From NCBI RefSeq assembly GCF_000980875.1, contig NZ_LAYO01000103.1, positions 1-64,000 of the forward strand: a stretch of DNA of 64,000 nt, read 5' to 3'. Position 1 is the first letter of the stretch. The number at the start of each line of letters is the position of its first letter. This document shows positions 1 through 64,000 of the stretch, one piece after another. Source of the stretch: Leucobacter sp. Ag1 (lineage in GTDB: Bacteria > Actinomycetota > Actinomycetes > Actinomycetales > Microbacteriaceae). Under the pieces are notes generated by a model. It was not told the DNA's origin. It searched no databases and was given only the letters and a program-made list of their open reading frames with translations. The translations under genes and the position numbers were made by a program.

Positions 1-95
1 GACTGCACCGGCACGGGGGCCGTGCGCGGCGGAGCCGGAACCGGACGCGCGGCGGGCGGGCCCGCGTCGCGCCCGGCGCGGCGGGACGCGGTCAC
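1..95 (-). CDS. Start of a truncated gene, probably shikimate kinase (aroK)
   Basis: A reading frame opens with GTG at 95-93 and stays open to the window edge (31 codons). Its start overlaps the aroC stop in a GTGA arrangement, which suggests translational coupling. The visible residues are a Pro/Ala/Arg-rich N-terminus that does not reach any diagnostic motif. In Actinobacteria aroC is normally followed by aroK and aroB, so shikimate kinase is the likely identity, but this rests on context only. The P-loop that would prove it lies outside the window. Confidence 0.45.
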
Positions 96-1288
96 GATTC
101 GAGCGCGGTCGCGAGGTTCTCGGGGATCGCAGCGAGGTAGGCGTCGAGGTTCCGCTTCGTCTCGGCGACGCTGTCGCCGCCGAACTTCTCGGTGACGGCA
201 TCGGCCAGCACGAGCGCGACCATCGCCTCGGCGACCACGCCGGCTGCCGGAACGGCCGAGACGTCGGAGCGCTGGTGGTGCGCCTTCGATTCCTCGCCCG
301 TGGAGACGTCGATGGTGGGCAGCGCGTGCGGGACCGTCGCGATGGGCTTCATGCCCGCGCGGACGCGGAGCAGCTGACCGGTGGTCATGCCGCCCTCGAT
401 ACCGCCGGCCCGGCCCGTGTCGCGCACGATCCGGCCGTCGCGCAGGTGCAGCTCGTCGTGCGCCTCGGAACCGCGGCGCCGGGTCGTCTCGAAGCCGTCG
501 CCGACCTCGACCGCCTTGATCGCCTGGATGCCCATGAGCGCGCCGGCGAGACGCGAATCGAGCCGTCGATCCCAGTGCACGTAGGAGCCGAGCCCCGGGG
601 GCAGGCCGTAGGCGAGCACCTCGACGATACCGCCGATGGTGTCGCCCGACTTCTTGGTGTCGTCGACCTCCGCGACCATGCGCTCGCTGGTCGCCGCGTC
701 GAAGCAGCGCAGCGGATCGGCATCGAGCGCGGCGACGTCCTCGGGACGGGGCAGCGGAGTGCCTGCGGGGGTTTCGACCGCACCGATCGAGACCGTGTGG
801 CTGACGAGCCGGATCCCGAGCTCGGCCAGGAACGCACGTGCCACGGCGCCGAGGGCGACGCGGGCGGCGGTCTCCCGGGCGCTCGCGCGCTCGAGCACCG
901 GCCGGGCCTCGTCGAAGCCGTACTTCTGCATACCGGTCAGGTCGGCGTGGCCGGGGCGGGGACGCGTCAGCGGGGCGCCTCTGCCGCGGGACTTCTCGGA
1001 GAGCTCGATCGGCTCGGGGCTCATCACCTCGGTCCACTTGGGCCACTCGGTGTTGCCCACGCGGATCGCGACCGGGCCGCCGATGGAACGGCCGTGCACG
1101 ACACCGCCCGAGAGGTGGAGCTCGTCCTGCTCGAACTTCATGCGCGAGCCGCGGCCGTAGCCGAGCTTGCGCCGTTCGAGGTCGGCGCGGATCCCGTCGA
1201 TCGAAACGGGCACACCGGCGGGCAGCCCCTCGAGCACGGCAATGAGTTCTGGGCCGTGGGATTCCCCGGCCGTGAGCCAACGCAGCAT
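92..1288 (-). CDS. aroC: Chorismate synthase
   Basis: Makes chorismate from 5-enolpyruvylshikimate-3-phosphate, the last step of the shikimate pathway, using reduced FMN. The 398-residue protein has the usual actinobacterial length. It starts [12 protein letters not shown], has the arginine-rich FMN/substrate segment [13 protein letters not shown] near residue 45, RPGHADL near 110, the RASARET segment near 135 and a C-terminal [19 protein letters not shown] stretch typical of the family. The start has a GGAAAG Shine-Dalgarno 8 nt upstream, lying inside the end of aroE. Only 4 bp separate it from aroE, so the two are surely cotranscribed. Confidence 0.97.
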
Positions 1289-1292
1289 GGAT

Positions 1293-2234
1293 CTATCTTT
1301 CCATACGCGGCAGGCCTGCGGCGCCGCGCATGACGTCGAGCAACGCGGCCTCGTCGGGCAGCGGGAACGACGGCTCCCCCGCGACGAAGATCCGGGCCTG
1401 CACCAGCGCCTGCTCCACGAGCATGTCGAGGCCCGGGTGAGCGGTGCCGCCCGCGACCCGCCAGCGCTCCGCGAGCGGGGACGGCCAGGGATCGTAGGCG
1501 ACGTCGAAGAGCGGAGCCCGCTCCAACCCGGCGGGCAGCTCGATCCCGTGTCCGGCGGGCCCCGGCAGCGCCGAGATGACGAGCGTGGCGTCGGCCGCCT
1601 CGACTGTCACAGTCCCGTCTTCGGTGCCGAGCACCGCTCCGGAGACGCGCACCGCTGCGCCCGAGCCCTCGCTCGTCCCGTCGAATCGCGCCGCGAGATC
1701 GGCGACCGCAGCGGAGTTGCGCGCGAGGATCGTGATGCGCTCGGCGCCGAGGCTGCGGGCTGCGAGCAGAGCGGAGACCGCGGTGGCCCCCGATCCGAGC
1801 ACGACCGTGCGCTGCGCCTCGAGGCCGGCACCGCGGATCGCCGCCGCGAGGCCCGGCACGTCGGTGTTGTACCCGGCCCAGCGCGGGGCCGCGTCGCCGG
1901 GTGCGACGATCCGGAACAGGGTGTTCACGACGCCGCTCTCGGTCGCGACGGGGTCGAGCACCGTCGCGATCCGATGCGCTTCCTCCTTCAGCGGCATGGT
2001 CACCGAGAAGCCGCGCCACTCGGGGCCCCGGCCCCGCAGGAACGCTTCGAGACCGTCCGCGCCGCAGCGCACGCGGGTGTAGCTCCAGTCCAGGCCGAGC
2101 GCGTCGTACGCGGCGCGGTGGATCCGCGGAGAACGGGAGTGCTCGATCGGGCGGCCGAGGACGGCCAGGCGCTGCGCAGTCGCCCGGAGCTCCGGCTCGT
2201 CGGCCGGGGCGCCGAGCGTCGTCGGATCAGTCAC
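1293..2234 (-). CDS. aroE: Shikimate dehydrogenase
   Basis: Reduces 3-dehydroshikimate to shikimate with NADPH. The chosen GTG start at 2234 gives 313 residues and overlaps the mltG stop as GTGACTGA. A longer frame upstream lacks family similarity. The substrate-binding [11 protein letters not shown] motif, the catalytic-lysine segment [11 protein letters not shown], a YNTD motif and the nucleotide-binding glycine loop [13 protein letters not shown] are all present. A C-terminal helix follows the Rossmann domain. The gene sits between mltG and aroC in one minus-strand operon. In many Actinobacteria this copy follows mltG exactly as here. Confidence 0.93.
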
Positions 2235-3351
2235 AGCGCTTGCCACCCGCGGCCCTGTGCGCCTCGCACCACTGCCCGAGCTTGGCCACCGCGGCCTCAT
2301 GCTCCTCGTTGGTCTCCGAGAACACGGTCTCGCCGGTCTCGAGGTTGATCGGCACGAAGTAGAGCCACTTGCCCGGGGCCGGCTTCATCGCGGCCGCGAT
2401 GGCGACGTCACCGGGGAGACCGATGGGCCCGATCGGCAGGCCGGGATTCGCGTAGGTGTTGTACTTGTTCGACGCATCGGCCCGCTCGGCCTCGGTGGTC
2501 CACACCGTGTGGGTGTTGCCGGTGCCGTACGCGACCGTCGCATCGGACTGCAGCTTCATGCCCTGATCGAGGCGGTTCTGGAACACGCGGGCGATCTTCG
2601 GGAAGTCCGCCTGGTTGGATCCCGCCTCGCGCTGCACGATGGAGGCGAGGGTGAGCACGCGCAGCTCATCGGCCTCGGGCACGCCGTGCTCGCGCAGCGC
2701 CTGCCCCATGCGCTCGACCATCTTCTTGATGATGGTCTCGGCGGTGTCGCCCGGCTCGAACGTGTAGGTGGCCGGGAACAGGAAGCCCTCGATCGAAGGA
2801 GCGGCCTTCGGGATCCCGTACTTGCTCGGGTCCTTGACCGCCGCGTCGAAATCGGCCTGCGGAATGCCGGTGACCTTCGAGATCCGAGCGAGCGCGTCCC
2901 TCGCGGCCATGCCCTCGGGGATCGTCACCGTCAGCTTGATCTGGTTCTTGGGGTCCTGCAGCGCGGCGAGAGCCGCCTTCGCGCTCATCTGCTTCTTCAG
3001 CTGGTAGGAACCGACCTGGAACTCGACGGCCGGATCCTGCTTGAGCAGCAGATCGTAGAACGCCTCCGACGTCTTCACGACGCCCTGCTTCGCCAGGGAG
3101 GCGGCGATGTCGCTGCCGATCTCGCCCTCGCGGATCGTGACCACCGCCGATCCGGTGCCGGAACCCTCGTAGTCGTTCTTCTCCCAGCCCATGGCCTTCG
3201 AGACCTGAGCACCGAAGCTCGACCAGAGCACCGCGACCCCTGCGCCGAGACCGCCGAGCAGGAGCACCGCGACGAGCAGGACGATGAGCACCCGCTTACC
3301 CGTGCTGCTCTCCTGCTTGGCGCGGCGTCCGCGCTTCTGGCGTGCGTTCAT
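2227..3351 (-). CDS. mltG: Endolytic murein transglycosylase MltG
   Basis: Membrane-anchored lytic transglycosylase (YceG family) that cleaves nascent glycan strands and is thought to act as a terminator of peptidoglycan chain elongation. The 374-residue protein has a basic cytoplasmic N-terminus, one membrane span at about residues 20-45, a LysM-like region, and the YceG catalytic domain with the conserved glutamate in LASIVQREAG and the downstream QSDATVAYG and NTYANPGLPIGPI motifs. The ATG overlaps the ruvX stop (ATGA), and its own end overlaps aroE, so ruvX-mltG-aroE-aroC read as a coupled unit. Confidence 0.95.
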   Translation of the reverse strand: MNARQKRGRRAKQESSTGKRVLIVLLVAVLLLGGLGAGVAVLWSSFGAQVSKAMGWEKNDYEGSGTGSAVVTIREGEIGSDIAASLAKQGVVKTSEAFYDLLLKQDPAVEFQVGSYQLKKQMSAKAALAALQDPKNQIKLTVTIPEGMAARDALARISKVTGIPQADFDAAVKDPSKYGIPKAAPSIEGFLFPATYTFEPGDTAETIIKKMVERMGQALREHGVPEADELRVLTLASIVQREAGSNQADFPKIARVFQNRLDQGMKLQSDATVAYGTGNTHTVWTTEAERADASNKYNTYANPGLPIGPIGLPGDVAIAAAMKPAPGKWLYFVPINLETGETVFSETNEEHEAAVAKLGQWCEAHRAAGGKRCD

Positions 3352-3845
3352 CGTTCGTCTCCTCGGTCTTCGGCGATCGGGTCGGCGTCCTGCGGGTCGA
3401 GCGCTTCGCCGGGGGGCGCGCTCTGCGCGCGCTCGGTGTCGAGCGCGTGCTGCAGGATGACGACGGCCGCGGCCTGGTCGATCACCCCGCGACTGTTCTT
3501 GGTGTTGCGTCCGGCCTGGTGCAGCTGGCTCTGGGCCGAGACGGTCGACAGGCGTTCGTCGACGAGGCGCACGGGCAGGCCGCGCTCGGCGAGCCGTCGG
3601 GCGAAGGCCTCGGCGTCGTCGGTCGACGGGGTGCGGTCGCCGCTCAGGCTCAGCGGCAGGCCGACCACGGCCTCGAACGCGCCGTGCTCGGCGAAGAGCA
3701 CCGCGATCCGCTCCACGTCGTGCCCGCCCGAGGCGACACGCCGGACCGTCTCGACCGGCGTGGCGAGCATGCCGTGAGCATCGGAGCGGGCCACGCCGAT
3801 CCTGGCGCGGCCCACGTCGATGCCGAGTCGTACGCCCGTGCGCAC
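3348..3845 (-). CDS. ruvX: Holliday junction resolvase-like RuvX (YqgF)
   Basis: RNase H-fold nuclease family protein, essential in many bacteria. Its roles are attributed to Holliday junction resolution and/or 16S rRNA 5'-end maturation. With the GTG start at 3845 it has 165 residues, normal for the family. The longer upstream frame lies inside alaS and is not similar to anything. Motifs are GIDVGRARIGVARSD at the N-terminus with the first acidic residue, GLPLSLSGD in the middle and VDERLSTVSA near the C-terminus. The start lies 1 bp after the alaS stop, and the stop overlaps mltG. Confidence 0.93.
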   Translation of the reverse strand: MRTGVRLGIDVGRARIGVARSDAHGMLATPVETVRRVASGGHDVERIAVLFAEHGAFEAVVGLPLSLSGDRTPSTDDAEAFARRLAERGLPVRLVDERLSTVSAQSQLHQAGRNTKNSRGVIDQAAAVVILQHALDTERAQSAPPGEALDPQDADPIAEDRGDER

Positions 3846-3846
3846 C

Positions 3847-6501
<2,655 letters not shown>

Positions 6502-6553
6502 GGGGTTCTGGTTCCTTTTGGGGAGGTGCGTACGAGTGGGAGTCGGGGTGCGC

Positions 6554-6790
6554 TCAGTCGGCGGCGTGCTGCTTGGCCTCGAGGCGGCTCAGACGACGCT
6601 CGACCTCGTCGAGCGTCTCATCGAGCTCGGCCTCGCCCTCGCGGTACCCGTTCGCGAGCGCATCGCTGAACTCGCGCGCGCCGCGGTTCACCCGCTCGAA
6701 GAAGCGGCGCCCCTCGGGCGTCTGGTTGACGAAGTGGGCGGCAACGAAACCGGCGGCGACTCCGACGATCAGCCAGGACAGTCTGCGCAT
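6554..6790 (-). CDS. Small single-span membrane protein between rpsD and alaS
   Basis: A 78-residue protein with an N-terminal hydrophobic segment (about residues 4-20, ending AAHFVNQT) followed by a charged, heptad-like helix rich in Glu/Arg. The ATG at 6790 is preferred over an in-frame ATG ten codons upstream because GGAGG lies 6 nt before it. Actinobacteria usually carry one or two small membrane proteins (for example DUF948) at this position. This one looks like the positional counterpart, but I cannot assign a named family. The function is unknown. It is probably membrane-anchored with a cytoplasmic coiled helix. Confidence 0.8.
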   Translation of the reverse strand: MRRLSWLIVGVAAGFVAAHFVNQTPEGRRFFERVNRGAREFSDALANGYREGEAELDETLDEVERRLSRLEAKQHAAD

Positions 6791-6819
6791 GGGGATCCTC
6801 CAGATCTCTCGACCGTGCA

Positions 6820-6825
6820 AGTCTA
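6820..6825 (-). promoter_or_regulatory. Candidate -10 box for the small membrane protein/alaS operon
   Basis: TAGACT on the minus strand, about 30 nt before the ATG at 6790. No clear -35 hexamer is seen. The same TANNNT form recurs before several other genes in the window. Confidence 0.4.
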
Positions 6826-6898
6826 GCGGGGGCGCCTTTGCGTGCCCTTCATATCCCGCGTCACGGCGCGTACGCGGTGCGACGGGCTCCGGAAACGC

Positions 6899-6932
6899 CG
6901 AACGGCCGCCGGATTGCTCCGACGGCCGTTCG
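6899..6932 (-). terminator. Terminator hairpin after rpsD
   Basis: An inverted repeat with outer arms CGAACGGCCG / CGGCCGTTCG and an inner GGA/TCC pairing, 20 bp past the rpsD stop. It is followed on the minus strand by GCGTTTCC, only a weak U-tract. It separates rpsD from the small membrane protein gene. Confidence 0.65.
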
Positions 6933-6952
6933 TATCGCTGTGCGCGAAGCGC

Positions 6953-7582
6953 TTAGCGGGCTGCGTAGTACTCGACGACGAGCTGCACTTCACAGGTCAC
7001 GGGGACCTCGGCGCGCTTCGGACGACGGACCAGGCGAGCCTGGAGCTTGTCGAGCTCGACCTCGAGGTAGCCCGGGACCGGGGGCAGGACCTCGGCGTGA
7101 CCGCCGGCCGCTGCGACTTGGAAGGGCTCCATCCCCTCGGAGCGCTCCTTGACGTGGATGAGCTGACCCGGCTTCACGCGGAAGGAGGGACGGTCGACGA
7201 TCTTGCCGTCGACGAGGATGTGGCGGTGCACGACCATCTGGCGAGCCTGCGAGGTGGTGCGGGCGAAGCCGGCGCGGAGCACGAGGGCGTCGAGACGCAT
7301 CTCGAGGAGCTCGACCAGGTTCTCACCGGTCAGGCCGTCCTGGCGACGGGCTTCCTTGAAGGCGATGACGAGCTGCTTCTCGCGGATGCCGTACTGGGCC
7401 CGGAGACGCTGCTTCTCGCGCAGGCGGACGGCGAAGTCGCTGTCGCTCTTACGCTTGGTGCGACCGTGCTGGCCGGGGCCGTAGGGGCGCTTCTCGAGGT
7501 AGCGCGCAGCCTTCGGGGTCAGGGCGATCCCGAGCGAGCGGGACAGGCGGGTCTTGGAACGGGTACGCGACGTAGTCGACAC
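6953..7582 (-). CDS. rpsD: 30S ribosomal protein S4
   Basis: Primary rRNA-binding protein of the small subunit. With the GTG start at 7582 it has 209 residues, the normal S4 length, and AAAGGA lies 6 nt upstream. A longer frame upstream has no family similarity. The N-terminal domain begins VSTTSRTRSKTRLSRSLG. The S4 RNA-binding domain contains RLDALVLRAGFARTTSQARQ, HIL(V)DGKIVDRPSF and VKPGQLIHVKERS. It is a stand-alone rpsD, away from the alpha operon, as is usual in Actinobacteria. It is separated from the next gene upstream by a 216-bp non-coding stretch with a hairpin. Confidence 0.97.
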   Translation of the reverse strand: MSTTSRTRSKTRLSRSLGIALTPKAARYLEKRPYGPGQHGRTKRKSDSDFAVRLREKQRLRAQYGIREKQLVIAFKEARRQDGLTGENLVELLEMRLDALVLRAGFARTTSQARQMVVHRHILVDGKIVDRPSFRVKPGQLIHVKERSEGMEPFQVAAAGGHAEVLPPVPGYLEVELDKLQARLVRRPKRAEVPVTCEVQLVVEYYAAR

Positions 7583-7747
7583 GTGGATCCTTTCGAGTTT
7601 CTGCTGAGCCGTGCGCGGATGCGCGCGGCCGTGTTCTCTCGGCCATGCTGCGCCCGCATCAACTGAGTGATGCACGCGACGCAACGAACCGTTGTCGGTG
7701 AGGGAACGACCAGTGCAGAAACCCGGCTACAGGGCGCCTGCCACCAG

Positions 7748-7775
7748 GCTCTCGCACGCAGCCAGCTGCGAGAGC
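7748..7775 (-). terminator. Hairpin downstream of the acyltransferase gene
   Basis: A 9-bp perfect stem (GCTCTCGCA / TGCGAGAGC) with a 10-nt loop in the 216-bp gap between the acyltransferase stop and rpsD. It probably ends the rarA/acyltransferase transcript. It has no U-tract. The rest of the gap shows no open small gene. Confidence 0.45.
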
Positions 7776-7798
7776 GGTGTTGGCCAGCGTTCAGCTTA

Positions 7799-8962
7799 TC
7801 AGATCGAGGCGCCGCGCCGCCCCGGAGCCGGCTCCGGCGATTCCTCCCGGTGGTCCCGATGCCGGTCGAGCGCCTCGAAGGAGCGATCCAGTCCGCGGCG
7901 GAGGATCGGCCGCAGCGGCCGTTCGACCCAGCGTTCGATCGCCGCCGCGAGCAGCAGGCAGGCGAGCACCGTCAGGCCGAGCAGCGCGATCGGCGGGATC
8001 TCGGCGTGCAGCGTCTCGATGATCCAGCGCCCCCACTGCTCGTGGATGAGGTAGAGCGGGTAGGTGAGCGCGCCGGCGTAGGTCATCCAGCGCCAGCCGC
8101 GATGCGCCAGCGGTGTCAGGGTGATGAGCGCGACGAGGGCGAAGATCCCGATGACGATGATCGCGGCCGTCAGCTCGTCGCCGGTGAACCCGGAGTACTT
8201 GGGCATGCGCTCGTAGATCTCCTGCGCGATGGTCTGCCGGACCGCGATCGCGATGTTGAAGCCCAGCAGCATCCATCGGAGCAGGCTGTGCCCGCGCGAG
8301 TGGATCAGGTAGAGCACCATGCCGCCGGCGAACAGCGGCGCGTAGCTCGGCGAGAGCAGCGTCGCGAGGAAGGCGTTCCCGCTCTCCTGCGCCACGAGTG
8401 CCAGGAACGGCCAGAGGAACGCCAACCCGATCATGCGCCGCTCCGTCAGGCCGAACGCGAGGACGATGCCGATCAGCACGTAGAACCGCAGTTCGACCCA
8501 GAGGGTCCAGTAGACCCCGTCGACGTGCGGCTCCCCCATCGTCTCCTGCAGCATCGTGAGGTTCGCGAAGAACTGGGGCAGGGAGACCGCGTCGTCGCCC
8601 CGCGGAGCGATCCACAGCAGCAGGATCGTGGTGAGGAGCACCGCAGCCCAGTACGCCGGCAGCAGACGGGCGGCTCGCGCTGAGACGAACTGCCCGATGG
8701 TGCGCCCCTCGGCCGAGAGCAGGATCACGAAGCCGCTGATCACGAAGAAGAGCTGCACCCCGAGCGCTCCGTACGCGCTGATCGGTGCGAGGTGCGGGAA
8801 CTGCTCGGCGACCGGCACGCCCCACACCTCGGTCTTGCGGGAGGTGAAGTGGTAGACGAGCACCGCCATCGCCGCGCCGAACCGGGTGAGGTCGAGCAGC
8901 AGGAATCTCGGCCGCGAGGTCGCGAGCGAGCTGAACTGAGGGGCCGAAGCGGGACTGAACAT
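7799..8962 (-). CDS. Acyltransferase family 3 membrane protein (OafA/YrhL-like)
   Basis: An integral membrane protein of 387 residues that probably transfers an acyl (often O-acetyl) group to a cell-surface glycan or lipid. The N-terminus contains the family signature LLLDLTRFGAAMAVLVYHF, with the catalytic-type histidine, followed by about ten membrane spans and a basic, Arg/Glu-rich cytoplasmic tail (from about residue 350). The substrate cannot be told from sequence. The ATG at 8962 is chosen because the frame upstream of it is low-complexity Arg/Ser and overlaps rarA. No Shine-Dalgarno is evident. It lies 64 bp downstream of rarA and may be cotranscribed with it. Confidence 0.85.
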   Translation of the reverse strand: MFSPASAPQFSSLATSRPRFLLLDLTRFGAAMAVLVYHFTSRKTEVWGVPVAEQFPHLAPISAYGALGVQLFFVISGFVILLSAEGRTIGQFVSARAARLLPAYWAAVLLTTILLLWIAPRGDDAVSLPQFFANLTMLQETMGEPHVDGVYWTLWVELRFYVLIGIVLAFGLTERRMIGLAFLWPFLALVAQESGNAFLATLLSPSYAPLFAGGMVLYLIHSRGHSLLRWMLLGFNIAIAVRQTIAQEIYERMPKYSGFTGDELTAAIIVIGIFALVALITLTPLAHRGWRWMTYAGALTYPLYLIHEQWGRWIIETLHAEIPPIALLGLTVLACLLLAAAIERWVERPLRPILRRGLDRSFEALDRHRDHREESPEPAPGRRGASI

Positions 8963-9026
8963 GACCCGGACGAACGTACGGCGTCGGCCTCCGCGGAGCC
9001 TGGTTGCGGGGCGCGGGCGACTCCGG

Positions 9027-10484
9027 CTAGCCTCCGCGCGTGATGCGTCGGATCTTCTCGAGCCGCTCCGCGATCTCGCGCTCGCGCCCGTGCTGGGTCG
9101 GCTGGTAGTAGGTCGTTCCCTCGAGCTCGTCGGGCAGGTACTGCTGGCGGACGACACCGCGCGGATCGCTGTGGGGGTAGAGATAGCCCTTGCCGTGGCC
9201 GAGCCGCTTGGCACCGGGGTAGTGCGCATCGCGCAGCGGTTTGGGCACGAGCCCGAATCGACCGGCCTTGACGTCGGCGATGGCGGAATCGATCGCGCTG
9301 ATGACCGCATTGGACTTGGGGGCCGTAGCGATGTAGATGGTCGCTTCGGCGAGCGGGATCCGTGCTTCGGGAAGTCCGATCAGCTGCGTCGCCTCAGCCG
9401 CAGCCACGGCGATCGGCAGCGCCTGGGGGTCCGCCATGCCGACGTCCTCGGCGGCGTGGACCATGAGCCGCCGCGCGATGAACCGCGGGTCCTCGCCGGC
9501 CTCGATCATGCGGGCCAGGTAGTGGATCGCGGCGTCGGGATCCGAACCGCGCAGCGACTTGATGAAGGCGCTGATCACATCGTAGTGCTGGTCGCCGTTG
9601 CGGTCGTAGCGGAGCAGCGCCCGGTCGACGGAGACCGCCACGATCTCGCCCGTGATCAGCGCGGGCCCGGGCGGCTCTTCGGCGGCGCGCCGTTCGGGCG
9701 CCTCGCCCGACCCGCCGGCTTCGGCGTCCTCTTCTTCGTCTTCGTCCTCGTCGATCGCGTCGAACTCGAACTCGCCGTCGACGTCGTCCCCCACTGCGCC
9801 GCCCGCCGAGGTGGAGAGCGCCGAACCGGCGGCCGCCTCGAGCGCCGTGAGCGCGCGTCGGGCGTCGCCCGAGGAGAGTTGTACGAGCGCCTCGAGTGCT
9901 TCGTCCGTCAGTTCGACCGCGCCGTTCAGGCCGCGCGGATCCGCGACCGCGCGCTGGATGAGCACCGTGAGGTCCTGATCGGTGAGCGGTTCGAGGGTGA
10001 GCAGGAGCGAGCGCGACAGCAGGGGGCTGATGACCGAGAACGACGGATTCTCGGTGGTGGCGGCGACGAGGGTGACCCACCCGTTCTCGACGCCCGGCAG
10101 CAGCGCGTCCTGCTGGGCCTTGGTGAAGCGGTGGATCTCGTCGAGGAAGAGCACGGTCGCGACGTCGTAGAGATCGCGGTCGTTGAGCGCGCGCTCCATC
10201 ACCGTGCGCACGTCCTTGATGCCGGCGGTGACCGCGGAGAGCTCGACGAAGCGCCGTCCGCTGGACTGGGCGATGGCCTGCGCGAGCGTGGTCTTGCCCG
10301 TGCCGGGAGGACCCCAGAGGATCACCGACACCGGGCCGGCGGCCCCGCCGCCCGCAGAGGCGAGCACGCGCAGCGGGGATCCCGGACGCAGCAGGTGCGC
10401 CTGGCCCACGACCTCGTCGAGGGACTGCGGGCGCATGCGCACGGCGAGCGGCGCGGTGGCGGCGGGAAGCGTAGGAACGGTCAC
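9027..10484 (-). CDS. rarA: Replication-associated recombination protein A (RarA/MgsA-type AAA+ ATPase)
   Basis: AAA+ clamp-loader-like ATPase acting at stalled replication forks. The 485-residue protein has Walker [10 protein letters not shown] near residue 60, Walker [12 protein letters not shown], sensor region [10 protein letters not shown] and the C-terminal MgsA tetramerisation domain with [26 protein letters not shown] Glu/Asp-rich insert near residues 235-260 ([14 protein letters not shown]) is an unusual acidic loop. The GTG start has TACCAT six bases upstream and no Shine-Dalgarno, which fits a leaderless mRNA. It is divergent from the DUF349 gene. Confidence 0.94.
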
Positions 10485-10490
10485 GCGGCA

Positions 10491-10496
10491 ATGGTA
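10491..10496 (-). promoter_or_regulatory. -10 box of leaderless rarA
   Basis: TACCAT on the minus strand, six bases before the rarA GTG. This spacing puts the transcript start at or next to the start codon. Confidence 0.5.
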
Positions 10497-10605
10497 TCCG
10501 TGACCACCGACAACGAATCGGGAACTCGGGTCCTCCCCCGCCAGAGCGCTATGGCATAGTGGGAGAGGTCATGGCCGCGACCTTCGCGGACCCCCGAAAC
10601 GACAG

Positions 10606-11853
10606 GTGAGCAGCACGGTGAGCGATTCGACGAACGAGACGACCTGGGGACGAGTCGACGAGACCCTCACGGTGTACGTACGCGAGGCAGACGGCGAGCG
10701 TGCCGTCGGACAGTACCCCGACGGCACCGCCGAAGAGGCGCTCGCCTACTTCGAGCGCAAGTACGCCGATCTGGCCGGCCAGATCTCGCTGCTCGAGCAG
10801 CGCATCGCGCGCGGCACGGCCGCGGCCGATGTGGCCGACACCGTCGCCCGCCTGCGCGAGCAGCTCGTCGAGCCCGCCGCGGTCGGCGATCTCGCCGCGC
10901 TGCGCGAGCGCATCGCCAAGCTCGACGGCAAGGCCCACGAGCTGACCGAGAAGCAGCAGGCCGAGCGCGAGGCCGCCAAGCAGGAGGCCGTCGCGAAGCG
11001 CGAGGCGATCGTGGTCGAGGCCGAGCGCCTCGCCGCGCAGCCCGAGTCTTCGGTGCGCTGGAAGGAGACCGGACAGGCCTTCGAGCAGCTCTTCACCGAC
11101 TGGCAGTCGGCTCAGCGCGGCGGCCCGCAGGTGCCCAAGTCGCAGGCCGATGCGCTGTGGAAGCGCTTCCGCGCGGCACGGCAGCAGTTCGACACGGCCC
11201 GCCGTGCGCACTTCGCCCAGCTCGACGCGACCAACAAGGACGTCAAGCAGCGCAAGGAGCGCATCATCGCGGCCGCCGAGGCGCTCGCCCCCAAGGGCAT
11301 CGACGGCATCTCCGCCTACCGGTCGCTCCTCGACGAGTGGAAGGCCGCCGGTCGCGCGAGCCGCAAGCTCGACGATCAGCTCTGGGCCCGTTTCAAGGCC
11401 GCCGGCGACGTGCTGTACGCGGCGAAGGCCGCCGAGGTCGCCCAGACCAACGAGGAGTACTCGGCGAACCTCGTCGCGAAGGAGGAGCTGCTCGGCGAGG
11501 CCGAGGCGCTGCTCCAGGTGACCGACCGCGTCGCCGCCCGCAAGCGTCTCACCGAGTTCCAGATCCGCTGGGACGAGATCGGCCGGGTCCCCCGCGAATC
11601 CGTCCGCGCCGTCGAGAGCCGCCTCCGTGCCATCGAGGATCACGTGAAGCAGCTCGAGGACGAGCACTGGCGCAAGAGCAACCCCGAGACCAAGGCCCGC
11701 AGCGAGGGCCTGCGCGGCCAGCTCGAGGCGTCGATCTCCGAGCTCGAGGCCGAGATCGCCGCCGCGGAGTCCGCGGGCGACGCCAAGGCGAAGACCGCCG
11801 CAGAGGAGAAGCTGTCGACCCAGCGCTCCTGGCTCGCCGCGCTCGGCGACTGA
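10606..11853 (+). CDS. DUF349 domain-containing coiled-coil protein
   Basis: A soluble 415-residue protein, highly charged and predicted almost all-helical. It carries about three DUF349 repeats, recognisable by W-K spacing motifs such as SVRWKETGQAFEQLF, ALWKRFRAARQQFD, DEWKAAGRASRKLDDQLWARFKAAGDV and RWDEIGRVPRE. The C-terminal 80 residues form a long coiled coil (ASISELEAEIAAAES). The molecular function is unknown. It sits next to rel and rarA, as in many Actinobacteria. The GTG at 10606 is the first start after the divergent promoter region, and an in-frame GTG four codons later is possible. A strong hairpin terminator follows. Confidence 0.88.
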   Translation: MSSTVSDSTNETTWGRVDETLTVYVREADGERAVGQYPDGTAEEALAYFERKYADLAGQISLLEQRIARGTAAADVADTVARLREQLVEPAAVGDLAALRERIAKLDGKAHELTEKQQAEREAAKQEAVAKREAIVVEAERLAAQPESSVRWKETGQAFEQLFTDWQSAQRGGPQVPKSQADALWKRFRAARQQFDTARRAHFAQLDATNKDVKQRKERIIAAAEALAPKGIDGISAYRSLLDEWKAAGRASRKLDDQLWARFKAAGDVLYAAKAAEVAQTNEEYSANLVAKEELLGEAEALLQVTDRVAARKRLTEFQIRWDEIGRVPRESVRAVESRLRAIEDHVKQLEDEHWRKSNPETKARSEGLRGQLEASISELEAEIAAAESAGDAKAKTAAEEKLSTQRSWLAALGD

Positions 11854-11888
11854 GTCCCGGCCGGGTGACCGGCAGTTCTCCACAGCAC

Positions 11889-11919
11889 CGATCCCGGGGG
11901 TTCCGCACCCCCGGGATCG
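11889..11919 (+). terminator. Terminator hairpin after the DUF349 gene
   Basis: A perfect 12-bp stem (CGATCCCGGGGG / CCCCCGGGATCG) with a 7-nt loop, 35 bp past the stop codon, followed by CTTGCATCAT. The next gene starts 17 bp later, so readthrough may be limited. Confidence 0.75.
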
Positions 11920-11935
11920 CTTGCATCATGGGGGC

Positions 11936-12499
11936 ATGTCCGCCTCCCCGCCCCGCATCGACCGCTGGCCCGTCGCCGTCCGTTCCGCCGCCCGACTCCG
12001 CGGGGTGCTGACCGGCTGCGGGCCGGGCCTGCGCGGGATCGGCTGGCCGGAGTCCCCCGCCGTGCGCCTGGTCGCGCTGGCGGCATGGATCGGCCCAGAG
12101 CTCGCGGCCTGCGGCACCACCGCCGCCTGGGTGTGGGGTGCACGGCGCGATCCGGGTCACCCGCTGCACGCGGCGGTGCTGGGCGGGCGACGCGCGCGCA
12201 GCACCGAGCCGAGCGCGCTCCGCGTGCACGAGTACCGCCTGGCTCCCACCGACCTCGTCGAGTTCGACGGCCTCAGGGTCACGTCCCGCGTCCGCACCGC
12301 CGAGGAGCTCCTCTTCCACGAACGGGAGTTCGGGCCCGCGGAGCGCGCGAGCTGCCGATTGCTCGTGCTCGGCACCGCGGGCGGAGCCGACGCGCTGCGC
12401 GCACGCGTCGAGGGATCCCGGCGCCCGCATCGGGCCCGCGCCCGCACCCGCCTGCGCGAGTGCGGGCTCTCGGAAGATCAGCCGCCGCTCACCCGATAG
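11936..12499 (+). CDS. AbiEi antitoxin-like / orphan regulator-like protein
   Basis: A 187-residue Arg/Ala-rich protein. Its central part (LRVHEYRLAPTDLVEFDG followed by LRVTSRVRTAEELL) resembles the core of actinobacterial proteins annotated as type IV toxin-antitoxin AbiEi-family or DUF559-type proteins. The C-terminal VSR-like nuclease segment that usually follows is absent, and no AbiEii nucleotidyltransferase partner is nearby, so a working toxin-antitoxin pair is unlikely. The ATG at 11936 is chosen over an upstream TTG because it lies 6 nt after CATCAT, a possible -10. The 3' end overlaps the convergent rel gene by 22 bp. Function unknown. Confidence 0.65.
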   Translation: MSASPPRIDRWPVAVRSAARLRGVLTGCGPGLRGIGWPESPAVRLVALAAWIGPELAACGTTAAWVWGARRDPGHPLHAAVLGGRRARSTEPSALRVHEYRLAPTDLVEFDGLRVTSRVRTAEELLFHEREFGPAERASCRLLVLGTAGGADALRARVEGSRRPHRARARTRLRECGLSEDQPPLTR

Positions 12500-14730
12500 G
12501 CGTCGTAGACGCCCTCGATCCGACGCACGGCATTGAGCACGTGCTCCAGGTGGGTCGTATTCGCCATCTCGAAGACGAAGCGGCTCAGCGCCAACCGCGA
12601 GCTCGAGGTCTGCACCGAGGCCGACAGGATGTTGACGTGGTGCTCGGAGAGCGCACGGGTCACGTCCGAGAGCAGGCCGGAACGGTCGAGCGCTTCCACC
12701 TGGATCTGCACCAGGAACACGCTCTTCGCGGTCGGCGCCCACTCGACGTCGACGAGGCGCTCCTCCTGGTGGGCGAGCGCGAGGAAGTTGCGGCAGTCGG
12801 TGCGGTGCACCGAGATGCCCTGACCCTTGGTGATGAACCCGCGGATCTCGTCGCCGGGCACGGGCGTGCAGCACTTCGCGAGCTTCACCAGCACGTCGGA
12901 CGCGCCCTTGACCACGACTCCGCTGTTCGCATCGGGCTTCCCCGCGCGCCGCGCGCCGAGGCCCGGCCGCGCGGTCTCGACGGCTTCGACGGTGGCCTCG
13001 TCGGCCGTGACCAGTGCGGTGACCTTCTCGATCACCGACTGGGCCGAGACGTGCCCCTCGCCGACCGCCGCGAAGAGCCCCGTGACGTCGACATACCGCA
13101 GCTGCAGGGCGACCTGCTGGATCGCCTCGGAGTTCATGATCTGGTGCAGGGGCAGGTTCTGCTTGCGCAGCGCCTTGGTGATGTCTTCCTTGCCCTGCTC
13201 GACCGCCTCATCGCGGCGCTCCTTGGTGAACCACTGGCGGATCTTGTTCTGCGCCCGCTTGCTCTTGACGAAGTTCAGCCAGCTCTGGTTCGGTCCGGCG
13301 TCGGGATCCTTCGAGGTGAAGACCTCGACGACGTCGCCGTTGTGGAGTTCGGTCTCGAGCGGGACGAGGCGGCCGTTGACCCGGGCGCCCATGGTGCGGT
13401 GCCCCACCTCGGTGTGCACAGCGTAGGCGAAGTCGACGGTGGTGCCGCCGTCAGGAAGCCCGATGACGCGCCCCTTGGGCGTGAAGACGTAGACCTCCTT
13501 GGCGCCGATCTCGTAGCGGAGGGCGTCGAGGAACTCGCTCGGGTCCTCGGTCTCGGCCTGCCAGTCGGAGATGTGCGCCAGCCAGGCCATGTCGGCGGAG
13601 CTCTGACCCTGCGCCTGGCCGCCCTGCTGCTTGTACTTCCAGTGCGCGGCGACGCCGTACTCGGCGCGCTGGTGCATCTCGAAGGTACGGATCTGGATCT
13701 CGACCGCGCGGCCGTCCGGACCGATGACGGTGGTGTGCAGCGACTGGTAGAGATTGAACTTCGGTGTCGCGATGTAGTCCTTGAACCGGCCGGGGATCGG
13801 CGTCCAACGCGCGTGCACCGCGCCGAGCACCGCGTAGCAGTCGCGGATCGAGCTCACGAGCACGCGGATCCCGACGAGGTCGTAGATGTCGTCGAAGTCG
13901 CGCCCGCGCACGATCATCTTCTGGTAGATCGAGTAGAGCTCCTTGGGCCGGCCGGTGACCTCGCCCCGGATCTTGGAGTCCCGCAGATCGGATTCGATCG
14001 AGCTGATGACGACCCCGACCAACTCCTCCCGCTTGGGGTTGCGCTGGGTGACGAGGTTCTGGATCTCGGCGTAGAGCTTCGGCTTGAGCACCGCGAACGA
14101 GAGGTCCTCGAGCTCGGTTTTGATCGACTGGATGCCGAGGCGGTGCGCGAGCGGCGCATAGATCTCGAGCGTCTCCTGCGCTTTGCGCTTCGCGGAGTCG
14201 CCGGGCACGAAGCCCCAGGTCCGGGCGTTGTGCAGGCGGTCGGCGAGCTTGATGACGAGCACGCGGATGTCCTTCGACATCGCGACGACCATCTTGCGGA
14301 CGGTCTCGGCCTGAGCGGAGTCGCCGTACTTGACCTTGTCGAGCTTCGTCACGCCGTCGACGAGCATGGCGATCTCTTCGCCGAAGTCGTCGGTGAGCTG
14401 CTCGAGCGTGTAGTCGGTGTCCTCCACCGTGTCGTGCAGCAGCGCCGCCGCGATCACGACGGGCGCGACCCCCAGGTCGGCGAGGATCTGCGCGACCGCG
14501 ATGGGGTGGGTGATGTAGGGCTCGCCGCTGCGCCGCTTCTGGCCGCGGTGCGCCCGCTCGGCGACGGTGTATGCGCGCTCGATGACCGACAGGTCGGCCT
14601 TGGGCGCGTTCCCCCGGACGGTGCGGACCAGCTGGTCGACCGCTCCGGGGGAACTCGCGCGCGAGAAGATGCGCGGCACGAGCCGCCGCAGGGAACTGGC
14701 AGAAACGGTTCCCGGATCACTAGCCGCCAT
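12478..14730 (-). CDS. rel: Bifunctional (p)ppGpp synthetase/hydrolase Rel
   Basis: Makes and degrades the stringent-response alarmone. The 750-residue protein has the full long-RSH layout. The hydrolase HD domain contains ALLHDTVEDT (about residue 100) and KLADRLHNART. The synthetase domain contains RGRDFDDIYDLVGIRV and KFNLYQSLHTTVIG. Next come a TGS domain (EVYVFTPKGRVIGLPDGGTT), a zinc-finger/helical region with KCCTPVPGDEI, and a C-terminal ACT domain. An intact HD site and synthetase site support bifunctionality, as in Mycobacterium Rel. It follows secF by 32 bp, so it probably belongs to the yajC-secD-secF transcript. Confidence 0.96.
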   Translation of the reverse strand: MAASDPGTVSASSLRRLVPRIFSRASSPGAVDQLVRTVRGNAPKADLSVIERAYTVAERAHRGQKRRSGEPYITHPIAVAQILADLGVAPVVIAAALLHDTVEDTDYTLEQLTDDFGEEIAMLVDGVTKLDKVKYGDSAQAETVRKMVVAMSKDIRVLVIKLADRLHNARTWGFVPGDSAKRKAQETLEIYAPLAHRLGIQSIKTELEDLSFAVLKPKLYAEIQNLVTQRNPKREELVGVVISSIESDLRDSKIRGEVTGRPKELYSIYQKMIVRGRDFDDIYDLVGIRVLVSSIRDCYAVLGAVHARWTPIPGRFKDYIATPKFNLYQSLHTTVIGPDGRAVEIQIRTFEMHQRAEYGVAAHWKYKQQGGQAQGQSSADMAWLAHISDWQAETEDPSEFLDALRYEIGAKEVYVFTPKGRVIGLPDGGTTVDFAYAVHTEVGHRTMGARVNGRLVPLETELHNGDVVEVFTSKDPDAGPNQSWLNFVKSKRAQNKIRQWFTKERRDEAVEQGKEDITKALRKQNLPLHQIMNSEAIQQVALQLRYVDVTGLFAAVGEGHVSAQSVIEKVTALVTADEATVEAVETARPGLGARRAGKPDANSGVVVKGASDVLVKLAKCCTPVPGDEIRGFITKGQGISVHRTDCRNFLALAHQEERLVDVEWAPTAKSVFLVQIQVEALDRSGLLSDVTRALSEHHVNILSASVQTSSSRLALSRFVFEMANTTHLEHVLNAVRRIEGVYDAYRVSGG

Positions 14731-14762
14731 GCGAACCCTCCCGTCGCTGAGATGGTTGAACG

Positions 14763-15773
14763 CTACACCACGCTGGGCTCGGGCTCCGAATCGGCCTGGA
14801 GCTGCTCCGCCTTCTGATCGTGCTTCTTGATAGCGGCCTCGCCCTGACGCAGCAGCGCGTACGTCGGCGCAGCGATGAAGATCGTCGAGTAGGCGCCCAC
14901 GAGAATGCCGATGAACAGCGCGAGCGCGATGTCGCGGAGGGTTCCGGCACCCAGCACGAACGCGCCGATGAACAGGATCGAGGCGACCGGCAGCAGCGCC
15001 ACGACGGACGTGTTGATCGAGCGCACGAGCGTCTGGTTCACGGCGAGGTTGACCGCCTGGCCGAAGGTGCGACGCTCGGTGAGCTCGCCCGGAGCGGTGT
15101 TCTCACGGATCTTGTCGAACACCACGACGGTGTCGTAGAGCGAGTAGCCGAGGATCGTCAGGAAGCCGATCATGGCGGCCGGCGTGATCTCGAAACCGGT
15201 GAGACCGTAGACGCCCGCGGTGATGATGAGGTCGTGGAACAGCGCGATGAGCGCCGCGAGCGACATCTTCCACGTGCGGAAGTAGATCGCCATGACCAGA
15301 GCCGCGAAGAGGATGAACACCCCGAGCGCGATGACCGCCTGGCGGGTGATGTCCTGCCCCCAGAGCGCACCGATATAGGACGAGGTCACCTCGGACTCGT
15401 CGACCTGGTAGACATCGGCGAGGGCCTTGCGGATCTCCTGCGCCTCGGCGTCCTTGAGCTGCTCGGTCTGCACGCGGATGTCGGTCTGCCCGACGAGCGA
15501 GACGCGGGGCGCGGAGCCCGGCAGCACCTCGTCGACCGCCTTCGTCGCGAGCGCCTGATCGCGTTTCTGCCCCTCGGCGATGTGCACCTGGAACTGGCTG
15601 CCGCCGGTGAACTCGATGCCGAAGGTGAAGCCGCCGCGCAGCAGCGGTCCCGCGATCGAGATGAGGATCATGATCGCGGCGACCAGGAACCAGGTCTTCC
15701 ACCGGCCGATGAAGTTGATCGACTTCTCACCGGTGTAGAGGGCGTTGCCGAATTCGGAGAATGAGCGAGCCAT
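14763..15773 (-). CDS. secF: Protein translocase subunit SecF
   Basis: Partner of SecD in the accessory complex that uses the proton gradient to complete Sec-dependent export. The 336-residue protein has TM1 at about residues 28-48, a periplasmic loop with the GIEFTGGSQFQV motif, and five further spans from about residue 155, including SLYDTVVVFDKIREN in the family's conserved cytoplasmic loop. A hydrophilic tail with several acidic residues ends the protein. It begins 2 bp after the secD stop, indicating an operon. Confidence 0.96.
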   Translation of the reverse strand: MARSFSEFGNALYTGEKSINFIGRWKTWFLVAAIMILISIAGPLLRGGFTFGIEFTGGSQFQVHIAEGQKRDQALATKAVDEVLPGSAPRVSLVGQTDIRVQTEQLKDAEAQEIRKALADVYQVDESEVTSSYIGALWGQDITRQAVIALGVFILFAALVMAIYFRTWKMSLAALIALFHDLIITAGVYGLTGFEITPAAMIGFLTILGYSLYDTVVVFDKIRENTAPGELTERRTFGQAVNLAVNQTLVRSINTSVVALLPVASILFIGAFVLGAGTLRDIALALFIGILVGAYSTIFIAAPTYALLRQGEAAIKKHDQKAEQLQADSEPEPSVV

Positions 15774-15775
15774 GG

Positions 15776-17548
15776 TCAGCTCTCCTTACCGGTGGTGTCG
15801 GCGACGCTCACGGCGTCGTGGGTGCCCGCGGATTCCGCGGCCTTGCGTTCGGCGATGGTCTGTCGGCGCTCGGCTTCCTTCCGGCTGCCGGCGTTCTTCT
15901 TCGCCTTGCCGTGGGTCGCGACGACGGGCTCGCGGAACTGCACTCGTCCGCGGTACACCGCCCCGAGGCGGCGCGGGTCGAGGCCGGAGAACGAGTGCCC
16001 CTCGTTGAAGAAGCGCATGCGGCTGACGAACGCCATCATCGGGTGCGTGAAGAGCGCGACGACGAGGATGTCGACGAGCGTCGTGAGGCCCAGCGTGAAG
16101 GCGAAGCCGCGCACGTTGCCGATCGCGAGGATGAACAGGATCGCAGCGGCGAGGAAGTTGATGCCGTCGGAGGCCAGGATCGTGCGGAGCGCCTGCTTCC
16201 AGCCGCGCTCGACCGACTGCTCGAGGCTGAGCCCGTCGCGCAGCGCGTCGCGGATGCGCTCGAAGTAGACGATGAACGAGTCGGCCGTGATACCGATGGC
16301 CACGATGATGCCCGCGACGCCGGCGAGCGACAATCGGTACCCCTGGCGCCACGACAGCACCGCGAGCAGCAGGTAGGTCAGCAGCGCCGCGATGGCCAGC
16401 GAGGCGACCGTCAACGTGCTGAGCGCCCGGTACTGGAACAGCGAGTAGACGACGACCAGGATCAGGCCGATGAGGCCGGCGAGCAGGCCGGCCTGGAGCT
16501 GGTTCGTGCCGAGCGTCGCCGAGATGTCCTCCTGGCTCTGCACGGTGAAGCTGATGGGCAGCGCGCCGAACTTCAGCTGGTCGGCGAGCGCCTTCGCGGA
16601 TTCCTGCGTGAACCCGCCGGTGATCGACGGCTTGCCGTTGAGGATCTGACCGTTCATGGTCGGTGCCGACAGCACGCTGCCGTCGAGCACGAACGCGAAC
16701 TGGTTGAACGGCGGCTGCGCGCCGTAGAGGCGGGTGCTGATGTCGCCGAAGGTCTTGGTGCCCTTCTTGTCGAAGGTCATCTGCACGGCCCAGCCGCCGG
16801 TGGTCGCGCCGGTCTGCGTGGTCTCGGGCTGCGCGACGGCGTCGGAGATGACCTCGCCGCCCATCTCGACGGGGCCGAGGATGTACTTCGCGGTGCCGGT
16901 GTTGTCGCAGGTGATCAGCGGGCGGTCGGCGGGTGCCGATGCGGCCGCGGTCGCGGAGTCCTTGGTGCACTCGAACGCCGCGAACTGCGCCTGCAGCCCG
17001 GCGGTCAGCCATTCCTTGTCGCCCGCGCCCTTGGGCAGGGTCTTGGGGTACAGCTCGCCCTTGGCCTCGGCGTCCTTCGCGGCCTGCTTCTGCGCGGCCA
17101 ACGCCTTCTCGGCCTCGGCCTTCTGAGCCGGATCGGTGGGCATCTGGATCTTGCCGGCGGCCTCCGCGAGCACGGGCCGGAAGTCCAGCTTCGCAGACGC
17201 CTCGATGCGCTGCAGCGTGGCCTCGTCGGCCTTGCCCGGGATCGAGACCGAGATGTTCTGGTTGCCCTGCGTGGTGATCTCAGCCTCGGAGACGCCCGAG
17301 GCATCGACGCGCTGGCGGATGATGGAGACCGCCTGCTGCAGCTGCTCCCCCGTCACGGTCTGCCCGCTCGTCTGCTTCGGCGCGAGCAGCACCTGGGTGC
17401 CGCCCTGCAGATCGAGCGCGAGCTTCGGCATCCAGGTCGCTTCGCCCCTGGCCACCCCGAAGGCGAGGAGGCCGGCGAGCCCGACGATGATGACGACGAG
17501 GAACGTGAGGGAGCGGCGGGCTTTGCGCACCGCGGGGGGAGAAGCCAC
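15776..17548 (-). CDS. secD: Protein translocase subunit SecD
   Basis: Subunit of the SecDF export motor. The 590-residue protein has an N-terminal span (about residues 12-32), the large extracytoplasmic P1 region beginning GLDLQGGTQVLL, and a membrane block in the second half with GIIVAIGITADSFIVYFERIRD. A basic, Lys/Arg-rich cytoplasmic tail ends the protein. The P1 region contains Lys/Ala-rich insertions (around residues 130-165), common in actinobacterial SecD. The GTG start has only a weak upstream purine run. A strong hairpin lies between yajC and this gene. Confidence 0.96.
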   Translation of the reverse strand: MASPPAVRKARRSLTFLVVIIVGLAGLLAFGVARGEATWMPKLALDLQGGTQVLLAPKQTSGQTVTGEQLQQAVSIIRQRVDASGVSEAEITTQGNQNISVSIPGKADEATLQRIEASAKLDFRPVLAEAAGKIQMPTDPAQKAEAEKALAAQKQAAKDAEAKGELYPKTLPKGAGDKEWLTAGLQAQFAAFECTKDSATAAASAPADRPLITCDNTGTAKYILGPVEMGGEVISDAVAQPETTQTGATTGGWAVQMTFDKKGTKTFGDISTRLYGAQPPFNQFAFVLDGSVLSAPTMNGQILNGKPSITGGFTQESAKALADQLKFGALPISFTVQSQEDISATLGTNQLQAGLLAGLIGLILVVVYSLFQYRALSTLTVASLAIAALLTYLLLAVLSWRQGYRLSLAGVAGIIVAIGITADSFIVYFERIRDALRDGLSLEQSVERGWKQALRTILASDGINFLAAAILFILAIGNVRGFAFTLGLTTLVDILVVALFTHPMMAFVSRMRFFNEGHSFSGLDPRRLGAVYRGRVQFREPVVATHGKAKKNAGSRKEAERRQTIAERKAAESAGTHDAVSVADTTGKES

Positions 17549-17580
17549 GGAAGGACTACTTTCTTTGACGGGAAGACGGG

Positions 17581-17607
17581 CGGCTCCCCGGCAAGGCCGG
17601 GGAGCCG
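17581..17607 (-). terminator. Hairpin between yajC and secD
   Basis: A perfect 12-bp stem (CGGCTCCCCGGC / GCCGGGGAGCCG) with a 3-nt loop in the 75-bp yajC-secD gap. The minus strand continues CCCGTCTTCC, so the U-tract is poor. It may act as a partial terminator, adjusting secDF dose relative to yajC, or as an mRNA stabiliser. Confidence 0.6.
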
Positions 17608-17623
17608 GAGCTGATTGCGGCGG

Positions 17624-18076
17624 TTACGCCTTGTCGCCCGACGGCTTGACGTCGCCGTCGGTGCCCGGGGCGGCCTCGTCAGCGGCGGCCTCCGCGGCCG
17701 GCGCCTCGGGGGCGTCGCTCTGGGCCGAGGCCTGCGCGGCCGCGTCCTCGGCGACGCGCTCGCCGAACTCGGGATCGTCATCCGGGGCGATGTCGGCTGC
17801 GGGCTCGGCCACCGTCTCGGCCGGGCTGATGATCTGGCCGACCGCGTTGCGGTGCACGACGATGGAGGAGGTGCCGCTGTGCACGGTCACGCGGTTCTCT
17901 TCTGCGTCGACCGACTCGATGGTGCCGTAGATGCCCGACTGGAGCATCACCTCGGCGCCCGGACGCAGACCGTCCTGCAGCTCCTGCATCGCCTTCTGCC
18001 GCTTCTTGCCGTTGCGGAACATGAAGATGACGAGCACTGCGATGAGTGCGAACATGACGATCGTAATCGGGTCCAC
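17624..18076 (-). CDS. yajC: Preprotein translocase subunit YajC
   Basis: Small membrane protein that associates with SecDF. With the GTG start at 18076 (GAAAGG upstream) it has 150 residues. The single N-terminal span begins VDPITIVMFALIAVLVIFMF. It is followed by the conserved YajC core RPGAEVMLQSGIYGTIESVD and a long disordered Ala/Glu/Pro-rich tail (from about residue 85), longer than in E. coli but usual in Actinobacteria. It lies 57 bp after ruvB and may have its own promoter there. Confidence 0.93.
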   Translation of the reverse strand: MDPITIVMFALIAVLVIFMFRNGKKRQKAMQELQDGLRPGAEVMLQSGIYGTIESVDAEENRVTVHSGTSSIVVHRNAVGQIISPAETVAEPAADIAPDDDPEFGERVAEDAAAQASAQSDAPEAPAAEAAADEAAPGTDGDVKPSGDKA

Positions 18077-18132
18077 AACTGGCCTTTCAGAGCGGGAACA
18101 CAGGGGTGCGCCGAATGCGCACATATGGAACG

Positions 18133-18138
18133 ACTATA
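18133..18138 (-). promoter_or_regulatory. Candidate -10 box for yajC-secDF
   Basis: TATAGT on the minus strand, overlapping the ruvB stop codon and about 57 nt before the yajC start. No convincing -35 is seen. Confidence 0.35.
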
Positions 18139-19132
18139 GGGCATCCGGCATGGGAATACCTGTGGCTTCCCATGCGCGCCGGGTCGCCATGCGCCCGCGC
18201 GGAGTACGGGTCAGCAGACCGGACCGCACGAGGAACGGTTCGACCACGGACTCGATGGTCTCGGCCTCTTCGCCGACCGACACCGCGAGGGTCGACAGGC
18301 CGACGGGCCCGCCGCCGAAGCGCTCGACCACCGCGTACAGCACTTCGCGGTCGAGCCGATCGAGACCCTGCTCGTCGACGTCGTAGAGGTGGAGCGCCGC
18401 GTGCACGCTCTCGGTGTCCCCCGGAGTGCCGTGGACGAGGCAGTAGTCGCGCACGCGCCGCAGCAGTCGGTTGGCAATGCGCGGGGTTCCGCGGGAGCGC
18501 CGCGAGATCTCGCCGATGCCGTCGGGGGCGATCTCGAAGTCGAGCAGCCGGGCGGCGCGACGCACGACGTCCGCGAGCTCGTCGTCGGCGTAGAACTCGA
18601 GGTGCGCGGTGAAGCCGAAGCGATCGCGCAGCGGGTTCGGCAGGAGCCCGGCGCGGGTCGTCGCCCCGACCAGCGTGAACGGAGCGAGTTCGAGCGGGAT
18701 CGACGTCGCACCGGCCCCCTTGCCGACCATGATGTCGATGCGGAAGTCCTCCATCGCGAGGTAGAGCATCTCTTCGGCGCTGCGGGCCATGCGGTGGATC
18801 TCGTCGATGAAGAGCACCTCGCCGGGGGTGAGCGCCGAGAGCACCGCTGCGAGATCGCCCGCGTGCTGGATGGCCGGCCCCGAGGTCTGGTGCAGCGGCT
18901 TCTCCAGCTCGGCCGCGACGATCATCGACAGCGTGGTCTTGCCGAGGCCCGGAGGGCCGGCGAGCAGGATGTGATCGGGCGAGCGCTGCTGGATCGTGGC
19001 CGCGTCGAGCAGCAGCCGGAGCTGCTTGCGCACCTTGGCCTGTCCGACGAACTCGTCGAGCGAGCCCGGCCGGAGCGCGCCCTCGAAGCTCAGCTCGGTC
19101 GGAGTCGCCTGCGCCGACAGCTCCCCCGTCAT
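18134..19132 (-). CDS. ruvB: Holliday junction branch migration helicase RuvB
   Basis: AAA+ motor that drives branch migration with RuvA. The 332-residue protein has Walker [10 protein letters not shown] near residue 60, Walker [11 protein letters not shown], sensor [12 protein letters not shown], and the C-terminal winged helix with [17 protein letters not shown] and TPRGR. It overlaps ruvA by 4 bp (ATGA), so the two are coupled. RuvC, which usually precedes ruvA, is not adjacent here. Confidence 0.97.
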
Positions 19133-19758
19133 CGCGCCGCGCTCCCGGTCCGTGCGCGGGGCGCCTGCAGCAGCGCCAGTGCCGCCCGCAGCAGGCCGGC
19201 CTGGTCGGCGGGCGCGCCGGCGGCGCGAGCGTCGTCGACGGCCCGCTCGGCATCGGATTCGCCCCAGCCGAGCCCCATCAGGCCGGCGCGCACCGCGTCG
19301 GCCGCGAGCTGATCCGAGTCCACCGCGACCGGTGCCTCGGTCGAGGCGGCGAAGGCCTCGGGCCGCAGCTTGCCCGCGAGGGACACCGCGATGAGCTTCG
19401 CCGTCTTGGGGCCGATACCCGAGACCCGCTTGAACGGCTTCTCGTCCTCCGCGAACACGGCGGCGGCGATCTCGCTCGGAGTGAGCTCTGAGAGCACGCC
19501 GAGCGCGCTGCGCGGCCCGACGCCCGAGACGGCGAGCAGCTGCCCGAAGACCTCGAGCTCATCCGCGGTCGCGAAGCCGAACAGGGTCAACGAGTCCTCG
19601 CGCACCACCAGTGAGGTGTGGAGCGAGAGCTGGTCACCGGGTGCGTTCGCACCCGCCCGGCCGGAGGGCACCTCGACCCGCAGGCCGAGACCACCGACGC
19701 CGACAACCACCCAACCCGCACCCGCGGAGAGCACGGGGCCCTGAATCGAAGCAATCAC
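19129..19758 (-). CDS. ruvA: Holliday junction branch migration protein RuvA
   Basis: Tetrameric junction-binding protein that loads RuvB. The 209-residue protein has the N-terminal OB fold ([13 protein letters not shown]), helix-hairpin-helix motifs [16 protein letters not shown] and [20 protein letters not shown], and a C-terminal UBA-like domain ([23 protein letters not shown]) that contacts RuvB. The GTG start has TAGGGT six bases upstream and no Shine-Dalgarno, which fits a leaderless transcript. The gene directly upstream is leuA rather than ruvC. Confidence 0.96.
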
Positions 19759-19764
19759 GCAGTC

Positions 19765-19770
19765 ACCCTA
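19765..19770 (-). promoter_or_regulatory. -10 box of leaderless ruvA
   Basis: TAGGGT on the minus strand, six bases before the ruvA GTG, in the 70-bp gap after the leuA stop. It suggests ruvAB is transcribed independently of leuA. Confidence 0.45.
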
Positions 19771-19828
19771 CGGCGCGGCACCGACATCGCGTCGGGGCCA
19801 CGCCGCAGCAGGCGAACATATCTTCGAA

Positions 19829-21625
<1,797 letters not shown>

Positions 21626-21641
21626 TCAGCCAACACGAAAC

Positions 21642-21682
21642 GCCGCGACGAGGGAGGCCTGAGAACTAGGACTCGTCGCGGC
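21642..21682 (-). terminator. Attenuator hairpin in the leuA leader
   Basis: On the minus strand a perfect 11-bp stem (GCCGCGACGAG / CTCGTCGCGGC) encloses a 19-nt loop and is followed by GTTTCGTGTT. The 5' arm lies inside the last codons of the leader peptide, so ribosome position can decide whether it forms. A competing 7-bp pairing is possible between CTCGCTT in the Ser-Leu codons (21693-21699) and AAGCGAG just before the leuA start (21609-21615). Confidence 0.7.
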
Positions 21683-21710
21683 AGCTAAGAAGAAGCGAGC
21701 GGAACCGCAT
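21666..21710 (-). CDS. leuA leader peptide (14 codons, three tandem Leu CTT codons)
   Basis: Encodes MRFRSLLLSCRDES and a TAG stop, 73 bp before leuA. The three consecutive leucine codons are all CTT, which looks rare in this genome, where CTG/CTC dominate. Such a run is expected where leucyl-tRNA shortage must stall ribosomes. TATAGT lies six bases before the ATG, so transcription probably starts at the ATG itself (leaderless). Leader-peptide control of leuA is known in Actinobacteria. This example is deduced from sequence alone. Confidence 0.75.
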   Translation of the reverse strand: MRFRSLLLSCRDES

Positions 21711-21716
21711 ACCGTC

Positions 21717-21722
21717 ACTATA
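21717..21722 (-). promoter_or_regulatory. -10 box of the leuA leader transcript
   Basis: TATAGT on the minus strand, six bases before the leader-peptide ATG. No clear -35 is visible in the GC-rich upstream bases. It shares a 54-bp intergenic region with the divergent DUF2207 gene. Confidence 0.6.
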
Positions 21723-21743
21723 CACGGCTCGCCCACCCCTCCC

Positions 21744-21762
21744 GGCCAGCCGTAGGCTGGCC
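21744..21762 (+). promoter_or_regulatory. Palindrome containing the -10 box of the DUF2207 gene
   Basis: GGCCAGCC-GTA-GGCTGGCC, a perfect 8+3+8 dyad. Inside it is TAGGCT (21753-21758), six bases before the ATG at 21765, which fits a leaderless start. The dyad could be an operator over the -10 or a hairpin-like coincidence. No dedicated regulator gene is adjacent. Confidence 0.45.
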
Positions 21763-21764
21763 CC

Positions 21765-23588
21765 ATGCCCCGGATCGCCCGCACGCTCATCCGCACCCTC
21801 GCGTCGGCCGCACTCTGCGGATTCGCCCTCGTCGCGGCTCCGTTCTCGGTCGCCGCGCCAGCGCAGGCCTCGGTCGACGACTTCTCGTACGAGAGCTGGG
21901 ACGCCAAGTACGTGCTCGACCTCGATGCGGAGGGCCGCGCGATCGCGCGCGTCACCGAGACCCTGACCCCGGTGTTCCCGGACTTCGACCAGAACCGCGG
22001 TCTCGTGCGCGCGCTGCCGCTCGACTACGAAGACGCCCCCGTGCCGCCGACCGATATCTCGGTGACCGACGGCGCCGGCCGGCCGGTACCGTTCACCACC
22101 GAGGACTCGGACCGGTTCCGCGGCATCCTGGTCGGCGACGACTCCTACGTGCACGGGCGGCAGACCTACGTCATCTCGTATTCCCTCCGCGACGTGGTCC
22201 TCGCGGCGACGAAGACGAAGGCCGACGAGTTCTACTGGGACGTGCTGCCCATCGAGCGGAAGCAGCGCGTCGATGCGTTCTCCCTCGAGGTGGAGTTCGC
22301 TCCGGCCCTCGCGAGGCACCTCACGGGGAACGCGGCCTGCTACACCGGGCCCTCCAACTCGAAGGACCGCTGCGGCGTCGAGGCCGCGGGCCGGTCCGAG
22401 ACCTCCGCGATCGCGTCCGCCCACCTCTCCGAGGTCCCACCGGGTTCGGGGGTGACCGTCGCCATCGGCATGGACCCGGGGACGGTCGTGCAGCCTCCGA
22501 ACCGCGTCCCGAACTTCTGGCTGGACCGCCTCCCCGCGATCCTCGCACTCGGCGCGCTCGGCTGCGGGATCGCGGGTGCGATCCTCGTCGGTGGGCTCGT
22601 GCGCCGGCGTCGCTTCTTCCGGGGAACGATCGTGGCGCAGTACGACGTTCCGTCCCATCTCCCTCCCCTGCTCGCGGCGAACCTCATCGGCGGCGCGAAG
22701 TCTGTACTGCCGGCCGAGTTCGTGCACCTCGCGGTGCACGGCGCCACCCGCATCGAGGACAGCCCGCAGGCCGAGAGCTTCTGGGCGGGCAAGCAGCCTC
22801 CCGTGCTCCGCCTGCTCGACCCCGCCGCGGCCACCGACCCGCTCGACCAGCGCACCCTGGCGGAGCTCTTCGCGGGACTCGCTCCGGGCCAGGCGTTCCA
22901 ACTGCCGACGAAGGACTCCCGCTTCGCGCAGCGGATGCAAAAGCTCGTGAGCGGCGTCCCCGCCGAAGCCAGATCGCGCGGCTACACGACCACGGAGGCG
23001 AGCCGCGGCGCGCGGATCCTCGGATTCATCGCACTGGGACTCGTGCTGGCGACCGCGCCGCTCTTCGTCCTCGGGATCGGGCGCCCAGAGAGTCTCACCT
23101 TCGGTGTCGGGCTCCTGCTCGCGGCGTCCTTCGTCCTGGCGATCGTCGCGCTCGCCAAGCACCGGGTGCTCACGCCCGCCGGCGCCGAGGCCCGGGAGTA
23201 CCTGCTGGGCGTCAAGCTGTTCACGAGCGTGGCCGAGGCCGACCGGATCCGCACGCTGCAGAGCTACACCGGTGCCGAGCGGCTCGAGGACGCCGGGGTC
23301 GATGTCGTGCAGCTCTACGAGCGACTGCTCCCCTACGCGATGCTGTTCGGCCTCGAGAAGGAGTGGGGCCGCGTGCTCGAGGTCCGCTACCAGGAGGCGG
23401 GTGTGGCCGTTCCGATCTGGTATCCGGGACTCGCGGCGCACGGCCTCGCCGGACTCGATCGCAGCCTGAGCGACATGTCGAGCAGTTTCAGCTCCTCGGC
23501 CAGCTACACCTCGAGCTCGTCGGGCGGATCGTCGGGCGGCGGGTTCTCGGGCGGAGGCGGCGGAGGAGGGTTCTCCGGCGGGCGCTGA
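21765..23588 (+). CDS. DUF2207 exported membrane protein
   Basis: A 607-residue protein with a clear signal peptide (residues 1-35, cleavage after APAQA). An extracytoplasmic DUF2207 domain follows (WDAKYVLDLDAEGRAIARVTETLTPVFPDFDQNRGLVRALP). There is a membrane span at about 250-272, a cytoplasmic region, and a pair of spans at about 420-465. The last 45 residues are Ser/Gly-rich (SSGGSSGGGFSGGGGGGGF), as typical of DUF2207/YckC-like proteins whose tail ends FSGG. The function is unknown; family members are common in Actinobacteria. It is divergent from leuA and convergent with the deacetylase gene, as a monocistronic unit closed by a hairpin. Confidence 0.88.
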   Translation: MPRIARTLIRTLASAALCGFALVAAPFSVAAPAQASVDDFSYESWDAKYVLDLDAEGRAIARVTETLTPVFPDFDQNRGLVRALPLDYEDAPVPPTDISVTDGAGRPVPFTTEDSDRFRGILVGDDSYVHGRQTYVISYSLRDVVLAATKTKADEFYWDVLPIERKQRVDAFSLEVEFAPALARHLTGNAACYTGPSNSKDRCGVEAAGRSETSAIASAHLSEVPPGSGVTVAIGMDPGTVVQPPNRVPNFWLDRLPAILALGALGCGIAGAILVGGLVRRRRFFRGTIVAQYDVPSHLPPLLAANLIGGAKSVLPAEFVHLAVHGATRIEDSPQAESFWAGKQPPVLRLLDPAAATDPLDQRTLAELFAGLAPGQAFQLPTKDSRFAQRMQKLVSGVPAEARSRGYTTTEASRGARILGFIALGLVLATAPLFVLGIGRPESLTFGVGLLLAASFVLAIVALAKHRVLTPAGAEAREYLLGVKLFTSVAEADRIRTLQSYTGAERLEDAGVDVVQLYERLLPYAMLFGLEKEWGRVLEVRYQEAGVAVPIWYPGLAAHGLAGLDRSLSDMSSSFSSSASYTSSSSGGSSGGGFSGGGGGGGFSGGR

Positions 23589-23619
23589 CCCGGTCCGGGC
23601 CGGATCGGCGCACGGGGCC

Positions 23620-23645
23620 GGGGCGGACCGCATCGCGTCCGCCCC
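23620..23645. terminator. Bidirectional hairpin between DUF2207 and deacetylase genes
   Basis: A 9-bp stem GGGGCGGAC / GTCCGCCCC with an 8-nt loop in the 71-bp gap between the two convergent genes. The surroundings are C/G-rich without a clear U-tract. Confidence 0.5.
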
Positions 23646-23659
23646 GCCCCCGCCCGCGG

Positions 23660-24787
23660 TCACTCCGCCCGACCGAATCCGAGTCGCTCGGCGATCGCCT
23701 CCGCCTGCGCGACGACCTCGTCCTGCCACGGCTGCAGCGGGTGCGCCGGCGAGGCGTCGAAGGAGGCGCCGAATGGGTCTTCGACCCCCGTCTCGCGTCC
23801 GCTCAGCGCTTCGAGCACCGCGAGTCCGCAGAACGGGACGTGCACCGGCGAGTACCCGCCCTCGTGGGAGAACACGACGCGTCCGCCGCACGCCTCCTCC
23901 GCGACCCCCAGGATCCGCTCGGCCATCGCCTTGAAACCCCCCGAGGTCACGGTCATGCAGCCCAGCGGATCGACGGCGCTCGGGTCGAAGCCGCTCGACA
24001 CGATCACGAGGTCCGGCGCGAACGCGCGGATTGCCGGCACCGCCACGCGGTCGATGGCCGCGAGGTACGCGCCGTTGCCGGATCCCGCGGGGAGCGGGAT
24101 GTTGATGTTGCGGCCCTCCGCGCCGGGACCGCCGATCTCGTCGAGCGAACCGGTGTCCTGCGGGAACAGGCGGTCCTGGTGGATGGAGATCGCGAGCACG
24201 TCGGGATCGTCCCAGTAGATCTGCTGCGCGCCGTTGCCGTGGTGCACGTCGTAGTCGACGATCGCCACCCGTCGCACCCCGAGCTCGGCGCGCGCGTACT
24301 CGATCGCCACGCACACGTTCGAGAAGAGGCAGTACCCCATGCCCATCTCCCGACGGGCGTGGTGACCGGGCGGGCGGACCAGCGCGTAGGCGTTGTCGAC
24401 CTCGCCCCGCATCACCGCGGCGACCGCGGCCATGGTGCCGCCGGCCGCCAGCTTGGCGATCTCGAACGAGCCCCGACCGAACGGCGTATACCCGTCGCCC
24501 GCGTCCCCGCCGCGGTCGGCGCTCAGCTCGCGGATCCGCTCGACGTGCTCCGGCGTGTGCACCCGCAGCAGGTCGGTGTCGGAGGCCTCGACCGCCGGGA
24601 CGCGGACGAGCGCATCGATCAGGCCGGAGACCTCGACGAGGCCCGCCATTCGTGACTTGGACTCGGGGCTCTCGAACGCCTGGTGGGGCTGGTTGAAGCC
24701 GCCGGACGGGGCGACCCCGACGGCCGTCCCGGTGTCGTGCCAGGCATAGCGCTCGTGCCAGACGTATCCGGTGCGTCGCTGGGTCAT
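23660..24787 (-). CDS. Class II histone deacetylase family / acetylpolyamine amidohydrolase-like enzyme
   Basis: Zinc-dependent deacetylase of 375 residues. The arginase/deacetylase-fold signatures are LVRPPGHHARREMGMGYC with the tandem catalytic histidines, IVDYDVHHGNGAQQIYW with the Asp/His zinc ligands, ISIHQDRLFPQDTG, and VSSGFDPSAVDPLG supplying the second Asp. The C-terminal FSHEGGYSPVHVPFCG supplies the Gly-Gly-Tyr loop. In bacteria such enzymes deacetylate acetylpolyamines or related acetamides rather than histones. It overlaps the symporter gene by 4 bp (ATGA), so the natural reading is uptake of an acetylated amine followed by deacetylation. The true substrate is unknown. Confidence 0.88.
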   Translation of the reverse strand: MTQRRTGYVWHERYAWHDTGTAVGVAPSGGFNQPHQAFESPESKSRMAGLVEVSGLIDALVRVPAVEASDTDLLRVHTPEHVERIRELSADRGGDAGDGYTPFGRGSFEIAKLAAGGTMAAVAAVMRGEVDNAYALVRPPGHHARREMGMGYCLFSNVCVAIEYARAELGVRRVAIVDYDVHHGNGAQQIYWDDPDVLAISIHQDRLFPQDTGSLDEIGGPGAEGRNINIPLPAGSGNGAYLAAIDRVAVPAIRAFAPDLVIVSSGFDPSAVDPLGCMTVTSGGFKAMAERILGVAEEACGGRVVFSHEGGYSPVHVPFCGLAVLEALSGRETGVEDPFGASFDASPAHPLQPWQDEVVAQAEAIAERLGFGRAE

Positions 24788-26298
24788 CGGGTGGCTCCTT
24801 CGGTGAGGGATGCGCCGGAGTCCGCGGACTCCGGCTCGGAGAGGTGATCGAACAGCGCATCGACGCGCTCCCGCTCGGCGCGGGACACCGGCACGAGGTA
24901 CGCGCAGGCCACGTAGACGACGCTGTTGACCGCGAGTGCCGCGACGCCGCTCGTCATGCCGCCGAGCACGGGGATCGCGATGGGGTACGCGATCTGGAGC
25001 ACCGCGGCGACGACGAAGCCCGAGACCATGCCGCCGATCGCACCGATCGCGTTGCCGCGCCGCCAGAAGATGCCGAGCAGGAGGGTCGGGGCGAGCTGCA
25101 CGATCCCCTGGTACGAGACCATGGCGAGCGCGATGAGCCCGTTGAGGGTCGTCGCCGTCAGCACTGCGATCACGCCGGCGATGATGGTGAGGACGCCGAC
25201 CGCTATCTTGCCGGTCCTCGGATCCTCGATCCGTTCCCCGCGCGCCACCCCGACGATGTCGTTGGCGGTCTGGGCACCGAGCGCCTGGAGGTTGGCGCCC
25301 ACGTTGCCCATGGTGGCGGCCACCACGCAGATGCCCGCGAGCGTGAGGACCACGGGTCCCCCGACGCTCGCGGTGATGAACCAGACCGCGTCGGTGGCCT
25401 CGGCGACACCGGGCAGGCTCGCCGCGAGCATCGCGAGGATCGAGAGCGCGGTGCCGAACACGAAGAGGATCGGCGCCGCCATGACCGCGGAGCGCTTGAT
25501 GGTGCGGGTCCCGCTCGACGCGAAGAGGCGCACGAAGATATCGGGCCAGCACCAGCCGCCGAGCGCACCGGTGAGCACGAGCGAGAACAGGTAGAGGGGC
25601 CCCTCGGCGCTGCCCGGCCCGGGCAGCCGGAAGAAACCGTCGGGCAGCGCGGCGAAGCCGTGCCCGTTCGTCACGAGCCAGGTGATGAGTCCGAGGATCA
25701 GCAGCAGGCCGAGCCCGTAGGCGACGAGACCCTGCACCATGTCGCTGAGCACGAGACCGCGCGCGCCCATCCGCACGGTCCAGACCTGGCGCAGCACGAG
25801 CACGCCGATGCCGATGAACGCGGCCGTGCCCGCGGCGACCTGTCCGAACGAGAGGTAGGTGAACACGAGCGTCAGCGACTGCATCCCGAGCACGATCCAG
25901 GGGAACGAGGCGAGGATACCGATGATCGCAGCGACGACGCGCACCGCCTTCGATCCGTAGCGCAGCCCGAGCAGGTCCGCCTGGGTGCGCAGGTCGAAGC
26001 GTTTGCCCCAGGTGTGCACCGGCTTGGCGAGCATGAACATGAGCACCACTGCGAGCAGCGCGTAGGGCACCGAGTAGAAGCCGATCGCTCCGGCCGCCGC
26101 CGCGTACCCGGCGAAGGAGATGAAGATGGTGCCGGGCAGCCAGGTGTTCACGAAGGCCATGGTCGAGAAGAAGGGGCCGAACGACCGCCCGGCGGTCGCA
26201 TACTCGCTGAACGAGTCGGTCCGCTTGCGGCTGCGTTCGAGCACGAAGACGATGACGAGGAAGAAGAGGGCGACTCCGCCGTAGCCGAGGAAGATCAC
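24784..26298 (-). CDS. Sodium:solute symporter family (SSS) transporter
   Basis: A 504-residue integral membrane protein with about 13 spans. Family features include GRSFGPFFSTMAFVNTWLPG in the sodium-binding TM1 region and GLHLQ-like pore residues replaced by FISFAGYAAAAGAIGF. Further features are VSYQGIVQLAPTLLLGIFWRRGNAIGAIGGMVSG, typical of the pantothenate/proline branch, and a hydrophilic C-terminus of about 35 residues. It overlaps both neighbours by 4 bp, so the operon is small protein, symporter, deacetylase. Its substrate is probably the same small amide or amine compound that the deacetylase acts on, by inference from coupling only. Confidence 0.9.
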   Translation of the reverse strand: MIFLGYGGVALFFLVIVFVLERSRKRTDSFSEYATAGRSFGPFFSTMAFVNTWLPGTIFISFAGYAAAAGAIGFYSVPYALLAVVLMFMLAKPVHTWGKRFDLRTQADLLGLRYGSKAVRVVAAIIGILASFPWIVLGMQSLTLVFTYLSFGQVAAGTAAFIGIGVLVLRQVWTVRMGARGLVLSDMVQGLVAYGLGLLLILGLITWLVTNGHGFAALPDGFFRLPGPGSAEGPLYLFSLVLTGALGGWCWPDIFVRLFASSGTRTIKRSAVMAAPILFVFGTALSILAMLAASLPGVAEATDAVWFITASVGGPVVLTLAGICVVAATMGNVGANLQALGAQTANDIVGVARGERIEDPRTGKIAVGVLTIIAGVIAVLTATTLNGLIALAMVSYQGIVQLAPTLLLGIFWRRGNAIGAIGGMVSGFVVAAVLQIAYPIAIPVLGGMTSGVAALAVNSVVYVACAYLVPVSRAERERVDALFDHLSEPESADSGASLTEGATR

Positions 26299-26549
26299 GG
26301 TCGGGCCTCCCCCGCGCTCGACGGCCGCGCAGCGGCCGACTCGGCCCGCTCCGCACGGGCGTCGAGGACGTACATGGTCCAGATCGCCGCGAGTACGAGC
26401 AGTCCGGTCACGATGAAGTACCAGACTCCCCCGTCACCGACCCACCACTGGAGCGGCGGGAAGAGCATGATGAAGAACGAGGCGGCGACCAGCGCGGCGA
26501 TGCCGCGTCTGCGGCCCCGGCTCGGGCCTGACCTGGCGGGTGCGGTCAT
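26295..26549 (-). CDS. Small two-span membrane protein paired with the symporter
   Basis: An 84-residue protein: a basic N-terminus, then two hydrophobic helices (IAALVAASFFIMLFPPLQWW and VWYFIVTGLLVLAAIWTMYV). It resembles the DUF3311/DUF485-type small partners encoded before SSS symporters. AAAGGA lies 8 nt before the ATG at 26549, which decides the start. Its stop overlaps the symporter ATG by 4 bp. It is probably an accessory or stability subunit of the transporter and is the first gene of the LacI-regulated operon. Confidence 0.78.
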   Translation of the reverse strand: MTAPARSGPSRGRRRGIAALVAASFFIMLFPPLQWWVGDGGVWYFIVTGLLVLAAIWTMYVLDARAERAESAAARPSSAGEARP

Positions 26550-26584
26550 GAGGGCATCCTTTCGTCGGCGTCGTTGCCGATTTC

Positions 26585-26602
26585 TGCCGGAACGTTCCGG
26601 CA
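26585..26602. promoter_or_regulatory. LacI-type operator
   Basis: TGCCGGAACGTTCCGGCA, a perfect 18-bp palindrome with a central ACGT, the form expected for LacI/GalR-family operators. It lies just downstream of the -10 of the symporter operon, over the likely transcription start. Binding of the divergent LacI-family regulator here would block initiation. Confidence 0.75.
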
Positions 26603-26610
26603 TTGCAGTA

Positions 26611-26639
26611 ATGATGCATCTCCGATGCCAGGACGTCAA
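26611..26639 (-). promoter_or_regulatory. Promoter of the symporter/deacetylase operon
   Basis: TTGACG (26634-26639) and CATCAT (26611-26616) on the minus strand with a 17-bp spacer. This is one of the few places in the window with a recognisable -35. The 18-bp palindrome follows 8 bp after the -10. Confidence 0.6.
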
Positions 26640-26688
26640 GCGTCGATCCCCGGTCGCACGGCGTCCCGCGCCCGGCGACGACGCCCGC

Positions 26689-26694
26689 TAGCAT
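26689..26694 (+). promoter_or_regulatory. -10 box of the leaderless LacI-family gene
   Basis: TAGCAT seven bases before the ATG at 26702, with no Shine-Dalgarno between them. Confidence 0.5.
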
Positions 26695-26701
26695 GTGGAT
26701 C

Positions 26702-27688
26702 ATGAGCGCCAGACGGGTCACGATCGTCGATCTCGCAGCCGAACTCGGCCTGTCGAAGACGACGGTCTCCGACGCCCTGCACGGGCGCGGTCGGGTCGCA
26801 CCCGAGACCGTCGCCCAGGTGCGCGACACCGCCGCAGCGCTCGGCTACGTCGGCAACCGCGCCGCGCAGCAGCTCCGCGGCAACCGCGTCGGCGCGGTCG
26901 GCCTGTACATCCCGCCCGTCGTCCGCAGCTTCGCGTTCTACATGGAGTTCGTCTTCGGCGCCGTCGCCGCCGCGGGCGAGAACGGGATCGACCTCGTGCT
27001 GCTCACGCGCGACGAAGCCGCGCTGCGCAGCCGCCCGCCCGCGGTCGACGGGATCATCGCCATCGACCCGCTGCCCGGGGATCCGGTGCTCGCGGCGCTC
27101 TCCGCGCTCGCGGTCCCCCTGGTCACCGCCGGGCGGCCCCTCGACCCGGCCGAGATCGACGCGGACGGGACCATCGAGGTGCGCTATCAGCGGTACGTGC
27201 GCGAACTGCTCGATCGGGCTCGCGGTCGCGGACTGCAGCGCCCCGCGCTGCTGCTCCCCGACCAGCAGTTCCATTCGTCCTTCGCGGAGGACGTCGTCGA
27301 CGGCTACCGGAGCTGGTGCGGCGAGCACGGTGTCGAGCCGTGGATCCGCGAGCTCCCCCTCCACCCGAGCGCCGAGACGCTCGCCTCGACGCTCGACGCG
27401 CTCATCGCGGAGCGCGATCCCGAGATCCTGCTCTGCGGCTACCAGGGCCTCGCCGGCCGACTCGTCGCGCCGCTCGACCGCATCGGCCGGGCGCCCGGTC
27501 CGGAACTCGACCTGGTCTCGCTCGTCGGCGACCCCGTCACCGAACTCGGCGACAAGCGGATCACGAGCCTCGACGTACGACCGACCGGCTTCGGACGCGC
27601 CTCGGTGCTGCTGCTCCGGGATCTGCTCGCAGGCACCGCGACGGCTCCGACGAGCCGGATCCACGAGGCCTCGATCCCGAGCGTCTGA
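26702..27688 (+). CDS. LacI-family transcriptional regulator
   Basis: A 328-residue regulator with an N-terminal helix-turn-helix (VTIVDLAAELGLSKTTVSDAL) and the hinge helix/LGYVGNRAAQQLRG segment, followed by a periplasmic-binding-protein-like sensor domain (VGAVGLYIPP to the C-terminus). The ATG at 26702 is preferred over one 9 bases upstream because of the TAGCAT spacing. It is divergent from the small protein/symporter/deacetylase operon, with the 18-bp palindrome between them. It therefore most likely represses that operon until an inducer related to the transported compound binds. Confidence 0.9.
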   Translation: MSARRVTIVDLAAELGLSKTTVSDALHGRGRVAPETVAQVRDTAAALGYVGNRAAQQLRGNRVGAVGLYIPPVVRSFAFYMEFVFGAVAAAGENGIDLVLLTRDEAALRSRPPAVDGIIAIDPLPGDPVLAALSALAVPLVTAGRPLDPAEIDADGTIEVRYQRYVRELLDRARGRGLQRPALLLPDQQFHSSFAEDVVDGYRSWCGEHGVEPWIRELPLHPSAETLASTLDALIAERDPEILLCGYQGLAGRLVAPLDRIGRAPGPELDLVSLVGDPVTELGDKRITSLDVRPTGFGRASVLLLRDLLAGTATAPTSRIHEASIPSV

Positions 27689-27693
27689 GCCGG

Positions 27694-27720
27694 GTGCGCG
27701 CCGCGCTCCGCGGCGCGCAC
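27694..27720. terminator. Bidirectional terminator between lacI-type gene and DUF5684 gene
   Basis: A 12-bp perfect stem GTGCGCGCCGCG / CGCGGCGCGCAC with a 3-nt loop, located between two convergent stop codons. It is GC-rich and has no U-tract. Confidence 0.6.
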
Positions 27721-27733
27721 GGCCGGAGCGATC

Positions 27734-28108
27734 TCAGGCCTTGCGGTACTGCGCGCTGCCGAAACCGATCACGAAGTAGCCGATGAACGGGAGCAGCCAG
27801 AGCAGGAGGATCGAGAAGAACGGCCCCTTGCCGAAGTTGCCGCCCACCTTGATCGCCACGATCAGCGCGAGGATCACGTTGACGATCGGGATCAGGTAGA
27901 GCAGCACCATCCAGCCGGAGAACCCGGCGATCTTCACGAGGAAGATCAGGTTGACGATCGGGATGATCGCGAGGATCCCGGGATAGCCGGCCTTGGTGAA
28001 GGTCTTCCAGAGCGCGATCGCGACGAGTACGTACCAGATGATGCCGACGACGGTGGCCGGGCCGCTGAGCGCGGTGATCTGGGTCTGGTCGGTGATTCCG
28101 TAGTCCAT
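27734..28108 (-). CDS. DUF5684-type membrane protein
   Basis: A 124-residue protein with about four hydrophobic segments. It shows the DUF5684 pattern of two copies of a Pro-Ile-Val-Asn motif: PGILAIIPIVNLIFLVKIAG and LYLIPIVNVILALIVAIKVG, followed by FGKGPFFSILLLWLLPFIG. The function is unknown; related proteins are sometimes found next to signal peptidases or large cell-wall proteins. GGAGGA lies 7 nt before the ATG. It sits 81 bp after era, with its own candidate -10 box. Confidence 0.75.
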   Translation of the reverse strand: MDYGITDQTQITALSGPATVVGIIWYVLVAIALWKTFTKAGYPGILAIIPIVNLIFLVKIAGFSGWMVLLYLIPIVNVILALIVAIKVGGNFGKGPFFSILLLWLLPFIGYFVIGFGSAQYRKA

Positions 28109-28156
28109 GAGCGTTCCTCCCCTGCGCGCCGCGCCAGCGGCGTCCCTGTGCGTCCG

Positions 28157-28162
28157 AGCCTA
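28157..28162 (-). promoter_or_regulatory. Candidate -10 box for the DUF5684 gene
   Basis: TAGGCT on the minus strand, about 50 nt before the ATG, next to a small GCGGG/CCCGC hairpin that may end the era transcript. No -35 is seen. Confidence 0.35.
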
Positions 28163-28189
28163 GTCAGCGGGTCGGGCCCGCGACAGTGC

Positions 28190-29116
28190 TCAGAATCCGA
28201 GCCGGCCCAGGGCCTTCGGATCGCGCTGCCACTCCTTGAGCAGCTTGACCCGCAGCGACAGGTAGATGCGACGCCCGAGCAGCGCCTCGATCTCGTGCCG
28301 GGCCCGCTCGCCGATGTCGCGCAGCTGCGAACCGCCCTTGCCGATCACGATGCCCTTCTGGCTGTCGCGCTCGACGTAGATCGACGCGTAGAGCGCCAGC
28401 AGACCATCCTCGCGCTCCTCGCGGTCGTCGACGGTCGCTGCGAGCGAGTGCGGCAGCTCGTCGCGCATGCCGTCGAGCGCGGCCTCGCGGATCAGCTCGG
28501 CGATGCGGTCGTCCTCGTTCTCATCGGTGATCTGCTCGGCCTCGTAGAGCGGCGGCGACACCGGCATGAGCTCGAGCAGCACGTCGGAGAGCACGTCGAG
28601 CTGATCACGGGTGACCGAGGAGATCGGCACGACGGCGTCCCACTCGCGCAGCTCACCGAGCCGCGTCAACTGGTCGATGATCTCGCCGTTCGAGGCCTCG
28701 TCCACCTTCGTGAGGATCGCGACCTTCTTGGCTCGGGGAAAGTCGTCGAGGCGCTCGTTGATGAAGCGGTCGCCCGGGCCGAGCTTCTCGTCCGCGGGCA
28801 CGCAGAAGCCGATCACGTCGACGTCGCCGAGCGTCGCCTCCACGAGCGCGTTCAGCCGCTCGCCGAGCAGGGTCCGGGGCCGGTGGATACCGGGCGTGTC
28901 GACGATGATGAGCTGACCGTCGGGCCGGTGCACGATGCCTCGGATCGCGCGGCGCGTGGTCTGCGGCTTCGGGCTCGTGATCGCGATCTTCTGGCCGACG
29001 AGCGCGTTCGTCAGTGTGGATTTGCCGACGTTCGGTCGCCCTACGAACGAGACGAATCCCGCGCGGTGCTCGGCCTCGGGCTCGGTGCCGACGCCGTCGG
29101 CCTGTTCTGTGTTCAC
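28190..29116 (-). CDS. era: GTPase Era
   Basis: Ribosome-assembly GTPase that binds the 3' end of 16S rRNA. The 308-residue protein has G1 GRPNVGKST, G2 region TTRRAIRG, G3 DTPG, G4 TKVD and the C-terminal KH domain with VIGKGGSQLRDIGERARHEIE. Its ATG overlaps the upstream CBS-protein stop by 4 bp. It is the last gene of the hrcA-to-era run. In related genomes era is commonly followed by leuA or recO; here a short accessory islet follows. Confidence 0.96.
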   Translation of the reverse strand: MNTEQADGVGTEPEAEHRAGFVSFVGRPNVGKSTLTNALVGQKIAITSPKPQTTRRAIRGIVHRPDGQLIIVDTPGIHRPRTLLGERLNALVEATLGDVDVIGFCVPADEKLGPGDRFINERLDDFPRAKKVAILTKVDEASNGEIIDQLTRLGELREWDAVVPISSVTRDQLDVLSDVLLELMPVSPPLYEAEQITDENEDDRIAELIREAALDGMRDELPHSLAATVDDREEREDGLLALYASIYVERDSQKGIVIGKGGSQLRDIGERARHEIEALLGRRIYLSLRVKLLKEWQRDPKALGRLGF

Positions 29117-30423
29117 TGCTGTTCCTCTTCCCGGCGGACCTGATCCGCGTCGTTGTCTTCGGTGCCCACCCAGCGCACGCGCGCCGTCACGAGGCGCTGC
29201 CTGCGTCGTTCGGTCTCGAGCGCGGTCAGCTCGATCCCGTCGATCTCGACCCGGTCCCCGGGCTCCGCGAGCCGACCGAGGTGCTTGGCGAGCAGGCCGC
29301 CCACCGTATCGACCTCGTCGTCCTCGAGTTCGCGCTCGAACAGCTCGCCGAGCCGGTCGATGGTGAGCCGGGCGCTCACGATGAAGCCGTCGCCGTCGAG
29401 CACGATCTCGGGCGTCTCGCGGTCGTGCTCGTCGCTGATGTCGCCGAGCAGTTCCTCGATGAGGTCCTCGAGCGTGACCAGGCCGGAGATCCCGCCGTAC
29501 TCGTCGACCGCGAGCGCCAGGTGCACGGACTCGCGCTGCATCTGGCGCAGCAGCTCGTCGGCGGGCTGCAGCTCGGGCACGAAGAGCGCGGGCTTCATCA
29601 CGCGCGTGATCGGCGCGGACTCGGCCTCCTCGGGCCGGCGCAGCACGAAGCCGCTCGCGTCGCGCAGGTGGGCGACGCCGACCACGTCGTCGACGTCGTC
29701 GGTGACCACCGGGACCCGCGAGTGCCGCGACGCCAGGATCGCTTCGAGCGCGTCCTTCATCGACAGCTCGGCGTCGACCGTCACCATGTCGATGCGGGGC
29801 ACCATCAGCTCGCGCACCCGGGTATCGCCGAACTCGACGAGCGAGTGGATGTAATCGCGGTCGTCCGCCTCGAGCAGTTCCTGCTCCGCGGCCTGATCCA
29901 CCATCGACAGCAGCTGCTGCTCGTCGCGGATCAGCGCGCTGCTGCCGCCGCGTCCCGGGGTCACCCGGTCGCCGACGCGCATCAGGCTGCTCGCGACGGG
30001 CCCGAGCAGTACGCGGATCCCATGCACGAGCGGAGCCGAGAACCGAATGATCCCCTCGGGGTGGTGCGTGCCGACCGTGCGGGGGCTCGTGCCGACGAGC
30101 ACGAAGGTGACCGCGGTCATGATGAGGGCGGCCGCGAGCAGCGTCAGCCAGAGCGGCTCGATGAGCGCGGCGAGCACGAGCGTGATGAGCACCGCCGCGA
30201 GCGTCTCGGCGGCGACGCGGGCGAAGCCGAGGGCGTTCTGGTGCGCGGCCTCGTCCTCCGCGATCGCCCGGATCGACGCGCCGCGACGGGCGTCCTCGGA
30301 CAGCGCCAGGAGCTCGGCCTTCGAACGCACCGAGAGCGCTGCGTCGCTCGCCGCGAGCAGGCCGCCGATCGCGAGCAGCACGACGGCCGCCGCGAGGAAG
30401 AGCGCGATCAGACCGCCGGTCAT
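29113..30423 (-). CDS. CNNM/HlyC-CorC family membrane protein (DUF21 and CBS domains)
   Basis: A 436-residue protein. Residues 1 to about 150 form the DUF21 membrane domain with three to four spans (GGLIALFLAAAVVLLAIGGLLAASDAAL). Then come a CBS pair (LMVPRIDMVTVDAELSMKDALEAILASRHSRVPVV and ITRVMKPALFVPE) and a C-terminal CorC_HlyC domain (IVLDGDGFIVSARLTIDRLGELF). The family is implicated in Mg2+ or other cation export. The name hemolysin is historical. The ATG at 30423 overlaps the ybeY stop. A longer frame upstream is only a shadow of ybeY. Confidence 0.9.
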   Translation of the reverse strand: MTGGLIALFLAAAVVLLAIGGLLAASDAALSVRSKAELLALSEDARRGASIRAIAEDEAAHQNALGFARVAAETLAAVLITLVLAALIEPLWLTLLAAALIMTAVTFVLVGTSPRTVGTHHPEGIIRFSAPLVHGIRVLLGPVASSLMRVGDRVTPGRGGSSALIRDEQQLLSMVDQAAEQELLEADDRDYIHSLVEFGDTRVRELMVPRIDMVTVDAELSMKDALEAILASRHSRVPVVTDDVDDVVGVAHLRDASGFVLRRPEEAESAPITRVMKPALFVPELQPADELLRQMQRESVHLALAVDEYGGISGLVTLEDLIEELLGDISDEHDRETPEIVLDGDGFIVSARLTIDRLGELFERELEDDEVDTVGGLLAKHLGRLAEPGDRVEIDGIELTALETERRRQRLVTARVRWVGTEDNDADQVRREEEQQ

Positions 30424-30881
30424 CGGCCCCGCTCGCGCATCGCGAACCCGAGCAGCAGATCCCGCTGGAGACCGAACATCTCGGCCTCCTCGTCGGGGGT
30501 GCCGTGGTCGAATCCGAGCAGGTGGAGCATGCCGTGCGTCAGGAGCACGCGCACCTCCTGGACGAGATCGTGCCCCGCGGCCTCGGCCTGGAGCTCGGCG
30601 ACCTGCGGGCAGATGACGACATCGCCCAGCAGACCGGCGGGCGTCGGCGCGTCGACGCGGCCCGGACGCAGCTCGTCCATCGGAAAGCTCAGCACATCGG
30701 TGGGGCCGGGCTCGTCCATCCACTGCACGTGCAGCTGCTCGATCGCGGCCTCGTCGACGAACAGCACGCCGAGATCGGTCTCGGGGTGGACGTGCAGCGA
30801 TTCGAACACGAACGCGGCGAGGCGCTGCAGGCTCTCCTCCGCGACCGCGATGCCGGACTCGTTGTTGATCTCGACGCTCAT
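30420..30881 (-). CDS. ybeY: Endoribonuclease YbeY
   Basis: Zinc-dependent RNase for 16S rRNA 3'-end maturation and ribosome quality control. The 153-residue protein is of normal length. The metal site HGMLHLLGFDHGTPDEE (H-x3-H-x5-H) is intact, and the upstream PTDVLSFPMDE motif is present. It overlaps phoH and the CBS gene by 4 bp on either side. The phoH-ybeY pair is a classic conserved neighbourhood. Confidence 0.95.
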   Translation of the reverse strand: MSVEINNESGIAVAEESLQRLAAFVFESLHVHPETDLGVLFVDEAAIEQLHVQWMDEPGPTDVLSFPMDELRPGRVDAPTPAGLLGDVVICPQVAELQAEAAGHDLVQEVRVLLTHGMLHLLGFDHGTPDEEAEMFGLQRDLLLGFAMRERGR

Positions 30882-31900
30882 GCTGCGGGACCCTTTCGTT
30901 CGTCGCGGTTCGCCGCGCGTGCTTCTTCGTATGCCGAGTAGGCGTCGACGATGCGGCCGACCAGGCTGTGCCGCACGATGTCGTCGGAGGACAGTTCGGC
31001 GAAGTGGATGTCGTCGACGCCGCGCAGGATCCGGTTCATGAGCCGGAGTCCGCTCGTGCCGACGGGCAGATCGACCTGGGTCACGTCGCCCGTCACGACC
31101 ATCTTCGAGCCGTAGCCGAGGCGGGTCAGGAACATCTTCATCTGCTCGGGGGTCGTGTTCTGCGCCTCGTCGAGGATCACGAACGACTCGTTGAGCGTGC
31201 GTCCGCGCATGTAGGCGAGCGGAGCGACCTCGATGGTGCCGTTCGCGAGCAGGCGCGGTACCAGGTCCTGATCCATCATCGACCCGACCGCGTCGAACAG
31301 CGGCCGCAGGTACGGATCGATCTTGTCCTCCAAGCTGCCGGGCAGGTAGCCGAGCCGCTCGCCGGCCTCGACCGCCGGACGGGTGAGGATGATCTTCGCC
31401 ACCTCGCGGCGCTGTAGCGCCTGCACGGCCTTCGCCATCGCGAGGTAGGTCTTGCCCGTGCCCGCGGGACCGATGCCGAACACGATCGTGTTCTGATCGA
31501 TCGCGTCGACGTAGGAGCGCTGACCCGCGGTCTGGGGCCGGATCGCGTTGCCGCGCACGCTGAGGATCGGTTCCGACAGCACCTGCGCGGCCGTCGGGCC
31601 GTCGCCGCGTTCGACCATGCGGGTCACCTCTCGGACGTCGTGGCGGGAGACCGCGCCGCTGCGACGGGCGACCTCGAGCACCTCGCCGACGACCTGCTCG
31701 GCGGCGCGCACCTGCGCGGCCGGGCCCCGCAGGGTCAGCACGTGGTCGCGCGCGTGGAAGGAGACTGCGGGGTGCTGCTGCTCGAGATCGGCGATCAGCT
31801 GATCGCGATGCCCGAGGAAGCTCGCCAGGTCGACCCCGGTGAGCAGCACGGTGCGCTCGAGCTGCGGGCCCTCGTTCGGGGCCGGAGCGTCAGTTGCCAA
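30878..31900 (-). CDS. phoH: PhoH-like ATPase
   Basis: A 340-residue P-loop ATPase/putative RNA helicase of the PhoH/YbeZ type that works with YbeY. The N-terminal about 110 residues include a KH-like segment. The ATPase domain has Walker A GPAGTGKTYLAMAKAVQAL, Walker B FVILDEAQNTTPEQMK and VVTGDVTQVDLP. It overlaps the HIT gene by 11 bp and ybeY by 4 bp. Confidence 0.94.
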   Translation of the reverse strand: MATDAPAPNEGPQLERTVLLTGVDLASFLGHRDQLIADLEQQHPAVSFHARDHVLTLRGPAAQVRAAEQVVGEVLEVARRSGAVSRHDVREVTRMVERGDGPTAAQVLSEPILSVRGNAIRPQTAGQRSYVDAIDQNTIVFGIGPAGTGKTYLAMAKAVQALQRREVAKIILTRPAVEAGERLGYLPGSLEDKIDPYLRPLFDAVGSMMDQDLVPRLLANGTIEVAPLAYMRGRTLNESFVILDEAQNTTPEQMKMFLTRLGYGSKMVVTGDVTQVDLPVGTSGLRLMNRILRGVDDIHFAELSSDDIVRHSLVGRIVDAYSAYEEARAANRDERKGPAA

Positions 31901-32240
31901 CGAGGCTGCGCTCCTCGAGTCCGCCCGCCAGCACGTGCGCGTGCACGTGGAAGACGGTCTGCCCGGCGCTCGCGCCGGTGTTGAACAGGAGTCGGTAGTC
32001 GCCGTTCGCGTGTTCGTCGGCGAGCTGCTGCGCGACGCCGATCATCTCGGCGAGCAGCGCGGGATCGCCCGCCGCGAGCTCGGTGACGTTCGCGTACTCG
32101 GTGGTCTTGGGGATCACCAGGATGTGCACCGGCGCCTGCGGGCTGATGTCGGGGAACGCGATCACGCGCTCGGTCTCGGCGAGGATCTCGACCGGGATCT
32201 CGCCTGCCACGATCTTGCCGAAGATGGTCTCTGCTGCCAT
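31890..32240 (-). CDS. HIT family protein (HinT-like nucleotide phosphoramidase)
   Basis: A 116-residue histidine-triad protein with the catalytic FHVHAHVLAGG motif and the N-terminal IFGKIVAGEIP segment typical of HinT. The ATG at 32240 is preferred over an ATG two codons earlier because TAGACT lies exactly seven bases before it, implying an internal leaderless promoter inside the hrcA-era run. It hydrolyses AMP-linked phosphoramidates in characterised relatives; its physiological role here is unknown. Confidence 0.92.
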   Translation of the reverse strand: MAAETIFGKIVAGEIPVEILAETERVIAFPDISPQAPVHILVIPKTTEYANVTELAAGDPALLAEMIGVAQQLADEHANGDYRLLFNTGASAGQTVFHVHAHVLAGGLEERSLVGN

Positions 32241-32247
32241 GGGCATC

Positions 32248-32253
32248 AGTCTA
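32248..32253 (-). promoter_or_regulatory. -10 box of leaderless HIT gene
   Basis: TAGACT on the minus strand, seven bases before the ATG at 32240, in the 22-bp gap after rsmE. It could drive HIT-phoH-ybeY-CBS-era separately from the heat-shock genes upstream. Confidence 0.5.
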
Positions 32254-32262
32254 TCGACGGAC

Positions 32263-33066
32263 TCACCAGCGGCCGAGCGCGACGTTCAGCACGGCGAGGC
32301 CGGCGGGGCCAGCAGAGGAGGTGCGGAGCACGGTGGTGCCGAGCACCAGGATCTCGGCGCCGGCGGATTCGAGGGCGTCGAGCTCGGCATCGCTGAACCC
32401 GCCCTCGGGCCCGACGACGAGCAGGATTTCGCTCGGGCGGGAGGCTTCGGCCGCTGCACTCGCACCGGCGGCTCGGACCGCCCCGGCCGCGAAGCGGGCC
32501 GCCCACTCCGACAGCGTGCGCTCACCCCGAGGATGCAGCGCGATGACCGCGCGATCAGGGTCCGCCGCGGCCGCGCGCAGCTCCTCCGAGGAGATCGGGG
32601 ATCCCACTTCGGGGATCCGAGCGCGGAGCGACTGCTTCGATGCCTCCCGGGCGATGCGCGCCCACTTCGCGACGCCCTTCGCCGCCTTCTCGGCACCGCC
32701 GGCGCCGTCCCAGCGCGAGACGGAACGGGCGGCCTGCCACGGCAGCACCCGGTCGACGCCGAACTCCGTGGCCTGCTCGACCGCGCGCTCGTCGCGATCG
32801 CCCTTGGCGAGCGCCTGCACCAGGGTCACCCGCGGGCTCGCCTCGGCGTCGGTCCGCACCTCGTCGAGCTCGACCGCGAAGCGGTCGCGGTCCGTGCGCA
32901 CGACGACGCCCCCGCCGATCGCGCCCGCACCGTCGCCGAGCAGGATCCGCTCACCGACGCGGAGCCGGCTCACCCGCACGGCATGACGGCCCTCTTCGCC
33001 GCCGATCTCGACGGTCGCGCCGACGGCCAGCGCGGTCCCGCGCTCGACGTAGTACAGATTCGCCAC
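32263..33066 (-). CDS. rsmE: 16S rRNA (uracil-1498-N3)-methyltransferase RsmE
   Basis: SPOUT-fold methyltransferase. The 267-residue protein starts MANLYYVERG, followed by a PUA-like N-terminal domain (HAVRVSRLRVGERILLGDGAG). The SPOUT part includes VTLVQALAKGDRDERAVEQATEFG, LLVVGPEGGFSDAELD and a knot segment LVLGTTVLRTSSAGPAGL. The last motif departs from the usual LG-x-x-LR-x-E-T-A by having Ser-Ser in place of Glu-Thr. The 18-bp gap to dnaJ indicates cotranscription; the same order is found throughout Actinobacteria. Confidence 0.92.
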   Translation of the reverse strand: MANLYYVERGTALAVGATVEIGGEEGRHAVRVSRLRVGERILLGDGAGAIGGGVVVRTDRDRFAVELDEVRTDAEASPRVTLVQALAKGDRDERAVEQATEFGVDRVLPWQAARSVSRWDGAGGAEKAAKGVAKWARIAREASKQSLRARIPEVGSPISSEELRAAAADPDRAVIALHPRGERTLSEWAARFAAGAVRAAGASAAAEASRPSEILLVVGPEGGFSDAELDALESAGAEILVLGTTVLRTSSAGPAGLAVLNVALGRW

Positions 33067-33084
33067 GCTGCTGCCCGCCCGCCG

Positions 33085-34191
33085 TCAGCCCTGGCGGAAG
33101 AAGCGGTCGCGGATCTTGCCGAAGAAGCCCTGTTGGAACTCCCCCAGCTTGGGTCCGTCGTCCTTGCCGAGCGCGGCCAGCTGGCGCACCAGGTCCTTCT
33201 CGCGGTTGGACAGCTTGGTCGGCGTGACCACCTGGGCCGCGATCTTCAGATCGCCGCGCGCGGTGGATCGAAGCCCCTGGATGCCGCGGCCCCGGATCGT
33301 GATGACGTCGCCCGACTGGGTGCCGGCGGGAACCTCGACCTGCACTTCACCGTCGAGGCCGGTGACCGTGCTCTCGGTGCCGAGGATCGCGTCGGTCATG
33401 CCGACCTGCAGCGTGCAGAGCAGGTCGTTTCCGTCGCGGCTGAAGATGTCGTGGTGGGTGACCCGGAACTCGATGAACAGGTCGCCGTTCGGCCCGCCGC
33501 CCGGGCCGACCTCGCCGCCGCCGCGCATCTGGAGCCGGGTGCCGGTGTCGATGCCCGAGGGGATGTCGACGTTGAGGGTGCGGCGCTCGCGCACGCGCCC
33601 CTTGCCGCCGCACTCCACGCAGGGGTGCTCGATGATGGTGCCGTAGCCGTGGCAGGAACCGCAGGGATGGTTGGTGACCACGTTGCCGAACAGCGAACGC
33701 ACCTGCCGCTGCACCTGGCCGGAGCCGTGGCAGACGTCGCAGGTGACCGGCACGGTGCCCGGCTGGCAGCAACTGCCCGAGCAGGTGCCGCAGAGCACGG
33801 CGGTGTTGATGCTGACCTCGCGCTGCACACCGAAGATCACCTCGGCGAGCGAGACGTCGACGCGGATCATCGCGTCGTCCCCGCGCTCCGCACGCGATCG
33901 GGGACCGCGCTGGCCGCCGCCGAATCCGCCGCCGCCGAAGAACGTCTCGAAGATGTCGCCGAAGTCACCCATCGACGCGCCGCCCTCGGAACCGCCCATG
34001 TCGTAGCGGCGGCGCTCGTTGGGATCGCTGAGCACGTCGTAGGCGTGGGTGACGCCCTTGAAGCGCTCGGACGCCTCCTCGCTCGGATTCACGTCGGGGT
34101 GCAGCTCCCGCGCCAGGCGCCGGTAGGCCTTCTTGATCTCTTCGGGCGATGCGTCGCGTGCGACGCCGAGCGTCTCGTAGTGGTCCGCCAC
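33085..34191 (-). CDS. dnaJ: Chaperone DnaJ (type I, hrcA-linked)
   Basis: Hsp40 co-chaperone of DnaK. The 368-residue protein has the J domain with HPD in [15 protein letters not shown], a Gly/Phe-rich linker ([13 protein letters not shown]) and the zinc-finger domain with four Cys motifs. C-terminal substrate-binding barrels complete it. The first zinc motif reads [10 protein letters not shown], with Cys where Gly is normal and a Cys-Cys pair. The other three ([24 protein letters not shown]) are standard. It is encoded 84 bp after hrcA, making it the second dnaJ type common in Actinobacteria. Confidence 0.95.
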
Positions 34192-34275
34192 GGTGTGCGG
34201 CTCCTCTCATCGATTCGATGGTGGATGAAGTTCGTCGGTCGCGGGCGCCGGGTGCTCTCGGGCCGCGACCCTGGG

Positions 34276-35310
34276 TCAGCCCTCGCCGAGGGTCCGGTTC
34301 AGGTATCTCGCGACCGCGCGCACGGCCGCCATGTTGCCGGCGTAGTCCATGCGCACCGGGCCGAGCACGCCGAGCTGGGAGGGCGTGCTCGAGACGTCCT
34401 CGTAGCCGGAGGCGATGATCGACGCGCTCTCGAGCCCGTACGGCTCGTTCTCGCGACCGATCGACGCCGAGACCTCGCGGCCCTCCTGCGCCATCTCGCC
34501 GAACAGTCGGAGCAGGGTGACCTGCTCTTCGATCGCCTCGAGCACCGTGGAGAGGCTGCCCGAGAAGTCGGCGCCGCGCGAGAGGTTCGCGGCGCCCGCG
34601 ATCGCGATGCGCTCGCTGCGGTTCGCCCGGAGCTGTCCGATGACGACCGCGAGCACGCTGCGCACCAGCTCGGCCTCGGCGGGTTCCGCCCAGTCCTCGA
34701 CGGTACGGTCGAGCAGCTCGACCGCCTGCACCGCGCTCTCGAGATCGGAACCGATCACCGCGCCGGCGATGCGCTCGCGCAGGCCGTGCACCCAGGCCTC
34801 GGTGACGCGCACCGCGGGCAGGGCGGCGACCTGCTGCTCGACCACGCCGGTGCCGAGGATCAGCACGCAAAGCACGCGGGCCTCGCCCACGGCGACGAGG
34901 TCGATGTGGCGCACCGCCGTGCGCTTGAGCGACGGGTACTGCACCACGGCGACCTGGTTGGTGAGCTGCGCCAGCAGCCGCACGGTGCGGGCCATGGCGT
35001 CGTCGAGGTCGCTCGATTCGCCGAGGAAGCGTTCGATCGCGGCCCGCTGACCGGCGCTCAACGGCTGGAAGCGGCTGAGCGTGTCGACGTAGAGCCGGTA
35101 GCCCTTGTCGGTCGGAACGCGACCGGACGAGGTGTGCGGCGCCGCGATCAGTTCTTCGTCCTCGAGCAGCGCCATGTCGTTGCGGATGGTGGCGGCGGAG
35201 ACGCCGAAGCTGTGGCGCTCGACGATCGACTTCGAGCCCACCGGCTCGTTCGATTCGACGTAGTCGCCCACCAGCGCGTGCAGCACGGCGAGACTGCGTT
35301 CCGAGACCAT
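34276..35310 (-). CDS. hrcA: Heat-inducible transcription repressor HrcA
   Basis: Repressor that binds CIRCE operators and is controlled by GroEL availability. The 344-residue protein has an N-terminal winged helix (SERSLAVLHALVGDYVESNEPVGSKSIVERH and VSAATIRNDMALLEDEELI). GRVPTDKGYRLYVD marks the boundary to the dimer/GAF-like domains. The ATG at 35310 is supported by GGAGG seven bases upstream; a longer frame would cross the CIRCE element. With the CIRCE 52 bp before the start, hrcA-dnaJ is autoregulated. Confidence 0.96.
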   Translation of the reverse strand: MVSERSLAVLHALVGDYVESNEPVGSKSIVERHSFGVSAATIRNDMALLEDEELIAAPHTSSGRVPTDKGYRLYVDTLSRFQPLSAGQRAAIERFLGESSDLDDAMARTVRLLAQLTNQVAVVQYPSLKRTAVRHIDLVAVGEARVLCVLILGTGVVEQQVAALPAVRVTEAWVHGLRERIAGAVIGSDLESAVQAVELLDRTVEDWAEPAEAELVRSVLAVVIGQLRANRSERIAIAGAANLSRGADFSGSLSTVLEAIEEQVTLLRLFGEMAQEGREVSASIGRENEPYGLESASIIASGYEDVSSTPSQLGVLGPVRMDYAGNMAAVRAVARYLNRTLGEG

Positions 35311-35361
35311 CACGCACCTCCTCGCCGGCGTTCGATGTGGATCGGGTCGGCACCCGTCGAC

Positions 35362-35386
35362 TGGCACTCGCAATCGATGAGTGCCA
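35362..35386. promoter_or_regulatory. CIRCE operator
   Basis: TGGCACTC-N9-GAGTGCCA, a good match to the CIRCE consensus (TTAGCACTC-N9-GAGTGCTAA) with the standard 9-bp spacer. It abuts the -10 box at 35387-35392, covering the expected transcription start of hrcA-dnaJ. Confidence 0.9.
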
Positions 35387-35392
35387 AGTCTA
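35387..35392 (-). promoter_or_regulatory. -10 box of hrcA-dnaJ
   Basis: TAGACT on the minus strand, immediately before the CIRCE element. The -35 is not obvious. Confidence 0.55.
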
Positions 35393-35443
35393 TCCCACCG
35401 ACCCCGCGGAACGGCCCGTCCGTGGCCGCCGCGTCACCCCGAT

Positions 35444-36682
35444 TCAGCCGTCGGCGGAACCGAGCAGCCGATGCACCACGGTGTCGGCGAGCAGACGGCC
35501 GCGCAGGGTGGGGATGATCCGGCCGCGGATCGCCGCCGGGCCGTCGATGAGCTCGCTCGCGATGAGCCCCGGGATCGCCCGCCGCTCCTCCGGGCGGAGC
35601 ACCGAGGCGTCGAGCCCGTCCGAGATCCGGGTCTCGAGCAGGATCCGCTCGGTCCGCCTGGACTCGGCGTCGAGCGTCTCGCGGGCATGCGCCGGCGAGA
35701 TGCCCTCGGCGATCCGCTGCGAGTAAGCGGCGGGGTGCTTCACGTTCCACCAGCGGACGCCTCCGACGTGGCTGTGCGCGCCCGGGCCCGCGGCCCACCA
35801 GTCCTCGCCCGTCCAGTACGACAGGTTGTGGCGGGATCGGGTCTCGGGTGTGCGCGACCAGTTGCTGATCTCGTACCAGTGCAGCCCCGCGTCGGCGATC
35901 CGCGCGTCGGCGAGCTCGTACATCTCGGCGTGGAGGTCGTCGTCGGGGGCGGCGACCTGCCCGCGCTTGATCTGCGCCGCGAGCTTGGTGCCCTGCTCGA
36001 TGATGAGCGCGTAGGCCGAGAGGTGATCGGGTTCGCAGGCGAGCGCGACGTCGAGCGATCGCTCCCAGTCGCCGATCCGCTCACCCGGAGTCCCGTAGAT
36101 CAGGTCGAGGCTGACCTGCAGGCCCGCCTCCTTCGCCCATTCGACGACGAGCGGAATGCGTTCGGGGGTGTGCGTGCGGTCGAGGGTGGCGAGCACGCTC
36201 GGCACAGCGGACTGCATGCCGAAGCTCACCCGGGTGAACCCCGCATCGGCGAGCGTGCGCAGGTAGGCAGCGTCGACGGAATCGGGATTCGCCTCCGTCG
36301 TCACCTCGGCACCGGCGGCCAGCCCCCACTCGTCGCGGATGCGACCGAGCATCGAAGCGAGGTCGTGGGCCGGGAGCAGCGTCGGCGTCCCGCCGCCGAA
36401 GAAGACGGTCGAGACCCGCCGTTCGGGCAAGCCGGACTCGCGCAGCACGCGAGCGCCGAACGAGAGTTCGGCCGCAGCCTCTGCGGCGTATCCGGCCTGG
36501 CTCGCTCCCCCGCCCAGCTCGCTCGCCGTGTAGGTGTTGAAGTCGCAGTAGCCGCAGCGCACCCGGCAGTAGGGCACGTGGACGTAGACGCCGAAGGCGC
36601 GATCCGAGGCGCCGTCGAGCACGCTCGTCGGAAGCGAACCGTCGGAGGGAGCGGGATCGCCCTCCGGAAGGATGCTGGGCAC
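35444..36682 (-). CDS. hemW: Radical SAM heme chaperone HemW (HemN-like)
   Basis: A 412-residue radical SAM protein. The cluster motif YCRVRCGYC with the following DFNTYT is at the N-terminus, and VFFGGGTPTLL, TTEANPDS and SFGMQSAVPSVLATLDRTHT follow. It lacks the long N-terminal part of true coproporphyrinogen dehydrogenase, so it is HemW, which inserts heme into respiratory proteins. The GTG at 36682 comes directly after the DUF1990 gene stop (CTAGGCGTG), so the two are coupled. A longer upstream frame is the Lys/Arg-rich shadow of that gene. Confidence 0.92.
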   Translation of the reverse strand: MPSILPEGDPAPSDGSLPTSVLDGASDRAFGVYVHVPYCRVRCGYCDFNTYTASELGGGASQAGYAAEAAAELSFGARVLRESGLPERRVSTVFFGGGTPTLLPAHDLASMLGRIRDEWGLAAGAEVTTEANPDSVDAAYLRTLADAGFTRVSFGMQSAVPSVLATLDRTHTPERIPLVVEWAKEAGLQVSLDLIYGTPGERIGDWERSLDVALACEPDHLSAYALIIEQGTKLAAQIKRGQVAAPDDDLHAEMYELADARIADAGLHWYEISNWSRTPETRSRHNLSYWTGEDWWAAGPGAHSHVGGVRWWNVKHPAAYSQRIAEGISPAHARETLDAESRRTERILLETRISDGLDASVLRPEERRAIPGLIASELIDGPAAIRGRIIPTLRGRLLADTVVHRLLGSADG

Positions 36683-36684
36683 GC

Positions 36685-37838
<1,154 letters not shown>

Positions 37839-37842
<4 letters not shown>

Positions 37843-39689
37843 TTCTTCTGCTCCTTGCCCTCCACGTCACCCGAGAGCGCGGCGATGAAGGCTTCCTGGG
37901 GTACTTCGACCCGGCCCACCATCTTCATGCGCTTCTTGCCCTCCTTCTGCTTCTCGAGCAGTTTGCGCTTGCGGCTGATGTCGCCACCGTAGCACTTGGC
38001 GAGCACGTCCTTGCGGATCGCGCGGATGGTCTCGCGGGCGATGACGCGCGCGCCGATCGCGGCCTGGATGGGCACTTCGAACTGCTGGCGCGGGATCAGC
38101 TTGCGCAGCCGCTCCGCCATCATCGTGCCGTAGTGGTAGGCGTTGTCGCGGTGCACGATCGCGCTGAACGCATCGACCTTGTCGCCCTGGAGCAGGATGT
38201 CGACCTTGACCAGATCGGCTTCCTGCTCGCCCATCGGCTCGTAGTCGAGGCTCGCGTACCCCTGGGTGCGGCTCTTGAGGTGGTCGAAGAAATCGAAGAC
38301 GATCTCGCCGAGAGGCATGCTGTAGCGCAGCTCGACGCGCTCGCCGAGGTACTCCATGCCGAGCAGGCTGCCGCGCCGGCTCTGGCAGAGCTCCATGATC
38401 GTGCCGACGTAGTCCTTCGGCGCGAGGATCGCGACGCGGACCATCGGCTCGCGCACGCTGGCGATCTTGCCGTCGGGGTACTCCGACGGGTTCGTCACCG
38501 TGATCTCTTTGCCGTCCTCGCGCGTGACCTGGTAGACCACGCTCGGTGCCGTCGCGATGAGGTCGAGGTCGAACTCGCGGCGCAGGCGTTCGCTGATGAT
38601 CTCGAGGTGGAGCAGGCCGAGGAATCCGCAGCGGAAACCGAAGCCCAGGGCGACCGAGGTCTCGGGCTCGTACTGCAGGGCGGCGTCGGAGAGCTTGAGC
38701 TTGTCGAGCGCCTCGCGCAGCACCGGGTAATCGCTGCCGTCGATCGGGTAGAGCCCCGAGAACACCATCGGCTTGGGATCCGTGTAGCCGGGGAGCGGCT
38801 GCTCGGCGGGCTTCAGCTTGGTCGTGACGGTGTCGCCGACCTTCGACTGACGCACATCCTTCACACCCGTGATGAGGTAGCCGACCTCGCCGACGGCGAG
38901 GCCGCCGGTGGGGGTCGGGCCGGGGGCCGAGACGCCGATCTCGAGCGCCTCGTGCTCGGCCTTCGTCGACATCATCTGGATCTTCTCGCGCGGCGTCAGA
39001 CGACCGTCGACCATGCGGACGTAGGTGACGACGCCGCGGTAGGGGTCGTAGACCGAGTCGAAGATCATCGCGCGGGCCGGCGCATCGGCCTGGCCCACGG
39101 GAGCCGGGATCCGCTCGACGACGCGATCCAGCAGCTCTTCGACGCCCGCACCCGTCTTGCCCGACACCTTGAGGATGTCGTCGGGGTCGCCGCCGATGAG
39201 ATCCGCGATCTCGCGCGACACCCGCTCGGGGTCGGCCGCGGGCAGATCGATCTTGTTGAGCACCGGGATGATCTCGAGGTCGTTCTCCATCGCCAGGTAC
39301 AGGTTGGCGAGGGTCTGCGCCTCGATGCCCTGCGCAGCATCGACCAGCAGGATCGCACCCTCGCAGGCCGCGAGCGAACGGGAGACCTCGTAGCTGAAGT
39401 CGACGTGACCCGGCGTGTCGATCATGTTGAGCGCGTAGTCGCCGCCGGCGGCCTGCCAGTGCATGCGCACCGCCTGCGACTTGATGGTGATGCCGCGCTC
39501 GCGCTCGATATCCATGTTGTCGAGGTACTGCGCGCGCATGTCGCGGTCGGAGACGGTGCCGGTGATCTGCAGCATGCGGTCAGCGAGCGTCGACTTGCCG
39601 TGGTCGATGTGCGCGATGATGCAGAAGTTGCGGATCTGCGCGGGGTCGGTCGCAGCCGGCTTGGGCGGATTCACACTTCGTGGAGACAT
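37839..39689 (-). CDS. lepA: Elongation factor 4 (LepA)
   Basis: Ribosomal back-translocase/initiation-linked GTPase of 616 residues. G1 [21 protein letters not shown]3 DTPGHVDF and G4 NKID are present, followed by EF-G-like domains and the LepA-specific C-terminus ([27 protein letters not shown] to [16 protein letters not shown]). The ATG at 39689 is chosen because the longer frame contains no similarity and runs into the divergent MOSC gene's promoter region. No strong Shine-Dalgarno is seen. Confidence 0.96.
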
Positions 39690-39780
39690 ATGGAGGCCAT
39701 TATTCCAGAGAACCGCGGCTCCCGCGGCCGATTGCGCTTCGAACGCGCTCCCGCGTGGCGGAGTCTGCGAGGATTGGGGC

Positions 39781-40578
39781 ATGGCACAGGTCGTCGCGCT
39801 CTATCGTTTCCCGGTCAAGGGGTTCACCCAGGAGGCCTGCGAGGAGCTCACGATCCAGGACGACGGGCGCGTGAGCGGGGATCGCGCGTTCGCCTTCCGG
39901 TACGCGAACGCGCTCGCGCCGCGCGAACGCGACGGCATGGAGATCTGGTCCAAGTCCAAGGGCCTGACCCGGATGGAGTATCCGGCGCTCGCCGCGCTCA
40001 AGCTCTCGACCGACGCCTCCGGGGAGCGGATCCGCATCGACGGGCCCGATGGCCTGCACGTGGATGAGCCCCTCTCGGACGATGGGCGCGAGCGGGTCTC
40101 CGCGGCCGTGACCGAGTACCTGCTGGGTTCGGCCGACGCGAGAGGACTCGAGGCTCCCGGCCGCCTGCCGCTCAGCCTGCTGGGCGATGCCGATCGATCC
40201 CGGTTCCAGGACAGCGCCCGCGGATTCGTCTCGATGCACAGCCGCGAGAGCCTCCGGGCCCTCGAGTCGGCGCTCGCCGGCCCCATCGACGACCACCGCT
40301 TCCGTTCCAACATCGCGATCGAGGGTGTCGAGCCCTGGGAGGAGATCTCGGAGCTGTCGCGGGTGCGGATCGGCGATCTCGAGTTCGCGCCGCAGGAGGT
40401 GATCGGTCGTTGCCTCAACACGCACGCGAATCCCGAGACCGGAGTCCGCGACGCCGAGGTACTCACCACGCTGACCCGGGTGATCGGGCAGGCGCAGCCG
40501 ACGTTCGGACGGTTCCTGCTCCCCCTCCACGGCGGCGGCACGATCCGCGTCGGCGACACGGTCGAGCTCATCGCCTGA
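39781..40578 (+). CDS. MOSC domain-containing protein
   Basis: A 265-residue protein with an N-terminal beta-barrel ([20 protein letters not shown]) and a C-terminal MOSC domain. The domain has RFRSN-type residues ([17 protein letters not shown]) and the conserved cysteine segment [22 protein letters not shown] proteins are predicted sulfur carriers related to the C-terminus of molybdenum cofactor sulfurase. Small ones such as YiiM/YcbX handle N-hydroxylated compounds. The partner reductase is not encoded nearby. It is divergent from lepA, which interrupts the common rpsT-lepA adjacency. Confidence 0.87.
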
Positions 40579-40597
40579 ATTCCGCACCCATCTCTGC

Positions 40598-40603
40598 TAA
40601 ACT
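40598..40603 (+). promoter_or_regulatory. Promoter -10 of rpsT
   Basis: TAAACT preceded by TGC, an extended -10 (TGCTAAACT), about 110 nt before the rpsT start. This leaves a leader of about 100 nt, consistent with a ribosomal-protein mRNA that could be autoregulated. Confidence 0.5.
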
Positions 40604-40711
40604 CGACTCTTGGCTTGCGTGTGGATCAACACCACACAACCCGCAAGGTGCCCTCTCTCGCCGCGCGGACAACCCGTCAATACCTCTTACCTCGTAAGGA
40701 CAGAACCCAAC

Positions 40712-40972
40712 GTGGCAAACATCAAGTCGCAGATCAAGCGCATCAAGACCAACCGCAAGGCGACCGAGCGCAACCGTGCGTACAAGAGCGAGCTTCGCAC
40801 CGTGATCCGTCAGGTGCGCGAGGCGATCTCCGCTGGCGACAAGAGCGCTGCCGAGGCCAAGCTGCAGGTTGCCGCGCGCAAGCTCGACAAGGCCGTGAGC
40901 AAGGGCGTCATCCACAAGAACCAGGCCTCGAACCGCAAGTCGAAGCTCGCGGTCAAGGTCGCTGCGCTCTAA
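40712..40972 (+). CDS. rpsT: 30S ribosomal protein S20
   Basis: Small rRNA-binding protein, 86 residues, Lys/Arg/Ala-rich helical bundle starting [21 protein letters not shown] and ending in the [10 protein letters not shown] helix. The GTG start at 40712 follows AAGGA by 11 nt. The frame upstream is leader RNA. It is monocistronic, closed by a very strong hairpin 24 bp after the stop. Confidence 0.97.
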
Positions 40973-40995
40973 GCTCGACCAGCTTTCACAGCTTC

Positions 40996-41031
40996 CAACA
41001 GGCCCCGCCGGGATTCCGGCGGGGCCTGTTG
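40996..41031 (+). terminator. rpsT terminator
   Basis: A perfect 16-bp stem (CAACAGGCCCCGCCGG and its complement) with a GATT loop. No U-tract follows. A second near-palindrome, ACCTGGGTACCCGGGT (41043-41058), comes right after it. Confidence 0.85.
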
Positions 41032-41289
41032 CGTACCCGGGAACCTGGGTACCCGGGTCCTCTGGGTTCTCGGGCTGCTTGCGTTTCTTGCTTCCTGCAT
41101 TTCCGCGTTTCGCGGCTCCCTCCCCCGGACAACTCCTTTGGGGAAGGCCGCTCGGTCTGGGCCGGGTCTGGTCAGGGCGGCCTGATGCGGATAGGCGGAC
41201 GGACAGGCCACCGACTTCGCCGATGATGTCCGCGTCTGTGTCGGCACTCACGGCCACGACAACCGCGACGGCCACGGCGATCGGACGTC

Positions 41290-41403
41290 TTCCCGACAAG
41301 TGGACGCTTTCCCGACGAGTGGACGGCTCCCCGACGAGTGGACGGCGAGTCGGCCACCGGCAAGACGTCCAATCGTCGGTTCGGCGTCCAATCGTGGCTC
41401 GGC
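41290..41403. repeat. 19-bp repeat block 1
   Basis: Six consecutive 19-bp units. Three are of type TTCCCGACGAGTGGACGGC (41290, 41309, 41328, with one to three changes). One is GAGTCGGCCACCGGCAAGA (41347). Two are of type CGTCCAATCGTCGGTTCGG (41366 and a variant at 41385). Confidence 0.85.
41337..41385. repeat. 49-bp exact direct repeat, copy 1
   Basis: Identical over 49 bp to 41666-41714, starting AGTGGACGGCGAGTCGG and ending GTCGGTTCGGC. It spans the unit types that end each repeat block. Confidence 0.9.
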
Positions 41404-41542
41404 GCGCGCCGACAATCTGAGGCACCACCCGCACAGCCCGTGAAGTTCCCCGCTCCGTACAAGGCCATCCGTCGGGCGCCGACTCCACACCCAAGGGGAG
41501 CACCGCCACAGCCGGACCGCCGAGCGCTTCGGCGGCGCTAGG

Positions 41543-41732
41543 TCGTCCATCCGTCGGGCGCTTCCCAACGTCTGTACGTGTTCCCAACGTCTGTACGTGT
41601 TCCCAACGGCTGTACGTGTTCCCAACGGCTGGCCGTATTTTCGAAGGCTGGACGCCTTCTCGACAAGTGGACGGCGAGTCGGCCACCGGCAAGACGTCCA
41701 ATCGTCGGTTCGGCATCCATTCGTCGGTCCTG
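41543..41732. repeat. 19-bp repeat block 2
   Basis: Ten in-phase 19-bp units. They are a TCGTCCATCCGTCGGGCGC unit (41543), two identical TTCCCAACGTCTGTACGTG units (41562, 41581), and progressively diverged forms at 41600, 41619, 41638 and 41657. The same three-unit tail as block 1 follows (41676, 41695, 41714). Block 2 is out of phase with block 1 by 6 bp. Confidence 0.88.
41666..41714. repeat. 49-bp exact direct repeat, copy 2
   Basis: Second copy of the 49-bp sequence at 41337-41385, offset by 329 bp. Confidence 0.9.
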
Positions 41733-42065
41733 CGGCCAGACCACCGTGCCAGCGCCCCGTCGCGTTTCAGCGGCTGCCCGTCGACGCAGACCGCTCCGAC
41801 CGCTTCCTGGGCGCCACCCGCCCAAACAGGGACAGCAGGCAAGGGTCCCTCTCGCGAACGGGATCACCCGGCGGGAGCCAATTTCGTCCCGAGCTGACCC
41901 GGGCGTCGAATCTGCACGACACACGCAGCGTTCTCGGAAAGCACCCCGCCAAAATGCACTCCGCCGAGAACCATGCCGGTCAGACACGCCTCAGCGAGAT
42001 TCACCGCAGCCGGAACCAGTGCGCTCGGCGCTACCGCACCCGCACCCGCAACCGCCGGGAGCGCC

Positions 42066-43088
42066 TCAGGCGCGGCGGGGCTCGCGTCCGCGGCGGGCGA
42101 CGAAGAGCACGAAGCGTTCCAGCGCGTACTCGGGGTCCCGGCTGCCGCCCTTGAGCAGCCACTCCGTCTCGGCCGCGAGGTCGATCGCCGCAGCCAGGTG
42201 CTCCTCGCTCCACGCCCGGCCGTCCTTCACCGCGCGTTCCGCCTGCCAGGGCGCCATACCCAGGTCCTTCGCGAGCTGCCCCGCGGATCCGCGGGCGCCG
42301 TAGGCCCGGGCGATGCCGCGGAGCTTGAAGTTGAGCGCCGCGAGCATGGGGATGGGATCGGTGCCGGTCGAGAGCGCCTGACGGAGCAGCACGAGCGCAT
42401 CGGCCGCCTTGCCCGCCGTGGCGGCATCGGCGACCTTGAACGCGCTCGCCTCCACGCGTCCCTCGGTCGCCCGTTCGACGTCGTCCTCGGTGATGCGGGC
42501 GCCCGCGGTCTCGACGATCTGGGCGCAGGCACCGGCGAGCTCGCCGAGACCGCCCGCGTAGGCGAGGACGAGCTGCCGCGCCGCGCCGGGGGTCGCCTGC
42601 GCCCCGAGCCGGTGGAACTCGCCCATGGCGAAGTCGTAGCGGTCCTGATCCTTCTTGATCTCGAGGCACGGGATCTCGATCGCGTCCGCGAGCCCGCGGA
42701 CCTGATCGAGCACGGCCTTGCCGCGCTGCCCGCCTCCGTGGCGGAGCACGAGGGTCGTGTCTTCGGCAGGCTGCTCGAGGTAGCGCTTCATGTCGGTGAT
42801 GAACGCGTCGGAGCACTTCTCGACGCCATCGACGCGGATGAGGCGGGGCTCGGCGAAGAGGGAGGGACTCGCGATCGTGAAGATCTCGCCGGAGGCGTAC
42901 CCGGAGGCTTCGATGTCGTGAACCTCGGTCTCGGGGACCGCGGCCTTGAGCTGATCGCGGATGGTCCGTGCAGCACGGTCGGCGAGGAACGCCTCGGGTC
43001 CGCTGATGAGCACGACCGGCGCCGGGCGCGCCTCGAACCATCCCACCTGAGGGATCTTGCTCTTGCTTCCGCCCTTTGCCGCTGCCAC
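42066..43088 (-). CDS. holA: DNA polymerase III subunit delta
   Basis: Clamp-loader subunit that opens the beta clamp. The 340-residue protein starts VAAAKGGSKSKIPQVGW and has the delta-type N-terminal domain (VVLISGPEAFLADRAARTIRDQL), a helical lid and a C-terminal collar domain (AWSEEHLAAAIDLAAETEWLLKGG). The GTG start has TAGGCT six bases upstream and no separate leader. The comEC frame runs 301 bp into this gene in a different frame. comEC-holA-rpsT is the conserved order. Confidence 0.92.
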   Translation of the reverse strand: MAAAKGGSKSKIPQVGWFEARPAPVVLISGPEAFLADRAARTIRDQLKAAVPETEVHDIEASGYASGEIFTIASPSLFAEPRLIRVDGVEKCSDAFITDMKRYLEQPAEDTTLVLRHGGGQRGKAVLDQVRGLADAIEIPCLEIKKDQDRYDFAMGEFHRLGAQATPGAARQLVLAYAGGLGELAGACAQIVETAGARITEDDVERATEGRVEASAFKVADAATAGKAADALVLLRQALSTGTDPIPMLAALNFKLRGIARAYGARGSAGQLAKDLGMAPWQAERAVKDGRAWSEEHLAAAIDLAAETEWLLKGGSRDPEYALERFVLFVARRGREPRRA

Positions 43089-45673
43089 CCTTCAAGCCTA
43101 GGGCAGCCCGCCGACATTGCCCGCCCGTCCGTCGCTTCGCCGCCGCGCTCCGCCCACACCCGAGCCGTTCCGTCGCCCCGGGGCGAGATCGCGATCGAGC
43201 CGAGTCGGTCGGTGCGCAGCACGACGGCTCCCGCCTGCTCGTAGGACGCGATCGCCTCGGCGGTCGGATGTCCGTAGCGGTTGCCCGCGCCCACCGAGAC
43301 GACCGCGAGTCCCGCACCGACCGCTGCCGCCAGTCGGGGATCGTGATCGCGCGAACCGTGGTGCGCGATCTTCACGAGGTCCGCCGCGAGGTCGGTCCCC
43401 GCCCGCTGCAGCCTGAGCTGCTCCTCCCGCCCGGTGTCCGCGAGCAGCAGCATCGCGAACCCGCCCGCCCGCACGCCGAGTACGAGAGAGGCGCCGTTCG
43501 AATCGGCCGGACGCTCACCGACGGACGGCGCGAGCACCGAGACCTCGACCCCGGATCGCTCCTCCCGCTGTGCGCCCTTCGAGGCGAGCGCGTCACCGGT
43601 CCGGGACGGCAGTGAGATCCCGCTCCCCGCGACGCCGAGTTCGACCGGTATCGCAGCCGCGCACAGCTCGCGGAGCACGCGCCGCTCGGCGACGGCCCGC
43701 GGGTCGCCGCCGCAGGCATCCCGCGAGGTTCCCTCGGCGATGGGAGCGACGGGCGGGCCGACGGGCGGCGCGATGGTCGCCGAGTCGACACGATCGATCA
43801 CCCGCTCCAGCGCGCCGACGTGGTCGCGGTCGTCGTGAGTGAGCACGAGTCGCTGGATCCGGTCGACTGCGAAGCGCCGGAGGCAATCCGTGAGCCGCTC
43901 GGGCTCGTCCCCGGTATCGACCAGCGCGACCGCGTCGGGCGAACGGGGGTCCCGCAGGAGCAGCGCATCGCCCTGCCCGACATCGCAGGCGACGAACGCC
44001 CAGTCGCGGGGCGTGGCCGCCCGTTCCGCGAGCGGAACCGCGACCGTGATCCCGGCCGAGGTCCCCGCGGACCCGAACACGAGCAGCGCGATCGTGACGC
44101 GCACGACGGTCGGCACCGACGGGGCGGGACGCCACGGCGCGCGCTGGCGCACCCGCGCACCTCCGGGCAGCCCGATGGCACCAGATCGCAGTCCTATCGC
44201 GATCAGCGGGGCGCACTGCACGGCGATCAGCAGCGCCGCACCGAGCCACCCGCCGGGCCATTCGAGCCGGGCGAGCGGAAGCGTCTGGCAAACCTCGGCA
44301 ACGGCCGCCACCCAACGGGCGGCCCAACTCGCCACCACGACGGCGGCGCTCCCCAGCGACTCCGAGATCCCGAGCAGGAGCAGAGCGATCAATCCGACGC
44401 CGGTGCCGATCGGTGCCGCCGGCGCCGCGAGCAGGTTCGCGAGGATGCCGGCCAGCGGGATTCCCGGTTCGATCAGGAGCAGGCCGGGCCCGCAGGCGAA
44501 CTGCGATGCGACGCTCATCGCGATCGGCAGCCCGAGGACCCGGGGCAGCCGCGCGGTTCGCCGCAGGCGCTCCTCGAGCGCCGGGACGAGGAGCAGGACT
44601 CCCCCGGTCGCAAGCACGGACAGCCCGAACCCGGCCTGCCTCGATTCCCAGGGGTCGGCGAGCACGAGGAGCAGCACGGCCGCGCCGAGCGCGGGAAGTC
44701 CGGCCCCCGGCACTCCTCCGAATCGGCTGGCCAGCATCACCCCCGCCATGACCGCCGCACGCTGCACGCTCGCATCGGGACCGATGAGGGCGACGAAGCC
44801 GACGAGAGCGAGCCCGGAGAGCACGATCCGGGTCCGGCGCCCGGCTCCGAGACGCGCCGAAACCCAGGTGATCGCCCCGATCACGAGCGCGCAGTTCGAC
44901 CCGGACACCGCGGTGAGGTGCGTGAGCGATGTCGCACGCATGCTGTCGTCGAGGCGCTCCGGCACCGGGCTCGTATCGCCGACCGCGAAACCGGGGACCA
45001 GTTCGGCGCCCGGAACGACGGCGGCCGCGGCGGCGAGCCGGGCGCGGGACTCCGCCAGGGCTCCCACGATGCCGTCGAGCGCACCCGGGATCGATTCGGC
45101 GGCGCCGCGCGCGGATATCTCGAAGGCTGCGCCCGATTCGGGCGGCTGCGCCCGGATCCCGCCCGTCACTCCGACCCGGCTCCCCGGCCCCCATTCGGGA
45201 TCGGGAGCCCCGTCCAACCAGACCAGCACGGGCGCGGCATCGACCGTTCCCCGGAGCCAGGACCGCGTCCCGTCTTCGGAGGCCCGAGATCCCGGATAGG
45301 CGCTCAGCCGCACTTCAACGGTCATCGCGCGGCCGCTGCCCGCTGCCGTGCTCAGCCCGGGGTGCCTCCGATCCTCCTCGAGCACGATCAATCTGACGCC
45401 CAGGAGGAGCAGCGCCGCGGCTCCGATCAGCAGCACCCCGAGCACCCGGGCTCCGAGCACCGGGTCCGTCGAGGACCCGGCCCGACTTCGCCGACGTCCG
45501 ACGACGTGCGCGACCGTGCTCGAGAGGAGCGCCGCCACCACCGAAGCGGCGCTCAGCCAGACGCCGGCACCGGGTACCGAGATGACGGCGGCCGCGACGG
45601 CCCAGATGCAGAGCGACGGGGCGAGCACCCGCCAGAGTCCGTCGACGGTGTCCGAGCGACGCGTAGCGCTCAC
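42788..45673 (-). CDS. comEC: ComEC/Rec2 family DNA-uptake channel with unusual C-terminal overrun
   Basis: Integral membrane channel for single-stranded DNA import. The frame encodes 961 residues. It has N-terminal spans and the DUF4131 region, a competence domain with HLTAVSGSNCALVIGAI and about eight spans, then a metallo-beta-lactamase-like domain (VACDVGQGDALLL, LTHDDRDHVGALE, KIAHHGSRDHD). The recognisable protein ends near 43130 (ARVWAERGGEA). The frame then continues another 110-odd Arg/Ser-rich codons inside holA before the TGA at 42788, with no earlier stop. The GTG start overlaps the comEA stop (GTGA). Confidence 0.88.
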   Translation of the reverse strand: MSATRRSDTVDGLWRVLAPSLCIWAVAAAVISVPGAGVWLSAASVVAALLSSTVAHVVGRRRSRAGSSTDPVLGARVLGVLLIGAAALLLLGVRLIVLEEDRRHPGLSTAAGSGRAMTVEVRLSAYPGSRASEDGTRSWLRGTVDAAPVLVWLDGAPDPEWGPGSRVGVTGGIRAQPPESGAAFEISARGAAESIPGALDGIVGALAESRARLAAAAAVVPGAELVPGFAVGDTSPVPERLDDSMRATSLTHLTAVSGSNCALVIGAITWVSARLGAGRRTRIVLSGLALVGFVALIGPDASVQRAAVMAGVMLASRFGGVPGAGLPALGAAVLLLVLADPWESRQAGFGLSVLATGGVLLLVPALEERLRRTARLPRVLGLPIAMSVASQFACGPGLLLIEPGIPLAGILANLLAAPAAPIGTGVGLIALLLLGISESLGSAAVVVASWAARWVAAVAEVCQTLPLARLEWPGGWLGAALLIAVQCAPLIAIGLRSGAIGLPGGARVRQRAPWRPAPSVPTVVRVTIALLVFGSAGTSAGITVAVPLAERAATPRDWAFVACDVGQGDALLLRDPRSPDAVALVDTGDEPERLTDCLRRFAVDRIQRLVLTHDDRDHVGALERVIDRVDSATIAPPVGPPVAPIAEGTSRDACGGDPRAVAERRVLRELCAAAIPVELGVAGSGISLPSRTGDALASKGAQREERSGVEVSVLAPSVGERPADSNGASLVLGVRAGGFAMLLLADTGREEQLRLQRAGTDLAADLVKIAHHGSRDHDPRLAAAVGAGLAVVSVGAGNRYGHPTAEAIASYEQAGAVVLRTDRLGSIAISPRGDGTARVWAERGGEATDGRAMSAGCPRLEGWQRQRAEARARSLRWDGSRRARRRSCSSADPRRSSPTVLHGPSAISSRPRSPRPRFTTSKPPGTPPARSSRSRVPPSSPSPASSASMASRSAPTRSSPT
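43095..43100 (-). promoter_or_regulatory. -10 box of leaderless holA
   Basis: TAGGCT on the minus strand, six bases before the holA GTG, lying inside the 3' end of the comEC frame. It gives holA an independent transcript. Confidence 0.5.
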
Positions 45674-46446
45674 CCCGCCCGCACGACGTCGCGGAACCCG
45701 TCGAGCGTCTTCTCGCCGATGCCGGGAACCTCGAGCAGGTCGTCGACGGACCGGAAACGACCGTTCGCGGTGCGCCAGTCGACGATCCGCTGCGCCAGCG
45801 CGGGGCCGATGCGGGGCAGCGCCTCGAGCCCCGTGGCATCCACCTGATTCAGATCGATCTGAGCCGCGCCGTCGGGCGCGCCCGCACCGCCGGACGCCGC
45901 ACCGCCGCCGGCCGAGGGCTCGGCCGCATCGGACCGGTTCGGGATCAGGATCTGCTCGCCGTCCTGCACGGCCCTCGCGAGGTTGACGCCCGCGACGACC
46001 GCGTCCTCGGTGGGGCCGCCGGCCGCTTCGACCGCGTCCTCGACCCGCGCTCCCGCGGGCATGCGGAATACTCCGGGGTGTTCGACCGCGCCCACGACGT
46101 GCACGAAGCGGGGGCCGTCGTCCGACGGCCCGTTCGACGTGCTCCGCTGCGGCGACGTCTCCGTGACACCGCGACCCGCCTCTGCGGCGCTCGGCGCAGC
46201 CTCGACGCGATGCGGCCGGAACCAGACGAGCGCGACCGCGACGACCACGGCGATCGTGAACACGGCGATCCCTGCGAGCACCGGGACGCCCAGGGCTCTG
46301 CGCACGCGCTCCCGCACCGGCACCACCGGCTGCAGACGCATCGGTTCTGGCGGCGGTTCGGCCGAGAGCTGCGGGCCGAAACGCTCGAGGAGCGCGCGGC
46401 GGATCTGGGGGCGATCGATCGGAGCCGGTGACGAGATGTGGGACAT
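45670..46446 (-). CDS. comEA: ComEA family DNA-binding protein
   Basis: Membrane-anchored DNA receptor for uptake, 258 residues. There is a cytoplasmic N-terminus, one span at about residues 55-78 (VPVLAGIAVFTIAVVVAVALV), an SLBB domain (VHVVGAVEHPGVFRMPAGARVEDAVEAAGG), a Gly/Ala linker, and the C-terminal helix-hairpin-helix pair (DLNQVDATGLEALPRIGPAL, LLEVPGIGEKTLDGFRD). The ATG at 46446 is preferred over upstream starts because TACGGT lies seven bases before it. It is coupled to comEC. Confidence 0.92.
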   Translation of the reverse strand: MSHISSPAPIDRPQIRRALLERFGPQLSAEPPPEPMRLQPVVPVRERVRRALGVPVLAGIAVFTIAVVVAVALVWFRPHRVEAAPSAAEAGRGVTETSPQRSTSNGPSDDGPRFVHVVGAVEHPGVFRMPAGARVEDAVEAAGGPTEDAVVAGVNLARAVQDGEQILIPNRSDAAEPSAGGGAASGGAGAPDGAAQIDLNQVDATGLEALPRIGPALAQRIVDWRTANGRFRSVDDLLEVPGIGEKTLDGFRDVVRAG

Positions 46447-46453
46447 GCGATCG

Positions 46454-46459
46454 ACCGTA
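46454..46459 (-). promoter_or_regulatory. -10 box of leaderless comEA-comEC
   Basis: TACGGT on the minus strand, seven bases before the comEA ATG, with no Shine-Dalgarno. Confidence 0.45.
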
Positions 46460-46561
46460 GGTGCGTGGGTTCGCGGTCGGACGATTATGCACAGGGATCG
46501 GAGTGCTGCGTCTCGGTGGGCGCGTCCGCGCGGGTGAGGTGGATCGAATGGCCGGATCGAC

Positions 46562-46581
46562 TGTATTAGTGTAATAATACA
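46562..46581. promoter_or_regulatory. Palindromic operator of the GntR/ABC operon
   Basis: TGTATTAGTGTAATAATACA: 7-bp arms TGTATTA and TAATACA around GTGTAA. It is a rare AT-rich island 43 bp before the GntR-family start, includes -10-like AATAAT/TAATAA sequence, and fits a site for the YtrA-type regulator encoded next to it (autorepression). Confidence 0.7.
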
Positions 46582-46624
46582 ACGAGACAACAGGTCGCAC
46601 GAGAATCCGAGAGCAGGGACACCC

Positions 46625-47008
46625 ATGAGGATCGATGACTCCCGCCCCATCTGGGCGCAGCTCGTCGACGAGGTCCGCCGCCTCATCGCTTCGGGCGAGT
46701 GGCCTCCCGGCGGAAAGATCCCCTCCGTCCGCGAACTCGCGCTCGAGTTCGGCGCCAACCCGAACACGGTGCAGAAGGCCCTGGTCGAGATCGACCGCCT
46801 CGGACTCACCACCACCGATCGCACGGTCGGCCGGTTCGTGACCACGGACCGCAAAGCGGTCGCCGCCGCACGGTCCGCGCTCGCCGAGACCTCGGCGGAT
46901 CACTTCATCGACGCGATGAGCGGCATCGGGCTCGAGCCCTCCGCCGCCGTGGCGCTTCTCGAACAGCGCTGGGCACAGCGCACAGCACACGGAAAGGACG
47001 TGCCATGA
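46625..47008 (+). CDS. GntR family regulator, YtrA type
   Basis: A 127-residue regulator. The winged helix (PIWAQLVDEVRRLIASGEWPP, IPSVRELALEFGANPNTVQKALVEIDRLGL) is followed only by a short helical dimerisation tail, as in the YtrA subfamily. Such proteins control the ABC transporter genes they are cotranscribed with. Its stop overlaps the ATPase ATG (ATGA). The ligand is unknown; relatives respond to cell-envelope stress or antibiotics. Confidence 0.92.
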   Translation: MRIDDSRPIWAQLVDEVRRLIASGEWPPGGKIPSVRELALEFGANPNTVQKALVEIDRLGLTTTDRTVGRFVTTDRKAVAAARSALAETSADHFIDAMSGIGLEPSAAVALLEQRWAQRTAHGKDVP

Positions 47009-47727
47009 GCAGCACATCGATCACCCCGGAGCACCCGGCCGTCGAGGTCGAGGGACTCCGCAAGACCTACCACGGGCGCGCTGCGCTCGACGGGCTCTCG
47101 CTGCAGCTCGCCTCCGGGCAGATCGTCGGCCTGATGGGCGACAACGGCTCCGGCAAGACCACCCTGCTCAAGATCCTGGCGGGTCTGCTCTCGGAGTGGG
47201 AGGGCGAGGTCCGCGTCGAAGGACGCGCGCCGGGCCCGGAGTCGAAGGCGATGGTCTCGTTCCTCCCGGATGCGTCGTTCCTCGCCGACGGCCTCCGCCC
47301 GGCGGATGCCATCGCGCAGTACGCGCGGTTCTTCACCGACTTCGACGAGGCGAAGGCGCGGGAGATGATCGATTTCTTCGCGCTCCCGTGGGATCTCACG
47401 CTGAAGGAGATGTCGAAGGGAATGCGCGAGAAGCTGCAGATCTCGCTCGCGATGTCCCGCCGCGCCCGCGTCTACCTGCTCGACGAACCGATCTCGGGCG
47501 TCGATCCGGCGTCCCGCGACGTGATCCTCCGCGGCATCATCTCCGGCTTCGCCGAGGACTCGCTCATGGTCATCTCGACGCACCTGATCCAGGACGTCGA
47601 GGCGATCGTCGACTCGGTCGTGTTCCTGCGAGGCGGCCGGATCCTGCTCCAGGGCGCGGCCGATGAACTCCGCGAACAGCACCAGATGGGCCTCGACGCC
47701 CTCTTCCGAAAGGTCTACGCATCATGA
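47005..47727 (+). CDS. ABC transporter ATP-binding protein
   Basis: A 240-residue ATPase with Walker A GLMGDNGSGKTTLLKIL, a signature motif MSKGMREKLQIS (variant of LSGGQ, typical of the YtrB/bacitracin-like group), Walker B RVYLLDEPISGVDP and the H-loop ISTHLI. The ATG at 47005 has GGAAAGGA upstream. Longer frames extending back into the regulator gene are shadows. It works with the downstream permease. Confidence 0.93.
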   Translation: MSSTSITPEHPAVEVEGLRKTYHGRAALDGLSLQLASGQIVGLMGDNGSGKTTLLKILAGLLSEWEGEVRVEGRAPGPESKAMVSFLPDASFLADGLRPADAIAQYARFFTDFDEAKAREMIDFFALPWDLTLKEMSKGMREKLQISLAMSRRARVYLLDEPISGVDPASRDVILRGIISGFAEDSLMVISTHLIQDVEAIVDSVVFLRGGRILLQGAADELREQHQMGLDALFRKVYAS

Positions 47728-48563
47728 TGTCGGCACTCCTCTCCCAGGAACTCCGCACGAGCCGCCGCATGCTCCTCGGCACGCTCGGCACGATCGTGCT
47801 CGTCGCCGCGCTCTCCCTCGCCCTCGCCGCGCTCCGCGTTCCCCTGATCGGTTCCGCCGGCCTCGTCGTGGGGATCCTCGCGTCCCTCCTGCTGGTGCCC
47901 GCGGCGCTCGCGGTCCTCGCGATCCGCTACTGGCAGTCGATGTACGGGCGCGAGGGCTACTTCACGATGTCGATCCCGGTGCGCGGCCGCAGCCTGTTCT
48001 GGGCGAAGACGCTGTACGCGCTCATCGTCGCCGTGGTCGCGGGCGCGATCTCGGCGCTGGGACTCGCCACCGCGATGGTGGTGCTCAGCATCTCGCAGGG
48101 GCTCTCGACGGACGCCGCCCTCGACTCGCTCCGCGGGATGCTCGACTCGCTGGGGGCTCCCATGCTCTGGTTCCTCGCCGTCGTCCTGCTCGTGCAGCTG
48201 GTGTTCGCGGTGCTCTGCGGTGCGGCGATCATGTCGATCGGCGCCGAGGGACGGTTCAACCGGCTCGGATTCGGCGCTCCGCTGCTCGGCTGGGTCGGAC
48301 TCTACGTGGTCATGCAGGGCGCCGGGCTCGCGGCGATGCTCTTCGTCCCCCTCGGCCTGACCATCGGCGGACCGGATGCCGGCACCCTCGTCGCCCGGGG
48401 CATGCTGCAGGAGTTCGTCGACGTGCTCCAGAACCCCGGCGCCGGCGGCCAACAGCAGGTCGATGTGCTGGGCCTCGGCGTCATCCCCCTGACCATCGTG
48501 GTGACGGCCCTGCTGTCGTGGTGGGGCGTGCGGTCGATCGAACGTCGCACCTCGCTGCGCTGA
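47724..48563 (+). CDS. ABC transporter permease
   Basis: A 279-residue protein with about six membrane spans. The first spans are LLGTLGTIVLVAALSLALAAL and LVVGILASLLLVPAALAVLAI, and the last is VLGLGVIPLTIVVTALLSWW. FTMSIPVRGRSLFWAKTLYALI resembles the cytoplasmic loop of ABC-2-type permeases of GntR-linked exporters. It overlaps the ATPase gene by 4 bp. Substrate unknown. Confidence 0.87.
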   Translation: MMSALLSQELRTSRRMLLGTLGTIVLVAALSLALAALRVPLIGSAGLVVGILASLLLVPAALAVLAIRYWQSMYGREGYFTMSIPVRGRSLFWAKTLYALIVAVVAGAISALGLATAMVVLSISQGLSTDAALDSLRGMLDSLGAPMLWFLAVVLLVQLVFAVLCGAAIMSIGAEGRFNRLGFGAPLLGWVGLYVVMQGAGLAAMLFVPLGLTIGGPDAGTLVARGMLQEFVDVLQNPGAGGQQQVDVLGLGVIPLTIVVTALLSWWGVRSIERRTSLR

Positions 48564-48570
48564 GCCCGAG

Positions 48571-48619
48571 AACGACGAAGCGGAGCGGAACCGTGCAGGT
48601 TCCGCTCCGCTTCGTCGTT
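48571..48619. terminator. Very long bidirectional terminator hairpin
   Basis: A perfect 22-bp stem (left arm 48571-48592, right arm 48598-48619) with a 5-nt GTGCA loop, between the convergent ABC permease and leuS. Its length and symmetry suggest it serves both directions. Confidence 0.85.
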
Positions 48620-48648
48620 CCGGCCGCCGTCGGCGGTCGCGGAGGCGC

Positions 48649-51165
48649 CTAGCTCGCGGGCTTCGTGACGATGCTCACGATCTTGGGCACGCGCACCACG
48701 GTGTTGACGATCTCGCGGTCGCCGATCGCGCGCTGCACGGCGGGCGATGCGAGCGCCGCGGCCTCGGCTTCGGCCTCGGTGACGGACGCGGACAGCGTCA
48801 GGCGGTCGCGGACCTTGCGATCGACCTGGACCACCATCGTCACCTCGTCCTCGACGAGGAGCGCGGGATCGGCCTGCGGCCACACCGCGAGCGCGACGGT
48901 CGGCTCGTGCCCGAGCTTCGCCCACATGTCCTCCGCCGCGTAGGGCGCGAAGATCGACAGGATCATCGCGATCGCCTCGGCGGACTCGCGCACCGCGGGG
49001 TCCGCCGCGCCGGCACCGGCGTCGATCGCCTTGCGGGTCACGTTGACCTGCTCCATGAGGCGCGCGACGACGACGTTGAACTTGTACGCCTCGACGAGCT
49101 CGGGAGCATCGGCGAGCAGCTTGTGCGTGGCGCGGCGCAGCGCGGCATCGCCCGAGTCGAACGATGCGCCCGCCGGCGAACCGGACTTCTGCACGTCGTC
49201 GGCGATGCGCCAGGCGCGCGCCAGGAACTTGGCCGAGCCCTGCACGGACACGTCGGCCCAGTCGATGTCGTCCTCGGGCGGGCCCGCGAACGCCAGCGTG
49301 ACGCGCAGCGCATCGGCGCCGTGGTCGCGCAGCTCGGACGCGAACTCGACGAGGTTGCCCTTCGACTTCGACATCTTGGCGCCGTCGAGCAGCACCATGC
49401 CCTGGTTGAGCATGTCGAGGAAGGGCTCCTCGAAGTCGATGTAGCCGAGATCGTGCAGCACCTTGGTGATGAATCGCGAGTAGAGCAGGTGCAGGATCGC
49501 GTGCTCGACGCCGCCGACGTACTGGTCGACCGGCGCCCACTTCTTGGCCTCGGCCGGGTCGAACGCCTGCGTGTCGTCGTTCGCCGAGAGGAAGCGGAAG
49601 TAGTACCAGGAGCTGTCCACGAAGGTGTCCATGGTGTCGGGATCGCGCGTCAGCGTCTCGCCGGTCTCGGGGTCGACGACGGTCGCCCACTCGGTCGCCG
49701 CGCCGAGCGGCGAGGCGCCCTTCGGCTTGAGGTCCAGGCCCTCGGACGCCGGCAGCTCGACGGGGAGCGCCGACTGCTCGACGGGGCGCATGGAGCCGTC
49801 GGCCCCGTGCAGGATCGGGATCGGGGTCCCCCAGTAGCGCTGGCGCGAGATGAGCCAGTCGCGCAGGCGGTAGGTCTTGGCTCCGCGACCCGTGCCGCGG
49901 GACTCGAGCACCTCGATGGCCTTCGCGATGGCGTCGGTCTTGCCGAGCCCGTCGAGTTCGCCCGAGTTGATGAGGATCCCGTCGCCGGAGGCCGCGACAC
50001 CGCTCTCGGCGGGGTCCGCGACGATCTCGCCCTCGGCGTCGCGCACCTCGAGCACGACCCGCACCGGCAGGTCGAACTTGCGCGCGAAGTCGAGGTCGCG
50101 CTGGTCGTGCGCCGGCACGGCCATGATCGCGCCGTGACCGTAGTCGGCCAGCACATAGTCGGCGGCCCAGACCGGGATCCGCTCGCCGTTGACCGGGTTG
50201 ATCGCGAAGTGGTCGAGGAAGACGCCGGTCTTCTCGCGGTCGGCGTTCTGCCGATCGATCTCGCTCTGCTTCTGCGCCTCTTCGAGGTAGGCCTGGAACT
50301 GCGTGCGCACCTCGGCCGAGGCCGATGCGGCGAGCTCGGCCGCCAGGTCGGAGTCGGGCGCGACGACCATGAAGGTCGCGCCGTGCAGCGTGTCGGGGCG
50401 CGTGGTGAAGACCGGGACCTTCTCGGCCCGGCCCTCGATCTCGAACTCGACCTCGGCACCGACGGATCGGCCGATCCAGTTCCGCTGCATGTTCAGCACC
50501 TTGGTGGGCCACTTGCCCTCGAGCTGGTCGAGGTCGTCGAGCAGGCGATCCGCGTAGTCGGTGATGCGGAAGTACCACTGGGTGAGCTTCTTCTTCACGA
50601 CCACGGCGCCGGAGCGCTCGGAGGTGCCGTCGGCCAGCACCTGCTCGTTGGCGAGCACGGTCTGATCCACCGGATCCCAGTTGACCCAGCTCGCCTTGCG
50701 GTAGGCCAGGCCCTTCTCGTACATCTTGAGGAACAGCCACTGGTTCCACTTGTAGTACTCGGGGTCGCTCGTGTGCAGCACGCGGCTCCAGTCGAACGAC
50801 GGCGCGTACAGCCGGAACGAGGCCTTCTGCTGCGCGATGTTCGCGTAGGTCCACTCGCGGGGATCGACACCGCGCTTGATCGCCGCGTTCTCTGCGGGGA
50901 GACCGAAGGAGTCCCAACCGATCGGGTGCAGCACGTCGTAGCCGCGACCGCGCCAGTAGCGGGCGAGCACGTCGCCGAAGCAGAACGCCTCGGCGTGCCC
51001 CATGTGGAGGTCGCCCGAGGGGTAGGGGAACATGTCGAGCACGTACTTCTTGGGCCGTCCGTCGTCGGAACGACCCGCGGCGAACGGCTCGAGCTGCTCC
51101 CACACGGGAAGCCATCGATCCTGAATCGCCCGGAAGTCGTAGCCTTCGGCCTGCTGCTCGGTCAC
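48649..51165 (-). CDS. leuS: Leucine-tRNA ligase
   Basis: Charges tRNA-Leu. The 838-residue protein is a complete class I synthetase: [11 protein letters not shown] (HIGH-type) near the N-terminus, the CP1 editing domain with [37 protein letters not shown], and anticodon-binding and C-terminal domains. The second GTG (51165) is chosen because GAGG lies five bases before it, whereas the first GTG (51171) would overlap that Shine-Dalgarno. It lies 52 bp after pabB. Confidence 0.96.
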
Positions 51166-51217
51166 GCGCACCTCGATCTCTTACTCGCACGCACCCGCTC
51201 GGCAGCGGGCGCACAAG

Positions 51218-52594
51218 TCACCAGGATACCGCGCCGAGCGCACGGATCAGCGGCACGGCCTTCAGCTCCTTCTCCGCGCGCTCGCGCTCCGGATCCGAAT
51301 CCGCGGTGATGCCGCCCCCGGCCCCGACGCGCGCGGTCGCGAAGAGCGACCGACCGCTTTCCGGCTCGGGCGCTCCTCCGCGCAGTTCGGCGCTCCGGAT
51401 CGTCATCGCGAGCTCGACGTCGCCCTCGTCGCCGATCCATCCGAAGCACCCCGAGTAGAGGCCCCGCGGCCCCCGCTCCAGCCCGGCGAGGATCTCCACC
51501 GCACGGCGTTTCGGCGCCCCCGTCATGGATCCGCCCGGGAAGCAGGATCGGAGTACCTCGGCGATCCCCGACCCCGGTTCGAGGCGACCGCGGACGGTGC
51601 TCACGAGCTGGTGCACGTGCGCGTGGGTCTCGACCCGGAGGAAGCCGTCCACGCGGACGCTGCCCGGCCGGCAGACCCGGCTGAGGTCGTTGCGCATGAG
51701 ATCGACGATCATGAGGTTCTCGGCGCGCTCCTTCGGGTCCCGGGCGAGCTCGGCCGCGAGCTCGGCGTCCCGGACCGGATCGGGATCCCTCCGCCGCGTC
51801 CCCTTGATGGGTCTCGTCGACACGCGGTCCCCGCGGATCTCGATGAAGCGTTCGGGGCTGGCGCTGACGAGCGCACGATCGCACGCCGCGACGACGCCGC
51901 CGCGGATCGCGCCGCCCGCCGCCCGCAGCTCGCGGTAGAGGTCGAGCGCGTCGAAGCTCCCCGCCATCTCGGCGGTGTCCGTGAGGCAGAGCACGTAGGC
52001 GTCGCCCGCAGCGATCGCGGAACGGCAGGCCTCGACGTCGGCTCGGTAGTTCGCCGCGGTCCGTCGCCACGCGGGCTCCGCCGGGGGCACGGTCGACCCG
52101 CCCGATCCGATCGCGTCGGGCCGCTCGGCGTCCGCGCGGGGCTCGGCGAACATGCCGCTCCCGAACCGCGCGATCCACGCGTCGAGCGCGGCGTCGCTCT
52201 CGCCCCGCAGCTCGGCGGCCTCACGCTCGTGGTCGATCACGAGCACGGTCGATGCACGCAGGGCGAAGGCGGGAGCCGCGTCATCGGGAGCGGGCTCGAG
52301 ATCGAGCAGCGCCACGCCGAACTCGTACGACAGGGCGACGACCCAGCCGCCGGAGAAGCCGCCGCGGGCACCCGCGTCGGTCGAGGGTTCGAGCAGCGCC
52401 AGGAACTCCCGCTCCCGGCCGGGCCGGGCGTCGACGACCCGATCGGCCGTGCCGAGATAGCTCGTCCGGGAGTCCCCTGCGGCGGAGCCGTCGAGCCAGA
52501 ACCAGGCCGACTCCGCCGACAGCGCCCGCGCGACGGCCACGGGATCCCCCGGGTACGGCAGAGCGCGAACTGCACCACGCACCGCTTCGATCAT
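51218..52594 (-). CDS. pabB: Aminodeoxychorismate synthase component I (or TrpE-like chorismate-binding enzyme)
   Basis: Converts chorismate to 4-amino-4-deoxychorismate for folate. The 458-residue protein has the chorismate-binding signatures TRPIKGTRRR, LMRNDLSRVC, HVHQLVSTVRG and SCFPGGSMTGAPKRRA. The divergent class IV aminotransferase next door favours PabB over anthranilate synthase. The glutaminase subunit is not in the window. The ATG at 52594 has TACGCT six bases upstream (leaderless). Longer frames cross the divergent promoter. Confidence 0.88.
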   Translation of the reverse strand: MIEAVRGAVRALPYPGDPVAVARALSAESAWFWLDGSAAGDSRTSYLGTADRVVDARPGREREFLALLEPSTDAGARGGFSGGWVVALSYEFGVALLDLEPAPDDAAPAFALRASTVLVIDHEREAAELRGESDAALDAWIARFGSGMFAEPRADAERPDAIGSGGSTVPPAEPAWRRTAANYRADVEACRSAIAAGDAYVLCLTDTAEMAGSFDALDLYRELRAAGGAIRGGVVAACDRALVSASPERFIEIRGDRVSTRPIKGTRRRDPDPVRDAELAAELARDPKERAENLMIVDLMRNDLSRVCRPGSVRVDGFLRVETHAHVHQLVSTVRGRLEPGSGIAEVLRSCFPGGSMTGAPKRRAVEILAGLERGPRGLYSGCFGWIGDEGDVELAMTIRSAELRGGAPEPESGRSLFATARVGAGGGITADSDPERERAEKELKAVPLIRALGAVSW

Positions 52595-52600
52595 GCAGCC

Positions 52601-52606
52601 AGCGTA
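52601..52606 (-). promoter_or_regulatory. -10 box of leaderless pabB
   Basis: TACGCT on the minus strand, six bases before the pabB ATG. Confidence 0.5.
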
Positions 52607-52648
52607 GTGTGGGACGGAACCGGGACAGCGCGAGGAAGGGGCATCGCC

Positions 52649-53413
52649 GTGACGCATCCGGAGCCCGAACCGCGCGACGAGCTGCTCGTGGCGGATTCCT
52701 TCCGCGTGCGGGTGCGCGAGGGGCGAGCGGAGGTCCGCGGCCTGGCCCATCACATCTTCAGGTTCTCCCGGTCCACCCATCGAGCGAGCGCCGGTGCGCT
52801 CCGGGGCGTCGGCAACTTCCTGGACGAGGCCCGGTTCCGCATCGCCGAGTACGGCGAGGGGTTCCCCCGCTGGGAGCTCTGGCGCAGCGCCGCGGATCGC
52901 GGCCTGGATCTGCGCCTGTCGCTGCGGCCGCTGCCCGAGCTCCGTACCGCGGTCGAGCTGCGCTCCGCGCCCGGCGTCGTGCTCGAGCACGCCGACCGCA
53001 AGGGCCCGAACATCTCGCGGCTCGCCGAGCTCAATCGGAACCTCGGCGCCGAGGCCCTGCTGCTCGATCCGCAGCGCCGGGCGGTGGAGGGCGCGACCAC
53101 GTCGCTCCTCTGGTGGGAGGACGGGGTCCTGTTCGGCAGCGGGTCCTCCGCCCGGGTGCCGAGCGTGACCGAACAGCTCATCGACGAAGCCGCGACAGCG
53201 TTCGGGATCCCCCGCACCTCCGCGTCGCTCGAGCCGGAGGCGCTCGCCGCGCGCGAGGTCTGGGCGGTCAACGCGCTGCACGGGATCCGCCCGGTGAGCG
53301 CCATCGACGGCATCGTGCTGCCCGCCCCGGATCCGCACCGCCTCGCGCGGTTCCGGGAGGCGGTCGATGCGAGCTGGGAGGAAGTCGCGCCGGCCTGGCT
53401 CCGCATAAAGTGA
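52649..53413 (+). CDS. pabC: Class IV PLP-dependent aminotransferase, probable aminodeoxychorismate lyase
   Basis: A 254-residue fold-type IV PLP enzyme. LLVADSFRVRVREGRAEVRGL opens the domain. ADRKGPNISRLAELNRN supplies the expected catalytic lysine, LLLDPQRRAVEGATTSLLWW is the family signature, and the C-terminus has REVWAVNALHGIRPVSAIDG. Divergence from pabB makes 4-amino-4-deoxychorismate lyase (p-aminobenzoate formation) the best guess; a branched-chain or D-amino acid aminotransferase is less likely given its short length. The GTG start is preceded by AGGAAGGGG. Confidence 0.75.
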   Translation: MTHPEPEPRDELLVADSFRVRVREGRAEVRGLAHHIFRFSRSTHRASAGALRGVGNFLDEARFRIAEYGEGFPRWELWRSAADRGLDLRLSLRPLPELRTAVELRSAPGVVLEHADRKGPNISRLAELNRNLGAEALLLDPQRRAVEGATTSLLWWEDGVLFGSGSSARVPSVTEQLIDEAATAFGIPRTSASLEPEALAAREVWAVNALHGIRPVSAIDGIVLPAPDPHRLARFREAVDASWEEVAPAWLRIK

Positions 53414-53430
53414 TATCTTTTTAGTATCAC
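53410..53430. promoter_or_regulatory. Dyad operator upstream of the SPFH gene
   Basis: GTGATA and TATCAC arms (6 bp each) separated by 9 bp (TCTTTTTAG), an AT-rich island in GC-rich surroundings. It overlaps the stop codon of the preceding gene and contains TAGTAT (53422-53427), a plausible -10. The cognate regulator is not evident nearby. Confidence 0.55.
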
Positions 53431-53455
53431 CGCCCGGCGACCGAAGGAGCCCGCC

Positions 53456-54397
53456 ATGACCACCGCCCCCGAACCCGTCGGCCACGACGGGATCCGCGTC
53501 AACATCGCCGAGCGATCCGCCTGGCACCTCGGCAGCGCAGCCGGCATCACGGCGCTGCTGCTCGCCATCGTCGGCTTCCCAGGAGGCGGTCTCCTGGTCA
53601 TCGGCGGCGGCGCGCTCCTCGACAGCGGAGACGGCGCAGGTGGAGCGATCCTCGCCCTCGGCCTCGTCGTCATCATCGCGGCCGTGCTCATCTGCACGAT
53701 GCTCACCATCGTGACGCCCGGCCACACCTCGGTACGGCAGTTCTTCGGGCGCTACGTCGGCACCGTCCGCCGCGACGGCATCAGCCTCGTCGCCCCCTTC
53801 ACGAGCGGGAAGAAGGTCTCGGTGCGCGTGCACAACTTCGAGACCAACGAGCTGAAGGTCAACGACTCGGACGGCAACCCGGTCAACATCGCAGCGATCG
53901 TGGTCTGGCAGGTCGCCGACACCGCCAAGGCGATGTTCGCCGTCGAGAACTACGGCGAGTTCATCGAGACCCAGGCCGAGGCGGCGCTGCGGCACGTCGC
54001 GACCACCCATCCCTACGACGAGCCGGGCCCCGGAGAGCAGTCGCTGCGCGGCAGCACCGACCTCGTCTCGGCCGAGCTCGCCGAGGAGGTCGCCGCCCGC
54101 GTCGCCATCGCCGGCCTCGAGGTGATCGAAGTGCGTATCTCGTCGCTCGCCTACGCTCCCGAGATCGCGCAGGCGATGCTCCAGCGCCAGCAGGCCAGCG
54201 CGGTGATCGCGGCCCGCGAGAAGATCGTCGAGGGCGCCGTCACGATGGTCGAGCAGGCTCTCAGCCGGCTCGAGCAGGAGGGCGTCGTGGTGCTCGATGA
54301 CGAACGGCGCGCGCAGATGGTGTCGAACCTGCTGCTCGTACTCACGAGCGACCAGCGGGCGACCCCCGTCATCAACGCGGGCTCCCTCTACAGCTGA
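53456..54397 (+). CDS. SPFH/Band 7 domain membrane protein
   Basis: A 313-residue protein with two N-terminal hydrophobic segments (about residues 30-52 and 62-88). The SPFH domain follows ([30 protein letters not shown]), and ends [40 protein letters not shown], typical of the stomatin/prohibitin-like group. It probably scaffolds membrane microdomains. AAGGAG before the ATG is strong. Two bases separate it from the ribbon-helix-helix gene, a pairing seen in other Actinobacteria. Confidence 0.92.
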
Positions 54398-54399
54398 TC

Positions 54400-54663
54400 A
54401 TGTCCGAGAGGTCCGATCCGGGAGCGGGCGGCGGCCGATCCGAGAAGCCGTCGCGCCGGCAGAGCGGTGAGCGCAAGCAGTTGCTGCTCCGGCTCGATCC
54501 CCGCGTGCACGCGGCCGTCGCGAAGTGGGCGTCCGACGATCTCCGGTCGGTCAACGCGCAGATCGAAGTGCTGCTGCGGCAGGCGCTCGCGGACGCCGGC
54601 CGGGACCCCGGCGCGGGCCCGATGCGCGGCCGCGGCCGGCCCCGCGCCGATCAGCGCGGCTGA
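54400..54663 (+). CDS. Arc/ribbon-helix-helix-like small protein downstream of SPFH
   Basis: An 87-residue basic protein. The middle (KQLLLRLDPRVHAAVAKWA and RSVNAQIEVLLRQALADAG) fits a ribbon-helix-helix/Arc or HicB-like DNA-binding fold, flanked by Arg/Gly-rich tails. It could regulate its own operon through the dyad at 53410-53430 or act as a partner of the SPFH protein. No toxin gene is adjacent. Its 3' end overlaps the convergent permease gene by 13 bp. Confidence 0.78.
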   Translation: MSERSDPGAGGGRSEKPSRRQSGERKQLLLRLDPRVHAAVAKWASDDLRSVNAQIEVLLRQALADAGRDPGAGPMRGRGRPRADQRG

Positions 54664-56036
54664 GAGGCCCGCTGCCGTCGACGTCGCAGGATGAAGAAGG
54701 CCGCGACGGCGAGTGCGAGCGCCAGCGCCCCGAACGGCAGCGTCGCGCGGAACTCCTCCGTGAACGCCGTCGAGATCGCGACCGCGAGCATCAGCACCGC
54801 CCCGACGACGGCGCCCGCGCGCGACCCGGGCACTCGGTAGGCGAGCTTCTCCCCCGATGCCGCGATCCGCCGCCGGAACGCGATGTGCGTGACGAAGATC
54901 ATGAACCAGGTGAACATCGCCCCGAACATCGAGATGGCGAACATCATGGTGAACGCTTCTCCCGGGATCAGCACGTAGATGATCGTCGCGACCGCGATGC
55001 CGGCCGTGGAGAGCAGCAGCGCGTTGAGGGGTGCGCCGTTGGGCCGGACCCGCCCGAGCGCCCGGGGCGCCTCCCCCGCGCGAGCCAGCGAGAACATCAT
55101 GCGGGTGGAGATGTAGAGCTGGCTGTTCATGGCCGACAGCGCCGCGATGATGACCACGAAGTTGAGGAGCGAATCCGCATAGGGGATCCCGACGAGCTGC
55201 ATCACCGTGACGAACGGGCTGCCGCCCTTGAGGATCTCGGACACCGGCGCGATCGACACGATCAGCGACAGGGTCAGGAAGTAGAAGACCACGAGACGGA
55301 AGATCGTCGCCTTGAACGCGCGCTTGACGGCCGCCTCGGGCTCCTTCGCCTCGCCCGCGGCGACGGCGATCATCTCGATGCTCAGGTAGCTGAAGATCGA
55401 GACGATCACGGCGAACCACATGCCGGTCAGCCCGTTCGGCATGAATCCCTCGCCAGCCGTCCAGTTGTGCAAACCGTAGCCTCCGCCGCCCGAGAAGAAC
55501 ACGAGCCAGGCGGCGACGATCACGAAGGCGATGATCGCGAACACCTTGATCGCCGAGAACCAGTACTCGAGCGTGCCGAAGTTCTTCACGTTCATCGCGT
55601 TCACGCCGATCAGAGCTGCGGAGAAGAGCACGACCCAGATCCAGGGCGGGACGCCGGGGAACCAGAGCTGCATGTACTCGCCGACCGCCGTCACCTCGGT
55701 GCCGACCGCGAGCACGATGCAGGCCCAGTACATGTAGCGCACGAGGAACCCCGACAGCGGGTTCAGGTAGTGCTCGGCGTACGCGCCGAAGGATCCCGAG
55801 GTCGGATGCTTCACGGTCATCTCGGCGAGCACGCCCATGAGCATCAGTGCGATCGCGCCACCGATCATGTAGCTGATGACCACGCTCGGTCCGGCGAATC
55901 CGATCGCGAACTTGCTCCCCAGGAAGAGGCCGGTGCCGATGGCCCCGCCCAGCGCGATCATGCTGAGCTGGCGGGCGCTGAGCGTCTTCTGGAGCCCGAT
56001 CTCGCGGGTCTGGATGTCGCTGAACTCTTGAGTCAT
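54651..56036 (-). CDS. Amino acid permease (APC superfamily)
   Basis: A 461-residue, 12-span transporter. SMIALGGAIGTGLFLGSKFAI is the TM1 substrate/ion motif. The AAT-family consensus residues and PTSGSFGAYAEHYLNPLSGF are also present. The protein ends in a basic tail (FILRRRRQRA). It lies 57 bp after kynU on the same strand, so uptake of tryptophan or kynurenine is the contextual guess. The family also carries many other amino acids. Confidence 0.88.
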   Translation of the reverse strand: MTQEFSDIQTREIGLQKTLSARQLSMIALGGAIGTGLFLGSKFAIGFAGPSVVISYMIGGAIALMLMGVLAEMTVKHPTSGSFGAYAEHYLNPLSGFLVRYMYWACIVLAVGTEVTAVGEYMQLWFPGVPPWIWVVLFSAALIGVNAMNVKNFGTLEYWFSAIKVFAIIAFVIVAAWLVFFSGGGGYGLHNWTAGEGFMPNGLTGMWFAVIVSIFSYLSIEMIAVAAGEAKEPEAAVKRAFKATIFRLVVFYFLTLSLIVSIAPVSEILKGGSPFVTVMQLVGIPYADSLLNFVVIIAALSAMNSQLYISTRMMFSLARAGEAPRALGRVRPNGAPLNALLLSTAGIAVATIIYVLIPGEAFTMMFAISMFGAMFTWFMIFVTHIAFRRRIAASGEKLAYRVPGSRAGAVVGAVLMLAVAISTAFTEEFRATLPFGALALALAVAAFFILRRRRQRASQPR

Positions 56037-56093
56037 GGTGCTGGTCCGTTCGGTCGTGCGTCGTTGCAGGGCTGGATCGGGAGCGGGCGGCGC

Positions 56094-57365
56094 TCAGGTG
56101 ACCGCGCCGCGGGTCTGGAACTCGGGCGCCCGCCAGACCTCCTCGTCGAGCACCCATCGGAGCGTCTCCACCGCGTCCCACACGTCCAGGAAGCCGACGT
56201 AGAGCGGGGTGATGCCGAAGCGCAGCACCTCGGGCTCGCGGTAGTCCCCGACGACGCCGTTCGCGATGAGCGCCTGCATGACGGCGTACCCCTCCGGGTG
56301 CCGGTAGCTCACGTGACTGCCCCGTCGCTCCGGATCCTCCGGGGTGATGAGCGTCAGATCGTGATGCGCCAGCCGCTGGTCCACGAGGCGCATGAAGAGG
56401 GTCGTGAGCGCGAGGGACTTCTCGCGGAGCGCGCGGTCGTCGACGCTCAGCGCGAGATCGACGCCGACCTCGGTCATCGCGAGCGAGACGATCGGCTGGG
56501 TCCCGGTGAGGAAGCGGTCGATCCCCGGCGCGGGCTCGAACGCGACGGCCATGTCGAACGGTGCGGCATGCCCCCACCAGCCCGAGAGCGGTTGCTCGGC
56601 GGCGGCCTGGTGGCGCTCGTGCACCCACACGAACGCCGGCGATCCCGGCCCTCCGTTGAGGTACTTGTAGGTGCAGCCGATCGCGAAGTCCGCGTCCGCC
56701 TCGCTCACGCGGACGGGCACCGCGCCGACCGAGTGGCAGAGATCCCAGATCACCAGAGCACCGGCCTCGTGCGCACGCCGCGTCTCCGCCGCCATGTCCC
56801 AGAGCGCCCCCGTGCGGTAGTTCACGTGCGTGAGCAGGAGCACGGCGACATCCTCGCGGAGCGCCTCCGAGAGCGGCAGGTCCTCGTCGACGAGGCGCAG
56901 CTCGTAGCCGCGGTCCAGCAGCTTCGCGAGCCCCTCGACCATGTAGAGGTCCGTCGGGAAGTTCTCGCGCTCCGAGACGATGACGCGGCGTTCCGGCGCC
57001 GCCTGATCCTGGATCTTCAGCGCGGCTGCGAGCACCTTGAACAGGTTGATCGAGGTCGTGTCGCTCACGACGCATCCGCCGCGCTCGCCGCCGATCAGGC
57101 GTCCGATCTTCGCGCCGATCCGCTTCGGCAGTTCGAACCAGTCGTGCGTGTTCCAGCTCGCGATGAGGTCGTGCCCCCACTCGCGCTCGATGACCGCCGC
57201 GGCGCGTTCGAGCGCTCCCTTCGGCCTGGCTCCGAGCGAGTTGCCGTCGAGGTATACGAGTCCCTCCGGGAGGAGGAACTCGTCGCGGAGCCCGGCCAGC
57301 GGGTCCTGGGCATCGGCCTCCACGCAGAACGCGCGGGTGGTCGGAGTGCGGTCGGTGTCGGTCAT
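56094..57365 (-). CDS. kynU: Kynureninase
   Basis: PLP enzyme cleaving kynurenine to anthranilate and alanine. The 423-residue protein has [16 protein letters not shown] near the N-terminus, [45 protein letters not shown], and the PLP-lysine motif [16 protein letters not shown]. The ATG at 57365 has AGAGGA eight bases upstream; the longer frame is a shadow of kynB. It lies 40 bp after kynB. Confidence 0.95.
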
Positions 57366-57405
57366 GGGGTCCTCTCGGTCGACCGGGATGGGAAGTTCGG
57401 GGGGG

Positions 57406-58059
57406 TCAGGGGCGCCGGAGCACGGCGCGCACGGGCGAGGCGTCGGCGCCCACCAGGCGCAGCGGGAACGCGATGAGCTCGCCGGACCCCTCGGGCGCGA
57501 GCGCGAGATCCAGTCCTTCGAGCAATACGATTTCTGCGGCGATGGCCGCCCGGTGAGCCGCGAGCACGGTGTCCTGCAGCGGATCGAAGGAGTCGAGATC
57601 GATCCCGAGCAGTCGGCCTCCCTGTTCGGCGAACCAGCGCACGAACGCGGGGTCGACGCCCGGGCTCTTCGGCATCCAGTCGTTGCCGGGTACCGCGCGA
57701 TGCCGCAGCAGCAGGCGTTCGACGGGCTCGGCCGAGACGTCCGCGATCCGCGCGCGGATCGCGGACTCCGGCGCGAATCTGAACGGGTCGCCCGAGCGAT
57801 CGACCAGCTCGGAGACGTCGAGGACCAGGCAGGATCCGATGCAGGCGTCGAGATCGATCGACGCGGCATCGGGGGCGCCCTCGAGCACGTGGGCGGGTGC
57901 ATCGATGTGCGCACCGACGTGGCCGGTGCTCGTGATGGTCTGCACGGAGACGGAGTCACCCGCGGCGATCGACCAGCGCCGCTGCAGGCGGAACGGGGCG
58001 TCGCCGGGCCAGACGGCGGTCGCACCGTCGACTGCGGGGCTGAGGTCGATGATCTGCAC
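57406..58059 (-). CDS. kynB: Kynurenine formamidase (cyclase family)
   Basis: Hydrolyses N-formylkynurenine to kynurenine. The 217-residue protein belongs to the metal-dependent cyclase-like family, with the zinc motif [12 protein letters not shown] near residue 47, VWPGDAPF near 17 and [11 protein letters not shown] near 150. It is the first gene of the kynB-kynU-permease unit. Tryptophan 2,3-dioxygenase, needed to make its substrate, is not in the window. Confidence 0.93.
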
Positions 58060-58122
58060 GGCTTCCCTCCATCGCGAACGTGCGGTTTCGATCTCAGTCT
58101 GTCGAGAACGCGGGATCGGCGC

Positions 58123-58170
58123 CGATAATCCGGAAATCTTCCAACCTTCGGTGGATCATCCGGATAGGCT
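58123..58170. promoter_or_regulatory. Candidate Lrp-type sites in the kynB/regulator intergenic region
   Basis: Two copies of A-TCCGGA-A-like sequence (AATCCGGAAAT at 58127-58137 and CATCCGGATAG at 58157-58167), centred 30 bp apart (about three helical turns), the second containing the palindrome ATCCGGAT. TAGGCT (58165-58170) is a probable -10 for the Lrp-type gene. Confidence 0.5.
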
Positions 58171-58200
58171 TCAGCATGACCCGCCCATCTGGAGGAGCCC

Positions 58201-58662
58201 GTGAACACTTTCCCGCTCACCGACACCGACCGCGCGATCCTGTCGGAGCTCGCCGCCGACGGTCGCCTGGCCTACACCGAGCTCGCCGCGCGGGTCGGGC
58301 TCCCGGTCTCGACCTGCCATGGCAGGGTCCGAGCACTCGAAGCGGCGGGCGTGATCCGCGGCTACCACGCCGAGATCGACCCCGACGTGACCGGGGCGAG
58401 CGTCCACGCCCTCATCCTGCTCCGGGTCCTCAGCCACGAGCGCAACCGAATTCCGGCGCTCGCCGAGGAACTCCGCCGGGTGCCCGGGGTGCAGCAGGTC
58501 TATCTGATCGGCGGCGATCGGGACTTCGTGCTCCACGTCGCGTGCGCGAGCGTGCCCGCGCTGCGCGATCTGATCGCGCGGCACATCGGATCGAATCCCG
58601 CGCTCGCCCAGTCCCAGACACAGATCGTCTTCGACCACTTCCGCGGCCTCAGTCCGGTCTGA
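58201..58662 (+). CDS. Lrp/AsnC family regulator of the kyn genes
   Basis: A 153-residue Lrp-type protein. It has an N-terminal helix-turn-helix ([50 protein letters not shown]) and a C-terminal RAM ligand domain ([18 protein letters not shown]). It is divergent from kynB. In Pseudomonas the Lrp-type KynR controls kynBU in a similar arrangement, so kynurenine-responsive control is likely. The GTG start is fixed by GGAGGA; an upstream ATG is in another frame. Confidence 0.92.
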
Positions 58663-58667
58663 CCTGC

Positions 58668-60347
58668 TCAGAGCACGATGCGGCGCGCCCGCACCCCCTC
58701 GGGCAGTTCGGTGTGGGTGATCAGGATCGCGGCGCGGTCGTCCGGCAGCGCCCCGAGCAGGTCGGCGAGCAGCGCGTCGGCGACCTCCCGGTCGACTCCC
58801 GCCGTCGGCTCGTCGAGGATCACGACCGGGAACTCCGCGAGGATCGCCCGGGCCAGCGCGATGCGCTGCGCCTGGCCTCCCGAGACGAGCGCCCCGCGCT
58901 CGCCCACTTCCGCGTCGAGCCCACCGCGCGCACGTGCCCAGTCGCCGAGGCGCACACGATCGAGCACGGCCAGCAGCTCGTCGTCGCTCGCCTCAGGCTT
59001 CGCGAACTTGAGGTTCTGCCGGAGATCCGCGTCGAAGAGGTGCGGGGTCTGCTCGCAGAGCCCCACGGCGGCCCGCACCTCCGTCTGAACGAGGTCGCGC
59101 GCCTCCCGCCCGCGGATCGCGTACGAGCCGGAGTAGTCGAGGAACCGCACGAGCGCGGCCGCGAGCGTGCTCTTCCCCGCGCCGCTCTCGCCCGACACCA
59201 CCAGCGTCTCGCCCGGGTGCAGCGCGAAGCTCACCTCGGAGAACGCGGGTCCGGCGGAGCCCGGGTGCGCGGCGGAGAGGTTGCGGACCTCGAGCAGCGG
59301 GGCACGCGGATCCGCCGCGGGAACCGCGGAACGATCGCCCGCATCATCGACGGGGATCTCGGCCGGCAGCGGAGTCTCGATCAGCTCGGCGACCCGCTCG
59401 GCGCTCGCCAGTGCGGTGCGTCGCGCCACGAACGCCGTCGGTACGAGCGCGAACACCTCGAACACCGCGGCCGGGACCACGACCGCCGCTGCGAACAGGG
59501 GGGCGGAGAGCCCCTGCCCGGTCGCCGGCGCGAGCAGCAGGAGGATCGCGATCGAGGCGATCCCGGAAGCGGCCCCGAGCACGGCCGCGCTGAGTCCGGC
59601 GGCCCGAGCCCGGCGCAGCTGCACGCGGGACAGCTCGGCCTCGGCCGCGGAGATCCGTTCCCGCTGCCGGTCCAGCGCGCCGAACGCCGCGAGGGCTTCG
59701 GCCGCGCGGAAACGCTCCAGCAGCGCGTCCAGCAGGGTCGCGCGCGCGGCGCCCAGTTCGCGATCGCTCTCGGCCGCGATCCTGGAGGACCAGCGGACCG
59801 CGAGCACACCCGCCCCCGCGAGCGCCAGGGCGAGGATCAGCGCGGCGAGCGGTGACACGATCGCGACCGCGATCAGGGAGAGACCGATGACGATGCTGCT
59901 CGTCACGATCGGCTGACGGACGCGGAGCGGAAGGTCCTGCAGCTGGTCGACGTCGTCGACGAAGGCGCCGAGAACCTCGCCCCGACGCCGATCCTCGATC
60001 GCGCCGGGGATCCTGGGGACGAGGCGCTCGTAGGCATGCACGCGGAGATCGGAGAGCTGGGTGAGCGCCGCCCGGTGGCTGGCGAGCCGCTCCGCATAGC
60101 GGAACGCGGCCCGGCCGATCGCGAGCGCGCGCACGCCCACGATCGCGAAGGTCAGATGCAGGATGGGGGGCTGCTCCCCCGCACGCACGATCAGCCACAT
60201 GCTCAGCGCGAGCAGGCCGACCACGCAGGCGTCGGCGAGCACCCCGAGGGCGACCCCGGGTGCGCGCTTCGACCGCTCGGGCAGGGCCAGCGCGATGACC
60301 CGCTCGAGCGGAGTCGCATCTCGCTCGAGCGCGACGGAACGGGTCAT
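58668..60347 (-). CDS. cydC: Thiol reductant ABC exporter subunit CydC
   Basis: Half of the CydDC exporter of glutathione/cysteine-type thiols needed to assemble cytochrome bd. The 559-residue protein has a six-span ABC exporter domain and an ATPase with Walker A SGESGAGKST, signature VSGGQAQRIALARA and Walker B VVILDEPTAGVD. It overlaps cydD by 4 bp. The convergent Lrp-type gene ends 5 bp from its stop. Confidence 0.92.
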   Translation of the reverse strand: MTRSVALERDATPLERVIALALPERSKRAPGVALGVLADACVVGLLALSMWLIVRAGEQPPILHLTFAIVGVRALAIGRAAFRYAERLASHRAALTQLSDLRVHAYERLVPRIPGAIEDRRRGEVLGAFVDDVDQLQDLPLRVRQPIVTSSIVIGLSLIAVAIVSPLAALILALALAGAGVLAVRWSSRIAAESDRELGAARATLLDALLERFRAAEALAAFGALDRQRERISAAEAELSRVQLRRARAAGLSAAVLGAASGIASIAILLLLAPATGQGLSAPLFAAAVVVPAAVFEVFALVPTAFVARRTALASAERVAELIETPLPAEIPVDDAGDRSAVPAADPRAPLLEVRNLSAAHPGSAGPAFSEVSFALHPGETLVVSGESGAGKSTLAAALVRFLDYSGSYAIRGREARDLVQTEVRAAVGLCEQTPHLFDADLRQNLKFAKPEASDDELLAVLDRVRLGDWARARGGLDAEVGERGALVSGGQAQRIALARAILAEFPVVILDEPTAGVDREVADALLADLLGALPDDRAAILITHTELPEGVRARRIVL

Positions 60348-62047
60348 TCGGCGTCTCCGATCCGGACCACGCGGTCCGCCGAGGCGAGCAGCGCCGCCCG
60401 GTGGCTGATGACGAGCACCGCGCGCCCGGCTTCCGCCTCGGCGCGGAGCGCTTTGGCGAGCACGGCCTCGTTCTGCGCATCGAGCGCGGAGCTCGGCTCG
60501 TCCAGGACGAGGGCGTGCGCGCCGGTCTCGTCGGCGCGGTAGAGCGCGCGGGCGACGGCGACGCGCTGCGCCTGTCCGCCCGACAGGCCGGAGCCGCCCG
60601 CGCCCAGCGGGGTCCGGGCATCGAGATCCCCGAGCCCGACCCGCCCGAGCACGCGCTCCGCACGCTCGTCGTCGATCCGGTCGGCACCGAGCGCGAGGTT
60701 CTCGGCGACGGTGCCCTGCAGCAGGTCCGGGCGCTGCCCGCTCCAGGCGATCGCACCGGAGTGCGCGGCCGACCCGGTGCTGGGTTCGAGGAACCCGAGG
60801 AGCGTCGCGACGAGGCTCGTCTTGCCGGCGCCGGACGGCCCCGCGAGCGCCACTACTTCGCCCGGTGCGACCTCGAAGCTCACCGGGCCGACGACGGCGC
60901 GGTCGCCGCGGTGCACCACGACCTCGTCGAAGCGGATCCCCCGGTGTCCGGGCCCGGGCTCGGCACGGACGTCGGCCGGGGCCCCGCTCGCGCCTCCGGT
61001 CGCAGCCGCGTCAGCGCTGCGGGAGCTCGGAGCACCAGGGCCGTCGACGATCGCGAACACGGCGCCGACCGCGGCGAGCCCCTCCGCCGAGGCGTGATAG
61101 GCCGCGCCGACCTGTCGGATGGGCGCGAAGGTCTCGGGCAGCAGGAGCAGCACGAAGAGGCCGAGCCCGAGCGGGAATCCACCGCTGACGAGCCGGGTGC
61201 CGACGGTGACCGCGACCAGCGCGATCGAGAAGGTGCCCGCAAGATCGAGCACGAAGCCCGAGAGGAAGGTGACGCGCAGGACCTGCATGGTGCGGGAGCG
61301 GTACTCGCCGGTCTCGCGCGCGATGCGCTCGCTCTGCCGCGATTCGCGACGGAAGATCTTGAGCGTGGGCAGGCCCTCGACCGCGTCGAGGAACGAGCGC
61401 GAGAGCCGGTTCAGCTGCGACCACTGGCGATCCTGCACCCGCTGGGTCGCGAGTCCGATGAGGATCATGAAGATCGGGATGACCGGGAACACCACGAGCA
61501 CGGTGATCCCGCTCACCGGGTCGGCGAGCAGCACCGTGAGCACGAGGATCGGCGTCGCGCATGCCGCGAGGATCAGCTGCGGCAGGTAGCCCGAGAAGTA
61601 GCCGTCCAGCGCGTCGAGGCCGCGTCCGAGGGACACGGCGCGTTCCGCTTCGGACCGGCCGTCCGTCGCCAGAGGCGAACGGGAATCGAGCGCATCGAGC
61701 GCGGCGGTGCGGAGCTGGGACTTCGCAAGCACCGCGCCGCGCGCCGCGAGGCGATCCATCGCGAAGCCCGCGCCGGTGCGCACGACCAGCGCGACGCCGG
61801 CCGCGAGCAGCAGCATCGGCAGATCGGCGACGGATGACGAGCCCTCGGCGACGCGCCCGCCCGCCGCGCTCGCGGCCCCTCCCGGGATCCCGAGAGCGGG
61901 CAACGCGACCGCGGTGATCGCCTGCGCCAGGAACCAGCACCAGGCGACCACCGCGAGCGTGCGGACCACGCCGAGGACCGCTCCGATCGCCAGCACGCTG
62001 CGGGCGGCCCGCGCCGTCCGCAGCAGCCGGGGATCGAGTGGTTTCAT
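60344..62047 (-). CDS. cydD: Thiol reductant ABC exporter subunit CydD
   Basis: Partner half-transporter of CydC, 567 residues: ABC exporter membrane domain (AVLGVVRTLAVVAWCWFLAQAI at the first span, PVIPIFMILIGLATQRVQ in the coupling region) followed by an ATPase with Walker A AGPSGAGKT, signature LSGGQAQRVAVARA and Walker B ALVLDEPSSALD. In some Actinobacteria cydD and cydC are fused; here they are separate with an ATGA overlap. It begins 11 bp after cydB. Confidence 0.92.
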   Translation of the reverse strand: MKPLDPRLLRTARAARSVLAIGAVLGVVRTLAVVAWCWFLAQAITAVALPALGIPGGAASAAGGRVAEGSSSVADLPMLLLAAGVALVVRTGAGFAMDRLAARGAVLAKSQLRTAALDALDSRSPLATDGRSEAERAVSLGRGLDALDGYFSGYLPQLILAACATPILVLTVLLADPVSGITVLVVFPVIPIFMILIGLATQRVQDRQWSQLNRLSRSFLDAVEGLPTLKIFRRESRQSERIARETGEYRSRTMQVLRVTFLSGFVLDLAGTFSIALVAVTVGTRLVSGGFPLGLGLFVLLLLPETFAPIRQVGAAYHASAEGLAAVGAVFAIVDGPGAPSSRSADAAATGGASGAPADVRAEPGPGHRGIRFDEVVVHRGDRAVVGPVSFEVAPGEVVALAGPSGAGKTSLVATLLGFLEPSTGSAAHSGAIAWSGQRPDLLQGTVAENLALGADRIDDERAERVLGRVGLGDLDARTPLGAGGSGLSGGQAQRVAVARALYRADETGAHALVLDEPSSALDAQNEAVLAKALRAEAEAGRAVLVISHRAALLASADRVVRIGDAE

Positions 62048-62058
62048 CTCGGATCAGC

Positions 62059-63087
62059 CTAGTGGGCGGCTGCCGGGATGTGGGTCCGCGAGATGCGCTT
62101 GCGGAACACCCAGTAGGTCCAGCCCTGGTAGGCCAGCACCAGCGGCATGGTGAACACCGCGACCCAGGTCATGAGCTCGAGCGTCTTCTGCGAGCTCGCC
62201 GCGTCCGCGATCGACATGGACAGGGCGGGATCGGTGCTCGAGATCATCACGTTCGGGAAGAGCGCGGCGAAGATCGTGAGCAGCGCGAACGCGATCGTGA
62301 CCGCGTTGCCGGCAAAGGCGATGCCCTCGCGGCCGCGGAGGTTCGCGATCAGGCCCACGATGAACGCCACCGCGGCCACCACGGCCAGCGCGGCGATCAG
62401 CACGACGTTCGGGTGGGCCCCGTGCATCAGCACGGTCCAGACGAGGAACGCCGCCGCCGCGACCAGGGTCACGATCCCGACCTTCGTCGCCAGTGCACGA
62501 GCCCGGGTGCGCACTTCGCCCTCGGTCTTGAGCGCGATGAACACCAGGCCGTGGGTGAAGCAGAGCAGCGTCAGCGTGACGCCGCCGAGCAGGCCGTAGG
62601 GGTTCAGCAGCGTGAGCAACGAGCCGGTGTAGATCCACCCGCCCGTCGAGAGCTCCTCGATGGGCAGCCCCTGCACCAGGTTCGCGAACGCGGTGCCCCA
62701 GAGCAGCGGCGGGAGCAGCGAGCCCCAGAAGATGAACTGGTCGAACCAGCGGGTCCACTCCCGGCCCTTGCCCTGGTGGCGGTACTCGAACGAGACGCCG
62801 CGCAGGATCAGCGCCACGAGGATCAGCAGCAGCGCCAGGTAGAAGCCCGAGAACATCGTCGAGTACCACTCGGGGAACGCCGCGAAGAGGCAGGCGCCGG
62901 CGACGATGAGCCAGGTCTCGTTCAGATCCCAGACGGGGCCGATGGTGTTGATGAGCACGCGGCGGTCGGTGTCGTCCTTGCCGAGGAACGGCAGGGCCAT
63001 GCCGACGCCGAAGTCGAAGCCGTCGAGCACGAAGTACCCGATGAGCATGACGCCGACGATGAGAAACCAGATGGTGGTGAGTTCCAT
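62059..63087 (-). CDS. cydB: Cytochrome bd ubiquinol/menaquinol oxidase subunit II
   Basis: Membrane subunit of the high-affinity bd oxidase, 342 residues with about nine spans. FVLDGFDFGVGMALPFLG near the N-terminus, GPVWDLNETWLIVAGACLFAAFPEWYS and the downstream FEYRHQGKGREW are characteristic. It lies 12 bp after cydA. Confidence 0.95.
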   Translation of the reverse strand: MELTTIWFLIVGVMLIGYFVLDGFDFGVGMALPFLGKDDTDRRVLINTIGPVWDLNETWLIVAGACLFAAFPEWYSTMFSGFYLALLLILVALILRGVSFEYRHQGKGREWTRWFDQFIFWGSLLPPLLWGTAFANLVQGLPIEELSTGGWIYTGSLLTLLNPYGLLGGVTLTLLCFTHGLVFIALKTEGEVRTRARALATKVGIVTLVAAAAFLVWTVLMHGAHPNVVLIAALAVVAAVAFIVGLIANLRGREGIAFAGNAVTIAFALLTIFAALFPNVMISSTDPALSMSIADAASSQKTLELMTWVAVFTMPLVLAYQGWTYWVFRKRISRTHIPAAAH

Positions 63088-63099
63088 GATCGTGATCTC

Positions 63100-64000
63100 C
63101 TAATAGACCGTCTGCAGCTTCGACGCGTCGGCATCCGCGTCGTCGTCGCCGTCCGCGGACAGGTCGGGGGTACCGACCTTCGCGGCCTTCGTGATGAGCT
63201 TGAACTCGACGACCGCGAGCGAGCCGTAGACCAGTGTGAACACGATGAGCGACACCAGCACCGCCCAGCCGGGCACCCCCGGCGAAACGCCCGACGCGGT
63301 GGTCATCACCCCGAACACGAGCCAGGGCTGACGACCCATCTCGGTGAAGATCCAGCCCACGAGGGACGCGACCATCGGAATGGGGGCGGTCCAGATCGCC
63401 ACGCGCCAGGCCCACGCCGGAACCTCGCGGTTCTTGCGCGTCAGCCAGAGGCCCGCGATCGAGACGAGCGTCGCGAGGCCGCCGAGGCCGATCATCCAGC
63501 GGAAGGCCCAGTAGGTCACCCAGACGATCGGCACGAAGGAGCCGTCGGTCGGGCAGGTGAGCAGCGTCGAGTCCGCTCCGCAGAACTGCTGCGTGTACTG
63601 CGCCTGCAGGTCGCGGATGCCTTCGACGCTCCCGGTGAAGTTGCCGTTCGACAGGAAGGACAGCAGGTACGGGATGCGGATCGAGAAGATCTCGTGCGCC
63701 CCGTCCGGCGTGCCCCAGCTGAAGATCGAGAACGAGGCGTCCGCGCCGGAGCCCGTGTTGTAGAAGGCTTCCGCGGCCGCCATCTTCATCGGCTGGGTCT
63801 GCGTCATCACCATGCCGAGCGAGTGCCCGGTCAGACCGACGCCCGCGAAGGCGAGGATGTTCGCCCAGAGGCCGAATCGCAGGCCCGTGCGCATGTCGTC
63901 GACGAACTGGTTGCGCTTGAGGTGCCATGCGGCGACGGCGACCATGACGCAGGCGGCGAACATGATCGACGCGAAGATCGTGTGCGGGAACTGGTGGGTG
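63100..64000 (-). CDS. cydA: Cytochrome bd oxidase subunit I (5' end beyond window)
   Basis: C-terminal 300 residues of CydA; the frame continues off the edge. At the edge THQFPHTIFASI is seen, with the heme-linked region following. GWIFTEMGRQPW is the diagnostic CydA motif, and AWHLKRN and several spans are visible. An acidic tail (SADGDDDADADASK) ends the protein. It is the first visible gene of cydABDC, which expresses the low-oxygen terminal oxidase. The promoter lies outside the window. Confidence 0.93.
   Translation of the reverse strand, partial: THQFPHTIFASIMFAACVMVAVAAWHLKRNQFVDDMRTGLRFGLWANILAFAGVGLTGHSLGMVMTQTQPMKMAAAEAFYNTGSGADASFSIFSWGTPDGAHEIFSIRIPYLLSFLSNGNFTGSVEGIRDLQAQYTQQFCGADSTLLTCPTDGSFVPIVWVTYWAFRWMIGLGGLATLVSIAGLWLTRKNREVPAWAWRVAIWTAPIPMVASLVGWIFTEMGRQPWLVFGVMTTASGVSPGVPGWAVLVSLIVFTLVYGSLAVVEFKLITKAAKVGTPDLSADGDDDADADASKLQTVY

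Follow-up and report, generated by a model that had tools for sequence, protein, structure and literature searches.

The gap between rpsT and holA in Leucobacter sp. Ag1 contains two inverted arrays of 19-bp units, each of which is best read as a single copy of a small, probably mobile element with four sites bound by a putative recombinase-like protein of fast-changing specificity, a reading to which we assign a probability of about 0.45. The core would consist of two inverted arms around a short center, with at least two copies of a recognition site per arm at 19-bp spacing. One lineage-specific DNA-binding protein of the recombinase or transposase type would read the four sites as double-stranded DNA, and the same putative protein would pair the arms and would have carried the element to further intergenic locations. 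The specificity of this protein would change fast while the spacing and, for the multi-copy families, a CGA core stayed the same, so that each lineage would have its own “dialect,” with the copies following. Positions below refer to the window, the 64-kb stretch of DNA that was analyzed, and G000 denotes the genome of Ag1 itself (3.54 Mb in 111 contigs).

The first-pass annotation described a degenerate 19-bp periodic array in this gap, and Tandem Repeats Finder reports period 19 at 41283-41346, 41366-41404, and 41562-41631. When the window is scanned in exact 19-bp steps with the 13-bp consensus CGACGANTGGACG and up to 3 mismatches are allowed, both blocks resolve into an inverted element: CGACGANTGGACG units at 19-bp spacing, then a 21-bp center, then reverse-complement units. 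The array extends from 41275 to 41726, and Pfam confirms the identities given earlier for the flanking genes. The features are as follows.

40703-40972, plus strand: rpsT (ribosomal protein S20; Pfam), left flank, reading towards the array; the start at 40703 was chosen by eye, and the listed frame begins at 40610
41275-41344, plus strand: left arm of element 1, four direct 13-bp units at 41275, 41294, 41313, and 41332 (mismatch scan)
41345-41365, unstranded: center of element 1, 21 bp, GCGAGTCGGCCACCGGCAAGA, with the axis at 41355
41366-41397, minus strand: right arm of element 1, two inverted units at 41366 and 41385
41544-41556, minus strand: lone inverted unit with one mismatch, between elements 1 and 2
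41566-41673, plus strand: left arm of element 2, six direct units at 41566, 41585, 41604, 41623, 41642, and 41661
41674-41694, unstranded: center of element 2, 21 bp, identical to the center of element 1
41695-41726, minus strand: right arm of element 2, two inverted units at 41695 and 41714
42066-43088, minus strand: holA (DNA polymerase III delta; Pfam), right flank, reading towards the array and convergent with rpsT

Four of the six left-arm units of element 2 (41566, 41585, 41604, and 41623) are poor matches to the consensus, with 3 mismatches each, and the opening 3.7 copies of the 19-mer in this arm are 98% alike. A 15-bp segment at the lone inverted unit (41547-41561) recurs at 41465-41479. 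In a geometry scan that uses no consensus and asks for two plus-strand units, a center, and two minus-strand units, the blocks score 71 and 60 of a possible 78; these are the top two scores in the window, and the best among 100 window shuffles was 53. The centers are identical and the blocks, which lie 329 bp apart, align at 82% over 116 bp; thus, one of them probably arose by local duplication.

What had been taken for the same ordered three-unit tail in both blocks proved to be the center followed by the leading unit in reverse complement, twice, and each block is therefore a single inverted array. The earlier statement that simple slippage would not make such a structure holds for the layout, although extra tandem units do occur in single arms. 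The absence of CRISPR-like spacers was borne out: the 6-bp linkers are partly conserved, the array inverts at its center, and constant repeats with unique spacers were not found. The gap is indeed long, as had been suggested. Homology to the nearest relative, Leucobacter sp. OLIS6 (G020), whose HolA is 99% identical to that encoded in the window, ends at 41041 and restarts at 42046, and 378 bp lie between the same points in OLIS6.

Searches of this and related genomes for the 19-mers, which had been proposed as a check, revealed a dispersed family in Ag1 itself and five elements in OLIS6. A DNA search of the Ag1 genome gave 34 matches, and a two-unit pattern gave 68 matches (by our own count, spread over 17 contigs in 21 regions), versus 0 for the reversed control. 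About 25 elements, including the 2 in the window, were laid out from 20 stretches plus the window, although totals vary among analyses with the thresholds and spacing rules used. In 23 of the 25, both inner units were recovered independently, with starts separated by exactly 34 bp; the mismatch scan missed one weak inner unit at each of loci L018 and L027. Strand-pooled profiles of 23 G000 elements have sharp edges at -41 and +41 about the axis, and those of 32 elements from a second genome, G018 (see below), have sharp edges at -47 and +47, which places the core at 2+2 units and 83-95 bp. In both profiles the outer unit is conserved, and so is the inner one. Extra units are confined to one arm in 15/15 expanded G000 elements (of 22; chance 0.024) and in 6/6 expanded G018 elements (of 32; chance 0.77), a count that takes two units per arm as its baseline, the reality of the second unit resting on the profile; this is suggestive, but not strong, evidence that the arrays grow on one arm.

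The exact core pattern, to which the OLIS6 copies do not conform, had no match in a collection of genome contigs from 84,980 species, from which the Ag1 genome was possibly left out, or in IMG/VR. At up to 3 mismatches, the core was found among 249 genomes of the family in G000 and, as one three-mismatch match each, in three other genera, while the reversed control matched one genome. Among the open-licence papers listed in literature searches, none describes arrays of this kind in Leucobacter or Microbacteriaceae.

A broadened pattern with up to 2 mismatches, run against 54 Leucobacter genomes, gave 20 places in G000, 5 in OLIS6, and a single chance-like one in G061 (reversed control: two genomes, once each). 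All five elements found in OLIS6 sit at sites orthologous to G000 elements; four of these sites match on both flanks at 92-99% identity, and the fifth (L030/L022) matches on the right flank only, at 96%. Most of the OLIS6 elements have a shifted consensus, CGACGAGAGAACG. Among the orthologous copies, position 8 is T in 5/20 OLIS6 units versus 17/20 G000 units (p = 3e-4) and position 10 is G in 9/20 versus 20/20 (p = 1.5e-4), although both positions were picked post hoc and units within one locus are related and hence not independent. The T at position 8 has been lost from at least three of the four OLIS6 units in four of the five shared loci, L030/L022 being unshifted; in the four shifted loci, 10 units changed from T to A and 5 to G.

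Fifteen further G000 sites were located in OLIS6. Both flanks matched at 13 of them, with 0-290 bp between the flanks, and the genome search found no element in those 13 gaps. The surplus DNA in G000 exceeds the size of the element at all 10 sites read; thus, neither a clean insertion nor a clean loss can be demonstrated. At three loci (L025, L017, and L021) the gap is 0-5 bp in OLIS6 and about 200-800 bp in G000. The surplus at L025 contains short tandem repeats, and that at L021 holds a predicted 105-codon frame.

The same layout with different letters was recovered from other genomes. At the 3' end of rpsA (S1 domains by Pfam), the consensus-free geometry scan of 29 other genomes gave scores of 59 for OLIS6 and 62 for G018, with the remaining genomes at 47 or below. 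The G018 unit, ATCCGACCCGCTT, was thus discovered by geometry alone. A pattern based on it matches G018 at 31 places; G000 and G020 have no match, and three others have 1-2 places at three mismatches. The reversed control matches three other genomes, once each. G018 also has clusters of three to four elements about 200-340 bp apart with similar centers (L143, L144, and L149), which are probably local segment duplications, like the pair in the window.

Stretches from four more Leucobacter genomes yielded period-19 elements in G025 and G074. A pattern from the G025 unit (TCGAGTCGGCC, also the unit of G029 and G017) matches 14, 14, and 9 places in G025, G029, and G017, respectively, and the one locus read in each has period 19 on both arms. 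Eleven other genomes have 1-3 matches, but these low counts mean little because the reversed control matches 13 genomes, and some of the nine G017 places may be chance matches. In two genomes, G009 and G034, the reversed control matched 8 and 6 times, so a further family of inverted repeats may exist in these species.

Across nine Leucobacter species, 1.2 Mb of sampled DNA, 80% of it called coding, gave eight period-19 hits, all of them intergenic (four in G074 and two each in G025 and G034). Ten other periods not divisible by three gave three hits in total in the same DNA, and periods 15, 18, 21, 24, and 27 gave 16, of which 12 were genic. There was no period-19 hit in 80-100 kb from each of six other Leucobacter genomes, including G017, or in 319 kb from other families. 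Other genera of Microbacteriaceae gave two intergenic hits in 367 kb, one of which (L223 in G103) is convincing by eye: a single intergenic 2+2 element of period 19 at L223:19500-19620, with the unit TTCGCCATCC. Two of the loci in G074 are intergenic tandem arrays of other 19-mers, CACAGGTGTGCACCCAAGT at L112:16743-16832 and CCGTTCCGAGTCGGGGCCG at L113:18040-18136, which lack the CGA register described below. Period-18 hits in G025 (L096:1512-1570 and L098:327-395) are hairpins with TCGGA and CACCCGTGT motifs and possibly belong to another family.

Within these divergent units, the distance of CGA from the axis is constant across the multi-copy families but is kept in only four of the eight sampled period-19 hits, a comparison made post hoc with the register set by geometry. 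The G000 and G018 profiles both have CGA as their consensus at -20 to -18 and at -39 to -37, although in G000 it is weaker at -38, where G occurs in 30/46. It stands at register in 18/20 sites in OLIS6, in 7/8 in two sampled G025 elements, and in 7/8 in the G074 elements L110 and L176. Loci L257, L254, and L264 have it at three of four register sites each, the exceptions being TGA. The sampled hits that lack CGA at register are L112, L113, L244, and L246. As for the two hits outside the genus, all four places read CGC at L223, and L228 has neither CGA nor CGC.

These observations bear on a more ambitious version of the proposal, a “PRDM9-like” system in which a fast-evolving DNA-binding protein would co-evolve with dispersed 2+2 arrays, with copies already in place being rewritten too. 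The 19-bp spacing, the fixed axis, and the CGA core would be preserved, and everything else in the site would be replaced in each lineage. We rate such co-evolution as rather improbable, and slightly more so in view of the hits that lack CGA at register.

Elements are located in intergenic DNA, mostly at 3' ends of genes. Gaps were classed with a simple, home-made codon-model gene finder trained on these genomes, which misses some small genes. Of 37 placed gaps with an element in G000 and G018, 25 are convergent, 11 tandem, and 1 divergent, versus 39, 170, and 69 for element-free gaps in the same stretches; by genome, the counts are 11/7/0 for G000, with one more unplaced, and 14/4/1 for G018. 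Two G000 loci fall outside this count; first gene calls show a long divergent gap at L013 and a tandem one at L027. A Pfam scan of 20 of the 34 listed flanking proteins in G000 found no transposase. The neighbors scanned are ordinary, with one each of a TetR regulator, a GntR regulator, a YqaJ-type recombinase-nuclease, and a ResIII-type helicase as the proteins that act on DNA. Among the gaps compared, the rpsA gap alone hosts elements in both G000 and G018, which indicates that location does not depend on particular genes.

This placement could instead reflect sites owned by the host, in which a domesticated or regulatory protein would bind the inverted array in convergent gaps, where it would form a two-sided transcription block or a chromosome-organizing site, and would co-evolve with it. 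The excess of convergent gaps, the conservation of both outer and inner units, and the loss of the position-8 T from most units at four of the five loci shared with OLIS6 are all consistent with such a role. However, a host function sits poorly with a single gap common to G000 and G018 and with thirteen OLIS6 gaps that have no element, and rpsT has a terminator-like hairpin of its own just before the array (about 41001-41028, seen by eye and absent from the list of the terminator scan). We consider host ownership unlikely; under the preferred reading of a mobile element, any benefit to the host is conjectural.

Whether the units act as duplex or as hairpin can be addressed by comparing the complementarity of the two arms within elements with that of arms shuffled between elements. 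Pairing was not above the shuffled level in four families: G000 (p = 0.79; 20 elements, one per gap), G018 (p = 0.96; 21 elements), G025 (p = 0.69; 13 of 14), and G029 (p = 0.10; 13 of 14). Taken apart, the inner units gave p = 0.99 in G000 and 0.18 in G018, and the outer units gave 0.78 and 0.97; the inner arms of G018 reach p = 0.03 when neighboring duplicated copies are included, versus the 0.18 obtained with one element per gap. The 6-bp linkers gave p = 0.93 in G018 and p = 0.03 in G000, the latter uncorrected and one of six tests. The test can see pairing where it exists, since the hairpins of another genome, G076, treated alike, gave p = 0.0015 (24 of 26, with one variable column). Those hairpins are a separate, single-hairpin family, found at 26 places by the G025-unit pattern, with the form TCGATTCGGCCCCGTTC-loop-GAACGGGGCCGAATCGA (for example, L266:1501-1542); their stem changes are matched, and the one locus read lacks period 19.

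The units thus follow the consensus of their genome and not the partner arm, and they probably behave as independent sites of a trans-acting factor, read as double-stranded DNA. The alternative of structured RNA or of single-stranded DNA hairpins of the REP/BIME kind draws on the good folding of single elements (z = -10.1 for L028, -4.5 for L036 of OLIS6, -4.3 for L092 of G018, and -3.4 on the minus strand and -2.7 on the plus strand for element 1 of the window) and on the slight excess of linker pairing in G000. However, a palindromic consensus yields good folds by itself, element 2 of the window and L024 fold weakly (z = -1.0 and -1.4, respectively), and the unit arms of the four families lack the covariation seen in the G076 hairpins. 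Rfam returned two matches only, both far below curated thresholds. We regard this alternative as very unlikely, and the structured RNA that had been offered as one possibility is not supported. The other two possibilities offered, iteron-like protein-binding sites and a mobile repeat family, each gain partial support from the dispersed copies, the fixed site geometry, and the unit pairs that do not covary.

Terminal inverted repeats and many dispersed non-coding copies, by which a MITE is recognized, are both present. No convincing target-site duplication was seen at 22 G000 and 32 G018 elements for lengths of 2-10 at 21 x 21 offsets each; in G000, the best flank match of at least four bases occurred at 2/22 elements, and the best of two bases occurred at 8/22 versus 3.1 expected, uncorrected for the thousands of offsets tried. 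No autonomous copy or factor gene was found, and no parent element was noticed in the stretches read, where annotation was unsystematic and the genome is in 111 contigs. The lack of a convincing duplication argues that the element is not an ordinary MITE.

It could nonetheless be that ordinary MITE families, one per lineage, are decaying with no continuing recognition and that their common geometry comes from one transposase superfamily. Dispersed, lineage-limited families, a defined element of 83-95 bp, and its rarity in divergent gaps are what such families would show. The missing target-site duplication speaks against them, as does the in-place change at positions 8 and 10 of orthologous copies, with the caveat that these positions were chosen after the fact, and we hold this explanation to be rather unlikely. 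The preferred reading, with a protein that still recognizes its sites, has its own difficulties: orthologous copies have changed their unit in place, unlike plain inserted copies, and the lack of a factor gene and of target duplication, the unclean insertions, the linker pairing in G000, and the four of eight hits without CGA all count against it.

Dispersed repeats in bacteria are usually recognized by sequence, whereas in these families it is the layout, rather than the sequence, that is conserved. Ordinary similarity searches therefore miss the kinship between families, and a search by geometry would give a route to finding repeat families. Should there be a cognate protein, every Leucobacter lineage would be a natural experiment in which a specificity and its sites change in place genome-wide.

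The elements resemble REPINs and REP/BIME sequences in being dispersed intergenic inverted doublets with a lineage-specific sequence that lie downstream of genes or between convergent ones. Each REP is short, palindromic, and tagged with GTAG or CGTC (PMC3733652). The Leucobacter arm, in contrast, consists of two direct, non-palindromic 19-bp units. The Y1 transposase RAYT (PF01797) was detected in 0/54 Leucobacter genomes, while 5/14 control genomes were positive. We rejected a REPIN/RAYT system because PF01797 gave no match, the unit is not self-palindromic, and the unit arms do not covary.

The closest formal parallel is with the uptake sequences of Neisseriaceae, which have eight dialects around a core CTG (PMC3630211), much as the Leucobacter units vary by species around a fixed trinucleotide. 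The Leucobacter units could be self-recognition sequences for DNA uptake with species dialects, but they differ from uptake sequences in copy number, array form, and strict inverted geometry: there are tens of arrays rather than thousands of single copies. Single units are also sparse. The window has four exact units, all in the array; allowing up to 2 mismatches raises the count to 27, of which the array accounts for 11, and this is not above chance (25.6 expected). In 279 kb of G000, 55 isolated unit matches, 50 of them in genes, are no more than this chance rate predicts. An uptake function is thus extremely unlikely.

The pneumococcal BOX and RUP elements are short non-coding elements in many copies (PMC3049150). 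MITEs and BOX/RUP share with the Leucobacter elements a short length, a lack of coding capacity, many copies, and a variable number of internal units. BOX is modular, with variable numbers of internal units. The Leucobacter elements differ in having no convincing target duplication, a consensus that shifts in place, and arms that are themselves arrays with extra units on one arm only.

Arrays of transposase sites at transposon ends are known from Tn402, with the 19-bp repeats of TniA, and from Mu and Tn7. These ends have at least two direct sites each, are mutually inverted, and have a spacing of about 19-22 bp, as in Leucobacter, although the Leucobacter “ends” are only about 21 bp apart with no transposase between them. 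The element may work like the paired sites of a recombinase or transposase, or like those of a host protein that bridges the two arms.
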